Below, one piece after another: positions 1-64,000 of a stretch of DNA of 64,000 bases (positions are counted from its first letter, which is position 1; the number at the start of each line of letters is the position of its first letter). This stretch comes from Prorocentrum cordatum. Lineage: Eukaryota > Sar > Dinophyceae > Prorocentrales > Prorocentraceae. Under the pieces are notes generated by a model, which did no database searches, was not told where the DNA came from, and saw nothing but the letters and a program-made list of their open reading frames with translations. The translations under genes were made by a program, and so were the position numbers. The stretch is from assembly GCA_963575745.1 (NCBI GenBank), contig CAUYUJ010020549.1, positions 662,501 to 726,500 on the forward strand, written 5' to 3'.

Positions 1-58
1 CGCGAAGCGCCACTGCAGTCTTGTATATATATATATATATACACATATATATACATAC

Positions 59-114
<56 letters not shown>

Positions 115-116
115 AT
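1..116. repeat. AT microsatellite with GCGAAGCGCCACTGCAG border
   Basis: A run of TA/CATA dinucleotides follows a non-repetitive border that begins at base 1. The border plus the first TA steps is the reverse complement of the junction at about 16395-16422 (AT run followed by GACTGCAGTGGCGCTTCGCG). The two places are therefore inverted copies of one module, and the repeat probably continues left of the window. Confidence 0.85.
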
Positions 117-530
117 ATCCGCCGGCCCCCTTGCGGGGCCATCAGGCTGCGAGGATTGAGTTCGCTGCTCCCTGCACCAGTTCCAGTTTCCAGTTTCCAA
201 TGTTACAGTACTACTTTCTGCTTCCTGCTGTAAATTGCTACTGTCCGCGCAAAGGGGGGAGCCAGAAACCACCCTGGTTGGGGTTCCCGGATCGCGTGTT
301 CAGAATTTCTGGGGGGCCGTGGCACACGTAAGAATACGTGAGATTCGCGCTCCCGACGCAATGATCCCTGGTAAATTACATTGTGCTCGCGCTTCCGAGG
401 CCACGATTCTAGGTAAATTGCATTGTATTCGCGTCCCCGAAGCGACGATCCCGAATATATCCGTCGACCCGGTCAGCGTGTGTGGCGTGTCTGTCTTGTC
501 CCGTTGACAGGACGCCTTTTCTGCAAAAAA
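117..530. other. Unique spacer, no gene recognised
   Basis: GC-moderate sequence with short overlapping open frames only. No domain, splice-flanked exon or RNA gene could be recognised. It has short internal similarities (two GGTAAATT-CATTGT segments near 370 and 412). Confidence 0.5.
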
Positions 531-1341
531 AACATGATGGACCCACGAACCCGGAAAGGGATATAGACATGTGCAGCATGGTCACGTTTTCACGATACCC
601 AACTGGGCGACACCTCACGAAACATCCCACGAGACACCCCGCGAAACATCCCACGAGACACCTCACGAAACATTCCACGAGACACCTCACGAAACATTCC
701 ACGAGACACCCCGTGAAACATTCCACGAGACACCCCACGAACAGGCAACCACTCAACCAGACACGCCACGAAACATTCCACGGGGGTGCGACTGGGTGTG
801 GTCGTGCTGGGGTGTGGTCGTGCTGGGGTGTGGTCGTGCTGGGGAGTGGTCGTGCTGGGGTGCGGTCGTGCTGGGGCGTGGTCGTGCTGGGGTGGGGTCG
901 TGCTGGGGTGGGGTCGTGCTGGGGTGTGGTCGTGCTGGGGTGGTCCGCACCCTGTGATTTATGGATCGGGTCGTGCTGGGGTGTGGTCGTGCTGGGGTGT
1001 GGTCGTGCTGGGGTGTGGTCGTGCTGGGGAGTGGTCGTGCTGGGGTGTGGTCGTGCTGGGGTGTGGTCGTGCTGGGGGGTGGTCGTGCTGGGGGGTGGTC
1101 GTGCTGGGGGGTGTGGTCGTGCTGGGGTGTGGTCGTGCTGAGGTGGCCCGCACCCTGTGATTTATCGATCGGGATTTCGAAAACAAGCGTTTCGCCTGAG
1201 ACATCCTCAAATTTTAATTCGCCGGCCTCCTTCGACCTCGATATTTATCAGGGAAAAAATTCGCCGGCCTCCTTCAAGTTGGCACCGGGGGACAGGTTTA
1301 CCTACTAAAAGAGAACCCTGGGCTCATGCCCTTTCCGGGAA
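531..1341 (+). repeat. Composite minisatellite element, copy 1
   Basis: Conserved head from AACATGATGGACCCACGAAC at 531, then a 24-bp array (core CACGAAACATTCCACGAGA, about 607-787), then a 16-bp array (GGTGTGGTCGTGCTGG, about 793-1146), then a tail from CCGCACCCTGTGATTTAT (about 1147) to GCCCTTTCCGGGAA. A fragment of the tail start (946-971) interrupts the 16-bp array. It has the head subtype CAGCATGGTCACG, also found in copies 6-8. No protein product is claimed: the long open frames here exist only because neither unit contains a stop codon. Confidence 0.92.
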
Positions 1342-2220
1342 CATGATCAAACACTACGGAAACTGCTGTGGCGAGCGATTAGTTTCAGCGGCACCGTAAC
1401 GGGTATTCACTAGCTGGTATTTTGAGAAATTGCGCCGGAAGTTGCCACTTTAGCGCCTCTTTCTGGCATAGCAGCCTTGCCCGCATCGGGGAGGATTGGG
1501 TTCGCCGGGCCACTGGCCAAAGTACCTGTTAATGGAGTCCCTGTTGGAGGGGCGCTGATACTGAAGGTGACGATCTTCAATTGGTAACTGGATAAGTACC
1601 ACATCCGAACCCGCAGCCTGGGTGAGCCGTGCCCGGGCACCGCGAGGATAAACGCCTAATGTATCCCGAGCACGGACAAGGCGGCAAAGCAAGGCGACGG
1701 GTGGCGCGAAAAGGAACGGGAACATGATCCAGGACAACTCACTGCGCCAGCGGTGAGCAATCTGAGATTGGTGTTGGGCGAGACTGGACGGAACTTTGTG
1801 GGCATCAGTTGTTCTGTCTTTTGTAGTGCTGAAGCGCGGGTGCGCGTGGCCTGCTTGGTATCAACGTGGCGCGCATGTGCGTACAGTGAGCGGCTTGAAT
1901 AAAGAGCACTTATTTTTCAAAAGGGGCTCGGTCGTTCCTTTGGTTTGCACGCGTTCCACTACCTTTTTGGCGGCCGTTCCTTCGGATTTCGTAGGCTTAC
2001 TTGGAAAAAAGGAGCTTCGTTCCTTATTTACCGTTCCTTCGGTCAGGGCGATGACTTTATGTATGGATGTAGGTTTGTTGTTTGCACATGTGGATACACA
2101 CGAAGAGAAACGAACACGAGAAGGGGGCGGAGGACGGCGCCTGCGATGACGGCGACGAGTTTGAACACCGCAGACGGTCAGGCGGAGGGCAGCAACTCGG
2201 CCTGACAAACAGGCGGGAAT
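1342..2220. other. Unique spacer, no gene recognised
   Basis: Single-copy-looking sequence. Short overlapping frames exist on both strands (for example 1410-1737 on the minus strand) but none shows a domain or a clear coding advantage over the others. Confidence 0.4.
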
Positions 2221-2223
2221 CGC

Positions 2224-2418
2224 AGGCCTAGAGGTTGACACCAACACCAAGATCGGCGGCGTTCCTCCACCGAAGGAAGAAAATCCCACCTCGGTGATGG
2301 TGGTAGTATTCTGGCTTCCAGGGTGACCGAAATATTACCACCAACGCCGAATTCTAGGATCGTCTCCACCCTGTGGAGGCAGCCCCGTGTCTTGGTGTTG
2401 GTGCCCATTTCCAGGCCT
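2224..2418. repeat. 195-bp imperfect palindrome (foldback)
   Basis: The left arm starts AGGCCTAGAGG at 2224 and the right arm ends CCAGGCCTCC at 2420. Both arms carry CACCAACACCAAGA, a CCTCCAC block, a GATGGTGGTA/GTTGGTGGTA block and TATT near the centre (about 2321). The arms are about 97 bp each, with substitutions and small gaps but clear colinear similarity in inverted orientation. It could be a foldback transposon relic or a local inverted duplication. Confidence 0.8.
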
Positions 2419-2420
2419 CC

Positions 2421-2940
2421 AATGGAAGAGGGGATAGTGGACAAATCAGGGTGGCGTGGGAGGTTTAAGGGGGGCGGGTGGGATGGCAGAGGGGAAGTGG
2501 AAAGTGGAGGGGGACATGTGTGGAATGGCGGGCGCAGGGCCGGGCAAGGGAAGGGACAGGGGCCCGTACAAGACAGACAGCGCCCCGGAAGGGGTCGGAA
2601 GGTGAGCGCGCCAAGCCCCGGGCACGCTATCGAGCTCTGTGCCTTCTCAGCGTCGACCTCGGCCACGCGGGCCGCAGGATGCTGGGTAGCCCGCGGCCTC
2701 CGGGCAACTCGCGGCCGCCGGGCAGCACGTGGACGCTCCCAGACACGCCCACGCGAGCGCGCGCTCCGAGGCCATGGGCGACATGTACTCCGCCGAGAGC
2801 TTCCCCAGGCTGCTGAGAAGCCTCCCCGCAGAGGCCGACCCGTCGCCCCTCTCTGGCGCCCGTCTCTGGCCGCCTGCCCCGATGTTCCCCACCCGACAGG
2901 TTGGGGTCGCTAGACTTTAGGAGAAGAGACCTCCCGACCT
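2421..2940. other. GC-rich spacer, no certain gene
   Basis: Overlapping open frames on both strands. One stretch around 2770-2880 (+) reads in codons that would suit an exon (MGDMYSAESFPRLL...), but no family is recognised and splice sites cannot be fixed. Confidence 0.3.
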
Positions 2941-3492
2941 GCGCCACTCTGCATACCGCGGCCGCCAGATCCCCAGGTCCCCTGAGTGTCCCCGAGTGTC
3001 CCACCTCGCGCCACAATGCATACCGCGGCCGCCAGATCCCCAGGTCTCCCGAGTGTCCCCAATGTCCCGCCTTTCGCCACTCTGCATACCGCGGCCTCCA
3101 GATCCCCAGGTTCCCCGAGGCCCCCGAGTGCACCCCAGTGTCCAGCCCTGCGCCACTCCACATACCGCGTCCGCCAGATCCCCAGGTCTCCCGAGTGTTC
3201 CCGAGTGTCCCGCCCCGCTCCTATTCGCCCACTCTGCATACCGCGGCCGCCACATCCCCAGGTCCCCTGAGTTCCCCCCAAGTGTCCGGCCTCGCGCCAC
3301 AGATACCCAGGTCCCCCGAGTGTCCCCGAGTGTCCCGCCTCGCTCCGACTGGCCCATTCTGCATACCGCGGACGCCATATCCACAGGTTTTCTGAGTGTC
3401 CCCGAGTGTCCCGCCTTGCACCTTTCTGCATACCGCGGCCTCCAGATCCCCAGGTCCTCCGAGTGTCCCCGAGTGTCCCGCCTCGCGCCGGC
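2941..3492. repeat. 67-bp minisatellite array
   Basis: Units begin near TGCATACCGCGGCCGCCAGA at 2950, 3017, 3083, 3159, 3235, 3360 and 3427, with spacing about 66-76 bp and one 125-bp step. Each unit carries TCCCCAGGTCCCC, GAGTGTCCC and CGCGCCAC blocks. The open frames on both strands across this stretch are by-products of the repeat. Confidence 0.92.
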
Positions 3493-3493
3493 A

Positions 3494-4180
3494 AATCATA
3501 GCACAGGGCGGTAGTAGAACATGGTATAGCATAGTACAGCAATCCTTTATACGCTATGACAGACCACAGCATAACACCACGCCGCCTACCATATCATGTC
3601 CGAACATATACCACATCATGACATACCATACCTTAACATATCACACCATGACCGTGCCGCGCATACCATAGCACAGCATCACAGCACATAACTACATACC
3701 ATGGCAACTCAAGCATACCGTAAGAAACTGTCGCAGAACTGTGCAAAACAAGCCATACCACATCTCAGCCTCACACAGCATGGCATAGCTTATCAACTCG
3801 CAACACAGCATACCAACGCGTGTCATGGCAGATCGAATCATGCATACATTAACACAGCATACCATACCATGGCATGCCATGCCATGGTATAGTACACACT
3901 ACCATGACATACCACAATACAACATAGCACGTCATGGTAGCACACATAGCATGGCATATAGCATCGCAGCACAGATGGTATCACATACCATGGACTAACG
4001 CGGCATACTATGCTACAATATAAAGAGAACATGACATATTATCATAACATACGTTATATCATATCGGATCAGACTTAACTGAGCATAACACGACAGTTCA
4101 CATCGTAGCCTAACAGAACATACCACACCCTGTCATGGGATAACATGTCACACCACAACATACCTTGACAACGCAGATTA
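3494..4180. repeat. Degenerate CATAC/CATAG pentamer repeat
   Basis: About 690 bp dominated by CATAC, CATAG, ACCAT and CACAG steps, for example ACCATACCTTAACATATCAC. Period is close to 5 bp but heavily diverged. No gene is seen in it. Confidence 0.8.
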
Positions 4181-4806
4181 CATGTTAGCACAGCATCCAA
4201 TCACATGGTATTATGTAACATTCCCAACGCGACGCGCGCACCGTTGGGAACAACCTCCGAGGACTTCTGTGGGGATCGCTCGAAGCACAATAATGTCTGT
4301 TGTATCACACCTTGTGCTCGTGTTTGGCCCACAGACACGTGTATCTTGCATATCTGATTGTGTTTGAGTGCCGCTTCCGCCGCTTCCGCCTCCATTTTTA
4401 TCTTTGTCCAGTTCCGACTCCCCTCGGAGCTGGGTTTCGTCGTCGCTGCCCCGCTTCGGGCCCCCAGGGCCTTGGCGGAACGATCCGGGTGGCGGAACGA
4501 TGATGCGAAACCGTGGGGTCGAGATACTTGGCTGTACTTGTTCACGACGTTGGATCTCAGGATTCGGTCGGTCTGCCTGTCAGCTTTTGTGTCGTGCTTC
4601 TTTACGCCGCGCATGCACTGCCCTCCCTCGTGCCCCCTTGTGCCCCCGCTCGTGTCCCCCTCCCCTCCATTTCATCCCGCCCCTCCACGTCACTGGCTGA
4701 GCCAACTTCTGCAGCGCGTGTGGCGACTGGCCAGCCGGAGGCCTCGGGTTCCCCTCGCGCTGCCCTCTCTCGAGGAAGAGAAGACGGCATAACCATACCT
4801 GTTCGA
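4181..4806 (-). other. Spacer with one unassigned minus-strand ORF (4201-4614)
   Basis: A 137-codon frame on the minus strand (4614 down to 4201) has a lysine/alanine-rich middle and is less GC-driven than neighbouring frames. No domain is recognised. The plus strand has competing frames. It may be a chance ORF. Confidence 0.2.
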
Positions 4807-4952
4807 CCAGGGATGGACCCAAACGGTGTTTGGGCGATTTCGTGGGCCGTTTTCCTTTCGATTTCGTTCTGCGTGAAAGGCGGATTGAAGACACAACTAG
4901 GGCAAACGAAAACGAAACGAAAACGAAAAACACCGTTTAGGTTCAGCCCTGC
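4807..4952. mobile_element. MITE-like element family A, copy 1 (146 bp)
   Basis: Left end CCAGGGATGGACCCAAACGG and right end GTTTAGGTTCAGCCCTGC are terminal inverted repeats. The interior (GGCGATTTCGTGGGCCGTTTTC... to ...ACGAAAACACC region) is about 80% identical to 7171-7318. No coding capacity, so it would be non-autonomous. TTCGAC lies on both sides (4802-4807 and 4954-4959) and may be a target duplication, but the right one is also the end of the family B element that follows. Confidence 0.85.
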
Positions 4953-4953
4953 T

Positions 4954-5089
4954 TTCGACGGTCCGCGCGGACTTCTTGGATCTGCGCTGGACCCCCTCCG
5001 TGGCGCGCGGAGCGCGCCAGGGGCGGCGACGGAGGAGGCGCGGCGGGGGTCCCAGGCGCCGATCCAAGAAATCCGTGCTGACCTCTCGA
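4954..5089. mobile_element. MITE-like element family B, copy 1 (136 bp)
   Basis: Left end TTCGACGGTCCGCGCGGACT continuing into CTTGGATCTGCGCTGG. Right end has CGATCCAAGAAATCC-GTGCTGAC. These ends are inverted repeats of each other and match the better-preserved copy at 53141-53287. The interior is GC-rich with GCGCGCGGAGCGCGCC. It abuts family A copy 1 directly. Confidence 0.75.
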
Positions 5090-5257
5090 GGGCGGGCATG
5101 GCGGGACTCACCCGCGCGCTCTGTACCGCTTGTGCTCGTGTCACTGGCGAAGGGGTACAAAATCATGGATTCGTGTGCCGACGGCGATGACGACGACGAC
5201 GACAACGACGACGACGATAGTTCCCGCGATAGACGCGTCCCAGACGGCCGCGAGGGG
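5090..5257. other. Spacer with acidic GAC/GAT codon run
   Basis: Contains a (GAC)n/(GAT)n run at about 5180-5220 that reads as poly-aspartate in the same frame as the RCC1 exon that follows. It could be exon sequence upstream of the RCC1 unit or intron microsatellite; this cannot be decided from sequence. Confidence 0.3.
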
Positions 5258-5340
5258 CACAAAATCCTGGACTTCGCTTGTGGAAGCAACCACGTGGTCG
5301 TCTTCACGGACCAGGGCGCAATCTACGAGTGGGGCAACAG
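5258..5340 (+). CDS. RCC1-repeat exon (fragment)
   Basis: The + strand reads HKILDFACGSNHVVVFTDQG followed by AIYEWGNR. This has the RCC1 blade pattern: small residues before G-x-N/x-H, hydrophobic V-V-V/F-T, then D-x-G-x-(I/V)-Y-x-W-G. RCC1 repeats form seven-bladed propellers that act as guanine-nucleotide exchange factors or protein-interaction platforms; this single repeat does not say which. About 27 residues, roughly half a blade. The frame is open upstream through a D-rich run. Exact splice sites are not certain; the unit ends at GGCAACAG. It is flanked by family B MITE copies (4954-5089 and 5407-5480), as expected for an exon between repeat-filled introns. Related exons lie at 18362 and 50836. 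Confidence 0.7.
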
Positions 5341-5406
5341 GACCTTGCTTGCGGCCAGAGGCGGGACTCGAAGAAGAAAAAAAGGCACAACCATAAATTG
5401 TTGGGG

Positions 5407-5480
5407 TGGTTCCGCGCGGGGTTCTTGGACCTGACCCTGAACCCCCCCTGAAATTCGCACGGACCGTCGAACGTTTCTGT
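5407..5480. mobile_element. Degenerate family B MITE fragment
   Basis: GGTTCCGCGCGGGGTTCTTGGACC on the left and CGCACGGACCGTCGAAC on the right resemble the two ends of the family B element at 53141-53287, with the interior shortened. (Left end shown is 5409-5432; only the pattern is claimed.). Confidence 0.5.
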
Positions 5481-5639
5481 TATGTCGTTGTTCTTCCCTC
5501 GACGCTTGCAGCCAGAGGCGGGATGCGGGAGGCGACGGTGTGTGTAGTGTCCCCTGGAGCTCTACATCCTCGAGTCGTTCCTCTCTCTTTCGCCTTGCTT
5601 TTTATTCGCCAGAAGCCAGGAGGTGCGATGGGAGGGTGA

Positions 5640-5800
5640 GTGATGGGATTGGGAGAAGGGAAGGGACCAGAGAGGGATGGATGGATGGAGGGAGGGAGGG
5701 AGGGAGAAGGGGGGGAATAATGAAGGGAGGGAGCAGGGATGACGGCGGTTGATGGGAGTGATGGGAGGTGACGGGGGGAGCAGGCAGGGAGTGCGCACAG
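5640..5800. repeat. GGGA/GATGG purine-rich repeat
   Basis: Runs of GAGGGAGGGAGGGAGGGAGA and GATGGATGGATGG steps. Simple-sequence DNA; no gene. Confidence 0.8.
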
Positions 5801-6580
5801 GGTTTGATGAGGTGCGGAGTGGGGTCATTCGTGGCAGCAGCGCACGCCTTCCGTCTGGCCTCGAGCTGGAGTGGAGATTCCGAACAGGCCTCCCCTTTGC
5901 CCTCCCTCAGCTGAGCGCCAATTGCACACCGACGCCCACGCAGTGGGAGCCCATGCTAAGAAGCACCCGGCGTTCTGCTGCAGGGTGCCCTGGGTTTCTG
6001 TGGCTTGCGCTCGGGCCGAAGGCCTGCGGCGGCTGCGAAGACGCCGCAGCAGGCAGGCTGCCCCTCGTTCTTCGGCAGCGCTCCGGGCGTCTCCCTCGCG
6101 TCGCCGATCCTCCCTCGGTCCTGCATCTTGCGTCGAGACTCGCCCTGGCTGGGGCGGACAGGCCTGACCATACAACGGTGCAGATGTTCGTCCGCGATCG
6201 ACATGTTTTTTGTGGAGTTGAGATGTTTACACGCGCCATCAAGTAGCCGCCTGGCCCAGGGTACCCTCAGTTTCGTCGCTGGCAGCCGCCAAACAAGAAG
6301 CCCAACCCTGGCCCACGAAGCTTCGTCGATGTTCAAGGTTGGGTTTCTTGCGATGGATTCTTTGTGGACTGGTCTTGACTGTACTGACCACCTGGGCCCA
6401 GGACCACGCACTGTACGACCGAGTGAGGGGTCCGAACGGTCTCACACCGTCCGTGGGTGCGTGGCTGAGTTGGGACTCCGCGGCGCGGTTTCTGCTTGAG
6501 TATTCATTTCTAGACTATAATTATTGCTGGGTTCCGCGCGCTCTCGCCTCGACGCCGGCTACATTCTCTCTGAAAACGAG
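5801..6580. other. Unique spacer, no gene recognised
   Basis: GC-rich sequence with overlapping open frames on both strands and no recognised domain. Confidence 0.35.
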
Positions 6581-7018
6581 GCTCCCGCTCGAGCGTTGGC
6601 TTGAGCCTAAATGTGGGCCCTTGGAGGCCCAGCTGCGACGACAACGGCTCCAGCTCGATACCTCACAATTTACCCCGAGACACCCTGGCCAGAGAGGCCC
6701 TCGAACTCAGGAGCGGCGCTTTCGCTCGAGACTTCCTCGCAATTCAGTCAAGTTGGCGGAGGCCCAGCCACGACGACAAGGGCTCCTGCTCGATACTTCC
6801 TCACGATTTACTCCGAGAGCCCCTGGCCAAGAAAGTCCCCGAAATCAGGAACGGCGCTCTCGCTCGAGATTTTCTCGTGATTCAGGCAACTTGATGGAGG
6901 CCCGGACACGGCGACAGGGGTTCCCGTTCGATATTTCTCCATAGGTATTCTAAAAACCCCTGGCCAGAGAGGCCCTAGAATTCAGGTACAGTGCTCTCGC
7001 TCGAGACTTCCTCGAACT
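6581..7018 (+). repeat. Dispersed ~136-bp repeat family, forward copy
   Basis: Three imperfect units start with GGAGGCCC at 6623, 6758 and 6896 (spacing 135 and 138). Each has CGACGACAA-GGCTCC-GCTCGATA, an AATTTACCCCGAGA-like block, CTGGCCA-GA and GCTCTCGCTCGAGA-TTCCTCG. Inverted copies occur at about 37250-37640, 37970-38055 and 38395-38570. The 201-codon frame 6339-6944 passes through it and gives the repetitive RRQRLQLDTS / RRQGLLLDTS pattern; the unit is not a multiple of three at both steps, so this is not good evidence of a gene. Confidence 0.8.
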
Positions 7019-7140
7019 TCAGTCAGTGGCCGACAAGGAAGAGGTTCCCCCTGAAAGGGGGTGCAATCGAAGGCGAAGTGGGCGGGTATCGAGGGTTGGG
7101 GTATACGGACTGCAAGAGCCAGTGAGAGCGAACAGTCTTA

Positions 7141-7170
7141 CAATGATTGTTGTTGTTGTTGTTGTTGTTG
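7141..7170. repeat. (GTT)n microsatellite
   Basis: TGTTGTTGTTGTTGTTGTTG directly abuts the left end of MITE family A copy 2. A GTT/GCGTT run continues on the other side (7319-7380), so the element appears to have inserted into, or nucleated, a GTT array. Confidence 0.9.
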
Positions 7171-7318
7171 CCAGGGCTGGACCTGAACGGTCTTTTTGGT
7201 GATTTCGTGGGCCGTTTTCGTTTCGACTTCGTTTTGCAGCAAAGGCGGATTGGAGACAAAAGCGAGGGAAAGCGAGAACAAAACGAAAACGAGAAACACC
7301 GTTTAGGTTCAGCCCTGG
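7171..7318. mobile_element. MITE-like element family A, copy 2 (148 bp)
   Basis: Terminal inverted repeats: left CCAGGGCTGGACCTGAACGG, right end reads CCGTTTAGGTTCAGCCCTGG, which is the inverse complement of the left end with three mismatches over about 21 bp. The interior matches 4807-4952. Flanked by TTG/GTT on both sides, consistent with insertion into a (GTT)n tract. Confidence 0.88.
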
Positions 7319-7380
7319 TTGTTGCTGTTGCTGTTGCTGTTGCGTTGCGTTGCGTTGCGTTGCGTTGTTGTTGTTGTTGT
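7319..7380. repeat. GTT / GCGTT microsatellite
   Basis: GTTGCTGTTGCTGTTGCG steps followed by (GCGTT)n and (GTT)n. Confidence 0.9.
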
Positions 7381-7662
7381 CGCCGTCCCACCCGAAAGCC
7401 GCCGGCGACCCACCCGCAACCCACGCGCGACCCACCCCGCGACCCACGCGCGACCCACCGGCGACCCTGTCGCGACCCAACCCGCAGCCCGCAGCCCGCA
7501 GCCCACCCGCGACCCAACCGCGACCCACCCCGCGACCCACCCCACGACCCACCCGCGACCCATCCGCGACCCACCCGCGACCCACCCGCGACCCACCCCG
7601 CGACCCACCCGCGACCCACCCGCGAGCCACGCGCGACCCACCCCGCGACGCCCGCGTCGCCC
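7381..7662 (-). repeat. 12-bp array, GCGACCCACCC orientation
   Basis: Units of CGCGACCCACCC and variants (GCCCGCAGCCC, CGACCCAACC). The same repeat occurs in opposite orientation (GTGGGTCGCGGG) at 24265-24600 and 36805-36880. A shared border follows (see 7655-7695). Open frames on both strands are repeat artefacts. Confidence 0.92.
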
Positions 7663-7695
7663 GCGCCCGCCCCCTAACTCTTATCCACAATTTCT
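7655..7695 (-). repeat. Conserved border of 12-bp-array element
   Basis: The reverse complement begins GGATAAGAGTTAGGGGGCGG and continues into a CGGGCGACGCGGGCG block. The same border starts at 23440 (+) and, shortened, at 36775 (+). In two cases it sits next to the GTGGGTCGCGGG array, so border and array appear to be one dispersed element. Confidence 0.75.
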
Positions 7696-8392
7696 CGCTG
7701 CTACGTATTATTGTCATGGGAGACGGGTGTACGTACGCACCGATCTTCATCCTCCTATGCTGGCCTTTTCCCGCCCGAGAGCAAGAGCGCAGGACATGGC
7801 TGGAACCCCACGCCATCTCGCTGCCAGAGGAGCATCGCGAGGCCTTGAAGGACGTCGGGGGATGGTATCATATTCCATGCTGAAGCCGACTGCCCCATCG
7901 CTCCGCTGCCGCCACCTGGAAGGCGCAGGCAGCATTAGAGCCCAAGCTCTCGACCCCATGGTAGATATCGAAAGGTTGGGTCAGAGAGGAGAGCTGTGTT
8001 GTGACGAGCTTGCGGGGAGAGACGCCCTACTCGTTTTCATTCCTTCTTCTTGTCGTCCCTCCTCTCTTCTCCTCGTCTGATGTGGGTCTTTCCAGGGTGC
8101 AGCAACATAATACGAAAGTGTGCCAGTGGTTGTCCAAATTCTTACACGGGAGGGGGAGTCCATAAAGTTCTCTCTTCTTTTCTTCAACCGGGAATGTTTT
8201 TGCCCGCCGCCCTTCACTGGTAGGGGATTCACACGAATGAGGGACGGCTCCCAGTCACTTGGGCGATTGCCAGGATCGTGTTTCTTTATTGCTTGGGGCA
8301 TGACGGGCGTCATTGCCCCCGCCCCCCCCCCACATATGACGTAATGCTCCCCTCCTCAGTGCGTTCCGGGCCCCGCCGCCGTGCGCATCGTG
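7696..8392. other. Unique spacer, no gene recognised
   Basis: Open frames overlap on both strands (for example + frame ending at 7881, and 8120-8342). None shows a recognisable domain. Confidence 0.3.
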
Positions 8393-8460
8393 ATCCGCGT
8401 CCTCGTCGTCGTCGTCGTCGGCGTCGCTCGTCGCTCGTCGCTTATCGTCGTCGTGCGCGC
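8393..8460. repeat. (CGT/TCG)n microsatellite
   Basis: TCCTCGTCGTCGTCGTCGTC and CGCTCGTCGCTCGTCG steps. Confidence 0.85.
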
Positions 8461-8619
8461 GGGCACATGGAGCCTAAAAGAAAAATCCGCGCCGATGATT
8501 GCAATCATCTGGGGGGGGAGGGGCCGATGACGTCACGTTTTGCGCCAGCGGCGTCTTGGAATGCCTGGGAATGACGACGGGTAGCAGCAGCATGTCGGTG
8601 GCGATCTGCGCCACAACGC

Positions 8620-8876
8620 CAATACACCACAGTGCGCGCGTGCACCACAGCGCCTGTGTGCACCACACCGCCTATGTACACCACAGCAGCCGCGTGCAAC
8701 ACAGCGCCAGTGTGTGCCACAGTGCCTGCTGGCACCACAGCGCTTATGTACACCACAGCACCTGCGTACACCACATCAGCCGTGTGCAGCACAGCACCTG
8801 TGTACACAATGCCCGCGTGCGCTACAGCGCCTGTGTACACCACGGCGCTTGTGTGCACCACAGCAACCGTGCGCAA
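8620..8876 (+). repeat. Minisatellite CACCACAGCGCCTGTGTA, forward array
   Basis: About 18-24-bp units with CACCACAGCRCC and TGTGTACACC. The reverse complement of this repeat forms a second array at 9385-9597, so the two arrays are inverted with about 510 bp between them. Confidence 0.88.
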
Positions 8877-8887
8877 CGAAGAACCAT

Positions 8888-9012
8888 TCTTGTATATAGA
8901 ATTTGGAGAGAAATCCGTATGACAAAATGGACCGCCTGTGGATTCAACTGGAAACAGTTTTTTTGTACTGGATTTGGAAAGGAATCCTTATGGAAAAAGG
9001 AGCGCCCCTGGA
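8888..9012 (+). repeat. Imperfect ~58-bp direct duplication in the inverted-array spacer
   Basis: TATAGAATTTGGAGAGAAATCC (8895-) and TACTGGATTTGGAAAGGAATCC (8967-) head two similar blocks that both continue with TATG..AAA..GGA.CGCC..TGGAAT-like sequence. Confidence 0.6.
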
Positions 9013-9182
9013 ATCTACGAGTCCTCCGGAGTCCGCCCGCATCAGCCTAATCCTTCCCATCTGCCTCCTGGAGGTTCTAGCTAAACTGGCCGTCCGAAAA
9101 CCAACTGGATTGATTCAACAGACCATACTGCGGTGCACGTTGAGATGCGCACGTGCGCTGTATCGCCGACCCGCACGACAGG

Positions 9183-9285
9183 GGGGAAGGGTGAGGGGGG
9201 AGGAGGGGGAGGAGGAGGACGAAGAGGAGGAGTAGGAGGAGGACGAAGAGGAGGTGGAGGTGGAGTACGGAAGGGGGAAGGACGT
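9183..9285. repeat. GGA/GAGGAC purine repeat
   Basis: Runs of GGAGGAGGAGGACGAAGAGG. Simple sequence. Confidence 0.85.
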
Positions 9286-9384
9286 CGCATTCTATTATCA
9301 GCAATTCCCCGGCGTGGCGATTAGCTGTCCGCAGCAGATCCTCACCGACATGTTTTTCGACATGTCCTGTGCGCACGCAGGCGC

Positions 9385-9597
9385 TTTGGTGCACCAGCGT
9401 TGCATTACACGCGGATGCTGTGGTGTAGACAGGCACTGTGGTGTGCACAGGCGTTGCGGTACACGTAAACATTGTGGTGTAGACAGGCGCTGTGTTGCAC
9501 ATGGCTGCTGCGGTGTACACAGGCGCTGCGTTGCACACGGCTGTTGCGGTGTACGCAGGCGTTATGGTGTACACAAGCGCTGTGGCGCATCTACAAA
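9385..9597 (-). repeat. Minisatellite of the 8620 type, inverted array
   Basis: GCTGTGGTGTACACAGGCGC-type units, the reverse complement of the 8620-8876 units. All frames are open across parts of both arrays because the units lack stops. Confidence 0.88.
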
Positions 9598-10104
9598 ATA
9601 GCGGCTTACCAAGAAAAGCGCGTAGCCCGTCCGCGTTGCACATGGCGCGATACCAGCGTCAACGCGAGAGCCGTGATTCGGGGCTGGGGGTGGTGTCGTA
9701 GTTGGATTTGCAGATCGCTCAACTTAGACCGGCACGCTTCAGTTGAGAGCGTTGTGCATCAGCCCGAGGTTTGTGTCAAGCGATGTGTCTATGGATCCGG
9801 TCCTATACGTGATGAGGAGGTGGCCGGCGGCGACGCGGCGAAACTTCGGCGCACCCCCCCCTGGTTCAGGAGCGAAAGAAGGACGTACATGTACATGAAT
9901 CCACGCTGGTTTCGAGACCACGCATTGCACAAATGTTCGCATAACGCGGCCCGCCTCGCGAATCGAGGGGCCGTGTTCATGTACATAGCCGGGCGCGCAC
10001 GTCCTCTGTGGGCTCCCTACTGGTGGGCGGCAGCGGCGCGGGAGGCGGCCACGGAATTGGGCGGCGACGGGGCGGCCACGAGGCAGCCACCATTCAGGAG
10101 GGAA
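9598..10104. other. Unique spacer, no gene recognised
   Basis: A plus-strand frame (9472-10140) is open through this stretch but starts in the minisatellite and shows no domain. Confidence 0.3.
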
Positions 10105-11670
10105 AACATGATGGACCCACGAACCCGGAAAGGGATATAGACATGTGGAGCATGGACACGTTTTCATGATACCCAACTGGGCAACACCTCACGAAACATC
10201 CCACGAGACACCTCACGAAACAGCCCACGAGACACCTCACGAAACATTCCACGAGACACCTCACGAAACATTTCACGAGACACCCCGCGAAACATTCCAC
10301 GAGACACCCCACGAAACATTCCACGACGACAGGCAACCACTCAACCAAGGCGGTGTGGTCGTGCTGGGGAGTGGTCGTGCTGGGGTGTGGTCGTGCTGGG
10401 GGGTGGTCGTGCTGGGGGGTGGTCGTGCTGGGGGGGTGGTCGTGCTGGGGGTCGTGCTGGGGCGTGGTCGTGCTGGGGCGTGGTCGTGCTGGGGCGTGGT
10501 CGTGCTGGGGCGTGGTCGTGCTGGGGCGTGGTCGTGCTGGGGTGTGGTCGTGCTGTGGTAAGGTCGTGCTGGGGTGCGGTCGTGCTGGGGTGTGGTCTTG
10601 CTGGGGTGGGGTCGTGCTGGGGTGTGATCGTGCTGGGGTGGGGTCGTGCTGGGGTGTGGTCGTGCTGGGGTGTGGTCGTGCTAGGGTGGGGTCGTGCTGG
10701 GGTGGGGTCGTGCTGGGGAGTGGTCGTGCTGGGGTGTGGTCGTGCTGGGGTGTGGTCATGCTGGGGCGTGGTCGTGCTGGGGTGGGGTCGTGCTGGGGTG
10801 GGGTCGTGCTGGGGTGGGTTCGTGCTGGGGTGCTCCGCACCCTGTGATTTATCGATCGGTCGTGCTGGGGTGTGGTGCTGGGTGGTCGTGCTGGGGAGTG
10901 GTCGTGCTGGGGTGTGGTCGTGCTGGGGGTGGTCGTGCTGGGGGGTGGTCGTGCTGGGGCGTGGTCGTGCTGGGGGGTGGTCGTGCTGGGGCGTGGTCGT
11001 GCTGGGGCGTGGTCGTGCTGGGGCGTGGTCGTGCTGGGGTGTGGTCGTGCTGTGGTGAGGTCGTGCTGGGGTGTGGTCGTGCTGGGGTGTGGTCTTGCTG
11101 GGGTAGGGTCGTGCTGGGGTCGGGTCGTGCTGGGGTGTGGTCGTGCTGGGGTATGGTCGTGCTGGGGTGGGGTCGTGCTGGGGTGGGGTCGTGCTGGGGT
11201 CTGGTCGTGCTGGGGTGTGGTCGTGCTGGGGTATGGTCGTGCTAGGGTGGGGTCGTGCATTTCGCTCGAGACATCCTGCCAAAATTCCAGGAAATCGTAC
11301 AAAAACAAACAAATTAGTCGAAACATCATCGAAATTCCTTCGCGCGGGGCGCTTTTCCGCGTCGCGGTCGGCTCTGCAAAACAAGCGTTTCGCTCGAGAC
11401 ATCCTCGGCAAACTCTGCGGAGCAAGCGTTTCGCTCGAGACATCCTCAACACACGAAAAAGTGGCCCGCACCCTGTGATTTATCGATCGGGATTTCAAAA
11501 ACAAGCGTTTCGCTCGAGACATTCTCAAATTTTAATTCGCCGGCCTCCTTCGACCTCGTTATTTATCAGGGAAAAAATTCGCCGGCAATTCGCCGGCCTC
11601 CTTCAAGCAGGCACCGGGGGATTAGGTTTACCAACTAAAAGAGAACCCTGGGCCCACGCCCTTTCCGGGA
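10105..11670 (+). repeat. Composite minisatellite element, copy 2
   Basis: Head at 10105 (subtype GAGCATGGACACG), 24-bp array about 10183-10345, 16-bp array about 10350-11265 interrupted at 10831-10860 by the CCGCACCCTGTGATTTATCG tail fragment, and a tail (11265-11670) with several TTTCGCTCGAGACATCCT copies, the AATTCGCCGGCCTCCTTC block and the CTTTCCGGGA end. Longest copy. Frames of up to 581 codons cross it and are artefacts. Confidence 0.92.
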
Positions 11671-11826
11671 AAAACACACAGACACAATTAATCGTCGATC
11701 CCCCAGAAAATATGGGAAAATATGGGAAGTGGTGGGGAAGACAAAAACCGAGAAAATATAGGAAAATATGGGGAACCTTTTTATTTGTGTGTATTTATTT
11801 GTATGTCCCAGGGCCCCTTCAACCAT
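11671..11826 (+). repeat. Dispersed repeat with (A)ATATGGGAAAATATGGGA, copy 1
   Basis: Begins AAAACACACAGACACAATTA, carries GGGAAAATATGGGAAG and TTTGTGTGTATTTATT, and ends GTCCCAGGGCCCCTTC. A colinear copy lies at 48045-48197. Here it abuts the end of composite element copy 2. Confidence 0.85.
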
Positions 11827-11967
11827 GCGGCCAGGGGCGGCGTCGTGGTGAGTCCTCTCGGAGGGCCCGGCCGGCAACGGGGCGGCGGAGGAGCGGCCAC
11901 GGGGCGGCCACGGGCGGGGGCGCGGCGAAGCCTCGGCGGGCCCATGCGGGTCCTTTGGCGGCAGAAG

Positions 11968-12103
11968 TCAGAGCTCCTCCTCGACCTCCTCCTCCTCCTC
12001 GACCTCCTCCTCCTCCTCCTCCTCCTCCTCCCCCTCCTCCTCCTTATCCTCCTCCTCCTCCTCCTCCCCCTCCTCCTCCTCCTCCTCCTACTCCTCCTCC
12101 GAT
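11968..12103. repeat. (CTC/TCC)n polypyrimidine tract
   Basis: Almost uninterrupted CCTCCTCCTCCTCCTC steps. It precedes an exon-like stretch and may be part of an intron. Confidence 0.92.
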
Positions 12104-12141
12104 GCTGCCTCCATCTGCGCACTCGCACCTCCGCCCTCGCA

Positions 12142-12457
12142 GGGGCCGTTCCGACTCGACTCGGGGGAGCGTAAGACCCGGGTTTGCCAGGACTCGGGTT
12201 CGCCATCTCTTTTTGACGACCGCGCCTCGGATTCTGCCGAGGAGGAGTTTCGTGGGATGTCTGCAGCAGGAGGCCTCGTCAAAATGCAGTCTCGGCCTCG
12301 TCATTTTTTTGACGACCTCGTCGGGCATTTCCGAGTCCCCTGTACCCGGGTCTTCCGTCCCCCTGATGCTATGGGGGGGAGAGACACACACACACACATC
12401 CTTTCCAGTCGCCGCACTTCGAGGGCGACGGCATGCGTGGTCAAGGGATCCTTGTGA
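12142..12457 (+). pseudogene. Exon-like stretch, paralogue of 48822-49066 (GxRKTRV)
   Basis: From an AG acceptor-like CCTCGCAG at 12135-12142 the frame reads FRLDSGERKTRVCQDSG then SPSLFDDRASDSAEEEFRGM and ends at a stop at 12455-12457. The segment SGERKTRV...LFDDR aligns with SGKRKTRV...LFDER at 48836-48900, and nucleotide similarity (GAAGCGTAAGAC, ACTCGGGTTTG, CTTTTTGACGA, CGTCTGCAGC) supports common origin. No known domain is recognised. The last part includes a (CA)n run that spoils the coding look, so this may be a decayed exon copy or a repeat-borne coding relic rather than an active gene. Confidence 0.45.
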
Positions 12458-12552
12458 TCTCAAAAGAGGGTGGAATTCCCAACGAGCCCCCAGAGATTTC
12501 GATCCGTTTCCCCAGGAACCCCCAGCACATCTCAGGGCGAAGCAGTACCACA
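12458..12552. other. Short spacer
   Basis: No feature recognised between the exon-like stretch and composite element copy 3. Confidence 0.4.
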
Positions 12553-13341
12553 AACATGATGGACCCACGAACCCGGAAAGGGATATAGACATGTGGAGCA
12601 TGGACACGTTTTCATGATACCCAACTGGGCAACACCTCACGAAACATCCCACGAGACACCTCACGAAACAGCCCACGAGACACCTCACGAAACATTCCAC
12701 GAGACACCTCACGAAACATTTCACGAGACACCCCGCGAAACATTCCACGAGACACCCCACGAAACATTCCACGACGACAGGCAACCACTCAACCAAGGCG
12801 GTGTGGTCGTGCTGGGGAGTGGTCGTGCTGGGGTGTGGTCGTGCTGGGGGGTGGTCGTGCTGGGGGGTGGTCGTGCTGGGGGGGTGGTCGTGCTGGGGGG
12901 TGGTCGTGCTGGGGCGTGGTCGTGCTGGGGCGTGGTCGTGCTGGGGCGTGGTCGTGCTGGGGTGTGGTCGTGCTGTGGTGAGGTCGTGCTGGGGTGTGGT
13001 CGTGCTGGGGTGTGGTCGTGCTGGGGTAGGGTCGTGCTGGGGTCGGGTCGTGCTGGGGTGTGGTCGTGCTGGGGTATGGTCGTGCTGGGGTGGGGTCGTG
13101 CTGGGGTGGGGTCGTGCTGGTGTCTGGTCGTGCTGGGGTGTGGTCGTGCTGGGGTATGGTCGTGCTAGGGTGGGGTCGTTGCTGGGGGAGTGGGTTCTTG
13201 CTGGTGTGGGTCCGTGCTGGGNNNNNNNNNNNNNNNNNNNNNNNNNNNNNNNNNNNNNNNNNNNNNNNNNNNNNNNNNNNNNNNNNNNNNNNNNNNNNNN
13301 NNNNNNNNNNNNNNNNNNNNNCTGCCCTTTCCGGGGAAAAC
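12553..13341 (+). repeat. Composite minisatellite element, copy 3 (contains assembly gap)
   Basis: Head at 12553 and 24-bp array nearly identical to copy 2. The 16-bp array runs 12800-13221, where the sequence becomes degraded (GTTGCTGGGGGAGTGGG) and then enters a 100-base N run. On the far side only CTGCCCTTTCCGGGG of the tail is present. The gap therefore hides the rest of the array and tail. Confidence 0.9.
13222..13321. other. Assembly gap, 100 N
   Basis: Exactly 100 N, the usual placeholder for a gap of unknown size, inside the 16-bp array of composite copy 3. True length is unknown. Confidence 0.99.
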
Positions 13342-13357
13342 GGCGACCGGAAACGGG

Positions 13358-14342
13358 AACATGATGGACCCACGAACCCGGAAAGGGATATAGACATGTG
13401 GAGCATGGGCACGTTTTCACGAGACCCAACGGGGCAACTCCTCACGAAACATCCCACGAGACACCTCACGAAACATCCCACGAGACACCTCACGAAACAT
13501 TCCGCGAGACACCTCACGAAACATTCCAGGAGACACCCCGCGAAACATTCCACGAGACACCCCACGAAACATTCCACGACGACAGGCAACCACTCAACCA
13601 AGGCGGTGTGGTCGTGCTGGGAGTGGTCGTGCTGGGGTGTGGTCGTGCTGGGGGGTGGTCGTGCTGGGGGGTGGTCGTGCTGGGGGGGTGGTCGTGCTGG
13701 GGGGTGGTCGTGCTGGGGCGTGGTCGTGCTGTGGCGTGGTCGTGCTGGGGCGTGGTCGTGCTGGGGTGTGGTCGTGCTGTGGTGAGGTCGTGCTGGGGTG
13801 TGGTCGTGCTGGGGTGTGGTCTTGCTAGGGTGTGGTCGTGCTGGGGTGTGGTCGTGCTGGGGTGTGGTCGTGCTGGGGTGTGGTCGTGCGGGGGGGTGGT
13901 CGTGCTGGGGGGTGGTATCTTGCGGGGCGTGGTCGTGCTGGGGTGTGGTCGTGCTGTGGTGAGGTCGTGTGGGGTGTGGTCGTGCTGGGGTGTGGTCGTG
14001 CTGGGGTTAGGGTCGTGCCTGGGCCTGTAGTGCTGGGGCGTGGTCGTGCTGGGGCGTGGTCGTGCTGGGGTGTGGTCGTGCTGTGGTGAGGTCGTGCTGG
14101 GGTGTGTCGTGCTGGGGTGTGGTGAGGTCGGGATTTCAAAAACAAGCGTTTCGCTCGAGACATCCTCAAATTTTAATTCGCCGGCCTCAAAAACAAGCGT
14201 TTCGCTCGAGACATCCTCAAAATTTAATTCGCCGGCGCCAAAAACAAGCGTTCGCTGAGACATCCTCAAATGTTAACTCGCGGCTCGTTATTTATCAGAG
14301 GAAAAATTCGCCGGCCTCCTTGACCATCGTTAGTTATCAGGA
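13358..14342 (+). repeat. Composite minisatellite element, copy 4
   Basis: Head at 13358 directly follows the tail remnant of copy 3. 24-bp array about 13438-13595, 16-bp array about 13600-14125 with many irregular units, then a short tail with three AAAACAAGCGTTTCGCTCGA segments. The tail is truncated after TTAGTTATCAGG, where copy 5 starts. Confidence 0.88.
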
Positions 14343-15925
14343 AACATGATGGCCCACGAACCCGGAAAGGGATATAGACATGTGGAGCATGGACACGTTT
14401 TCATGATACCCAACTGGGCAACACCTCACGAAACATCCCACGAGACACCTCACGAAACAGCCCACGAGACACCTCACGAAACATTCCACGAGACACCTCA
14501 CGAAACATTTCACGAGACACCACGCGAAACATTCCACGAGACACCCCACGAAACATTCCACGACGACACCCCACGAAACCATTCCACGAACACCCCACGA
14601 AACATTCCAGGGGGTGCGAATGGTGTGGTCGTGATGGGGAGTGGTCGTGCTGGGGAGTGGTCGTGCTGGGGGGTGGTCGTGCTGGGGCGTGGTCGTGCTG
14701 GGGGGGTGGTCGTGCTGGGGGGTGGTTGTGCTGGGGCGTGGTCGTGCTGGGGCGTGGTCGTGCTGGGGCGTGGTCGTGCTGGAGTGTGGTCGTGCTGTGG
14801 TGAGGTCGTGCTGGGGTGTGGTCGTGCTGGGGTGTGGTCTTGCTGGGGTAGGGTCGTGCTGGGGTCGGGTCGTGCTGGGGTGTGGTCGTGCTGGGGTGTG
14901 GTCGTGCTGGGGTGGGGTCGTGCTGGGGTGGGGTCGTGCTGGGGTGTGGTCGTTCTGGGGTGTGATCGTGCTGGGGTGTGGTCGTGCTAGGGTGGGGTCG
15001 TGCTGGGGTGGGGTCGTGCTGGGGTGTGGTCGTGCTGGGGAGTTGTCGTGCTGGGGTGTGTCGTGTGGGGCGGTGGGTCGTGCTGAGGGGGGCGTAGGTC
15101 GTGCTAGGGGGGCGTGGTGTTTGATGGGAGGTGTAGGAATGGGAGTGGTTCGTGATGGGGCGTGTCGTGCTGGGGGCGTGCTGGGGTGTGGTCGTGCTGT
15201 GGTGGTCGTGCTGGGGTGTGGTCGTGCGGGGTGTGTCTTGCTGGGGTGGGGGTGATGGGGTGGGGTCGTCGTGCTGGGGTGTGGTCGTGCTGGGGTGTGG
15301 TCGTGCTGGGGTGGGGTCGTGCTGGGGGGGTCGTGCTGTGTGGGTTCTGGGGTGTGATCGTGCTGGGGTGTGGTCGTGCTAGGGTGGGGTCGTGCTGGGG
15401 TGGGGTCGTGCTGGGGTGTGGTCGTGCTGGGGAGTGGTCGTGCTGGGGTGTGGTCGTGCTGGGGGGTGGTCGTGCGTGCTGGGGGGGTGGTCGTGCTGGG
15501 AGGTGGTCCTCAGAATTCAGGTCCCCAGGAGAGGACAATCTATAACACAAAACAAGCGTTTCGCTCGAGACATCCTCGACAAATTCTGAAAAACAAGCGT
15601 TTCGCTCGAGACATCCTCAAATTTTAATTCGCGGGCGCTCAAAAACAAGCGTTTCGCTCGAGACATCCTCAAATTTTAATTCGCGGGCTCGTTATTTATC
15701 AGGGAAAAATTCGCCGGCCTCCTTCGACCTCGTTATTTATCAGGGAAAAAATTCGCCGGCCTCCTTCAAGCAGGCACCGGGGGACATGTTTACATACTAA
15801 AAGAGAACCCTGGGCCTCTGCCCTTTCCGGGGAAAATTCGCCGGCCTCCTTCAAGCAGGCACCGGGGGACTAGGTTTACCTACTAAAAGAGAACCCTGGG
15901 CTTAAGCCCTTTCCGGGAAAAAACG
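14343..15925 (+). repeat. Composite minisatellite element, copy 5 with duplicated tail
   Basis: Head at 14343 lacks one base of the usual ATGGACCC. 24-bp array about 14425-14610, 16-bp array about 14620-15510 (degraded near 15055-15250). The tail begins with the CAGAATTCAGGTCCCCAGGA variant shared with copies 6 and 7 and ends at about 15834. A second tail end (AATTCGCCGGCCTCCTTC to CCCTTTCCGGGAAA, 15835-15925) follows directly. Confidence 0.88.
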
Positions 15926-16165
15926 GCAACGAAAACGGCCCAAAAACGGCATCGGAAAATTGCTTTTGGAGAGGGCAGATCAGGGCGACGCTCGGAAGCG
16001 GTTCGGAACCGGTAGAAAAGTTGTGATCTGGCAGAGGGGCCCACCACGGGAGTCGGAAACGGTACAAAAAAAACAATCGGAAACGACAAAAAAACGGCGA
16101 CGAAAACGACAAAAAAACGGCGCCGGAAACGACAAAAAAACAGCAAAACGAAAACGGTAATACAA
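15905..16165. repeat. AAAACGGCGACGGAAACGAC-type ~20-bp repeat
   Basis: Repeated CGGAAACGACAAAAAAACGG steps with drift between units, starting at the end of composite copy 5. Confidence 0.75.
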
Positions 16166-16331
16166 TGTCCCTGTCGTTTCCAAGGCCCACTAAGGTTGGG
16201 ATGGACGGGATGCCCCTTTTCCCTTTCATCCTCGGGACGAACCAGTGGCGCGCGCTCCTCTTTCCTTTCCCTTCTCTTTCCCTCCTTCCTGCCCCGTGCC
16301 GACCCGAGAAATCCAGTAGGAGCATCGAAAT

Positions 16332-16332
<1 letters not shown>

Positions 16333-16391
<59 letters not shown>

Positions 16392-16400
16392 CATATACAA
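16333..16400. repeat. AT microsatellite
   Basis: (TA)n with ATACATATA interruptions. It and the following CAAGACTGCAGTGGCGCTTC are the inverted counterpart of 1-116. Confidence 0.92.
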
Positions 16401-17370
16401 GACTGCAGTGGCGCTTCGCGCCATGCACCTTGGTCCTTGAAGTTTGGCATGCAGGCGGAATGGCAGGAAGGTCCAGCCGACAATTTAGCGATCACTCCTG
16501 GTTGCCTTCTCCGGCATCGCCGCTATCATGATGTTATTCGTTATCCTTCCTCCATGCTTATTGTTCCTTATTTTCGCCATACCCTGCGCATTCTCCCCAT
16601 CCTCCTCAGCTCTTTTTTGCGGAGGCTCCTCCTTGGAGAGCCTCTAGGGGCCTCACAAAAGTTGTTTCAGGCTTTCTTAAGGCCTTCTGGAGGCCTCCTG
16701 GGTGTATTCTGGGGGCCTCCGGGGGCTTCCTCGCGCCACCCTGCCTCCAACCGCCGTCTCCCTGAACGACCGAATCACAATTTGGAATTCTTCGGAGGGT
16801 GTCTTTGGGCCATCTTGGGCCGCCATGGGGCTCTCTGAGGGCCATCTTGGACCCGTGTTGTGCAGTTTTGGGGCTCTCTTGGACTGCCTGGAAGCCCTTT
16901 CGGATGGTTGTGGGGCGATTGTGGAGCCTCCCAGGCGGCTTCGGACGCCCAGAAGACCGCCGTCTTGGAGCGTCGGGAAGCCGAAAAGAGGAGAACCCCA
17001 AAATTCACCAAAAACCCTACGGAAAATCAATGATTTTTGCCTCGGGGGGCCTTCTTGGGAGTGCTCTTGGAGGCCTCTTTGGGGCCGTCCTGGAGGCCTC
17101 TTGGGCCATCTTGGGGTCACGTCGGTCACTCTTGGAGCGCTCTTGTGCTGTCTTGGGGGTCTCTGGGACGTCTCCGATGACTCTCCTGATCGCCCGAAGT
17201 GTGCTGGGAAGGCTTGGCAAAACGCCTTGCGAGGCCCGGTGGCTGCTTCGAGGCCCGTCCAGAGGGCCCCAAATCCCCAGGTCCCGGGAGTCCGGTTTTT
17301 GGGGGGGGGTGACGGGTTTCCCCCCCGCCCGGGCTTACAAAAATAAAGGGAGAGGAATATATACACAAAA
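16401..17370 (+). repeat. ~968-bp direct duplication, unit A
   Basis: Starts GACTGCAGTGGCGCTTCGCG and ends CGGGCTTACAAAAATAAAGG-GAGAGGAATAT. Unit B repeats it 968 bp downstream with high identity. The middle is full of GGGGCC-TCTTGG-type steps and contains a block (AAATCAATGATTTTTGCC) that is the inverse of the AAATCGTTGATT block of the 29.6-34.3 kb family. Frames in it (for example 16702-17346) are open but repetitive. Confidence 0.9.
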
Positions 17371-18332
17371 TTGCAGTGGCGCTTCGCGCCATGCACCTTG
17401 GTCCTTGAAGTTTGGTATGCAGGCGGAATAGCAGGAAGGTCAAGCCGACAATTTAGCGATAATTCCTGGTTGCCTGTTCTGGCATCGCCGCTATAATAAT
17501 GTTGTTCGTTATCCTTCCTCCATGTTTCTTTTTCCTTATTTTCGCCATGCCCTGCGCATTCTCCCCATCCTCCTCAGCTCTTTCTTGCGGAGGCTCCTCC
17601 TTGCAGAGCCTCTAGGGGCCTCACAAAAGTTGTTTCAGGCTTTCTTAAGGCCTTCTGGAGACCTCCTGGGCGTATTCTGGGGGCCTCCGGCGGCTGCCTC
17701 GGGCCACCCTGCCTCCAACCGCCGTCTCCCTGAACGACCGAATCACAATTTGGAGTTCTTCGGAGGGTGTCTTTGGGCCATCTTGGGCCGCCATGGGGCT
17801 CTCTGAGGGCCATCTTGGACCCGTGTTGTGCAGTTTTGGGGCTCTCTTGGACTGCCTGGAAGCCCTTTCGGATGGTTGTGGGGCGATTGTGGAGCCTCCC
17901 AGGCGGCTTCGGACGCCCAGAAGACCGCCGTCTTGGAGCGTCGGGAAGCCGAAAAGAGGAGAACCCTAAAATTCACCAAAAACCAATAGAAAATCAATCA
18001 TTTTTGCCTGGGGGGGCCTTCTTGGGAGTGCTCTTGGAGGCCTCTTTGGGGCCGTCCTGGAGGCCTCTTGGGCCATCTTGAGGTCACGTCGGTCACTCTT
18101 GGAGCGCTATTGTGCTGTCTTGGGGGTCTCTGGGACGTCTCTGATGACCCCCCTGATCGCCCTAGGTGTTCTGGGAAGGCTTGGCAAAGCGCCATGTGAG
18201 GCCCGGGGACCGCTTCGAGGCCCGTCTGGAGGGTCCCAAAGCCCCAGATCCAGGGAGTCCGCTTTTTTTTGGGGGGGGGTGATGGGTTTTCCCCCCGCCC
18301 GGGCTTATGAAAATATATGAAGAGGAATATGC
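17371..18332 (+). repeat. ~968-bp direct duplication, unit B
   Basis: Second copy of the unit at 16401, beginning TTGCAGTGGCGCTTCGCGCC and ending CGGGCTTATGAAAATATATG-AAGAGGAATAT. It lacks a preceding long AT run. Differences from unit A are scattered substitutions and a few indels, so the duplication is not very recent or has been mutated. Confidence 0.9.
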
Positions 18333-18361
18333 GCATGCCGTTGTTGGTTGCCCATCCGTGG

Positions 18362-18596
18362 GTCGAGGACGTGGAGCAGCTCGCCGCTGGCGACAAGTTC
18401 TCCCTGGCGCGCACTGGCTGCGGCCGGGTCTTCGCCTGGGGTGCCAAGTCCAGCGGCCGCGCCTGGGGGGGGGGGGGGAGCGGCGGCGTCACTGGCCGTG
18501 TCCACGCATTTGCGCGGGCGCTTCCCGCCGCCAGAGAAGCTGGCCGGGCACCTGGTGGGGCGCACGTTGCGGGGATCAATGCTGACGGGTGTCTGC
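18362..18596 (+). CDS. RCC1-repeat exon(s), two partial repeats
   Basis: The + frame reads VEDVEQLAAGDKFSLARTGC then GRVFAWGAKSSGR, a typical RCC1 blade (LAAG-x(2)-x-SLA-x-T-x-x-G-x-VFAWG). After a G-rich stretch (GGGGSGG, possibly a slipped or intronic G run at 18466-18480) the same frame gives APGGAHVAGINADGCL, the start of the next blade (A-x-G-x-AHVA-I-x-DG). RCC1 propellers serve as exchange factors or binding scaffolds; specific role unknown. It begins about 30 bp after unit B of the 968-bp duplication. It may be linked with the exons at 5258 and 50836, but the distance (13 and 32 kb) makes a single gene only a possibility. Confidence 0.7.
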
Positions 18597-18639
18597 CGAT
18601 CCCTTCTGGCCGATCGGAAACATCTGAACTCCCTATCCT

Positions 18640-18830
18640 ATGAACATAACGAAGACGTGGTTTCACTGAGGTCCCCGCTTGTGCATTAGAGATCGTACAT
18701 TTGGGCGGTTTGGTTTGATGCATCTATAGAGTAAAACTCTTCCCCTAATGTTTGAGGTCGCCTCCCAAAGGGTTAGGGGCCCTTTTATGCCTAATCAAGG
18801 CTTGGGAGCCACGTGAGCAACGGAACAATA
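18640..18830. other. Spacer
   Basis: No feature recognised; less GC-rich than its surroundings. Confidence 0.4.
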
Positions 18831-18965
18831 AGGGGGTCGTCTTCACCGACATTGGCGCGTCAGCTGCCGCGCGCAAGCGCCCTCGTTCCCGTTGAAGCCA
18901 CCGCGTAAGATTGCTACGTCATTTCGCGTGAGATCCTTTTATCGTCGCAGCTCATTCGGAGCCAC
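18831..18965 (+). repeat. Dispersed repeat GACATTGGCGCGT family, copy 1
   Basis: GGGGTCGTCTTCACCGACAT, GGCGCGTCAGCTGCCGCGCG, CAAGCGCCCTCGTT, CCGCGTAAGATTGCTACGTC and TTTCGCGTGAGATCC blocks occur in the same order at 54395-54562. Each copy has repeated CGCGTAAG steps. The origin is unknown. Confidence 0.8.
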
Positions 18966-19284
18966 CCCCCTGGGGACGGAGATTTTTGAATAACCACCTC
19001 ATGTGGGAGCGACCATCAGGAGCGTAGAGGCAGTCGGTGGACATGCACACACTCGGGCCCTGATGGTGCCAACTATATGCATATCCCCCCCCTGCTGGGG
19101 TCCCCGAAGTTCGATCTCACAGGCGGTCGAGCCCCCTTCCCCTCCCTCCACCGACCCAGGCTTGGGATCCTCTGTCCGGCTGGCCGTGGTTCGCGGCTTG
19201 GCTGACCCGGGCTAGCGCTGACCCAGGTTAGCGCGCCCCCGATCCATCGGGGGCGGAAAAGAGGGGGGTGATGACTAGGGGGGG
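18966..19284. other. Spacer, no gene recognised
   Basis: Contains a short repeated GCTGACCC-GG-TAGCGC segment at about 19200-19235. No domain in any frame. Confidence 0.35.
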
Positions 19285-19430
19285 GGGATATCATGGCGCG
19301 GGCCATGATTTTTCCCCAGATCTCATGGCGCCGCTTCTCATTTCATTACGTCCCCGCTCCCCCCGCTGGGCCGCGCACATGCCGCCGGCCATGATTTGCA
19401 CCCCCCCCTCTTGGACACCCCCCTCTTGGC
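19285..19430 (+). repeat. Dispersed repeat, copy 1 (homologue at 52868-53040)
   Basis: Blocks GGCGCGGGCCATGAT, TCTCATGGCGCC, CTGGGCCGCGCACATGCCGC, GGCCATGATTTGC and CCCTCTTGG appear in the same order at 52868-53040 (GGCAGGGGCCAATGG, TCTCAGGGCGCC, CTGGGCCGCGCCACGTGCCG, GGCCACGATCTGC). Confidence 0.65.
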
Positions 19431-20310
19431 CGCTCCCGAATCCAAACCCCTGGACCTTGGCGTCGCGAAAGGCAGTTGGCATGGTAGTTTTCTTCTCAAT
19501 CCCGATGCACTCCACGCGTGCCCGCCGTCGCCGCCCGAGGACCTGGCACAGGCACTGGGGCATCGGATCCTGGCGTCGCAAGACAAAACTGGTTCGGCCG
19601 CTTCCCCCCCCCCTTCCCTGGAAAAAGCGGTTTTCGGGGCTCTCCGCTCCCTGTCTCGGGGCTGCATCGCAACAGGCCAGGGGGGGGAGGAGGAAACAGC
19701 CCCCGGGGAAGAGGTCGAGATGGCCGCGGCCAGGGGCCATGCCATACAACAGACAGGGGAAGGTGGAGTGGGCGCCTGGCGCTTGGCATAAGAGTGAACA
19801 GCACCAACGGTCCTTAGTTCGGGAGGAGTGCCTCGTGCTCTTCGTGTTTGGGCTGCCTCTGCCGGAGTCTGGTTCGTTCAGGTCTCTCCATGGGGCGCGG
19901 GGCCTTCGGCAAAAGGGGCTTCTGCTGTCGACCAGCATCTGTCGGCCATGTGTTGGCTGCATTCGCTGGTGGACTCTGGTTCTATTGGAGGATCCACTCG
20001 CTGGTAGCGGTGGCCGCCTTTGGTCACCGCTGCGGCCGCCGCAGTGGCGAAAGGATAATGAGGAGGAGGACAAGTGTAAACCCAAGACGCGTCAACGGTA
20101 TGGCAATACGCCCTCCCTCCAAGTTCTATCTTCGCAGGTCTCTACAATAATTGAAAGTCTTTGCCAAAATTGCTTCGTTGATCATCATCAGTCGTTACTA
20201 TCGCTCCCGCCGCCTCTTTCTTGATCATCGTTCGCGCGACATTGCGCGCGTTTGGCTCAAGTGCCTTGTCAAGGACTGGACCCGTCCGCGTCTAGCGGGA
20301 AAAGATGCGC
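19431..20310. other. Spacer with long frames but no recognisable gene
   Basis: A + frame spans 19268-20224 and a minus frame 20085-19291. Both are open over the same bases in GC-rich DNA, and neither has a recognisable domain or a clear coding signature. Confidence 0.3.
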
Positions 20311-20317
20311 CCGTCTT

Positions 20318-20378
20318 TCTCTCTCGTTCTCTCCCTCTCTCTCTCTCTCTTTCCCTCTCTCTCTGTCTCTCTCTCTTT
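20318..20378. repeat. (CT)n microsatellite
   Basis: CTCTCTCTCTCTCTTTCCCTCTCTC run. Confidence 0.9.
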
Positions 20379-21590
20379 TATGTACGCATCACCACCCAGA
20401 CATGTACTTCTACCACGCCACGCCATGCCATGTCATCCGCCGTGTGTTGGCCGCGGATGACCAGCGGGCCAGTAGGTGATGCTGCCGTTATGACACCCAT
20501 GGATGCCCGAGGAGGGGCGCGGAAAGCAAAGGTGGAGAGACCCGGGGCCCCTTGCCGCTCTTGCCCCGCCGTTAGCACCTCCTTGCAACGACACCATGGA
20601 AGTACACAGGACCCCCAAAACAAAGTGGCTCCAAGAGAAGGTGGCCGCACCAGCGGTGGCGCAATGCGTCTACATCATGCATTCACACATGCCGACCCCT
20701 TTGGCGCCACAAAGGCAGATGACCAAGACATCACAAAACAATGTCTGACATCGCCTGGTGCACACACACACGCACACGCAGGGCGAGGGACCCAATAACC
20801 ACGAGCCCCAAGCCTGCAAGCACGGCCCCGGCTGCGAGGGGCTCGTGGGCGGCTGGCCATTCGGTAGAAACCGGTGGCCTGGCAGATGGGAAGGGCAAGC
20901 CCCCCCTTGGTGCCGCCCCCGAACGGTTGAGCGAACCCGCCGCAGGCAGAGCGCAGTGTGGAGACACAGACACCGACAGCGCAGCCAAGCCATGTGCTTG
21001 TCGACCAGGGAACAGCCGGAGCTCCTCGCCCTGCATGCTTTCCTTCCCGCGCCTCCTCACGAACACATGCAGAGGTTGGCACTGATGGCCACCTTCTGGT
21101 GTCGAAGGGTCGTTTTGGGGTGCCCACCTCGCCCGACCATGGCCGCAACCACCGCCGAGCGACACGGACACCCAGGGGACGCACGCCCAACCCGACCATG
21201 GCCAGAGCCACCGCCGATCGACATGTGCCCACCCGGGTGGCGGTGCGCCTTAACCACGGCGCCGCCGTCCTGCCTCTCCGTCCCCTCCCAGGGGCAAGGC
21301 CCGAGGACCCCACCGCCCCTGAGAGGGTGTTGGACGAGGAGGGCTGTGCCTTCCCGCGCCCGATCGCCGCGCGAAGTCCGGAAATGTGCCCAGCAAGACT
21401 AAGGCCCAACCCCAAAGGCACAGCGAGCCTAACCCCACCAACGGCCCGAGAGGGGGCGCCTCCCAGGGGGGGGGCACGGGTTAACCGTATCCCCTCCCGC
21501 CACCACCCCTCCAGGCCCACACATGCCGATGAAGCCCAGACCGCACAGACCTGCCCCCAAGAAGGGCGGGGGGGCCACGTCATGAGTGTG
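20379..21590. other. GC-rich spacer, no gene recognised
   Basis: Long frames overlap on both strands (20958-21764 plus, 21934-20675 minus). An imperfect 58-bp direct repeat (CCCGACCATGGCC at 21134 and 21192) lies in it. No domain found. Confidence 0.3.
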
Positions 21591-21695
21591 AAGCCCAAGG
21601 GAGGAGAGGAAAGGAAGGGAGGAGGGGAGGAGGGGCAAAGGGAGGAGAGGAAAAGAAGGGAGGAGGGGCAAGGAAAGCGGCGGAAGGAAGGGGCA
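21591..21695. repeat. GGAGAGGAAA purine repeat
   Basis: AGGAGAGGAAAGGAAGGGAG and GGAGGGGAGGAGGGGCAA steps. Confidence 0.85.
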
Positions 21696-22105
21696 CAGCC
21701 TATACACTGCCTGCCCCCCACCCCCCCGGGGGCGCATGGGATGGGGCCGGGTGGTGAGGAGTAGGGACGCGTTGTCCCAGGTGCGGCCACGTGGGGGCCT
21801 TTGTAATTCGAATATGAGTTCCACCTACCTGCCCGAAAACAATCGCCATGTCGCACATTATCGTTTGGCATCCCTTGAATTAAGAGAAAGAAGGCAGCCC
21901 CTGAGTTAAGAGTAGACGAGAGCAACGAACGCAATCAATCTTCGAGGAATGACTTGGGTCGGGTCCGATCCAGCTAAAGGTGGTGGCACGTTGTTATTAT
22001 AGACATCATGCAAGCAGCCACAGGATGGACACCGAATCGTCGCTAGACTTTGGTTGGTGCAACGAGGCCCAGCCGTTTCCAAGCTGCGTGATTTGCACGT
22101 ATATA

Positions 22106-22272
22106 TATATAGAGAGAGAGAGAGAGAGACACAGAGAGAGAGAGAGGACAACTGAGCAACGGGATGAGGGAGGAGTAATTGGAGGGAGTGGCGAGATGCG
22201 CGAAGCGGCCAGGAAGGGGGACAGAGAGGAGGATAAGGAGGGGGGAGAGGGGGAGGGGGGAAGGGAAACAGG
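22106..22272. repeat. (GA)n and GGGGAG purine repeat
   Basis: TATATATAGAGAGAGAGAGA followed by purine-rich GGAGGAGGGGG steps to about 22272. Confidence 0.88.
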
Positions 22273-22530
22273 AGGGGGAGGGCTCCTTTTGCCTTGCGTT
22301 TTTCTCTGTAGTCGGGCGTCGGCTGATCGTGGACTGGTCAAGCCCGCCGCAGGTCTGCAAGACATGTGGGGGGGGGAGGGCGGACAGGAATGAGGGCGAT
22401 CAGAACGTCGAGGGCAGGGGACAAGGGTGCAAATGCCGGGGCAGATGACGCCGTATGATTCTCGCAAGCATCGTCAAATTGGAGTGTCGCTCACCGCGCC
22501 GTTGGGTCAAGTTCGGCTCTGGATTCGCTG

Positions 22531-22956
22531 GTGTCGGTACCTCTGGCGTTCCGCTGGTGCGCGGGGTGTCGGGCCGGCAAAAATATGTTTGCCGACCACA
22601 GCTGGCAGTCTTTGTGGACGTTCGCCGACCTTAGAAAAAATGCGGCCGGGGGTTGTGCGTGGGCAAGTTTTGCCAGCCTCTTCCCGCCAGCGCCATGCGG
22701 GGACGGAAACGATGGCAACGTCCAGGTCTCGTTTTTTTGTCGGTTGCTTGGGGCTCCGCCGGAGTCCAACCAGGGCGTCAGGAATTATTTGAGGGGCACA
22801 GAGGCATCGGGAACTCAAGGAGGGACAGGGCCTTCGGGGATTCATTTTCACTTTTTCGCAGTGCATTTCATATGGCAGTGCGCAACGGGTAGGACCCTGT
22901 TTTGGCAGCCCAGAGCTGGAAGGACCAAGGGGCTGCCCCTAGGCAGTGACAACTGA
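22531..22956 (+). CDS. Hypothetical ORF, 141 codons
   Basis: The frame reads FRWCAGCRAGKNMFADHSWQ, then SLWTFADLRKNAAGGCAWAS and a C-rich, F-rich remainder. Its use of W, F, N and D differs from the R/P/G-rich chance frames nearby, which is why it is listed. No family recognised, and no DinoSL relic or clear splice site was found upstream. It may be an exon of a larger gene or a chance frame. Confidence 0.25.
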   Translation: MSVPLAFRWCAGCRAGKNMFADHSWQSLWTFADLRKNAAGGCAWASFASLFPPAPCGDGNDGNVQVSFFCRLLGAPPESNQGVRNYLRGTEASGTQGGTGPSGIHFHFFAVHFIWQCATGRTLFWQPRAGRTKGLPLGSDN

Positions 22957-23435
22957 CGTAAACACGGCAAGTGAACACATTCATTCTTGATGCAATCCCG
23001 TCCATTCGTTTACACATTGCAGGCGATCCACGATCAGAATAGCAAGTGGCACGTCCCCCGTTGATTATACCCGTGCGCGTCCCATTTCTTTCCTCCATCG
23101 TGGCCCGCGCCTTGGCATGGGCAGTCGAAAACCAACGCGCGCCTGGCAATTTCTGTTTGGTGACCGTTCGAATGGTGCCAAATACGCGGTGCCACCGCGC
23201 TACCCCCCCAGGCGTAACCGGTTCGTGCCCGCCCCAAGGAACGACGATTATTTGGCACAGCGTGCGTTGCCATCTGGAAGTCTGATGGTTCGAGATTTTG
23301 ACGCCGTGCGTCTGTGCCTCCTGGCAATCTCCGCAGGACCTGTACGTGATACGAAGGGTCGAAGTAAAGGTGGTGAGCCTGCAAAACACGAATACCCAGA
23401 AGACCGATTCGAAAATACTATAGCACCCCGCAATT
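22957..23435. other. Unique spacer, no gene recognised
   Basis: Relatively balanced base composition. No domain in either strand. Confidence 0.35.
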
Positions 23436-23482
23436 GCGGATAAGAGTGAGGGGGCGGGCGCGGGCGACGCGGGCGTCGTCAA
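23436..23482 (+). repeat. Conserved border GGATAAGAGTGAGGGGGCGG, copy 2
   Basis: Same border as 7655-7695 (reverse strand) and 36775-36800, continuing into GCGACGCGGGCGTCG. Here it is followed by trinucleotide repeats rather than directly by the 12-bp array. Confidence 0.75.
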
Positions 23483-23519
23483 GCCGGCGGACCTCGTGGC
23501 CCCCACCTTCCCTGTCGAT

Positions 23520-23801
23520 GGCGCTCTCCTTCTCCCCCTCCTCCTCCTCCTCCTCCTCCTCCTCCGCCTCCTCCTCCTCCTCCTCCTCCTCCTCCTCCTC
23601 CTCCTCTTCCTCGTCCTCGTCCTCGTCCTCATCGTCATCGTCGTCCTCCTCCTCCACCTCGTCCTCCTCCTCCTCCTCTTCTTCCTCGTCCTCCCTCTCC
23701 CCCCCTCGTCCTTCCATCATCGTCCTCCCATTGTCGTCATGATCCTCCTCGTCGTCCTCCTCCTCTTCCCCCCCTCCCGATCCTCCCCCCTCCTCCTTTT
23801 T

Positions 23802-23840
<39 letters not shown>

Positions 23841-23922
23841 CCCTTCCTCCTCCCTCCTCCTCCTCCTCCTCCTCCTCCTCCTCCTCCTCTTCCTCCTCCT
23901 CCTCCTCGTCCTCCTGCAAAAG
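23520..23922. repeat. (TCC/CTC/GTC)n polypyrimidine tract
   Basis: About 400 bp of CTCCTCCTC and GTCGTCGTC steps. Acidic frames on the minus strand (E/D runs) and S/L/P runs on the plus strand come from the trinucleotide repeat. Confidence 0.93.
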
Positions 23923-24264
23923 CAGCCCGCCGCAGGCGCCGAAAAATTTGGTTTGTACACTGAACGTGGTTTGGGTCGCTGGTGGGCCGCGGGTTCTCCA
24001 CCAGGAACGAATGCACAAGATGCCCGCCGCAGGCGCCGAAAAATTTGGTTTGTACCCTGAACGTGGTCGCGGGTGGGCTGCGGTCTCTCCACCTAGAACG
24101 AATGCAAAAGATGCCCGCCGCAGGCGCCGAAAAATGTGGTTTGTACCCTGAACGTGGTTTGGGTCGCGGGTTGGTCGCGGGGTGGGTCGCGGGCTCTCCA
24201 CCTGGAAGGAATGCAAAAAAAACCCGCCGCAGGCGCCGAAAATGTTGGTTTGTACCTTGAACGT
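23923..24264 (+). repeat. ~98-bp tandem repeat with CCCGCCGCAGGCGCCGAAAA
   Basis: Units start at 23926, 24023, 24114 and 24223 (spacing 97, 91, 109). Each carries TTGGTTTGTACC-TGAACGTGG and a CTCCACC-GGAACGAATGCA block. The CCGCAGGCGCCGA motif also heads the units at 38.8-39.4 kb. Confidence 0.9.
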
Positions 24265-24600
24265 GGTTTGGGTCGCGGGTGGGTCGCGGGTGGGTCGCGG
24301 GGTGGGTCGCGGGTGGGTCGCGGGTGGGTCGCGGGTGGGTCGCGGGTGGGTCGAGGGTGAGTCGCGGGGTGGGTCGCGGGTGGGTCGCGGGTGGGTCGCC
24401 GGTGGGTCGCGGGGTGGGTCGTGGGGTGGGTTGCGGGTGGGTCGCGGGTGGGTCGCGGGTGGGTCGCGGGGTGGGTCGCGGGATGGGTCGCGGGGTGGGT
24501 CGCGGGGTGGGTCGCGGGTGGGTCGCGGGTGGGTCGCGGGTGGGTCGCGGGTGGGTCGCGGGGTGGGTCGCCGGTGGGTCGCGGGGCGGGTGGCGGGTGG
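24265..24600 (+). repeat. 12-bp array, GTGGGTCGCGGG orientation
   Basis: About 28 near-perfect units. Inverse orientation to 7381-7662. Confidence 0.95.
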
Positions 24601-24612
24601 GACGACGACAAC

Positions 24613-24681
<69 letters not shown>

Positions 24682-24684
24682 ACA
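24601..24684. repeat. (CAA)n microsatellite
   Basis: CAACAACAACAACAACAACA run of about 80 bp. Confidence 0.95.
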
Positions 24685-25119
24685 ATTACTAGCACGTGGG
24701 GACACTCCGTTCTCACCAGTGCCAGGGTTTTCATAGGAGGCGGGCAATACCCCCACTTTGTGGGGGGGCCGGTTCAAGCTCTACCAAATTTCCAAACGAC
24801 TCTTCGCCACCACCCACACCCAGCTTCCCGCCCTATGACGTTCGGACACTTCACTTCGTGGCATGCGGACGACCGTGGTTATTATTCAGGGCCCCGCGGC
24901 CGACGACGACGGCGTGCGCGCGCGAAGAAAAAACGAATGTGTCCCGCATGGTATTATTTGACAGGGATGATGGCCCTGGCAGGTGCGCAACCGTTATTGC
25001 AGAAGTTCGAAAAAGTTGCTCGCAAGAGCCCGTTTGACAGAAATGTTGAAAAAGTATTGGGTTTCCTAAGAAATCCGCAAGAGCGCGCGGGATGAATTTT
25101 TGAAGCTTTTTTTTGTTTG
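24685..25119. other. Unique spacer, no gene recognised
   Basis: Less GC-rich; no domain recognised. Confidence 0.35.
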
Positions 25120-26661
25120 AACATGATGGACCCACGAACCCGGAAAGGGATATAGACATGCGCAGCATGGTCACGTTTTCACGATACCCAACTGGGCGAC
25201 ATCTCACAAAACATCCCACGAGACACCCCGCGAAACATCCCACGAGACACCTCGCGAAACATTCCACGAGACACCTCGCGAAACGTTCCACGAGACACCC
25301 CGCGAAACATTCCACGAGACACCCCACGAAACATTCCACGAGACACCCACGAAACATTCCACGAGACACCCCACGAAACATTCCACGGGGGTGCGACTGG
25401 GTGTGGTCGTGCTGGGGTGTGGTCGTGCTGGGGTGTGGTCGTGCTGGGGGGGTGGTCGTGCTGGGGGGTGGTCGTGCTGGGGGGTGGTCGTGCTGGGGGT
25501 GGTCGTGCTGGGGCGTGGTCGTGCTGGGGCGTGGTCGTGCTGGGGCGTGATCGTGCTGGGGAGTGGTCGTGCTGTGGTGAGGTCGTGCTGGAGTGTGGTC
25601 GTGCTGGGGTGTGGTCTTGCTGGGGTGGGGCCGTGCTGGGGTGGGGTCGTGCTGGGGTGGGGTCCTGCTGGGGTGTGGTCGTGCTGGGGTGTGGTCGTGC
25701 TGGGGTGGGGTCGTGCTGGGTGGGGTCGTGCTGGGGTGTGGTCGTTCTGGGGTGTGATCGTGCTGGGGTGTGGTCGTGCTGGGGTGGGGTCGTGCTGGGG
25801 TGGGGTCGTGCTGGGGTGGGGTCGTGCTGGGGTGTGGTCGTGCTGGGGAGTGGTCGTGCTGGGGTGTGGTCGTGCTGGGGGGTGGTCGTGCTGGGGGGTG
25901 GTCGTGCTGGGGGGGTGGTCGTGCTGGGAGGTGGTCGTGCTGGGGCGTGGTCGTGCTGGGGCGTGGTCGTGCTGGGGCGTGTCGTGCTGGGGTGTGGTCG
26001 TGCTGTGGTGAGGTCGTGCTGCTGGGTGTGGTCGTGCTGGGGTGTGGTCTTGCTGGGGTGGGGTCGTGCTGGGGTGGGGTCCTGCTGGGGTGTGGTCGTG
26101 CTGGGGTGTGGTCGTGCTGGGGTGGGGTCGTGGGGTGGGGTCGTGCTGGGGTGTGGTCGTTCTGGGGTGTGGTCGTGCTGGGGTGTGGTCGTGCTAGGGT
26201 GGGGTCGTGCTGGGGTGGGGTCGTGCTGGGGTGTGGTCGTGCTGGGGAGTGGTCGTGCTGGGGTGTGGTCGTGCTGGGGGGTGGTCGTGCTGGGGGGTGG
26301 TCGTGCTGGGGGGGTGGTCGTGCTGGGAGGTGGTCCTCAGAATTCAGGTCCCCAGGAGAGGACAATCTATAACACAAAACAAGCGTTTCGCTCGAGACAT
26401 CCTCACCATTTTCTGAAAAACAAGCGTTTCGCTCGAGACATCCTCAAATTTTAATTCGCGGGCGCTCAAAAACAAGCGTTTCGCTCGAGACATCCTCAAA
26501 TTTTAATTCGCGGGCTCGTTATTTATCAGGGAAAAATTCGCCGGCCTCCTTCGACCTCGTTATTTATCAGGGAAAAAATTCGCCGGCCTCCTTCAAGCAG
26601 GCACCGGGGGACTATGTTTACATACTAAAAGAGAACCCTGGGCCTCTGCCCTTTCCGGGGA
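25120..26661 (+). repeat. Composite minisatellite element, copy 6
   Basis: Head at 25120 (CAGCATGGTCACG subtype), 24-bp array about 25203-25390, 16-bp array about 25395-26335, tail with the CAGAATTCAGGTCCCCAGGA start and three CGCTCGAGACATCCTC segments, ending CCTTTCCGGGG at 26661. Very similar to copy 7. Confidence 0.92.
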
Positions 26662-26984
26662 AAAACCATTGGGTTTTTCATGTTTTTATGTTAAAATCGC
26701 TACGAAAACTAAGGTTTTGGAAGGATTTCATCTTGCGCGCGCGAGTGTGCACTTCGTGTCATTTTTTGCAAAAGGATTCTTGAAGTTTGGTTATGTTAGA
26801 ACAAGACATGTCATTTTATATTGTTTTTTTGACAGGGAAAGCGGGCGTCAACAAAACAACCGGATCCGGACTCCCCCGTTTTGCCTGAGACTAAAATGAT
26901 GAAAATGTGGCTGCGGCCTAGGCGCGGCGAGGGGGGCGTGCACCAGGGGGCCCAACAATAATTATTCTTTAGAAGTAATAATAT
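26662..26984. other. AT-richer unique spacer
   Basis: T-rich sequence after copy 6; no gene seen. Confidence 0.4.
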
Positions 26985-27068
26985 TCAACAACAACAACAG
27001 CAACAACAACAACAACAACAACAACACCAACAACAACAACAATAACAATAACAACAACAACAACAGCA
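26985..27068. repeat. (CAA)n/(CAACAG)n microsatellite
   Basis: ACAACAACAACAGCAACAAC run with AAT interruptions. Confidence 0.92.
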
Positions 27069-27197
27069 CGAATCCGCACCGCGGAATCCCACTTCAGCCA
27101 CGCACCCAGGGACAGTGAATGACTGTTCGGCCCCTTTCATTCTGACCTTTAATTGGTGAGGTTGGCCCAGAGTTGCACGACAACGCGCTTGCCCACA

Positions 27198-28700
27198 AAC
27201 ATGATGGACCCACGAACCCGGAAAGGGATATAGACATGCGCAGCATGGTCACGTTTTCACGATACCCAACTGGGCGACATCTCACAAAACATCCCACGAG
27301 ACACCCCGCGAAACATCCCACGAGACACCTCGCGAAACATTCCACGAGACACCTCGCGAAACGTTCCACGAGACACCCCGCGAAACATTCCACGAGACAC
27401 CCCACGAAACATTCCACGAGACACCCCACGAAACATTCCACGAGACACCCCACGAAACATTCCACGGGGGTGCGACTGGGTGTGGTCGTGCTGGGGTGTG
27501 GTCGTGCTGGGTCGTGCTGGTCGTGCTGGGGGGGTGGTCGTGCTGGGGGGGTGGTCGTGCTGGGGGTGGTCGTGCTGGGGCGTGGTCGTGCTGGGGCGTG
27601 GTCGTGCTGGGGCGTGTCGTGCTGGGGTGTGGTCGTGCTGTGGTGAGGTCGTGCTGGGGTGTGGTCGTGCTGGGGTGTGGTCTTGCTGGGGTGGGGCCGT
27701 GCTGGGGTGGGGTCGTGCTGGGGTGGGGTCCTGCTGGGGTGTGGTCGTGCTGGGGTGTGGTCGTGCTGGGGTGGGGTCGTGCTTGGGTGGGGTCGTGCTG
27801 GGGTGTGGTCGTTCTGGGGTGTGATCGTGCTGGGGTGTGGTCGTGCTAGGGTGGGGTCGTGCTGGGGTGGGGTCGTGCTGGGTGTGGGGGTGGTCGTGCT
27901 GGGGTGTGGTCGTGCTGGGGCTGTGGTCGTGCTGGGGCGTGGTCGTGCTGGGGCGTGGTCGTGCTGGGGCGTGGTCGTGCTGGGGCGTGGTCGTGCTGGG
28001 GTGTGGTCGTGCTGTGGTGAGGTCGTGCTGGGGTGTGGTCGTGCGTGGTCGTGTGGTGAGGTCGTGCTGGGGTGTGGTCGTGCTGGGGTGTGGTCTTGCT
28101 GGGGGGGCCGTGCTGGGGTGGGGTCGTGCTGGGGTGGGGTGCTGGTGTGGTCGTGCTGGGGTGTGGTCGTGCTGGGGTGGGGGTCGTGCGTGGGGTGTGG
28201 TCGTTCTGGGGTGTGATCGTGCTGGGGTGTGGTCGTGCTAGGGTGTGGTCGTGCGTGGTCGTGCTGGGGTGTGGTCGTGCTGGGGAGTGGTCGTGCTGGG
28301 GTGTGGTCGTGCTGGGGGGTGGTCGTGCTGGGGGGTGGTCGTGCTGGGGGGGTGGTCGTGCTGGGAGGTGGTCCTCAGAATTCAGGTCCCCAGGAGAGGA
28401 CAATCTATAACACAAAACAAGCGTTTCGCTCGAGACATCCTCGACAAATTCTGAAAAACAAGCGTTTCGCTCGAGACATCCTCAAATTTTAATTCGCGGG
28501 CGCTCAAAAACAAGCGTTTCGCTCGAGACATCCTCAAATTTTAATTCGCGGGCTCGTTATTTATCAGGGAAAAATTCGCCGGCCTCCTTCGACCTCGTTA
28601 TTTATCAGGGAAAAAATTCGCCGGCCTCCTTCAAGCAGGCACCGGGGGACATGTTTACATACTAAAAGAGAACCCTGGGCCTCTGCCCTTTCCGGGGAAA
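27198..28700 (+). repeat. Composite minisatellite element, copy 7
   Basis: Head at 27198, 24-bp array about 27280-27470, 16-bp array about 27475-28370 with irregular units at 28030-28260, tail 28371-28700. The tail is almost identical to that of copy 6 and matches copy 5. Confidence 0.92.
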
Positions 28701-28703
28701 GAG

Positions 28704-29189
28704 CATCGATTCCCAAGGACGACCTCGAACGACGGAGGAGGACTTCCTCGGATCGCAGGGCAATGGTTGCACCGGGCAAGCTTTGCTAGGGAGATTGCTC
28801 CTACGGTGGATGGAATTCTGTCATCACGAGGCAGTGAGGTCGCCTCGCAGGGTGCCAACGTCTTGGCGCATGGGGCCGACCTGTAGGCAAACCGCTACGA
28901 TGAAAACACGAAAGAACCGATCGGAGTCGTTGATGTACAATCTGACGGTCCAGAGAATGATGAGGTGGCAGATAATTGCGCCGCTGACGCCAGACCTGCC
29001 CATTCTAAGCCGCTCGAGGCGAACTGCCTTTGTGCCCCAGCACCTTACTTTGCTTTGGGGCATGAGTACCGAATGGCTGCTGATGTTTCTTTTTTTCCAC
29101 CTATGTTTCCCTCCGTTGCCGCACTTGCAGCAGCAGCACCGCTTTCGATACCAACCCCGGTTGCGGCGACGCAAGGGGCAAGACGATGA
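28704..29189 (+). pseudogene. Coding relic with one in-frame stop
   Basis: Starting 3 bp after composite copy 7, one frame reads LHRASFAREIAPTVDGILSS, RGSEVASQGANVLAHGADL, a TAG stop at 28884-28886, then ANRYDENTKEPIGVVDVQSD, GPENDEVADNCAADARPAHS and on to VAATQGARR and a TGA. Residue use (mixed D, E, V, I, N, Q) is protein-like on both sides of the stop, while other frames break up. No family is recognised. Most likely a fragment of a decayed gene whose 5' part was cut by the composite element. A translated search and cDNA would decide. Confidence 0.4.
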
Positions 29190-29250
29190 CGACGACGAAG
29201 ACGACGACAACGACGACGACGAGGATTTCGAGGGCGAGGACCAGGACGAC
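29181..29250. repeat. (GAC)n microsatellite
   Basis: GACGATGACGACGACGAAGA and CGACGACGACGAGG steps. Confidence 0.8.
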
Positions 29251-29269
29251 GGCGACGACCAAGCAGATA

Positions 29270-29592
29270 ATCCGAACATCCACTCAGACCAGCCAGGTAG
29301 ATCAGCCAAACCAGACCAGCCAGCCAGGTAGATTATCCAGACCAACCAAACCAGTCAGCCGGTCGGACCAACGAAGCACAGACCAGACTAAGCAGACCAA
29401 CCTGCCCGCCTGCCCGGACCAAAAAAGACTAGCCAGACCAGCCAGCCCAATTAGCCAGGTAGACCAACTAGACCAGGCAGGCCAGCTTTCCGTTCAGACC
29501 AGGGAAGCCACGACCAGACTAAGCAGACCAACCTGCCCAGACCGAGCAGACCAGCCAGACCAGCCAGTTAGACCAGGCAGGTAGACAAACCG
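29270..29592. repeat. Degenerate ACCAG/GCCAG repeat
   Basis: CAGACCAGCCAGGTAGATCA and AGACCAACC-type steps with a period near 5-9 bp. Same motif as in the 34.6-36.06 kb array. Confidence 0.85.
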
Positions 29593-29639
29593 GACCATTT
29601 TAAGTCTTAAGCTTGATCTTAAGTCCCAAGCTTTAAGTA

Positions 29640-30112
29640 CACACGGCGCACAGGGCCCAGGGGCCCAGGGCCGGAACCTCGACCACAAATGTGGGGACCG
29701 GGGCCCCGGCCCGCCTGTGGGAGGCTTAAAGTCGCCCCAGCAGGGAGCCCTCAGACAGCAATCTCGGCGGCCCCAAACGGTTTCGAGACACGCCCAAGAC
29801 TCCGTCCAGGGGTCTTTGGCGACGCACGATGTGTTTCAAAGTGCCCCGGAGGTCCGGAGGCCCCCAAGACGCCCCGAGAGGACTTTAAGATGCCGCCCAA
29901 GAGCGCCCCGAGAGGACAAAGTCGTTGATTCTCATTTGTTTTGTTCGATGTTTTTTTGCATTCTCGCTGTTTCGTGTTTCCGGCGCTAAAGCACCGCCCA
30001 AGAGGCCCCCCAAACCGCTAACAGACGGCCCAAGAGGCCCCCAAGAGGGCCCCAAGACGGCCCAAGAGAGCTCCGAGAGGGCCCCAGAGCCGCCCAAGAC
30101 GGCGCAAGAGGG
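29640..30112 (+). repeat. GGCCCCAAGA family element, interrupted by the retrogene
   Basis: Starts GGCGCACAGGGCC with ACCTCGACCACAAATGTGGG, carries AGCGCCCCGAGAGGACAAAG, TCGTTGATTCTC, TTTGCATTCTCGCTG and TTTCCGGCGCTAAAGCACCG, and continues into CCCAAGAGGCCCC steps. About 400 bp is colinear with 33587-33990. At 30112 (CGGCGCAAGAGGG) it stops where the DinoSL relic starts, while related copies continue TCCCAAGAAGGCCCC. Confidence 0.88.
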
Positions 30113-30134
30113 TCCGTAGCCATCTTGGCTCAAG
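30113..30134 (+). other. Relic DinoSL spliced-leader sequence (21/22)
   Basis: The 22 bases TCCGTAGCC-A-TCTTGGCTCAAG match the dinoflagellate spliced leader (CCGTAGCCATTTTGGCTC plus AAG, with D at the first position) with one difference, C for T in the middle T-run. In dinoflagellates this leader is added to mRNAs in trans, so a genomic copy joined to a gene indicates that an mRNA was reverse-transcribed and reinserted. The CDS starts 87 bp downstream. Confidence 0.9.
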
Positions 30135-30220
30135 CCGCTTCGGCCCGGCAGCGACCCTCGGAGTCGCCAGCGTTCGAGAAGCTCGCCCAGAGGCAGCTTT
30201 GAAGTCTCCTCGCCGCCGCG
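30135..30220 (+). promoter_or_regulatory. 5' untranslated region of the retrogene (inferred)
   Basis: 86 bp between the leader relic and the first ATG of the 158-codon frame. GC-rich, no repeat detected. It presumably descends from the original transcript's 5' UTR. Confidence 0.6.
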
Positions 30221-30697
30221 ATGCACGGGGGCCGCGCCGCCGCCTGCCCCCTGCTGCTGCTGGCCACCGGGGCCGCCGGTGACGAGACGTGCGGCGCGGG
30301 CGAGTGTGGCGCCGACGAGGCCGCCTCCTTGGCGCGCAAGGCGGACGTCCACAAGCACGGACAGGGCGCAAACGCAACGGGCACGATATGCGACGCCATC
30401 GACGTGCCAGGCCCGATGGCAAAAGGGTGCAGCTGGATGAAGACTCCTCCCGGCGACGACTGCGCACAAGCCACCGAGGGGGCGTGCATGTGCCGGGACT
30501 ACAACCTGTACAGGAACGGCTGCCCGATTTGTGAACCGAACCCGTGCACCAAGCGCTATTGCTTCGACATCGTTGACTTGCCGGGCAACAACTGCCAGTG
30601 GATGTGCAACAGCGGGGGCGATTGCCAGCAGCAGACGCCCAGCGCTATCGACTGCCGCAATACTAACCAAGCAAATTGCCCGCACCCCTGCCGCTAG
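30221..30697 (+). CDS. Secreted cysteine-rich protein (intronless, retroposed), 158 aa
   Basis: Complete frame from ATG to TAG. N-terminus MHGGRAAACPLLLLATGAAG fits a signal peptide, with likely cleavage before DETC. The mature part has 17 cysteines in about 138 residues. Two similar modules are visible: CDAIDVPGPMAKGCSWM...DDC at residues 57-80 and CFDIVDLPGNNCQWM...GDC at about 113-135, sharing (I)VD(V/L)PG-x(2-4)-C-x-WM-x(4-7)-DC. An N-A-T glycosylation sequon precedes the first. Such spacing suggests a disulfide-stabilised extracellular or lumenal protein; no named family is recognised and no function is assigned. The start is chosen because it gives the signal peptide and lies just after the DinoSL relic. 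No intron interrupts it. Whether it is transcribed at this site is unknown. Confidence 0.85.
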   Translation: MHGGRAAACPLLLLATGAAGDETCGAGECGADEAASLARKADVHKHGQGANATGTICDAIDVPGPMAKGCSWMKTPPGDDCAQATEGACMCRDYNLYRNGCPICEPNPCTKRYCFDIVDLPGNNCQWMCNSGGDCQQQTPSAIDCRNTNQANCPHPCR

Positions 30698-31098
30698 GGC
30701 CGTCTTCTGTGAGGCGTTGGCCACCGATCCGATGATCTGCGTGCATGTAGGTTTGAAGAGCCGCTCCTTTGCTCTGGGTGACCCCCCTATTGCAGAGGCT
30801 TCTGTCGAGACCCTCGACCGCGGCGCAGCGTTCTTAGTTCGTTCCCTACGTGGCAAAGCGGTGCCGCGCGCGACGCGGTTTCGACAGCGTGGCTCGAGGT
30901 GCTGACCGTCGGTTGCGAAGTCGACTCATCATCGAGTGAAGCGCTCGTGCGATTTATATGCGCACGTGGAGCTGCCTACCAGTGAGCGCCAGCCATCCAT
31001 TTGTAGGCAGGTCCTCTTTTGAGACGCGAGAAAGACAGCACTCAGGCGGGGGGGCCCCGCATCGCCGCATCGTTGCCTCCGCGCTCCATCGCGGGGAA
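30698..31098. other. 3' flank of the retrogene, no gene recognised
   Basis: Unique sequence. No poly-A tract and no return to the GGCCCCAAGA family sequence is seen, so the 3' end of the retroposed cDNA is not located. Confidence 0.4.
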
Positions 31099-32204
31099 AA
31101 CATGATGGACCCACGAACCCGGAAAGGGATATAGACATGTGCAGCATGGTCACGTTTTCACGATATCCAACTGGGCGACACCTCACGAAACATCCCACGA
31201 GACACCCCGCGAAACATCCTAGGAGACACCTCACGAAACAACCCACGAGACACCTCACGAAACATTCCACGAGACACCCCGTGAAACATTCCACGAGACA
31301 CCCCACGAACAGGCAACCACTCAACCAGACACCCCACGAAACATTCCACGGGGGTGCGACTGGGTGTGGTCGTGCTGGGGCGTGGTCGTGCTGGAGTATG
31401 GTCGTGTTGGGGTGTGGTCGTGCTGGGGTGTGGTCGTGCTGGGGTGTGGTCTTGCTGGGGTGGGGTCGTGCTGGGGTGGGGTCCGGCTGGGGTGTGGTCG
31501 TGCTGGGGTGTGGTCGTGCTGGGGTGTGGTCGTGCTGGGGTGGGGTCGTGCTTGGGTGGGGTCGGGCTGGGGTGTGGTCGTTCTGGGGTGTGGTCGTGCT
31601 GGGGTGTGGTCGTGCTGGGGTGGGGTCGTGCTGGGTCGGGGTCGTGCTGGAGTGTGGTCGTGCTGGGGTGTGGTCGTGTTGGGGTGTGGTCGTGCTGGGG
31701 CGTGGTCGTGCTGGGGTGGGGTCGTGCTGGAGTGGGGTCGTGCTGGGGTGTGGTCGTGCTGGGGTGGTCCGAACCCTGTGACTTATCGATCGGGTCGTGC
31801 TGGGGTGTGGTCGTGCTGGTGCTGGGGTGTGGTCGTGCTGGGGTGTGGTCGTGCTGGGGTCCTGCTGGGGTGTGGTCGTGCTGGGGTGTCGTGCTAGGGG
31901 GTAGAAAAAACAAATTCTGAAAAACAAGCGTTTCGCTCGAGACATCCTCGACAAATTCTGAAAAACAAGCGTTTCGCTCGAGACATCCTCAAATTTTAAT
32001 TCGCGGGCGCTCAAAAACAAGCGTTTCGCTCGAGACATCCTCAAATTTTAATTCGCGGGCTCGTTATTTATCAGGGAAAAATTCGCCGGCCTCCTTCGAC
32101 CTCGTTATTTATCAGGGAAAAAATTCGCCGGCCTCCTTCAAGCAGGCACCGGGGGACAGGTTTACCTACTAAAAGAGAACCCTGGGCTTAAGCCCTTTCC
32201 GGGA
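31099..32204 (+). repeat. Composite minisatellite element, copy 8
   Basis: Head at 31099 (CAGCATGGTCACG subtype), 24-bp array about 31175-31350 ending with the AACAGGCAACCACTCAACCA variant shared with copy 1, 16-bp array about 31365-31890 with a tail fragment at 31769-31797, tail with three CGCTCGAGACATCCTC segments, ending CCCTTTCCGGGAAA at about 32204. Confidence 0.92.
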
Positions 32205-33586
32205 AAAAGGGACAGCGCAAGAGGGCCCCAAGAGGGGCCCAAGAGAGGGAACGCGATCTGACAAATCAAGCTCACCGCCCCACGACGCCCCCGAGAGGCC
32301 TCGAGAGGTCCCCGGGAAGCCCCAAGAGCCCCCCAAGAGGCCCCCAGGAAGCCCCGAAGAGGCCCCACGAGATCTTTAAGAGGCCGCACGCTGCGTTTTA
32401 AATTGCCCCGGAGGCCCCCGAGATGCCCCAAGAGGCCTTTAGGATGCCGCCCAAGAGCGCCCCGAGAGGGCAAAATCGTTGATTATCATTGGTTTTTTCC
32501 ATTTGTTTATTGCATTTCTTTTTTTCCTTTCTGCATTTTTTACATTTTTTGCATTATCGCTGTTTCGCGCTTCCGCGCTAAAGCACCGCCCAAGAGGCCC
32601 CCGAGAGGGCCCCGAGACGGCCCAAGAGAGCCCCGAGACGGCCCCGGAGCCGCCGAAGACGGCGCAAGAGGGCCCCAAGAAGGCCCCGTAAGGGGCTCAA
32701 GAGAGGGAGCGCGATATGAAAAATCAAGCTGTCCGCCCCACGGTGCCCCCAAGAGGCCCCAAGAGGCCCCCAGGAAGCCCCGAAGAGGCCCCAAGAGGCC
32801 CCCACGAGGCCGCGCGATGCGGTTTGAATTGCCCCGGAGGCCCCCAAGACGCCCCAAGCCTGCAAGATGCCGCCCAAGAGCGCCCCGAGAGGGCAAAATC
32901 GTTGATTATAACGTTTTTGTTGTATTCTCGCTGTTTCGTGTTTCCGGCGCTGAGGCACCGCCCAAGAGGCTCCCCAAACCGTTAACAGGCGGCCCAAGAG
33001 GGCCCCAAGACGGCCCAAGAGAGCCCCGAGACGGCCCCAGAGCCGCTCAAGACGGCGCAAGAGAGTCCCAAAGAGGCCCCGAGAGGGGCACAAGAGAGGG
33101 AACGCGATCTGAAAAATCAAGCTCTCCGCCCCGCGATGCCCCCAAGAGGCCTCAAGAGGTCCCTGGGGAGCCCCAAGAGCCCCCCAAGAGGCCCCGAGAG
33201 GCCCCCAAGAAGCCCAATAGAGGCCCCAAGAGGCCCCAAGACGGCACCCAAAAGGCTTCAAACCTTTTTCTAAGAGGCACCCGAAGACATGCCAAGAAAA
33301 TCCCATGGCGACTTCAAGAAGCAGTCCTGGATGCTCCGAGGAAGCCCCAAGAGGTTCCCAAGAGAGCCCAAGAGGCCCCCAACAGGCCCCCAAGCTGACT
33401 CAAGCAGCATCCAGGAGGCCGGAAAGAGGTTCCCAAGAGCCCAGCGGTCCAGGCGGGGGCCGAACTAACATTTCTAGCCCTGGGCTCCCGGAAGCCCAGC
33501 AGGAAGCCCTAAGAGTTCGACCGTCTAGCCTAGCTAGAACTTGAGCGCGCGCGCGATGGTTTTATTTTTATACATATAACGGCGCA
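32205..33586 (+). repeat. GGCCCCAAGA family, long degenerate block
   Basis: CCAAGAGGCCCC-type steps with two embedded GCCCAAGAGCGCCCCGAGAG / CAAAATCGTTGATTAT blocks (about 32447-32590 and 32873-32975) each followed by a T-rich segment and TTTCGxGCTTCCGGCGCT. It ends GCTAGAACTTGAGCGCGCGC near 33535. Frames up to 331 codons (32403-33398) rich in R, P and K are repeat artefacts. Confidence 0.88.
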
Positions 33587-34350
33587 CCTGGCTCGGGGGC
33601 CGAGGGCCAGAACCTCGACCACAAATGTGAGGACCGGGCCCCGGGCCCGCCTCTGGGAGGCCTGAAATCGCCCCGGGGAGCCTTCAGACAGCAATCCCAG
33701 CGGCCTCAGGCGGTCTCGAGACACCCCCACGACGCCGCCCAGGGGTCTCCGGCGACGCACGACGCGTTTTAAACTGCCCCGGATGCCCCCAAGACGCCCC
33801 AAAATGCCTTTATTTAAGATGCCGCCCAAGAGCGCCCCGAGAGGGCAAAATCGTTGATTTCCCTGTTTTGTTTTAACAGTTTTTTTTTGCATTCTCGTTG
33901 TTTCGTGTTTCCGGCGCTAAGGCACCGCCCAAGAGGCCCCCACAACCGCTCGAGCCCCGAGACGGCTCCAGAGCCGCCCAAGACGGCGCAAGAGGGTCCC
34001 AAGAAGGCCCCAAGAGGGGCACGAGAGAGGGAACGCGAACTGAAAAATCAAGCTCTCCGCCCCAAGACGCCCCCCTAGAGGCCCCCAAGAGGCCCCAAGA
34101 TGCCCCCAGGAAACCCCCAAGAGGCCCCAAGAGGCTCCCAAGAGGCCCCAAGAGGCCCCCAAGAAGCCCAAAAGAGGCTCCAAGAGGCGCCAAGACAGCA
34201 CCCAACAGGCTTCAAATCTCTTTCTAAGAGGCCTCCGAAGACATGCCAAGAAGGTCCCATGACGACTTCAAGAAGCAAACCAGGATTCTCCGAGGAGGCC
34301 CCAAGAAGCTAGCTAGAATTTGAGCGCGCGCGAAGCGCGCGCGATGGTTC
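33587..34350 (+). repeat. GGCCCCAAGA family, second colinear copy
   Basis: Same order of blocks as 29640-30112 (GGCGCACCTGG, AACCTCGACCACAAATGTGA, TCTCCGGCGACGCACGAC, AAAATCGTTGATTTCC) followed by the CCAAGAGGCCCC steps that are missing there. It ends TAGCTAGAATTTGAGCGCGC, then the hairpin GCGCGCGCGAAGCGCGCGCG at about 34326. Confidence 0.88.
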
Positions 34351-34369
34351 TAGTTTGCTACGCTGAAGG

Positions 34370-34580
34370 TTTGCGTCTTGCCGTGCGCTGGTCTGGTTGG
34401 TCTGGCTGGTCAGGTTGAGTCCTCGTTTTCGTAGCTTTCGTCGTCCTGGTTGTCATCTTTTTTTTTTCTCGTCGCGATCGTGATGATACTCGTCGTGCTC
34501 ATCCGTGGTCTGCCTTCTGTCTGCCTCTTGTGTTTTGTCCCCTCTCCTTCTCGCAACCTCGTTGTGCATTCGGCTTGTGT
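34370..34580. other. Spacer
   Basis: GGTCTGGTTGGTCTGGCTGG at the start is the inverse of the ACCAG repeats that follow. Otherwise no feature. Confidence 0.5.
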
Positions 34581-36062
34581 TCGATCGGTTCCAGACTCAA
34601 TTCGGACCAGCCCAGCCAGACATTGACCAGACCAACCAAATCAACCAGACCAGCCAGACCAGATGCAAACAAACATGCGACGCAACAGAACACACCGCAA
34701 ACAATATTCACATCTTAAGCGAAAGCTGCAGCTCTAAGCTCAAACCAGACCCGCCAGACCAGAGGCCAAAAAACTGCCACGCAAAATAATTTGCAAATCG
34801 AAAGCAACTGCAATGCCAAACAAACTTTTCGGTGGTCGTAGTGGTGGGCGCTGCCTCCCTGGACCTTCCCTAAACCACTCCCCCACGAATCCTAAGTTGA
34901 AGCTGAAGCACTAAACTCAAACCAAACGAGCCAGACCCGCCAGACCAGATGCACAAAAACAAGTTGCAACGCAAAAGAAGTTGCAAAGTAACAAACAGCT
35001 GCAATTCACACAGAGAAGCTGTTTGTCGGTGGTCGTAGTGGTTGGCACTGCTTCCCTCGACCTGCCGTAAACCACCCTCGCCCGAAACACAAGCTAAAGC
35101 TTCAGCACTAAACTCGAAGCGCACAAATCAGACCAGCCAGACGAGATGCAAACACACTGCAAGGCAAACCAATTGCAAAGCAAACAAAACTGCACCGCGG
35201 AAGACACATCCTAAGCTAAAGCTTCAGCACTAAGCTCAAACCAGACCAACCGGACCAGCCAGACCATATGCAAAACAAATTGCAATGCACGAGCAATTGT
35301 TTTGTCGGTGGTCGTTGTGGTTGGCGCTGCATCCGTTGACGTCCCCTAAACCACTTTCGTCCGAGTCCTGAGCTAAGGCTGCAGGACTAAGCTCACACCA
35401 GACCAACCACACCCGCCAGACCAGATGCAACACAAACTCCAATGCAAAATCACTGCAAACCAAAAGCAATTGCAATGCAACCAAACTGTGATACGATGGT
35501 CGTTAGTAGTGGTTGGCGCTGCCCTCCTGGACCTCCCCACTCGCCCAGATCCTAAGCTACGCTTCCGGCATCAAGTTTGAACCAGACCAACCAGACTAGC
35601 CAGACCAGATGCAACACACTTCGCAATGAAAAAACAAAGCAGCACAACAACCATTGTACTGCAAACGCATCTTTTTTGGTCGTAGTGGTTGGCGCTGCTT
35701 CCCTGGACCTCCCCTAAACCACTCTCCCCCGAATCCGAAGCTAAAGCTTCAGCACGAAGCTCAAACCAGACCAACCAGACCAGAAAGACCAGATGCTACA
35801 ACGCAAGCTGCAATGCAGAACAACTGTTCCTAAGCGCGACACATGCAATGCAAAATGACTGTAGTCGGTGGTCGTAGTGGTTGACGTTGCCTCCCTAGAA
35901 CTTCCCGCGCGCCCGAATCCGAGGCTAAGGCTTCAAGACTCAGCTCAAACCAGACTAACCAGGTCCCCTAAACCACTCTCGCCCAAATCCTAAGCTAAGG
36001 ATTCAGGACAAAGCTTAGACCAGTCCAACCAGACCAGCCAGACCAGATCTGAAGCATCCAGC
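34581..36062 (+). repeat. ~190-bp tandem array with ACCAG core
   Basis: A conserved GGTCGTAGTGGTTGGCGCTG box recurs at about 34834, 35031, 35311, 35500, 35679 and 35870 (spacing 197, 280, 189, 179, 191). Each unit also has CCTAAACCACTCTCGCCCGA, AAGCTAAAGCTTCAGCAC, CAGACCAACCAGACCAGCCA and a GCAATTGCAATGCAA-like segment. No gene is seen. Confidence 0.92.
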
Positions 36063-36084
36063 GGAAGCTTAAAGCTGAAGCTTC

Positions 36085-36245
36085 AAGCTTGCGCTTTGGA
36101 AGTTTGGCGTCCCGCCGTGCGCTACATGGCAATTCATACATACATATGCACGTATATATATATATATATATATATATAGATGTATGTACCCATATGTATG
36201 TATACATACACCTATATACGTATATATATAATGTATGTATAATGC
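36085..36245. repeat. AT/ATGTATGT microsatellite
   Basis: CATACATACATATGCACG, then (TA)n and ATGTATGTATAC steps. Confidence 0.88.
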
Positions 36246-36433
36246 GTATTCTGCAAGACCTTCAGTTGGCACAAGGTGACAGTGCCCCGAGGTCGGGTTG
36301 TTGTGTGTTGCCAGGTTATTCATTTTTCCCGCTTCCTCGCCGTCCTTCGCCCTCCCGCTCCGCCTCTTTCCCCGTCGTTGTCGTTGTCATTGTTTTGCTC
36401 GCGCAAAAGGGGGGGGGAGGCTGCCTCGTGCAG

Positions 36434-36530
36434 GGCCCCAGCGGGCCGAAGAACGTGGTCGAGCCCACGCCGGTGGCCTCCACCGAGTTCGGCAAGCAGA
36501 AGGCCGCCCGCTCGCTTTGGCATCCCAAGT
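36434..36530 (+). CDS. Candidate exon, unknown protein
   Basis: After an AG acceptor (CTCGTGCAG, 36425-36433) the frame reads GPSGPKNVVEPTPVASTEFG then KQKAARSLWHPKS. Codons are strongly third-position G/C and residues are protein-like, unlike the P/R/S frames downstream. No family recognised, and the 3' boundary is a guess. Confidence 0.35.
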
Positions 36531-36771
36531 CGCGCGCCTCCCTTTGCCTCCGCCGCCCTCGGTGCTGTCCTGGGAGATCCCCCCCCCTTGTCCCCTTTCT
36601 GAGTACTTTCCCTGCAGAGGCGGGGCCCAGGCCCCTCCCCGCCCCACCGCCCTCGCCGTAATCGGGCCTCCAGAGCTCCCCACAAGGGCCCACACCTTCC
36701 GAAAGCATCCATGCTTGATCTTCGAGAAGTAATAGCTCCGAGGCGGGAGTTTATACCGTAGCCCGTCGCAT

Positions 36772-36888
36772 TTGAGGATAAGAGTGAGGGGGAGGGCGCG
36801 GATAGGTCGCGGGTGGGTCGCGGGTGGGTCGCGGATAGGTCGCGGGTGGGTCGCGGGTGGGTCGCGGGTGGGTCGCGGGGGAGGCGAT
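36772..36888 (+). repeat. 12-bp array with conserved border, copy 3
   Basis: GGATAAGAGTGAGGGGGAGG border followed by seven GTGGGTCGCGGG or TAGGTCGCGGG units. Shortest of the three copies (see 7381-7695 and 23436-24600). Confidence 0.88.
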
Positions 36889-37249
36889 GGCAACAACAAC
36901 GATCATTTTTTGATTGGTCGTTCCTACCTGCTCGCGTGTCATTCAGCATGTATACCATGAGCCCTCGATGACCCGCCTTTTTCGTCTTCGATCGTATTCC
37001 CCTGGAGGGATATCTTCCTTACGTGCCACGTGCAGCTGGCGCGGCCCCTAAAACACGGGAGGGGAGGGAGAAGGCAGGAGACAAGGGGGAGGGAGAAGGA
37101 TGGAGCACGAGAGAAATTAGCAGGAGGGAGATTCGGAGCACGAAAGCAAGCGGCTGAACCAGACGGGCGGGTCGGGCCAGCGGACCCCAACGGGCGGGAC
37201 GGGCGGGCGGGCCCAGACGGCCGGGTCGAGCGGGCAGGTCGTTGAAGCG
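36889..37249. other. Spacer with GGGCGGGTCGG-type steps
   Basis: G/A-rich with CCAGACGGGCGGGTCGGGCC and AGCGGACCCCAACGGGCGGG steps. No gene. A similar segment follows at 37850-37965. Confidence 0.45.
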
Positions 37250-37640
37250 TGAGCCTTGCATGAGTCCCAAGGAAGTTTCGAGTGAAATCGCGATTCTTGA
37301 GTGAATCGTGAGGAATGCCAGGTCGAGAGCGCGATTCCCCAGTGCCGAGCGCCGTCTCAATGTATTGATAGGAGCTCCCACGCGAGAGCGCGATCCCTGC
37401 GTAAACTGTGAGGAAGTCCAGCGTGAGAGAGCCATTGAAGGAGCATGAAGAAGCATCAAACGGGAGCCATTGCTGTTGCAGCTCGGGGACCAGGGGCCCA
37501 TTCTGGGGCTCAAGGTTTTCCCTTGTGGAAGCCAAGGTGCGAGCCCCAGAGGGAGCCTCGCACTGCAAAAACACAAGGTGCACTGGAGGGGGATCAACAA
37601 TAGTTATCCTTTCGAAATGAGATTTCATATGAACACTCAT
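37250..37640 (-). repeat. ~136-bp repeat family, inverted copy
   Basis: Read on the minus strand it gives CTTGAGCCCCAGAATGGGCC, CTGCAACAGCAATGGCTCCC and GTTTGATGCTTC, matching CTTGAGCCTAAATGTGGGCC, CTGCGACGACAACGGCTCC and CTCGATACCTC at 6601-6665. It also has CGCGATTCTTGAGTGAATCG and GAGAGCGCGATT blocks. Confidence 0.8.
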
Positions 37641-37969
37641 TTCAAGACTGCTCGCCGCTATCAGCTCGCGTGCCACTCAGCTGTATATCCCGAGCCCTCG
37701 GTACCCGGCCTCTTCGTCTTCGATCGCACCCCCTTGTGGTATATATTCCTTACCAGTCACGCGCATTCAGCGTAGCTCCTAAAAAGCGGACGAGAAGATG
37801 GAAGGGGGAGGGAGAAGGATGGAACACGAGAGAATTTAGCAGCATGGGGGCTAGGAGCAGAAAGCACGTGGTAGCACCCGACGGGCAGAACGGGCGAGCA
37901 GACCCTAAAGGGCGGGTCGGAAACGTGGGCCCAGGCGGCAGGTCGAGCAGGCGGGTTGCTGAAGCGTGA

Positions 37970-38093
37970 GTCCTGCATGAATCGCGAGAGAGTCCCAATC
38001 GAAACCGAGATTCCTGAGTATCCCGAGTAAATCGTGAGAGAAGCCAAATCGATGTTCTTGTGTGTGTGGTGTGTGTGTGTGTGTGTGCGCGCG

Positions 38094-38146
<53 letters not shown>

Positions 38147-38570
38147 GCGCGTGCGCGTGCGCGTGCGCGTGCGCGTGCGCGTGCGGTGTGTGTGTGTGTG
38201 TGTGAGGGGGGTGCGTGTGTATGTGTGTGTGTGTGTGAGTGTGTGTGTGTGTGCGCGTGCGCGTGCGCGTGCGACTGTGTGTGCGCGTGCGCGTGCGCGT
38301 GCGCGTGCGCGTGCGCGTGCGCGTGCCGTGTGTGTGTGTGTGTGTGTGGTCTGTTTGGGGTTGTGTGTGCGTGTGTAAGTCGAGGACGCGGCGTCTGAAT
38401 ACACTGCGGGGATTTCCCACGCGAGAGTGCGATTTTGGAATACGTTGTGAGGAAGTATCAGCTAGGAGCCGCTGTTGTTGTAGATCGGTGCCCAACAACC
38501 CAGTGTGGTGACATGTCATTTTCCACGTTGTAAACAAGAAGGATGCGAGCCCCCGAGTCTTCAACTGAAA
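37970..38570 (-). repeat. ~136-bp repeat family, inverted copy split by a GT/GC tract
   Basis: Blocks AATCGCGAGAGAGTCCCAAT (37980) and TACGTTGTGAGGAAGTATCA, GGAGCCGCTGTTGTTGTAGA (38440-38490) belong to the family. They are separated by the alternating purine-pyrimidine tract 38058-38365. Confidence 0.7.
38058..38365. repeat. GT / GCGT alternating purine-pyrimidine tract
   Basis: (GT)n, (GCGTCC)n, (GTGCGC)n and (GT)n subtracts over about 300 bp. Strict alternation over long parts is the sequence class that most readily adopts Z-DNA. Confidence 0.93.
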
Positions 38571-38689
38571 AATGCGATGGTCACCGGGTTATACCTATAC
38601 GACCGCCCTGCGGGCGATAAGGAGATTGGGGGGGATTGAGATGAAATGCCCACCCTGACTGACCTCCAGCCTGTCACCTTGATCTCATC

Positions 38690-38762
38690 TCTCTCTTTCT
38701 CTATGTCTCTCTCTCTCTGTCTCTCTCTCTGTCTTTCTCTCTCCCTCTCTCGCCCTCTCGGG
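38690..38762. repeat. (CT)n microsatellite
   Basis: TCTCTCTTTCTCTATGTCTC and CTCTCTCTGTCTCTC steps. Confidence 0.9.
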
Positions 38763-38794
38763 GTGTGCCCTCTCGGGATGTGCCCTCCCAGTCT

Positions 38795-39425
38795 GCCGCG
38801 ATCGCGCCCAGGCGCCGACAAAAATGAATTGATGGATTGGGTTGGGTGGATTGGATTGGATGGGATAAGATGGATTGGATAAGATAAGATGGGTTGGATT
38901 GGAATACATGTATTGGATAAGATAAGATGGATTGGATTGGCCGCCCTTGGGCGCAGAAACACGTGAATTGGTGGATTGGGTTGGATGGATTGGCTTGGGG
39001 TGGGATACGATAAGATGGGACAGTATGGGTTGGATAAGATAAGATGGATTGGATTTGACAAGATGGATTTGATCACATAAGCTGGATTTGATAAGAAAGC
39101 CCGTCGCAGGCGCCGACAAAAATAATTTGATGGATTGGGTTGGGTGGGTTGGATTGAATGGGATAAGATGGTTTGGATAAGATGGGTTGGATTGGAAGAA
39201 ACATATTGGATATGATATGATGGATCGGATTGGCCCGCCGCAGGCGCAGAAACAAGTGAATTGATGGATTGGGTTGGATGGATTGGCATGGGTGGGATAA
39301 GATAAGATGGGGCAATATGGATTGGATAAGATACGATGGATTGGATTTGACAAGATGGATTGGAGAAGATAAGCTGGATTGGATATAAGAAAGCCCGCCG
39401 CAGGCGCCGAAACACATGAATTACA
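38795..39425 (+). repeat. Higher-order GGATT array (~295-bp dimer)
   Basis: Two alternating unit types headed GGCGCCGACAAAAAT (38811, 39109, 39403) and GGGCGCAGAAACA (38950, 39243). Like types are 293-298 bp apart and neighbours about 138-159 bp. Units consist of GGATTGGATAAGATAAGATG steps. GGATT-type DNA superficially resembles telomere repeats but is not the plant-type TTTAGGG. Confidence 0.9.
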
Positions 39426-39444
39426 AAATTAGCAACATGCGTTA

Positions 39445-39625
39445 GCGCCGGGACGCCCGGGACACCCGGGACACCGCCCGGCCCAACTGGGACACCTCCC
39501 GGCCACCGGCGGACGGAAACGGACTTTCGCTCCTACTGACACCCGGGACACCCGGGACACCGCCCGGCCCATCTGGGACACCTTTTGGCCACTGGCGGAC
39601 GGAAACGGACTTTCGCTCCTACTTC
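39445..39625 (+). repeat. ~88-bp tandem duplication
   Basis: Two copies of GACACCCGGGACACCGCCCG ... GGCGGACGGAAACGGACTTT-CGCTCCTACT, starting about 39450 and 39538. Differences are limited to a few bases (CAACTGG/CATCTGG, CTCCCGG/CTTTTGG). Confidence 0.93.
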
Positions 39626-39988
39626 GGCCTAGTTACAGGAGGATCACGCGCAGCTTCGGCTCGCCCGCACGCACGACACGAACACGAAACCGAAGCCGAT
39701 TTCCTGGTGGGGGGTCTCCGTTTCATTGCGATCTCACCCCCCAACCTCCGACCCTTCGAAGACCGAAGGAAACACCCTGTATCCTCATCTAGGGGGGCCA
39801 ATCGGCCAGCGGGGCCCAGGCCAAGTCCATGGGGATAGGGGTCGGATAAACAGTCCTCAGAAGTGGTGGAGACCCGAGGGACCACGGGCGCGGCGCCTCC
39901 GGTCGGCTACCCCTCCCCCCGCCGCCGCCGCGCTCGGCTCGAGACGGAGGCAACGCGCTGGGGAAGAACCCCCCGCGCGGGCCGCCGC
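39626..39988. other. Spacer, no gene recognised
   Basis: GC-rich; leads into the long GGA tract. Confidence 0.4.
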
Positions 39989-40870
39989 GAGGAGGGGGGA
40001 GGGAGGAGGGAAGAGGGAGGGGGGAGGAGGGAGGGGGGACCGAGGGAGGACCGAGGGAGGAGGGAGGGAGAAGGGAGGGAGGAGGAAGAGAGGAGGAGGG
40101 ACGTGAGAAGGGGGGAGGAGAGGAGGAGGAAGGTGGAAAGAGGAAAGAGGAAGAGAAACATGGAAGAGGGGGAGGGAGGAGAGGAGGGAGGAGGAATTGA
40201 GAAGGGAGGAGAAGGGAGGGAGGAGGGAGGGAGGAGGGAGGGAGGGAGGGAGAGGAGGAGGAGGAGGAGCAGGGGGAGGAGGAGGAGGAGGAGGAGGAGG
40301 AGGAGGAGGAGGAGCAGAAGGAGCAGGATGAGGAGGAGGGAGGGAGGAGGGAGGGGAGGAGGGAGGGGGAGGAGGGAGGAGGGAGGAGGAGGAGGAGGAG
40401 AACAAGAAGAAGGATAATAATCAGGAGGAGGAGGAGGAGGAGGAGGAGGGGGAGGAGGAGGAGGAGGGGAGAAGGAGGTGGAGGAGAGAGGAGGGAGGAG
40501 GGAGGAAGGGAGGGAGGAATGAGGAGGGAGGAGGGATGGAGGGAGGAATGAGAAGGGAGGAAAAGGGAGGGAGGGAGGAAGTGAGGGAGGAGGAGGTGAG
40601 GAGAAGGAGGAGGAGGAGGAGGAGGAGGAGGAGGAGGGGGAGGAGGAGGAGGAGGAGGAGGGGAGGAGGAGGAGGAACGGAGGAGGGAGGAGGAGGAAGG
40701 AGGAGGAGGAGGAGGGAGGAGGGAGGGAGGGGAGGAGGGAGGAGGGAGGAGGGAGGAGGGAGGAGGGAGGAGGGAGGAGGGAGGAGGGAGGAGGGAGAAG
40801 GAGGAGGAGGAAGAGGAAGAGGAAGAGGACGAGGAGGAGGAGGAGGTTGAGGAGGACGTGGAGGAGGTGG
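39989..40870. repeat. (GGA/GGGA)n polypurine tract, ~880 bp
   Basis: Purines on the + strand with very few pyrimidine interruptions (mainly 40388-40425). Frames on both strands (R/E/G on plus, S/P/L on minus, up to 364 codons) are artefacts. Confidence 0.96.
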
Positions 40871-41315
40871 AGGAGAATAACATACAACAACAATACTAAT
40901 AATACGATTAATAATAATAATACTGAGGATAATAATTCTACTAATACTTATACTAATCATAATAATAATGATACTAATACTAATAACACTAATAATAATA
41001 CTTATACTACTACTAATACTAATACGAATACTAATACTAATAATAATAATCACACTCATCCTACTAGTAATGATAATAATCATACTAATCATATTAGTAC
41101 TAATAATATTACGAATTGTTTTTATAGTAGTAACACTACTAATATGAATAAGAATACTAATAAGAATAATAATAATAATAATGAGACTAATACGAATACT
41201 ACGAATAAGACGAATAATGGCAATACTAAGAATAACAAGAATAATATTACTAAGACGAATAAGACGAATAATAATAATAATAATAATACGACGAGGAAGA
41301 ATAATAATAAGAAGA
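40871..41315. repeat. (AAT/ACT)n AT-rich tract
   Basis: ACTAATAATACGATTAATAA and CTAATACTAATAACACTAAT steps over about 440 bp. No T-rich runs, so strand asymmetry continues from the GGA tract. Confidence 0.95.
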
Positions 41316-41540
41316 AGAGAGGAGGAGGAGGGGAGGAGGAGGAGGAGGAGAGGAGGAGGGAGGAGGAGGAGAGGAGGAGGGAGGGGCAGGGAGAAAGGGA
41401 GGGAGGGAGGGAGGGAGGAGGGAGGGAGGGAGGGAGGGGGGAGGGGCAGGGAGGGAGGGAGGGAGGGGAGGAAGGAGGGAGGGAGGGAGGGAGGGAGGGA
41501 GGAGGGAGGAGGGAGGAGGGAGGGAGTGGAGGGGAATGAG
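41316..41540. repeat. (GGA/GGGA)n polypurine tract
   Basis: GGAGGGAGGGAGGGAGGG steps; continues the purine-rich strand after the AAT tract. Confidence 0.95.
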
Positions 41541-42182
41541 GGGACGGAAGAGGGGAGGAAGGGGAGCAGGCGGAGGAACGCAGGAGGAGGCAGGGGAGGC
41601 TGGGCGAGCCCCCGGCGCCACGCCGCCCTGGCGCCATGATCGCGCCAGACGCCTTCGCGCGGCAGCAGGCGGCGCTGCTGGGCCCCAGCGCGGCAGCTCG
41701 GGGGGAGCGCAGCGCGCCGCGGCCTGCCAGCCGATCACGACGACGACGCCGACTCCGAGCGTCGGGACGCAGGAAGAGCAATTATCAATGACACGCTGCC
41801 TTTGGTACACAGCCCGTCCGGGTGCCACTCCTCCGTCTTGTGTTTCTGAAGGCCCGGGTGCCTCTTCCCCAGCATCACGCGGCTGCGTTCCCACGGCGGC
41901 GTGCCGTTGACCGACGGCGGCGGCGGCGGCGGCGGAAACGGCGACGGCAGGCGATGCACGGCCAGGCTGGACCGCGCCCGACGACGCTCGACGAGGCTCG
42001 ACAACGAACTCCGAGCGGCCCGCACCGGCCGCGGCCGGCCGGCCGGGGTCCGCGCGGCGCCCCCCCCGGCCGGCGGCGCTGCTCGGCGGCACCGTCGCGC
42101 CGGGCGTCGTGCCCGGGGGCGGCGACGGGACGCTGCAGATGTCCATCAAGGCCCGTGGCGGGCGAACTGGCTCGGGAGGAGG
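41541..42182. other. GC-rich spacer, possible exon near its end
   Basis: One frame over about 42080-42182 reads LLGGTVAPGVVPGGGDGTLQ then MSIKARGGRTGSGGGSG in protein-like codons, and the MITE at 42191 interrupts it. Other frames are also open. An exon is possible but unproven. Confidence 0.25.
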
Positions 42183-42190
42183 CTCTGGCG

Positions 42191-42353
42191 TTATGTCGGG
42201 CCTGTCCCTCTACAGGGGGAATGCCCAGAAATAGTAAGAATATAGTTTGGGGGCTATTTTTGGAGTATCTTCGACCATTTGGGAGCATTTTCGGAGTATG
42301 TTTTTTTTGGTTTCGTCGAACATCCCCCTGTATGGGGGACACGCCCGACTTAA
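42191..42353. mobile_element. MITE with 8-bp target duplication (163 bp), family C
   Basis: Left end TTATGTCGGGCCTGTCCCTC then TACAGGGGGAATG; right end CATCCCCCTGTATGGGGGAC then ACGCCCGACTTAA. The ends are inverted repeats over about 33 bp with few mismatches. CTCTGGCG flanks the element on both sides (42183-42190 and 42354-42361), a perfect 8-bp target-site duplication. The interior is AT-rich with TTTTTTTTGG, TTTGGGGGCTATTTTTGG and no coding capacity. An 8-bp duplication is typical of hAT-type transposases and of P elements; the superfamily is an inference. Confidence 0.9.
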
Positions 42354-42374
42354 CTCTGGCGGGGCCGGGACCAG

Positions 42375-42530
42375 GATACCTCGTTCCAGAGCGCACTCAG
42401 GGAGTTCCAGGACGCCACGAGGAGGCCGCGGCGCCCGAGACATCTTCCAGGATCGCCGGAGCTCAGAGGTCCTCGGTTTATCCCTGTCCGATGTTGTCCC
42501 GTCCCTGTCCTGGCTTCGTCTGGGAGGAGG
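42375..42530 (+). repeat. Dispersed repeat AGGCCGCGGCGCCCGAGACATC family, copy 1
   Basis: GTTCCAGAGCGCACTC, AGGCCGCGGCGCCCGAGACA, TTCCAGGATCGCCGGAGCTC and TTTATCCCTGTCCG blocks recur in order at 44835-45000, and more weakly at about 56440-56600. Confidence 0.75.
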
Positions 42531-43430
42531 AGGGGTCTGGCACTTTCGCGCTCTGGCAGCCCCGTCTCTGCTGGGGCCGACAAGACGCGGGGAGGGGCAG
42601 GGTGCGTATGTGTTCCTACGTTCCGATCTTCCGGTCCGTTCAGACATCGAGCTCGGCCTGAACTCAAAAGGCGTGCGTGCAGCCCCCTTGTACTGCTCCA
42701 CCTCCTGCCCCAGGTTTACATGAGCACGTGTCTCAGGGCCCATCTCAGGACCGCCTTGGGGCATTCTCGGTGCCCTCTTCTGCGGCTCGCTTTGCTCCCC
42801 TTGGAAGGGAATAGGCTTGAAGGCCAGTTTGGACGGTAGTGTGATCGGTCTTGAGGCTATCTGGAGGCGGTCTTGAAGTCCAGCCATGGAGCAGTCTTGA
42901 AGTCCCCCGGACCGAACTGGAGCAGTCTTGAAGTCCAGCCATGGCCCATCGGGGCCATCTTGGACGTCCCTGAGACCGTTTGGGGCTGCTTGGAGGCCTG
43001 GGACTCTCTCGGAAGCCCTGGAGCCCATCCTGGCGCCCTCTTAACGCCAAGAGGTGACGAGTGCAACAGATGCCCTGTAGAGGGCCTCTTGGGGCGTTCC
43101 CAGAACCAATTCGGTGCATCTTGGAGCCGTCTTGGGAGGAACTTTTGGCCTTCCGGCTGGGCTCCGACTCTTGGGACCTGGCCCGACTGGGGCCCGGAGG
43201 GGTTGGACGGTCCCAGCGCGTTGTCGTGGCGACGAGGGGGGGTGGGCGTTCAGTTTGTCCACACATCGCTGACAAACGCCCGGAGTGCGCACGCATCTGC
43301 GACGCGTACGACGCGCCGCAGGCGCGATGGTGGATCAATTGTCGGTGCGCGGCCGTGACTCTATTGACTGACGTTCCAGGGTGACTGAACACGGGATTGC
43401 AGCTATCAAGAGGGGGTGAGAAGGAAGAGG
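42531..43430. other. Spacer with TCTTGAAGTCC / TCTTGG-type steps
   Basis: From 42720 to about 43200 there are repeated CGGTCTTGAAGTCCAGCC-ATGG and GCCATCTTGG steps that resemble the GGCCCCAAGA family read on the minus strand. No gene recognised. Confidence 0.45.
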
Positions 43431-43995
43431 GTTGATGAGGATGAGTGGTTGATGAGGATGAGTTTGATGATTGTACTGAGGATGATGATACCGATGCCGA
43501 TGCCGATGCCGATGCCGATGCCGACGACTATGATGATGTTGCTGCTGCTGATGATGATGATGGTGCTGCCGATGATGATGATGCTGATGATGAGGATGCT
43601 GATGATGATCATGCTGCTGATGCTGATGATGATGATGCTGCTGCTGATGATGACGAGGTTGCTGCTGATGATGATGCGGATGATGAGGATGCTGATGATT
43701 ATGATGTTGATGCGTATGGTGAGATGCTGATGATGATGATGATGATGATGATGATTCTGACGATGACGATGATACTGATGCTGATGATGGTGCTGATGGT
43801 GGTGAAGGTGATGGTGATGGTGACGGTGATGGTGTTGGCGATGGTGATGATGCTGATGCTGATGGTGGTGATGATAATGATGGTGGTGAGATGACGATGT
43901 TGGTGATTGTGATTGGGCTGGTGATAAGGTTGTTGCTGCTACTGCTGTTATTGCTGCTGATATCAATGAGGAGAATAATGAGGATTAGGATGATG
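43431..43995. repeat. (GAT/GCT/GGT)n trinucleotide tract, ~565 bp
   Basis: GATGATGATGATGCTGATGA steps. All frames on both strands are open for long distances because of the repeat. Confidence 0.95.
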
Positions 43996-44002
43996 AGGGT
44001 GG

Positions 44003-44215
44003 TGCTGAGGAAGAGGAGGAAGAGGAGGAGGAGGAGGAGGAGGGAGTCAGAGGACGAGGAGGATGAGGAGGATGGGAAAAGGAGGAGGCTATGGAGAATG
44101 AGGAGGGGCAGAGCAGCAGCAGCAGCAGCAGCCGCCGCAGCGGCAGCAGCTGCAGCAACAGCACCACCACCACCAGACCAGTACCAGCAGCAACAGTAGC
44201 AGCAGCAACGCGCAG
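44003..44215. repeat. GGA and GCA/CAG repeats
   Basis: (GGA)n to about 44100, then AGCAGCAGCAGCAGCAGC and CAACAGCACCACCACCACC steps. Confidence 0.85.
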
Positions 44216-44219
44216 ACGC

Positions 44220-44335
44220 ACTCGCTTCGCGCTTCGTGGCCTTGGCAGGAGAGCTGCCCTTCTCCAGGGTTGCGGCCATTGTGCGCAAAGCTCACTGCGT
44301 GGCGCGAGGCGCGAAGCGCGAAGTTTGGCGTCCTC
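44220..44335. repeat. CGCTTCGCGCTTCG short inverted repeat
   Basis: TCGCTTCGCGCTTCGTGG at 44223 and GGCGCGAAGCGCGAAG at about 44308 are inverse complements, about 70 bp apart, and the right one runs into AAGTTTGGCGTCC, which also occurs at 36098-36110. Confidence 0.6.
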
Positions 44336-44344
44336 TGACCTATG

Positions 44345-44640
44345 ATGGCTAGGAGGAGGAGGAGGAGGAGGAGGAGGAGGAGGAGGACCAGAAGGAGGAC
44401 CAGAAGGAGGACGAATAGGAGGAGGAGGAGGAGGAGGAGGGGGACCAGAAGGAGGAGGAGCAGGAGGAAGAGGAGAGGGAGGAGGAGGAGGAGGAGGAGG
44501 AAGGAGGAGGAGGAGGAGGAGGAGGAGGAGGAGGAGGAGGAGGAGGAGGAGGAGGAGGAGGGAGGAGGAGGAGGAGGAAGAGGAGGAGGAGGAGGAGGAG
44601 AATGAGGAGGAGGGCGAGGATGGAAGAGGAGGAGGGAGGA
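44345..44640. repeat. (GGA)n polypurine tract
   Basis: Nearly pure GGA/GAGGA for about 295 bp, ending about 50 bp before the WxxYC exon at 44691. Confidence 0.95.
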
Positions 44641-44690
44641 AGAGGTAGAGGAGGCGGAGATCAGCGGCATCGCGGACCGAGGCGCTGCAG

Positions 44691-44792
44691 CGAGCCGATC
44701 CCGTAGCCCGAGAGCAGTGGATGGCCTACTGCGACCAGTACGGCGAGGGCAAGCGGGACCCGCTGAGGCACGACGACTCTTTTATCCGGGGG
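44691..44792 (+). CDS. Exon with WxxYCD...RDPxRHD motif, copy 1
   Basis: After CTGCAG the frame reads RADPVAREQWMAYCDQYGEG then KRDPLRHDDSFIRG. The core W-M-A-Y-C-D-x(2)-G-x-G-K-R-D-P-x-R-H-D-x(2)-F-I matches the exons at 47754 and 49112 in residues and spacing. Likely 5' boundary: AG at 44689-44690. The 3' boundary is near GGGGG|GT at 44792. The function of the motif is unknown to me; I believe similar short motifs are common in dinoflagellate proteins, but that is recollection. The exon is surrounded by GGA repeats, as expected for repeat-filled introns. Confidence 0.6.
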
Positions 44793-44834
44793 GTCTCTGG
44801 AAGGTGCTCGCCTCCACGCTTCGGGGTGGGCTAG

Positions 44835-45000
44835 GACGAGGACGAATCCGTTCCAGAGCCTTCCGGGCCGCTCTCAGAGCGTTCCGGTAGGCTCTGAGAA
44901 GGCCGCGGCGCCCGAGACATCGTTCAGAGCTGGTGGATCTCAGAGATTTCCGATAAATCTTCGTCCGAATTGATTCTCGCTTTGGCTTCGTCTTAACGCT
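44835..45000 (+). repeat. Dispersed repeat AGGCCGCGGCGCCCGAGACATC family, copy 2
   Basis: CGTTCCAGAGCCTTCC, AGAAGGCCGCGGCGCCCGAG, ACATCGTTCAGAGC and TTCCGATAAATCTTCGTCCG correspond in order to 42375-42530. Confidence 0.75.
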
Positions 45001-45474
45001 GGGAATGCATCCACATCCAGCGAACTGGAGACGTGCCCCCGAGGAGCTCGGGGAGCGTGGTGTGGACAGCTTCCCTGCCATCGGGGGGCAGGGCAGTACA
45101 CGCCAGTCGTTGGAAGATGGTATTCTTGGGCTCCTAGGTCTCAATGAACTTCAAGTGCCTTCCTACTTCAAGAGTCGATGGTTTTTGCGGTTCTTTTGTA
45201 ACATTGTTCGGGCGGGCCACCCTACATGATCCGCCCTCCCTCTTCATAGTTCTGCCCACTTCTTGCGACTTGCGGGTATTGAGCTCCGCGAGACTTGGGG
45301 GCACGGCTCCAACTCGGTGGATGTGGATCCGTCTTTTCAAAACAGAAAGAGATTCCGATACCGCTCCGCCTCCTCCCACTCCTCCGTTGTCGCTTGGCTT
45401 CCTGAGGAGCTCTCGTTCTCATGGCTGGATTTTGCCTCGGAAGCCTGGCCAGGACACCTCCAACAAATGGCGAA
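45001..45474. other. Spacer, no gene recognised
   Basis: Balanced composition; short frames only. Confidence 0.4.
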
Positions 45475-46210
45475 GGCATAGCCTTGGCTCCCTAAGGGGG
45501 CGCCGCCAGTGGACATACCACGGGCCTGTTTGCACCCAGATTGCGGGGATGTCCAGAGCGATTCCTTTTGTCGGGGTTGCCTGATCACCACGATGTAGCA
45601 GGCGCAGCACGCGAGCATCCCACGGGGGCAGCCGCCAGGGCGCAGACCAGGGGCCCGGTCTCGCCCATATATCGTGGGGATGCCTGGACAGGCTCGCCGG
45701 TTTGGGAGGCAGACGTGCCTCTTTTCAGGACCGCGCGATCGCCGCCGTGCATCAGGCATGGTAGTTGAGCATCCCACGGGGGAGCCGCCAGGGCGCAGAT
45801 CAGGGGCCCGTTCTCGCCCATATTGTGGGGATGCCTTGAACGGCTCGCCTGTTTGGGAGGCAGAGACGTGCCTCTTCTCAGGACCGCGCGATCGCCGCCG
45901 TGCATCAGGCATGGTAGTTGAGCAATCCACGGGGGAGCCGCCAGGGGGTCGCTTCTTTTAGGAGGTGGGCGTGATTCTCTTCGTGACCGCGTCATGATTG
46001 CGGTGTCGCCGCAGGCATAGCACTTGGGCGTCCCCAGGGGGCGCCGCCACGGGGTATATCGCGCGCCCGTTCGCGCCAATATTGCCGGGATCTCTCGAGC
46101 GGACCGATGGTTGGAGGCAACTTCGCTTCTTTCCAGGGCCGCAGGACCATCGCGGTGCAGCAGGCGTGGCAAAGGGGGACCCCAAGTCTGGGGGTACCGC
46201 GGGCCGGCAG
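45475..46210 (-). repeat. ~153-bp tandem array
   Basis: Clear unit starts (GCATCCCACGGGGGAGCCGC) at 45615, 45769 and 45922 (spacing 154 and 153), with more diverged units before (45478) and after (46019). Each unit has CGTTCTCGCCCATATTGTGG, GCTCGCCTGTTTGGGAGGCA and GACCGCGCGATCGCCGCC. Because the period is close to 51 codons, minus-strand frames show a ~51-residue repeat (LPCLMHGGDRAVL); a repeat-coding gene is possible but not needed. Confidence 0.88.
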
Positions 46211-46297
46211 CCCACGGGAGAAGACAGCACACTGGGAAGACAGCCCAAATGGGGGAACGTCCACCAGGAGGTCGCGTTTGATGAGCTTGTTTTCCAC

Positions 46298-46436
46298 CAC
46301 CACCATAAGTTGGAGGGGGGAAGGAGGTGGAGGAGGAGGAGGAAGACGAGGAGGAGAAGGAGGAGGAGAAGGAGGAGGAGGAGGAGGACCAGGACCCCCT
46401 CCCCCCTCCAACTTATATATGGTGGTGGTGGGGGAA
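46298..46436. repeat. Hairpin element: CCACCACCACCATAAGTTGG arms around a GGA core
   Basis: Left arm CCACCACCACCATAAGTTGG then AGGGGGGAAGG (46296-46325). Right arm CCCCCTCCCCCCTCCAACTT then ATATATGGTGGTGGTGG (46394-46430). They are inverse complements except for a TATA insertion. The loop is (GGA)n. It could form a long hairpin or be a small foldback element. Confidence 0.85.
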
Positions 46437-46776
46437 AACAGGCCCAGCAGCGCTGGGGGAAGGCCCCCCTCGAGGGGGGGGCGGGCCGCCGCCCCGCTGG
46501 GAGAGCAGCCCACGGCGCAAGGCCCATGCGACCGACCGGGCCGCGAGCCTCTGGGAGGGGCCTCCACGAGCGGAGGCCGTTCCAGGCCGAGCCGCTCACG
46601 CGGTCGTCACCGCAGGGTGTCCGTTGGAGTGCGCTGCAGCCGCGCGGATATCCGGCGATGGCACGCGTGGATCAAGCGGGCGTGGATTAGCGTCGGGTCC
46701 CGCTTCCACTTGAAAGCGCAGATGTCCGCCGCCGAACGAGGCGGCGCCGGCCGCATTTGGGGGAGGGCACCGCCCC
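46437..46776. other. GC-rich spacer, no certain gene
   Basis: Frames are open on the + strand (46107-46859) with one segment reading WHAWIKRAWISVGSRFHLK. No family recognised. Confidence 0.3.
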
Positions 46777-46817
46777 CGATCCATGGGTTTGGCGACCGCG
46801 CGCCATACCCATGGATC
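46777..46817. repeat. Short hairpin GATCCATGGGT ... ACCCATGGATC
   Basis: Perfect 11-bp arms with a second GGCG/CGCC pairing inside, loop about 5-9 bases. Confidence 0.85.
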
Positions 46818-47037
46818 GCTGATGCATGTTTACGCGCGCCCCCGAGAATATCGTCATAGCTCGCAGCAAGTGGTTGGGCGAGTGCGAATCGCCAGGAGCC
46901 CATAGTGGGCAGCACGCCCAGCCTTGGATTGCTCGCAGACGTGCGAAAGACGGCGGCGCGGAGCAAGCAGGCCCACGAGCACTTCTTCACGCTGCCGTTA
47001 CTCTTTCTCCTCCTCTTCCTCGCTGGGGGGCGGGGCG

Positions 47038-47135
47038 GGCACACTCCTGTTGGCCTCCTTTGTCAACGCCTTCCTGGCCTCCTACCACGCTGGAGTACGC
47101 GTCCAGACGGAGGGCGAGACGCTGTCGGGCTTCAC
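47038..47135 (+). CDS. Candidate exon with a membrane-like segment
   Basis: The frame reads GTLLLASFVNAFLASYHAGV then RVQTEGETLSGF. The first half is a plausible membrane helix, and residue use differs from the chance frames around it. No family recognised and splice borders are unknown. It lies between the WxxYC exons at 44691 and 47754 on the same strand. Confidence 0.35.
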
Positions 47136-47663
47136 TAGGATCATGATCAGGAACGCGGATTCTAAATCAACCCATCGACAACCTCCAGCGTTTCGGGAGT
47201 ATTGCCCCTTACACATTGGGGAGTGGTAGATGCGGGCGATGTGCTGGTCCCCTACCAGCGGAGGGATGTGTAGATCCACCGCCCCCTGGGGAGATGCAGC
47301 AGGATTTCAGAAGTTGCGAACATGCTTCCAGACTGCGAACAGCTGCGATGCAGTGGGATGCTCGAGCTCTCCTCTGCATACGGGGAAGAGTGGGAGGGAG
47401 AGGGCGGAGGAGGGCAAGCGAGAAAGATATCATAGCAATGGGGAAAAAGCGGGAAGGGGATGCGCGAAAGGAAGAGGGGGACTGGGGAGGGGTTCGGATC
47501 GGGGATAAGCGACAAGACCGCTGCCGAGAGGGCCGCTGCCAGCGAGGAGGCCCCCCCGAGCTGGAGACCGGAGACTTCTCGGGCGGGACGGCGAAGAGCA
47601 GCGGCGCCACACCACCACGGCCCCTCGACCATGTTGGCGGTGGTGTCGTCGGCTCGCCTTGGT

Positions 47664-47706
47664 TCCTGGAGGAGGAGGAGGAGGAGGAGGAGGAGGAGGA
47701 GGAGGC
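47664..47706. repeat. (GGA)n microsatellite
   Basis: TGGAGGAGGAGGAGGAGGAG run shortly before the WxxYC exon 2. Confidence 0.93.
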
Positions 47707-47753
47707 GAAAGGAAGAAGAGGAGGAAGGCGGGGGTGGGGCACCTCGCCACGCG

Positions 47754-47876
47754 GACTTGTCGGCCACCCCGAGTCGGTCGCCGGCCTTCCTGAGCGCCTG
47801 GAGCGGCTTCTGCGCGGCGCAGGGCGGCGGGAGGGCGGAGCCGGAGATGCACGACGCCACCTTCCTTGGGCGTCGC
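47754..47876 (+). CDS. Exon with WxxYC-type motif, copy 2
   Basis: The frame reads DLSATPSRSPAFLSAWSGFC then AAQGGGRAEPEMHDATFLGR. Aligned with copy 1, W-S-G-F-C occupies W-M-A-Y-C, G-G-G-R-A-E-P-E-M-H-D-A-T-F-L occupies G-E-G-K-R-D-P-L-R-H-D-D-S-F-I. It is the most divergent of the three (RDP is AEP, RHD is MHD). It ends where the dispersed repeat 47877-48041 begins (GTGCAGTCAACC). Confidence 0.5.
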
Positions 47877-48041
47877 GTGCAGTCAACCATGATAGTTAGG
47901 ACGGGGCAACTTTCCAAGGCTGCCCTTGCATCCTTGCCCCTTCGGCATTCGGCATCCTTCCGCATTCTGCGGCGCTCCGCACGGAAAACGTCAGCATGGC
48001 GTTCCAGGGCCCTTGCATCCTTGCCGCGCATCCTTCAGGAG
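47877..48041 (+). repeat. ~165-bp dispersed repeat, copy 1
   Basis: GCAGTCAACCATGATAGTTA, GGCAACTTTCCAAGGCTGCC, CTTGCATCCTTGCCCCTTCG, GGCGTTCCAGGGCCCTTGCA and CCGCGCATCCTT correspond in order to 57050-57208. Confidence 0.88.
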
Positions 48042-48044
48042 GGG

Positions 48045-48197
48045 GAAAAACACACAGACACAATGAATCCTCGATTTTCCAAAAGATATGGGAGAATATG
48101 GGAAGTGGGGGGGGAAGACGAAACAAATAATATGGGAAAATATGGGAACACTTTTGTTTGTGTGTATTTAATCGTGTGTCCCAGGGCCCCTTCGATC
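48045..48197 (+). repeat. Dispersed repeat with ATATGGGAAAATATGGGA, copy 2
   Basis: AAAACACACAGACACAATGA to GTCCCAGGGCCCCTTC; colinear with 11671-11826. Confidence 0.85.
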
Positions 48198-48647
48198 CTG
48201 CCTATCCTGGTCGACTGTGAGGGGGAGGCGACAGGTGGGGGGGTGGCCGCGCGAGGGCGGCAGCCGAGGGGCCCACCAAGGGGCCCCGTGAAGGGGGCTC
48301 CTCTCGGGCCCCACAGGGGGCTTTCAGGGCCCGTGGGTGCACCCTTTCTCCCCCCCCCCCCAACATCAACGGCTCAAAAAAACGGCCCTACCCTGGTTTT
48401 TTCAGCGCTGCGCGCTGAACCTCTTGTGGGCTGACAGGGTGAACCCTGCGCGTCGCGCGTGCCGCGCGGCGTCCTGGCGGCTCTCTGGCCCTCGGGAGCT
48501 CCCAGGAAGCTTACAGACCACGCGCTTGTAACCCAGGGTAGGGGCGTTTTTGTTCATCCCTCACAACAAAACAAAACATTACACAACAAAAAATCCCCCC
48601 CACACGAAGCGCCCCCCCACAGAGCGACGCCCAGCTTCCACCTCCAG
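48198..48647. other. Spacer, no gene recognised
   Basis: G/C-rich with a C9 run at 48349 and an A/C-rich segment (ACAAAACAAAACATTACACA) before the next exon. Confidence 0.4.
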
Positions 48648-48742
48648 TTCTTGGAGTACCTCGCGCAGGTCGCCGCTCAGGGCATGCAAGTCTCCGCTGG
48701 CGACGGGGCGCGGGTTGTCACGGCCGCGGACGTCAAGGGGAA
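48648..48742 (+). CDS. Candidate exon, histone-fold-like helix pattern
   Basis: After CCACCTCCAG the frame reads FLEYLAQVAAQGMQVSAGDG then ARVVTAADVKG. FLEYLA-x-VAA...A-x-VVTAADV has the helix-loop-helix spacing of the end of a histone-fold domain (compare H2A VLEYL... and (V)T-x-x-D(V/I)). Only about 31 residues are seen, so this is suggestive only. An RCC1-like reading (VSAGDGARVVTA) is an alternative. Donor probably near AAG|GG at 48738-48740. Confidence 0.4.
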
Positions 48743-48821
48743 ATCAGTTCGATGCAGGCGCCCTCCCCTCCTCAGGAAGTGTCGGCTGGGCATGATGGGA
48801 GGCCTTCGTCACCAAGCCTGA

Positions 48822-49066
48822 ATTCGCCTCTAAACCATGTTTCGGGGAAGCGTAAGACTCGAGTACACGGGAACTCGGGTTTGTTTGCGCTCTTTGACGA
48901 GCGCGTCCAGAGTTTTGACGTTCCAGTTTTCGTGGAACGTCTGCAGCGGGAGTTCGCGTCAAATTTCGGATTGGGTCTTGACATGTTCAGGATGGACCTG
49001 TCAGGCCAACCCGAGTCCACCGAACCCGAGATGTACGTCCCCCCGATTACTCAGAAAGTGTTTTAA
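48822..49066 (+). CDS. Candidate exon, paralogue of 12142-12457 (GxRKTRV)
   Basis: The frame reads LNSPLNHVSGKRKTRVHGNS, GLFALFDERVQSFDVPVFVE, RLQREFASNFGLGLDMFRMD and ends QKVF with TAA at 49064-49066. Residue use is convincingly protein-like. The first third aligns with the exon-like stretch at 12142 (SGxRKTRV...LFDxR). No known family recognised. It may be a terminal exon, or the frame may be left by splicing before the stop. Confidence 0.5.
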
Positions 49067-49111
49067 GGAAGTCTTGGGAGATGTGGTATCGGTGTAGTCT
49101 CGTCCCCACAG

Positions 49112-49330
49112 GAGCAGGAGGATCCCGTGAAGTGTGCGCTGGTGCAGCAGTGCAAGCAGTTCCAGAGGCGGGGCCCCACGGAGCAGCAGGCGTGGTGGGC
49201 GTACTGCGATTCCAGCTACAGCGGCATCCGGGACCCGTCCAGGCACGACGTGAACTCCCTCTCGAATTTCCTGGCGCTGTACATGGACGGAGGGGCCGCC
49301 GCACGGAGTGGCGGTGGAAGCTACGTGTAG
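49112..49330 (+). CDS. Exon with WxxYCD...RDPxRHD motif, copy 3
   Basis: A canonical acceptor TCGTCCCCACAG ends at 49111. The frame reads EQEDPVKCALVQQCKQFQRR, GPTEQQAWWAYCDSSYSGIR, DPSRHDVNSLSNFLALYM and ends GGGSYV with TAG at 49328-49330. The core W-W-A-Y-C-D-x(3)-S-G-I-R-D-P-S-R-H-D matches copy 1 at 44691. The C-terminal Gly/Ser-rich tail after ALYM may be intron if a donor lies near 49280. Confidence 0.6.
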   Translation, partial: EQEDPVKCALVQQCKQFQRRGPTEQQAWWAYCDSSYSGIRDPSRHDVNSLSNFLALYMDGGAAARSGGGSYV

Positions 49331-50394
49331 CGGTGACCAGTGGCAGCTGCGCGCGCTGCTCGGACAAAGGGTGCGCTGCTCTCTCATCCGCATCCTCCCG
49401 GGACGGTCCCTCCTGTTCAGCACCGTTCGGGCATCTGCTCCGCGTTACGGTTTCGCGCTGTTTGTTGAAGCGATTTCTTGTTGCCCGCAGTAGCGATCGC
49501 ACTGACAGTAAAGTCGCGCATGCATGCAGCAATGTGTGGGTAGCCAGGCACCAGCTTGTGACCAACGCCGTGGGAGGGTGCACGAGTGCCTCAGCGCAAC
49601 CTGACAACGGGTGCAATCATGCTCTTCCTTACTTCCTTATTGCGAAGGCCTTACGGCCGATGCCGCCGACCCTGGAGACGACCCTGTCGTCTGGGCGCGC
49701 CAGCCCTCGCGGATCGAACGGTGGCCGCGAGGCGCTGTCCGACGTCGGAGGCGTTGAAAGCGCGCTTGCCGCGCTCGGGAAAGTGTCCCTCCTCCGTTCT
49801 GTGATGGGGAATTTCTCCTCCATCCTTCTCTCGTCTCCCCTCCCCCCTCTTCTACAGCTCAACATTCTGAATACTCCTGTCACCGCCGACCCCGTTCGGA
49901 AAATAGCCGATCCTCTCCGCGCACAGGTCACTACGGACATACTATGGCAACTGTGGTTTCCCCATGTGTTGGCTGCGATCCGACTGGTCTCGGTTTCCTA
50001 CTGTTCTAAACGGCGTTTCCGCTTCAGCGTGGGCCTCATTTTCGGATCGGCAATTTGATATTGTCGTTCAGAATTGCCCTTTCGTTCCAGCGTGGGCCAT
50101 TGTTCTGGATCAGAGTCCTTTTTCATCCTTGTCGCCCGCCCCGCATTTCCCATCCTCGACCTTCCCCTTATCTTCCCGCTTATCCCGCTCCTTCCACTCC
50201 ATTTTCTGCTGCTGCTGTTCGTCCTCGACCTCGTCCTTCCACATCCTCACCCTTTTCATCCTGCTCATCATGCTGCTCACCCGCCAGCTCCTCTTCCTGC
50301 GTAGCGCAGCTCCTCCTGACATGGCGCATAACACTACAGTGGCCTTTTGGAAGGGGGCTCTGCGTCGGTCGTGACACGCGTGCGCGGATAGAGA
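49331..50394. other. Spacer with long frames, no gene recognised
   Basis: The + frame 49081-50058 stays open through most of this and 49629-49940 is open on the minus strand. Two similar segments (TTTCCGCTTCAGCGTGGGCC-TCATTTTCGGATC at 50013 and TTTCGTTCCAGCGTGGGCCA-TTGTTCTGGATC at 50082) show a local ~65-bp duplication. Confidence 0.4.
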
Positions 50395-50440
50395 ACAAGC
50401 AGGAGGAGGAGGAGGAGGAGGAGGAGGAGGAGGAGGAGAT
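50395..50440. repeat. (GGA)n microsatellite
   Basis: GCAGGAGGAGGAGGAGGAGG run. Confidence 0.92.
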
Positions 50441-50835
50441 CCTCTTATCTCCCTTCATCCCTCCCTCCACACTGCCTCCCGTCCCCCGTCCAAAACACGA
50501 TGGGCAGCTGGACATCCGCCCTCCGCCCTCCCTCCTCCCCTGCCCCGCGCCGAGGGACCACGGCCCGGTGCCCCCCTGCCATTGTAGGGGGGGGGGGGGA
50601 GGGGCGGTGGGGCAGAGCCAGGACTGCATCCACCCCCGGCTGCTTCTGGCGGGCGTGCGCCCGCAGCATCGTGCGGTCACACGGGCCGTTGCCCGTGCTT
50701 CCGCCCACCCGCCCGCCCACCCTCCCGTCCCTCCTCCGCTCTGCCTCCTCCGTGCGGCAGGCCGCCCTCCCTCCTCCCCCGCCCCTCTCGTGCTGCTCCT
50801 CGAGTGCGAAGGGGCAGCCCTCCAGCGCCCCCCAG
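50441..50835. other. C-rich spacer (probable intron)
   Basis: CCCTCCCTCCTCC-type polypyrimidine sequence with a G11 run at 50587. It ends in a CCCCCCAG acceptor-like site before the RCC1 exon. Confidence 0.4.
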
Positions 50836-50917
50836 CGAGAGCCGAGGTCGTGGAGCTGGCGGCGTCGAAGAACCGCTGCCTTGCGATCACGGACGAGGGC
50901 GAGCTCGTCGCGGCCGA
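50836..50917 (+). CDS. RCC1-repeat exon (fragment)
   Basis: After GCGCCCCCCAG the frame reads RAEVVELAASKNRCLAITDE then GELVAAE. (V)VELAAS-x(2)-x-C-LAIT-x-x-GE-LVA is the first half of an RCC1 blade. The frame would stop at TGA (50919-50921), but a GT donor at 50918-50919 (GGCCGA|GTGAGA) fits better. A 1-kb GAT repeat follows, probably in the intron. GGGCGAGC-CGTCGCGGCCGAG at its end recurs at 52296-52317 with one base changed. Confidence 0.65.
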
Positions 50918-51019
50918 GTGAGATTCCCGCGCATCCCAGCAACAAGCAGCACGCTTGCCCTGGCCCCTTGCACATAGAAGTCCGGAGTGGTCAGAAGGAT
51001 GCTGAGAAGCAGGGCGGGC

Positions 51020-52087
<1,068 letters not shown>

Positions 52088-52201
52088 AATTCGTATGAAA
52101 GGATGGCGAGGCAGGAGTGCAGGGAAATGGCGAGAAGGGAGAGAGGTGAGGGATGCAGATGGAGAGGAAAGGAGAGTCGACGAAGAAACGACGGCATAAG
52201 C

Positions 52202-52250
52202 ATAAGCTTTTTACGGTCCGCGCGGACCGTCGCAAGTTTATGTGTATGCA
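52202..52250. mobile_element. Family B MITE remnant reduced to its termini
   Basis: An 18-bp perfect palindrome ACGGTCCGCGCGGACCGT (52213-52230) is followed by CGCAAGTTTATGTGTATGCA. The same right flank (CGAAAGTTTGTGTTTATGCA) follows the full element at 53141-53287, so this is best read as an internally deleted copy. Confidence 0.65.
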
Positions 52251-52490
52251 GTTATTTATCGCTTCTTCTTGAGAGGGATGAAGGGGCACGAAAGGAGGGC
52301 GAGCACGTCGCGGCCGAGACGCCCATGTCCGCAGTTCCCAGCGGGAACGCCCGCGGCTGCCAGGGATCCCTGCGGCGAGTGCGCGGCGCGGGCGCTCCCG
52401 GGGCGGGGCTCGGGGGCGCAGGCAGAGCTCGGGACCCCCCTCGCGTCGCGCAGAGACTTGGACGCATCAGGGGCGGCCACGACGGGGGTG
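52251..52490. other. GC-rich stretch with partial repeat of 50900-50918
   Basis: GGGCGAGCACGTCGCGGCCG at 52296 resembles the end of the RCC1 exon at 50836. The frame from it (GEHVAAETPMSAVPSGNARG) is open to 52525. It may be a decayed exon duplicate. Confidence 0.3.
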
Positions 52491-52867
52491 ATGATGATGA
52501 TTGGGGGGATGCGCCCTCCCGATGATTAGGGGTGATGATGATGATTAGGGGTGATGCGGTGATGATGATGATGATGATTAGGGGTGATGATGATGACTAC
52601 GGGGATGCGGGGATGCGCCCTCCCGCCCCAGGGGGGCCACATCCAGGAGCTCCGCGCTGCCCCCCCGAGCTCCGGGAGAGGGGCCGCCTCGAGCGAGAGG
52701 AAGGGGGCGCCGCGCCACCAGGGCGGCCACTGGCCCCTGCCGCTGTTGGCCGCTGGCGGTGGCGCGTTCCCTTGCTCCTAGGGGCCCGCTGCCCTCCCGC
52801 CCCAGGGGCCATGATTACGATTAGTGGGTGATGATTATGATTCTGATTCTGATTAGGGGGTGATGAT
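52491..52867. repeat. GATTAGGGGTGATGATG repeats with GC-rich insert
   Basis: GATTAGGGGTGATGATGATG steps on both sides of a GC-rich block (52610-52810) that itself contains two CCCTCCCGCCCCAGGGG segments (52618 and 52792). Confidence 0.75.
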
Positions 52868-53040
52868 TCTGATTAGGGGGATGTTATGGCAGGGGCCAAT
52901 GGTATCTTCCTAAATCTCAGGGCGCCTCGTCTCACTGCGATGCCTCTCTGGCCGCCCCCCCTGGGCCGCGCCACGTGCCGCCGGCCACGATCTGCGCCCC
53001 CGCCTCTCGGGCACCCCTCGCTTGGGCGCCCCAGACGGAA
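52868..53040 (+). repeat. Dispersed repeat, copy 2 (homologue at 19285-19430)
   Basis: Colinear blocks with 19285-19430, including CTGGGCCGCGCCACGTGCCG and GGCCACGATCTGCGCCCCC. Confidence 0.65.
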
Positions 53041-53140
53041 GGTCCTTCGCGATTCTCTGCCTCTGGGCGCCTTTGCTGGACCACGGGACAGCGACAAGCG
53101 GCTCGGGGTTCGAGTGACGACAGAAGACGATGTAAACAGA

Positions 53141-53287
53141 AGCTTGCGACGGTCCGCGTGGATTTCTTGGATCGGCGCTGGTAGTCCCCCTGGCGGCGCC
53201 TCCGGCGCCGCCCCTGGCGCGCTCCGCGCGCAGGGGACAGGGGTTCAGCGCAGATCCAAGAAATCTGCGCGGACTGTCGAAAGTTTG
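53141..53287. mobile_element. MITE-like element family B, best copy (147 bp)
   Basis: Left GCTTGCGACGGTCCGCGTGG then ATTTCTTGGATCGGCGCTG; right CAGCGCAGATCCAAGAAATC then TGCGCGGACTGTCGAAAGT. Inverse complementarity spans about 36 bp with four or five mismatches. The interior is GC-rich with GGCGGCGCCTCCGGCGCCGC. No coding capacity. Copies or remnants: 4954-5089, 5407-5480, 52202-52250. Confidence 0.88.
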
Positions 53288-53800
53288 TGTTTATGCAGTT
53301 TTTTTCACCAATTTTGGCAATTCTTGGCCTTTTGGCAATTCTGGGCATCCGGGCGCCTTTGCCGGGGTGGACATGGTGGACAGTTTGTCCTGAGTAAGAG
53401 GTTGAAATAAATCACCGCGTCGGGAGTCTGGGCACTGGTCAGCCAGTCCCCTCTGGCTGACCTGGGTTTGGGAGCCTCGTGGAATCGCACTCTACCCTTC
53501 CCCCCCCTCCCCTCCCTCCGCTGACCTGAGTCTGAGGGCCAGAGACCATGCGGCCGGCATGGCCCTGAGTGACCCGCCATCTTAGGAGGCCTCGGCGGAG
53601 CGGTGAGCCGGCTCTGGTCAAATGGTGCCGCGCTCTCGTCTCCTTGCGCTCTGTCTCGTAGCGTCTCTTGCTGCCCCGCCTCCCTCGTGTCCTCCTCCTT
53701 GGCGTTGGGGGGACAGGCTGGCAGTGTCGCACACCCTGTTCTTCCCTGGGGAATGATCGGCACGGAGACTGCAGAGATGCCGCGTCCGGCCGTCAGACCT
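53288..53800. other. Spacer, no gene recognised
   Basis: A short TTTTGGCAATTCT duplication at 53312 and 53329 is present. No domain in any frame. Confidence 0.4.
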
Positions 53801-54372
53801 CCTGCTCCCTCGCCCCACCTGCTTCTTGCTCCTGCTCAAGCTCGTGCCCCGTGCCCCCTTCTCCTTCTCACTGTCTCGTGTCTCGCTGCTCTCCGCGCGA
53901 CTTCCTGCCCAACCCCCTCTCTTCCTCCATCTCCTGCTTCGCCTGTTCCACCTTCATTCCACTATTCCGCCCTCTCCGGTACGTTCCCTCTTCCACCTCC
54001 TCCCTGCTCCCCTCTCTCTTTCCTCCTGCCACCTCCCTCCTGGTTACCCCTTCCTCGTTCCTCCCTTCTCTCAACCTATTGAACCTCATATCTCCTCCTT
54101 TTCCTCCTTCTTGTCCCCTCTCTTCCTCCGTCACAGTATTCAGTTATCCCGACTCCGCCATCGCCTTCTCTCCCATCTGCCTCCTCTGTCTCCACCTATC
54201 TTCTCCTTGTTCCCCGCTGCCACCTCTCTACCTGCCACCATCTTCTCCCTCTCCTCCTGTACTTCCTCCGCTTCCCCCTCCTCCTTAATACCCTTCCCGC
54301 TCCCTTTTCCCTTCCCCATCTGCCCTTCGTTCTTTCCGCTGCCCCTCCGCTTCCGCCACCCCTTCCTCCGTC
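53801..54372. repeat. Degenerate TCTCCTCC polypyrimidine tract
   Basis: CTTCCTCCATCTCCTGCTTC-type sequence for about 570 bp with few purines. S/L/P-rich + frames are compositional. Confidence 0.8.
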
Positions 54373-54394
54373 TCCGCCAACTGGGCGACGCGAC

Positions 54395-54562
54395 AAAAAA
54401 CGGGGTCGTTTGCGCAGACATTGGCGCGTAAGCTGCCCGCGTAAGATCGCGCGTAAGCGCCCTCGTTTCCAACATAGCGTGCCGCGCCGCGGCCCGCGTA
54501 AGCCCCCGCGTAAGGTCGCCACGTCATCTCGCGTAAGACCCGTTTTCGATTGTCGCTCAACT
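54395..54562 (+). repeat. Dispersed repeat GACATTGGCGCGT family, copy 2
   Basis: CGGGGTCGTTTGCGCAGACA, TTGGCGCGTAAGCTGCCCGC, AAGCGCCCTCGTTTCC, CGCGTAAGGTCGCCACGTCA and TCTCGCGTAAGACCC match 18831-18965 in order. It is longer than copy 1 through extra CGCGTAAG steps. Confidence 0.8.
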
Positions 54563-55082
54563 GGATGATTATTTACATCGAACAGTCTGACACGTCACTG
54601 CCATGTAGAATCACATGTTTTGCCGTCGTGGTTCGGTCTGGTCGGTTTATGCGTATTCGGTCGCCCTACAGGTCAGGGATACATCTCCTGAGCCAGACAC
54701 AAACGTGCGCGACTGTTGCACCACGGTGCCGCATTCCTCATGGGCCTGACGCCTGACAGGTGTGGAAGCTCCACGTTGCGTTGACGAGAGCACGTGGGGC
54801 GGGTCCGAAATGTGTCCGTTCGCTGCGCTGAACCGCTGAACTTCTGCAGGAGCTCAGGGCATGACGAAGGTTCAACATTTGGCGGCAGCGAGGGGGCAGG
54901 GTCCCGAACGGGTCCACGCGACGCTAGCCCGCTCTACTCCACAGGTGCACATAAAGCTGCGAGAACTCCATGCTGGGGAGCACCCGGGGGAGCACGGGCC
55001 AGGGGTTGGAGAAGGAACAGGGAAATACACAATGAAACACGCACCCCAAGAGGAGGCGTGACTTGTAGACTCGTAGTTCTCA
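54563..55082. other. Spacer upstream of the 55142 gene
   Basis: The gene's frame is open back to 54794 but this part is R/G/P-rich and lies upstream of the DinoSL relic, so it is not counted as coding. Confidence 0.45.
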
Positions 55083-55104
55083 TCCGTAGTCGTTTTTGTT
55101 CAAG
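55083..55104 (+). other. Relic DinoSL spliced-leader sequence (18/22)
   Basis: TCCGTAGTCGTTTTTGTTCA plus AG aligns without gaps to the dinoflagellate spliced leader with four differences (positions 8 C to T, 10 A to G, 15 G to T and 17 C to T, counting the first D as position 1). It stands 37 bp upstream of the ATG of the 303-codon intronless frame, the position expected for a reinserted trans-spliced mRNA. The lower identity suggests an older insertion than the one at 30113. Confidence 0.7.
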
Positions 55105-55141
55105 GTGTACCCTGTCAAGCTGGACGGCTTCTGCAAATGCG

Positions 55142-56053
55142 ATGGTGGTTTTGGACTGGATGATTCATGACGCATTGCACTCGCTGAGTCAGCATCCCAT
55201 GCACAAGTACTGCAGCATGTCACAGGCACCAGTATTTGTTTCGCGTGCTGATAGGGACAACTATAGATATACGTTGTCGCAGCGCACCGTTGTTGCTGCT
55301 TTCTTGGTTTCCTCTGTGGCATGTTGTGGCTGCGCTCCCTCAAGTTTCTTGCAGATGTATGACCCCCCTCTGCGGCGCCAAGCGCTATCGATTGCTTTTG
55401 GAAGCTTGGATCCTAGAGCATTGCAACTGCCGCTTGATTTAATGACGGCGGAGCTTCCTGCGCGTAGGTGCATAGCGTATTACCAGGACGGTGGTTGTGC
55501 ACTGAATGTTCGTTTGCCCGCATCCTGGAGCGAGATGCCTGCTTCCACGAACTTGCGGGGTGGGCTAAAAACGCTTCGTTTTGCGCTTCCTACGCGCATG
55601 ACTGCAACGGTTCTTGGCAACGCACCGCCAAAGGCTGTGGTTGAAATCAGATATGCTCCTGTTGGTCCTCCTCCACCTCGCTTGCGTGGCGCTCGTGGTG
55701 AAGCTCGGCTGCGAGAAGTGGAGGCGTGGCTCGACAGTTGGGAGGCGCAGTTCCCAGAAGCGAACCGCACGAGGCAAGCGCAGGTGAGAGGGAAGTTTGC
55801 GGTCGATGCAGGCGAGGCGGTAAAGTTGGTACTCGTTGGTTCGTGGGCGCAAGAGGGAGCCCCGCCAGCAGAAATGGTGCCGGCATGCGCGCTTCTTGCT
55901 GCGGTTTTGCCGGCCAAGCGCGCCGAGGAAGGCGAGCGGCAGTACGCCTTCTTCGTCAGCGCACTTGGTTCAGAAGAGGATGTTCTCCCAGCAGAGGCAA
56001 CCTTTTCCGCGTTCGTCCGCAGTGCTCAGACTGACGACAGCTTTTATTTCTGA
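55142..56053 (+). CDS. Intronless gene of unknown function, 303 aa (probable retrogene)
   Basis: Frame from ATG (MVVLDWMIHDALHSLSQHPM) to TGA, stop at 56051-56053. This start is chosen because it is the first in-frame ATG after the DinoSL relic. Residues 49-62 (TVVAAFLVSSVACC region) are hydrophobic and followed by CAPSSF, so a signal, anchor or plastid-lumen targeting segment is possible. The remainder is soluble-looking: an L-P-L-D-L-M-T-A-E-L stretch (about 98-110), basic and proline-rich GPPPPRLRGARGEARLRE (about 180-197), a helix EVEAWLDSWEAQFPEANRTR, and a C-terminal part with VKLVLVGSWAQEGAPPAEM and a C-terminal DDSFYF. Codon use and residue mix are the most gene-like in the window. 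No known family is recognised; a lumenal or PsbP-like role crossed my mind but is not supported. No intron is needed. Confidence 0.8.
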   Translation: MVVLDWMIHDALHSLSQHPMHKYCSMSQAPVFVSRADRDNYRYTLSQRTVVAAFLVSSVACCGCAPSSFLQMYDPPLRRQALSIAFGSLDPRALQLPLDLMTAELPARRCIAYYQDGGCALNVRLPASWSEMPASTNLRGGLKTLRFALPTRMTATVLGNAPPKAVVEIRYAPVGPPPPRLRGARGEARLREVEAWLDSWEAQFPEANRTRQAQVRGKFAVDAGEAVKLVLVGSWAQEGAPPAEMVPACALLAAVLPAKRAEEGERQYAFFVSALGSEEDVLPAEATFSAFVRSAQTDDSFYF

Positions 56054-57049
56054 CGAATCACACCTGTTCAAACATGGCTTATACTCGTTGGGAACAGTTC
56101 GCAGTCGTATGGACGCATGGCTTCGACTTTAAAGCTTCTCGAGTGCGTCTCAAAGCACGTGGGGCGAAGCAGAGGCCTCCGAGGAGGAGAGAGAGAGAGA
56201 GATGTGCAGTGGGAGAATGAGGAAGATAAGGAGGAGGGGGAAGAGCAGAAGGGGGGACAAGTGTTTTGAGGATGTCTGCTTGGGGGGCTTGGGGGCTCTC
56301 GGGTCTCGAGGGTGTTCTGGCTGCCTCCGCCTCTGGTGTCGGAGGATGCCCCCCAAAACACTTCCTACAACAACCTTCTACACTTCCCTCAAGTGTCCTC
56401 GGTCTCCCCCTCCCCCCTGCAGGCAGGCCTGGACAAGAGTGCAAGACGTTCCGTATCGTTCCGGAGCGCCTTCCGAGGCCTTCTGCAGCGCTCCGGCGCC
56501 GCCGCGGTGCTCGGCACATTCTCCGGACCCATCGGTTCGCGGACACTCCCCCGATCTGTCGCGTTCCGAGCTTGTCCCCTTCTTGCCGTCGTACTCGTCG
56601 GCAGGCGATGTCTCGCCCCCGATCCCCGAGCTTTCCGGAGCAGTGACTCGCTGCTCAGAAAAAAGGAGCGCAGCACGGAGGTGCACCCCGGGGGGGGGCT
56701 GACCAGGCGCACCCCGTGTCGTGTATCCTCGAGCTGGGCCCCAAGCCATCTGGGTTATCAGGAGTCTCACGTCATGTTGCGTGTCATTTAACTCCGAGCC
56801 AGACCTCCAGATCGGTTTTGGGTGTCGCCGCGGCGGTCGCCGCGGCGAAGAATCGGGTCAAGGCTGTTGTCAAGGAGTAGCATGGTTCGTCCAAGCCCCT
56901 CCCGCTCTGCGATGTAGGTAGACGTGGCTAATGCTTGACCATCCAGCGACGGAGAGTTGTCAATCCATGTCCAGCATGGGCAGTCCTCTTGTGCTGGCAA
57001 GGAGCCGACTATCACGCAACAAACGGCGCCAGGAATCGGTGACGACGTA
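56054..57049. other. Spacer, no certain gene
   Basis: Includes a (GA)n run at 56185-56205, a segment (56440-56600) weakly similar to the AGGCCGCGGCGCCCGAGACATC family, and + frames (56202-56791) without domains. Confidence 0.4.
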
Positions 57050-57208
57050 CAGTCAAACCGCATAGTAAGGATGAGCTATTTTCCAAGGTTGCCCTTTGCG
57101 TCCTTGCACCTTCGGCCCATTCTCAGCATCTTCCGCTGGCCAACCCCATTCGAGCATCGTCAACACGGCCTTCCAAGGCCCTTACATCGTTACCGCGCAT
57201 CCTTATGG
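57050..57208 (+). repeat. ~165-bp dispersed repeat, copy 2
   Basis: ACAGTCAAACCGCATAGTAA, TTTTCCAAGGTTGCCC, TTGCGTCCTTGCACCTTCGG, GGCCTTCCAAGGCCCTTACA and ACCGCGCATCCTT match 47877-48041 in order. Confidence 0.88.
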
Positions 57209-57289
57209 TGCGCTTTGGCTGTGCCCCTGGCTCGTCTCACTCCCACTGTCCCCCCCCCGCTCCCACCTCGCGTGCTGCTGGAACCCTCT

Positions 57290-57475
57290 CTCGCCTTGCC
57301 GCTGGTCACCCTGCGGCGCGGCGAGAGCTCTGCGGCTCTGCGGCGCGTCCCGGGCCGCCCCAGGCGCGCCGTCTTTCAGACTGCTGCGCGCGGCGAGAGC
57401 TCTGCGGCGCGGCCGCAGGCCGCCCCGGGCGCCTGCGGCGCGTCCTGGGTCGTCCCAGGCACGCCGTCTTTCAGA
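57290..57475. repeat. GCGGCGCG...GAGAGCTCTGCGGC short repeats
   Basis: CGCGGCGAGAGCTCTGCGGC occurs at 57316 and 57390, and CAGGC-CGCCGTCTTTCAGAC at 57361 and 57458, giving an interleaved GC-rich duplication. Confidence 0.7.
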
Positions 57476-57704
57476 CCGCTGTGCCCAGGCACTGCGGAGG
57501 ACGTGGACGTCAAAGACAGAATCCCCCCCCCGCGGGCAGGAGCCATGCGCCGATGCACGGCCCGTCGCGCGGCTGGGCGCATTCGGTGCGCCCCTCCTGA
57601 GGGGTCGGCCCTGATTGGCAGGTCGACCGCGCCAAATCGAGGGTACCTGTGTGTCCTGTCTGTCCCGACTTGTGCAAGCGCATGTCCTTTTCTGGTGTTC
57701 TGGG

Positions 57705-57840
57705 GCCACGCTGCCGTCGGAGGAAGCTCGTGCCCTCTCGGGTGCCCTGTCCGATCAAGTCCGGCTGTGCCCGGTGGCGGCGGCCTCCCGGGCCGTCCTG
57801 GTCGCTGCGGCTCTCGCTGCCGCTCGCCTCCCTGTCGCGC
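57705..57840 (+). CDS. Candidate exon, Ala-rich helical
   Basis: The frame reads ATLPSEEARALSGALSDQVR then LCPVAAASRAVLVAAALAAA. The regular A/L/E pattern and third-position G/C suggest coding; a C-rich stretch follows (C10 at 57840). No family recognised. Confidence 0.35.
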
Positions 57841-58044
57841 CCCCCCCCCCCTCCGCCCCCGCGATGCCGCTCCCCCCCAGAGGAGGAAAGGGCTCCCATC
57901 CAGTTGCCCTTCCTCCGCTTTCCCCCTGCTGGGGCCTCCCGGGGGGGCCCCTCGTCGCCACGGCTGGGTTCGCCGCGGCCTCTTGGAGAGGCAGTGTTGA
58001 AGCCTCTTGAGGTCTCTTGGAGGTCTCTTGAGCCTCTGGAGGGG

Positions 58045-58214
58045 ATGATGAGGAGGAGGAGGAGGAGGAGGAGGAGGGAGGAGGGAGGGAGGGAGGGAGG
58101 GGGAGGGGGAGGGGGAGGGGGAGGAGGAGGAGGAGGAGGAGGAGGAGGAGGAGGAGGAGGAGAGAGGAGGAGGAGGAGGAGGAGGAGGAGGAGGAGGAGG
58201 AGGAGGAGGAGGAG
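58045..58214. repeat. (GGA)n polypurine tract
   Basis: GGAGGAGGAGGAGGAGG over 170 bp; partner of the (TCC)n tract 130 bp downstream in inverted orientation. Confidence 0.95.
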
Positions 58215-58339
58215 CGGTCTGGGGAGCAGCGGTAGCGGTAGCCCATGGCTCCCCCCGGATGCCGCTCTTGCCTCCTTCCCTTGCTGCTCGCCCTCCCCAA
58301 CGCTCCTCCCGCCCCCCGCCCCCGTCCCCCCCCCGGGTC

Positions 58340-58492
58340 CTTCCTCCCTCTCCTCCTCCTCCTCCTCCTCCTCCTCCTCCTCCTACTCCTCCTCCTCCTC
58401 TCTCCTCCTCCTCCTCCTCTCCTCCCCCACCTCTTCCTCCTCCTCCCCCTCCTCCCCTACCTCCTCCTCCCCGATCCCGCTCCTCCCCGCGC
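58340..58492. repeat. (CTC/TCC)n polypyrimidine tract
   Basis: CTCCTCCTCCTCCTCC run. With 58045-58214 it can form a long GGA:TCC hairpin, and it also lies upstream of a plausible exon. Confidence 0.95.
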
Positions 58493-58527
58493 TGGGCACC
58501 GCCGTGGGCGGAGAGTGCCTCCCACAG

Positions 58528-58618
58528 GACGCCAGGCGCATCGCGAAGGGGGAGGTCGACGCCCGCACCCTGAAGGCCGCAAGCCGCAAGCCGGCTCCCC
58601 TCGGGGAGGGGTGGCAAG
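58528..58618 (+). CDS. Candidate internal exon with canonical splice sites
   Basis: Acceptor GTGCCTCCCACAG ends at 58527 and a donor AG|GT (GGCAAG|GTGCCC) follows 58618. The 91-nt exon reads DARRIAKGEVDARTLKAASR then KPAPLGEGWQ. The same frame is open upstream as LGTAVGGECLPQ. Charged, protein-like content. No family recognised. Confidence 0.5.
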
Positions 58619-58799
58619 GTGCCCCCCGCCTCCAGGTCCATCTTCCTCCGTCCCTCCATCCCCTTCCACTTTCCTCAGTGGGCTCCATCCAAAGAGATCG
58701 GGGGACCGACGAGCAGGGCGTGTTTCCCCACATCCTGAATCCGGGGTTCATGTTGTTTTGTGGGGTGCCTCCACCTCCCTCCTCCCTCCTTCCCGCCTC

Positions 58800-59252
58800 C
58801 TTCCCCCTCGCCCACACTCAGATTCAGTCGCATTCAGACCCCCCTCACATTCATACTCACTCATGTGCAGGCTCACACTCCGACTCACTCATACTCTGAC
58901 TTGTTCCGACTCAGACTCACAGGAAAGAATTCATTCGCAATCTTATTCGTCCACACATATCCACTCACGTTCATACCTCTCTTGTACTAAGAGTCATCCA
59001 TTCACAAGTCACACGCTCAGATGCACTCTCGCAGGCCCACTGGCACTCCTACCCACTTATTACCAGACCCGTTCATACCCAGGTTCATTTACATTCAGTT
59101 CACTCGTACTCGAACACTCTACGCGGACTCATAATAAGACTCACCCATACTCAGGATTTCACTCCTGGTTGGACACTGTACGCGGCCTCCGGATGCAGAA
59201 TCACTCGCATTTAGACTCAATCACCCAAAGGGGGGTTTTACACTCGCCCGCT
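58800..59252. repeat. Degenerate ACTCACA/ACTCATA repeat
   Basis: ACTCATGTGCAGGCTCACAC, CTCATACTCTGACTTGTTCC and similar steps, mostly lacking G. About 450 bp; no gene. Confidence 0.8.
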
Positions 59253-59468
59253 CGCTGCCAGTGTATGGGGATGGAACAGTCGATTTGCTCGTTTCGCGGT
59301 TGAGGCTCCTCTGCTTTCAGAGTTCCGTATCATTTTTGGCTCGAACGCTTCTGGCTCAGACGGTGTTCGCCTGCGTTTGCGACATCATATATTTCAGAAC
59401 GGCACGCTGTTGCTGCGGGCTTTCATTGGCTTCAGTCCTCTCGTTCAGTTCGAGGGATCTCAGCCCTC

Positions 59469-60834
59469 ATGCCATTACGCTCCTTTGGAACACTCGCCAC
59501 CACGGTCCGCCTGCGGGAGCCATGGGGGGAGGTAAGGGGGGTGCTGGTCGTTCCTCGCGGCGTCCATGACGTGCGGGGTGGGCGAGCTGCACCAGCAAAG
59601 GACACGGCAACTTGTTTGGAAATGTTGGAGGCAGTTCTGTTCCGCCGTGGCGTCAACAGTGGCCCGTCTTGCGGTCTGGCCTTCAGCCTCCTCGTCGCGG
59701 TGGTTTTTTTTCTCCAGCGCGACGGAGGCAAATGGGAGTGTTGCTGCTGTGGGTGCAAGAAGAATGAGACCTCACACTACTTCTGCAAGCGCTGCGGCTC
59801 GCTCTGCTTTTCGTCTGACAGCACTCTGCCGGGCTCGTGGGCAGGCGCATCTGGGCTGGGTTTGTTCGAGCCACGGCGATGTTGCTCGCGGCCTTGGTCT
59901 CCAAGGAGGTGGTGGACGCCCGCCGGTGGACGGAAACCGGCTCTCGTCGCTGTCGAACGTTGAGTTGGAGTCCTATATCGCTCTGTCGGACAAGCTTGGC
60001 AAAACTGATGACGCTGGGCGTGCTCGCCCTCAACTCGCCAATCGGCGTCCCGCGGCCCGGCCCGAGGTGGGCCTGGAGGATCAGTTGGCTCGACTTCAGC
60101 GCGATTGCGTCAAACATGGCCACCGCCTGGACAAGGATATCAAGCGCATTGGCGCGTTGGAGACGCCGATCGCCACTCAGTGCAGGTTCGCCAAGACAAT
60201 GGACTCCGAGTTGGAGCAGTTGGGCAGGAGCTATGAGGAGTTGGCGGGAAAGCTGTCCTTGGCGCAAGCTTCGTCGACGCCAGACCCTTTCTCCTGTTCC
60301 GTCCATCAGTTTGGAGGGCCTATCGGTCAGCTAGGTGAAGTGTTTCAGCGCCGACGCGCGTTCGCTGTCTGGTTATGGTGACGAGAAGGCCGAGGAGGCC
60401 CGCGCGCAGGTGGCAGCTCGTCTGGGGGCCACGCGCAGGCGCACCAACAAAGGCGAAGCTGCTGGCGGTCCTCTCGCGGGTCAACCAGGTGCTGCCGGAG
60501 CCGCGGGTGGCGCTCCTGAGGCCGCCGCGTCTGACCAGGCCGCCGCTGTTCAAGCCTGGAGTGTCGGCGCCAGCCGCGGCCCCCCGAAGCGGCCCCCGGA
60601 AGCGACGGCGGCTCGGGCTCCGAAGAGACGCCCCCGCGCCCCCGCCGCCGCCCCGCAACTATTGAGTTGCGAGCGGGGTCTCGGGGGATCGGTCGCGGGG
60701 CCTTACATGTGTTTCGGATGCCTTGCTCTGTCGACAGTCCCCCGGGGCGCAGCTCCTCGCGGGACTTCCCTCGCCCCCGCCGGCGCCCGCGCGGGGTCCT
60801 CTTTCTTGGCCCAGGATCAACGGCCCGTCTAGGG
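59469..60834 (+). pseudogene. Frameshifted ORF with CCCC zinc finger and coiled coil (retroelement ORF1-like)
   Basis: Frame 1 (59469-59963) has GGKWECCCCGCKKNETSHYF then CKRCGSLCF at 59733-59810, a W-x-C-x(2)-C...C-x(2)-C ribbon of the RanBP2/zinc-knuckle style. Frame 2 (59566-60381) continues with LSSLSNVELESYIALSDKLG and a heptad-like coiled coil (LEDQLARLQRDCVKHGHRLD, then KDIKRI...MDSELEQLGRSYEELAGKL) at 60073-60262. Frame 3 (60335-60832) carries EEARAQVAARLGATRR and a GGP/APKRRPRAPAAA basic tail. The order zinc finger, coiled coil and basic tail spread over three successive frames suggests a single decayed ORF with two frameshifts. Such a layout resembles LINE-type ORF1 proteins that bind RNA; no reverse transcriptase is found nearby. 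The retroelement assignment is inference. Confidence 0.5.
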
Positions 60835-61280
60835 CCGACGAAGGTTTTGCGCCCCAGCCGCCTCCGACGCGGTCGCGCGGGCCCTCTCCTCTCATTCCCC
60901 CCGACGACTTGGGACAGATCTCCAGGTCCTTTTTCAGGCGTTCGGCGGTGGGTTAAGACGGGTTTGGCGCGGAGCCGTTTGAATTGGCCCTCGTGGCCCC
61001 CGGCACCGATCTGGACATTCGCCAGCGATGCTGCAGGCCTCAAGTGCGAAGGCATTGCTTCGCACGGCATTCCCACTCTGTCTCGGCAGAGAGGCCGTGC
61101 ACTTCGGCCGACCCCCGCCCGTCGAGCCCGGCCGAAGACTGCGACTTCCGAGGGGCTTTCGGAGGGGGGAGGGCGCCCAGGCGGGGTCGGCGGGGACCTC
61201 GGGACCCCCCACTCCTAACCAGCCTCGAACTTGCTCCTATCCCTAAGGTGGGCGAACAATAAGCGAGGACGGTCTCAGGG
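60835..61280. other. Spacer after the ORF1-like relic
   Basis: A + frame (60984-61262) reads LALVAPGTDLDIRQRC and similar; no domain recognised. It could be the decayed 3' part of the same element. Confidence 0.3.
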
Positions 61281-62150
61281 ATGTGCTCGCAGAGACCGAG
61301 GAAATCCTCTCAATGTCGGCGCCGAAGCGAGGTGATTCCAAACACAGGGCTAGGGATATGTTTCGAACTGGTAAACTTCACGAGCGACGGCGACCCCATC
61401 TGTCGGGGGTGGACAGAACCCCCAACAGTGACACGTCGATTAGTGAATTGTCCGTTTTCGAATCTCGTGAGGGCGCCGTGGTCGTTATTTTCCAGGCTTG
61501 CGCCCGCCAGGTTTGGGCCCGAGGTCGTTTTCACTAAACCACGTTTTACTAAAAGGATGCTTGTCCATCCCCGAATTTGGGGGGGCGCCACCTGCGGGCC
61601 GGGGACCCAAAAACCCCCACTCCCGCCGCACAGCCTCGACCGAGGCGAGGTGAATTCCAAACACAGGGACAGGGATATGTTTCGAACTGGTAAACTCCGC
61701 GAGCGACGGCGATCCCCACTTGGAGGGGGGCCACTGGGGGCTGGGACATGTCTCGAACTGGTAGACCTCCACGAGCGACGGCGACCCAATCTGGAGGGGC
61801 GCCACCTGGGGGCCGGGGACCCCCAAGCCCCCATTCCCGCCGCACAGCCTCGACCGAGGGGGCCGGGGCAGGCGGGGCCTCGCCGAGGGGCCCATTCCTC
61901 AATACATAGCCGCCTCCGGCGCCGGGAGGCGCCGGGGAAATCAGCTACGCGAACTGATTCTCAAACCCCGCCTTTGCTATCCCCCCCTTTCGCCCGACCC
62001 GATGGGGGCCGGGGACCCAAAAGCCCCCACTCCCGCCGCACAGCCTCGGCCGAGGGGGGCCGGGGCAGGCGGGGCCTCCCGCGCCGTCGGGGCGGCCGCG
62101 GTCGCCGCCCGGGCGCCCCGCCCACTTGCGGCCGGCCATTGGGACCGCCA
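61281..62150 (+). repeat. Degenerate GC-rich tandem repeat (~200-320 bp units)
   Basis: GATATGTTTCGAACTGGTAA with CGAGCGACGGCGA follows at 61356 and 61674, a variant (GACATGTCTCGAACTGGTAG) at 61746. GGGGCCGGGGACCC with CCCCCACTCCCGCCGCACAG occurs at 61599, 61811 and 62008. The sub-blocks recur in partly shuffled order. Confidence 0.85.
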
Positions 62151-62172
62151 CGTCTTGACCGACACCACGGAC

Positions 62173-62272
62173 TCGCTTTTCCTCCTCCTCCTCCTCCTCC
62201 TCCTCCTCCGCCTCCTCCTCCTCCTCCTCCTCCTCCTCCTCCTCCTCCTCCTCCTCCTCCTCCTCTCCTCCT
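62173..62272. repeat. (CTC)n polypyrimidine tract
   Basis: CCTCCTCCTCCTCCTCCTCC, one CGC interruption at 62208. Confidence 0.95.
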
Positions 62273-63180
62273 ATTTCTTTACATGTCTCGCACTGCATGA
62301 GTCCAGACACCTCAGATCCTAGAGGCCATGGCCTCACACACCCGGTCTGCTCTAGGCCCAGACGCTGTCCGCAACGGTGGTCGCATCGCATCGCATCGCA
62401 TCGCCACGTCTTGAGGGCGCGCTCCTGGGCCACCTCCCCTGACCTTCCAGGAGGGCTAAGAAACAGCACCAGGACGTCGACTTCCGGATTTCCGTCGGGG
62501 TTCGAGGCAGTCCAGATGGGTCTATAGGTCTGGTTTGCTATTTTTTAGCGCGCTGGAAAGTCAGGGTCAGCTTCAGCCATAAGCTCCCGGGACCAGCCTC
62601 GCCGACGGAAAGGGGGGGAAGCCTGGACAAGCTCATCCTGGCATGCGGTCGCCCACCCTGCGAGCGACCAGGGGCGGCAGGGGCGATGCGGTGCCCGTGG
62701 GGCTCGCCCTCCCAGCCGCCACGACAGGCCAGGGGAGCCGGGGCAGGCGCCGTTCGCGGATCGTGGCCTCGGGCCGCGAGGGGCTTCTTAGGATTCGCGG
62801 GTCGCGTCTCAGTCGAAACGTCTTTCGATCCCTCGGCCGCCCGCGTGGCGCTGGCCACGCCTAGAGCGGTGTCAAGAAAGGGACTAACGGCTTCTACAGC
62901 CCTTTAAGGAACCACGGTGCCGTGCACTCGGTAGCTCGGGACCCCCCAGACCCTTACACTCATGGCCGTTGGCTCCCATTCATTGGGCTCTATCTCATAT
63001 CAAACAGATCTGCATCGCCTCCTATCTCCTCGTCCTTGTCATTATCTCAATTATCTTTCTTCTCCCTCAGTAAACTCGCAATTTCCTGTGGTATTACGGC
63101 CATGTAGGACACTTACGTCGAGTGTTTTGGAGTTGTCGCACCAGGAAGCATGGGTAACACATGAAGGGGATAATGGGCGC
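62273..63180. other. Unique spacer, no gene recognised
   Basis: Includes a GCATC x4 run at 62385-62405. Short frames only. Confidence 0.4.
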
Positions 63181-63500
63181 AGGAGAAGGAAGACGGGGGA
63201 CGGATGAAAGGATCTACGTATGATGACGAGGATGGGGATGAGGACGAGACGGGAAAGACGATGATGTCGAGGAGAAAAGGGCGGGGGAGGGAAGGGGGGT
63301 GCGTTGGGGGGGAGGGAAAGATCGGTGAGAAAAGAAAGGGCACAAGGAGGAGGAGGGAAACCAAAGTGAGGAGGATGAGGACGGGGATGAGGAGGAGGAG
63401 GGGGAGGGGAGAGCAGGAGGAGTGGCAGGGGGGATAGGATGATGAGAGATGCGGAGGAAGAGGGGGGAGGGGAGAGGGAGGAGGAGGGAGATGAAATTGA
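63181..63500. repeat. GGA/GGGAG/GATGAG purine-rich tract
   Basis: AGGAGGAGGGGGAGGGGAG and GACGAGGATGGGGATGAGGA steps over 320 bp. Confidence 0.85.
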
Positions 63501-63735
63501 CGAATGAAGAGGAAACGTAAGGGTAGCACTCTATACCACACACTGGTGAATCCATAAGGGTCGGCCAACGATCTGCAGTGCGAGCCCACCTCCCTCACAC
63601 CCCTGGGTTCCGACTCCATCTCGTCCTCCATTCGTCATCGTGTTTGTTTGCGTCCATTTCAGTACCCTTCCTACCGTTCCATTGCCGTTTTGGGTCCAGT
63701 GCAGATAACTGTCCGAATAATGTAGCTCGTTTCGG

Positions 63736-64000
63736 ATGGACGACCCCGACATTTATTTTGGCGACGGGCCTGATGTCGTGGCTGCGCCACCGCCAGCACG
63801 GAGGCGGGAGCTCCTCAGCACGGGGCCCAAATGTTTGTTTCTCATTCTCGCGGTTGCCAGTGGGTGGCCTCAGAAGTTGCCAGGCGCTCTTCATCGGCAG
63901 ATTGGTGGGGCTTTTGATATCGATGGTTCCGCAGTGCTGCTGGGCGCAGTTGTCGGCCACTGGCAGCTCGTGCCACTTTCAGATTTGGGTGGAGATGCAA
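63736..64000 (+). CDS. Open frame running off the window, unknown protein (partial)
   Basis: The frame opens after TAA at 63719-63721 and has ATG at 63736: MDDPDIYFGDGPDVVAAPPP, ARRRELLSTGPKCLFLILAV, then ASGWPQKLPGALHRQIGGAF and HWQLVPLSDLGGDA at the edge. 88 codons without a stop. Residue use (D, F, W, H, I) is protein-like and composition is less GC-extreme than nearby. The middle CLFLILAVASGW is hydrophobic. No family is recognised. The overlapping minus-strand frame (63960-63595) is the weaker reading. Confidence 0.45.
   Translation, partial: MDDPDIYFGDGPDVVAAPPPARRRELLSTGPKCLFLILAVASGWPQKLPGALHRQIGGAFDIDGSAVLLGAVVGHWQLVPLSDLGGDA

Follow-up and report, generated by a model that had tools for sequence, protein, structure and literature searches.

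Evidence for a spliced-leader-tagged retrocopy, probably inserted together with a non-coding repeat, in the genome of the dinoflagellate Prorocentrum cordatum

Dinoflagellates are said to recycle cDNA into their genomes, the resulting spliced-leader (SL)-tagged retrogenes having reportedly been described by Slamovits and Keeling in 2008 and by Song et al. in 2017. Mammalian processed pseudogenes are full-length cDNA copies that carry a 3' stretch of As and are bracketed by a target-site duplication. Relics of the dinoflagellate leader are established as retrogene tags (PMC6050394, PMC12014239, PMC7245778). A survey published in 2025 reports 477 retrogenes in transcripts of Prorocentrum minimum, the former name of P. 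cordatum (Haro et al. 2025; PMC12014239); in two Symbiodinium genomes 22-23% of genes are said to bear an SL relic (PMC6050394), and one relic is reported in only 0.7-2.3% of full-length transcripts in Polarella (PMC7245778). As to the machinery, a 2018 review considers the retroelement or reverse transcriptase that makes retrogenes to be unknown and more likely of the LTR type (PMC6050394). LINE-mediated retroposition has been proposed for the dinoRNAV endogenous viral elements of Symbiodiniaceae, which are associated with DinoSL relics, six of 26 RdRp ORFs having a DinoSL within 500 bp (PMC10235124). Finally, LINE activity is described as giving rise, by template switching, to chimeric retrogenes, in mammals as well as in the WEIRD/Mg-SINE/MGL fusions of Magnaporthe, where parts of several transcripts are joined (PMC2104539).

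The locus described here lies in a 64,000-nucleotide stretch of P. cordatum DNA (the window), whose GC content of 52-66% in 2-kb steps agrees with the 59.7% reported for the species (PMC10666404). Positions 30113-32208 form an inserted unit of 2096 bp, made of a leader, a 5' untranslated region (5'UTR), an open reading frame, a further 399 bp and a non-coding repeat of about 1.1 kb, designated repeat B. We infer that this segment almost certainly holds the retrocopy of a trans-spliced mRNA. The best explanation of the whole, in which we have reasonable confidence, is that an SL-tagged mRNA retrocopy ending in B was inserted into a tandem repeat, repeat A. As in other dinoflagellate SL-tagged retrogenes, a DinoSL relic stands 5' of the coding unit at the distance of a normal 5'UTR. 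Unlike those treated in PMC6050394 and PMC12014239, which are recognised there by the SL tag, the present case resolves both junctions, unbroken copies of the target and a co-inserted non-coding repeat. The dinoRNAV elements likewise show an SL relic near an inserted RNA copy and have LINEs as their proposed machinery; that proposal rests on nearby LINE genes (PMC10235124), whereas ours relies on the ends of the insertion itself, and the cargo is a host gene. The fusion of two parts recalls the LINE chimeras, except that no LINE was identified here, the non-coding B forms the 3' partner and a trans-spliced leader heads the 5' one. In contrast to mammalian processed pseudogenes, the insertion ends in just five As, has an ambiguous duplication and bears a trans-spliced 5' tag. 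SL-tagged retrogenes are thus well known in dinoflagellates, and the mapped insertion with its fused repeat is the new part: among the matches listed in the open-licence literature, there was no dinoflagellate SL retrogene with a mapped target-site duplication or a co-inserted repeat. The term "target site duplication" occurs zero times in the available text of PMC6050394 and PMC12014239, and its single use in that of PMC7789003 concerns DNA transposons and MITEs.

The 22 bases TCCGTAGCCATCTTGGCTCAAG at 30113-30134 (+ strand) match the dinoflagellate SL at 21 positions, as the original prediction had it, the sole mismatch being a T-to-C change. When a 21-base SL pattern was run along both strands of the 64 kb, 30113 was the only site with three mismatches or fewer. 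No such site arose in any of 100 dinucleotide shuffles of the window or of 200 first-order Markov simulations, and chance is therefore rejected as the source of the match. The terminal CTCAAG runs into CCGC and not into a GT donor, so the site is not an SL RNA gene. A DinoSL relic directly upstream of coding sequence in genomic DNA, and the absence of a GT after CTCAAG (contrast the CTCAAG|GTACG of contig L003, below), are two of the marks of a DinoSL-tagged retrogene, and both are seen here; others would be a parental copy that lacks the relic and usually has introns, and transcripts with a new SL joined within the relic. The relic is followed by an 86-bp 5' untranslated leader (30135-30220), free of ATG up to the start codon at 30221, and by a complete 158-codon frame (30221-30697, + strand) closed by TAG; the same leader and frame had been predicted, and the description of the gene as intronless holds for this frame. 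A further claim, that the copy is fairly recent, has weak support at best. With one mismatch in 22, the divergence has a 95% interval of 0.1-23%, so the age of the retrocopy is unreadable from the relic, and one difference in 15 between the flanking repeats and drift in the protein also speak against the claim.

The bounds of the insertion are set by repeat A, a GC-rich tandem repeat with a degenerate 11-bp unit (CCCAAGAGGGC). The left part of a broken A monomer occupies 29643-30112. In BLASTN comparisons this left flank matches 33579-34018 at 80.6%, only up to 30081; its matches to the A copies at 32834-33068 (82%) and 32385-32675 (75%) both stop at 30115, three bases inside the SL, where TCC is common to leader and repeat. 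The leader thus begins where repeat A is broken. On the other side A resumes near 32211, not after the gene but only past repeat B, and extends over 32226-34306. Three A monomers (site motif at 32656, 33049 and 33980) continue unbroken through the insertion point, the uninterrupted sequence lying around 32656-32675, 33049-33068 and 33980-33999, and the joined flanks of the insertion align across the site to all three. Because A breaks at the SL, resumes after B and reads through in these monomers, the inserted unit is delimited as 30113-32208; a recognisable empty site of this kind is one of the features of LINE-type insertions. The proposal of a reinserted mRNA is thereby strengthened by the abruptness of the 5' boundary at the SL, by three unbroken copies of the target and by the missing GT donor, and gains further from a likely target-site duplication. 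The window itself contradicts the concern that the 22 bases might belong to a longer conserved promoter: what lies directly upstream is a tandem repeat with other copies here devoid of SL. What had not been foreseen is that the insertion reaches to about 32208, with both junctions recognisable and repeat B included. Between the frame and B lies a 399-bp stretch (30698-31096), presumably the 3' untranslated region of the mRNA, which has no second match in the window at E 1e-5.

The encoded protein, P0001, is of a secreted, cysteine-rich type. It has a putative signal peptide, judged by eye, and 18 cysteines, 17 of them past the hydrophobic N-terminus, in line with the predicted count for the mature protein. 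Four matches came from a search of 5.8 billion proteins. With its paralogue P0002, a 159-residue protein of P. cordatum, P0001 aligns end to end at 91% identity, which indicates that the frame is real coding sequence; further relatives in this search were 64% and 52% identical. A profile search found at least 12 relatives among the 7989 best-sharing candidates scored. Pfam searches at E up to 10 for P0001 and up to 0.1 for P0002 yielded no family, so that the UniRef name of the latter, ShKT domain protein, is not matched by a Pfam assignment. The AlphaFold model of P0001 had a mean pLDDT of 42.5 and was not used. Of the 153 window ORFs of at least 150 residues, five long ones (starts 50500, 61281, 58245, 49081 and 47460) were searched in Pfam and gave no family. 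BLASTN of the window against itself revealed no second copy of the gene, and local duplication is rejected on this ground. A peptide-pattern search for P0001 relatives in viral contigs gave 24 hits, none of them confirmed. We also noted that P0004, an 86-residue EukProt entry under Pyramimonas sp., looks identical by eye to the C-terminal part of P0002; it likely reflects cross-contamination of the transcriptome.

Comparison with relatives suggests that the copy is, rather likely, now under relaxed constraint. With P0003 and P0005 as outgroups, eight changes between P0001 and P0002 fall on P0001, one on P0002 and five are unassigned (p=0.04); when both outgroups are required to agree, the figures are four against one (p=0.375). 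In a wider alignment of P0002 and 10 further relatives, several of them near-duplicates of one another, P0001 stands by itself at positions 129, 133 and 155, where P0002 and nine or 10 of the 10 others have retained the same residue. Position 129 is the odd seventeenth mature cysteine, a Tyr in P0002 and nine of the 10 relatives and a Phe in the tenth. These lone departures at conserved positions, the cysteine included, point to relaxation. Position 124, one of the eight changes, carries the majority residue of the wider family and is not countable as decay. Alternatively, the copy could be a functional retrogene shaped by adaptive divergence, the gain of a cysteine being one example. This is possible, if on the unlikely side: the frame is intact, its only indel relative to P0002 being one whole codon; the P0001 residues at 140 and 152 recur in two of nine and two of 10 other relatives, the P0002 residues in none; and survival is said to be common among dinoflagellate retrocopies (PMC6050394, PMC12014239). 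The excess of changes on P0001 (with p rising from 0.04 to 0.375 under the stricter count), the three lone departures and a mature cysteine count turned odd argue the other way.

Just outside the insertion stand two copies of a direct repeat, GACGGCGCAAGAGGG at 30098-30112 and GACAGCGCAAGAGGG at 32211-32225 (both + strand), which agree at 14 of 15 positions, or at 16 of 18 when three more bases are included. LINE-type target-site duplications measure about 7-20 bp. A duplication of about 15 bp flanking the insert is likely rather than demonstrated. In its favour, a 14/15 match is rare within the repeat A background (0.4-0.7%): random pairs do as well in 0.4% of cases, and 16 of 2461 local positions also reach it. 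Yet the 11-bp period of repeat A makes any direct repeat ambiguous. Joins without a duplication, in which the 8-9 bases are treated as filler or kept, outscore the duplication joins against all three target copies (268-278 v 261-265, 310-319 v 302 and 232-242 v 213), because the duplication reading requires the loss of one 11-bp unit. As A copies often differ in length, we keep the duplication as likely. In an upstream-partner test the insert's own partner scored 13, and three of 40 random controls scored higher (17, 18.5 and 21).

Repeat B (31097-32208, + strand) starts with (A)nCATGATGGACCC and ends with CCGGGAAAAA, its 3' end being that of the insertion. Inside it are a 24-bp array, 52-bp and 42-bp units and a 16-bp array whose length varies. 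Eight B 5' ends occur in the window (529, 10103, 12552, 13358, 14342, 25120, 27197 and 31097), along with seven 3' ends. The 5' ends open with two to eight As and CATGATGGACCC, and are preceded by differing sequence; two of them come after B-like sequence, so some copies are in tandem. The 3' ends close with CCGGG(G) and two to five As. The AAAAA that terminates the insert is also found at the B ends at 11674 and 15922, and the insert lacks a long poly(A). Of the other B copies, five with both ends were tested, and none is bracketed by a convincing duplication. Two were marginal with 20-base flanks, a fraction of 0.04 of 300 random pairs being as good, and the same two gave 0.22 and 0.12 with 45-base flanks. 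In these five copies B, despite its recognisable ends, does not convincingly show the flanking duplications that characterise the dispersed copies of SINE-like retroposons. A conserved 3' hairpin that might serve as a recognition site for reverse transcriptase was not supported in the five copies folded (z from -1.85 to +0.59). The idea that each B terminates a larger duplicated unit on its 3' side is rejected, three of the six B 3' ends examined having no upstream partner; two had partners of 8 and 9 bases. A run of exactly 100 N right after a B array, at 13222-13321, marks a scaffold gap, and nearby B copies may consequently be incomplete.

The following scenario probably accounts for these features. 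The trans-spliced mRNA of a secreted cysteine-rich protein would have been reverse transcribed and put into a copy of repeat A, leaving the SL at the 5' end of the inserted copy. Since a complete B closes the inserted unit with its own 3' end, a B RNA or a transcript ending in B most likely supplied the 3' end where reverse transcription began; the enzyme would then have continued, by reading or by jumping, along the mRNA as far as its first nucleotide. The duplication of about 15 bp, if real, would fit priming at a nicked target by a LINE-type enzyme. An element-defined 3' end, together with this duplication if real, points to a LINE-type mechanism, to which we give an even chance. Should the copy be transcribed, a new leader would be joined at CCGTAG|CC within the relic, giving SL-CCATCTTGGCTCAAG tandem leaders.

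A single event that included B is probable. It is the simplest account because the 3' end of B coincides with that of the insert: either the mRNA itself ended in B, or an enzyme working on B RNA switched to the mRNA. The second form, a jump of the reverse transcriptase from the 5' end of B RNA to the 3' end of the SL mRNA, is conceivable, though we would not bet on it. B does reach its usual 5' end here and the host mRNA is complete to its own, and chimeras of fused transcripts have been described in Magnaporthe, one of them flanked by 14-bp direct repeats (PMC2104539). Against this, a jump onto a poly(A) tail should leave more than the four As found at the junction; as B 5' ends in the window carry two to eight As, the junction is uninformative. 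The main rival to a single event is a succession of two, in which an SL retrocopy with its own poly(A) end came first and B landed later at its 3' tail. We consider this unlikely. The four As at 31097-31100 might be a poly(A) remnant, and other B copies in the window have no SL gene upstream, showing that B can be acquired without a gene. However, B would have had to land right at the retrocopy's outer edge, its end separated from resumed A by no more than about nine bases, and 31097-32208 has no duplication of its own. Returning to one insertion that included B, it is tempting to ask whether B is a hitch-hiking handle for gene retroposition, transcripts ending in B, or reverse transcriptases starting on B RNA, giving rise to a class of dinoflagellate retrogenes that extend from an SL to a B 3' end. 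This is doubtful; if true, the machinery of cDNA recycling would thereby be named. With its two junctions, unbroken target copies, a possible duplication of about 15 bp and B at its 3' end, the insertion makes the retrogene machinery testable, and raises the question of whether other relic-tagged genes end in B, and with what duplication length.

A promoter element, or a portion of an SL RNA gene, is a highly improbable alternative to a relic for the 22-mer at 30113. The 2018 review does propose that the SL's TTT(G) motif acts as a promoter in retrogenes (PMC6050394), but the lone mismatch turns TTTG into CTTG, the adjoining upstream sequence is repeat A, found elsewhere in the window without SL, and CCGC stands where a GT donor would be expected.

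Three more SL-like sites occur in the window, all on the + strand, at 55083-55104, 59324-59345 and 63678-63699, with four, five and five mismatches. Counting 30113, four sites with up to five mismatches were observed against 0.135 expected, the maximum in 200 simulations being two. The three may be older relics. An ATG 37 bp past the last of them opens an 88-codon frame that reaches the end of the window.

SL sequences also turned up on contigs filed under other organisms. Two are filed as Dehalococcoidia MAGs. In L003 the leader (4334-4354, - strand) is followed by a GT donor (CTCAAG|GTACG), and looks like a contaminating SL RNA gene. In L002 an exact SL at 31-52 comes right after a (TCA)n repeat, probably marking a dinoflagellate retrocopy present as a contaminant. 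When L002 and L003 were compared with each other and with the window, the comparison produced, among the matches listed, only the (TCA)n repeat of L002. A scan of IMG/VR viral contigs for the SL yielded one contig, L001 (IMGVR_UViG_3300045993_001077), with two exact copies. From the SL at 2767 to about 1783 extends a stretch of about 985 bp with 49% GC, which terminates in GGGAAAAAA (A6); the remainder of the contig averages 17.7% GC, except for a GC-rich patch at about 2880-2970 that contains the second SL (2893-2913). The stretch carries a 254-residue frame whose only relative is itself, and the frames scanned in L001 yielded no viral hallmark gene. It looks like a full-length host cDNA, from leader to poly(A), in a contig filed as viral, and probably reflects either the capture of host cDNA by a dinoflagellate virus or a chimeric assembly. 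L001 and L002 share the 5' signature of the relic in the window.
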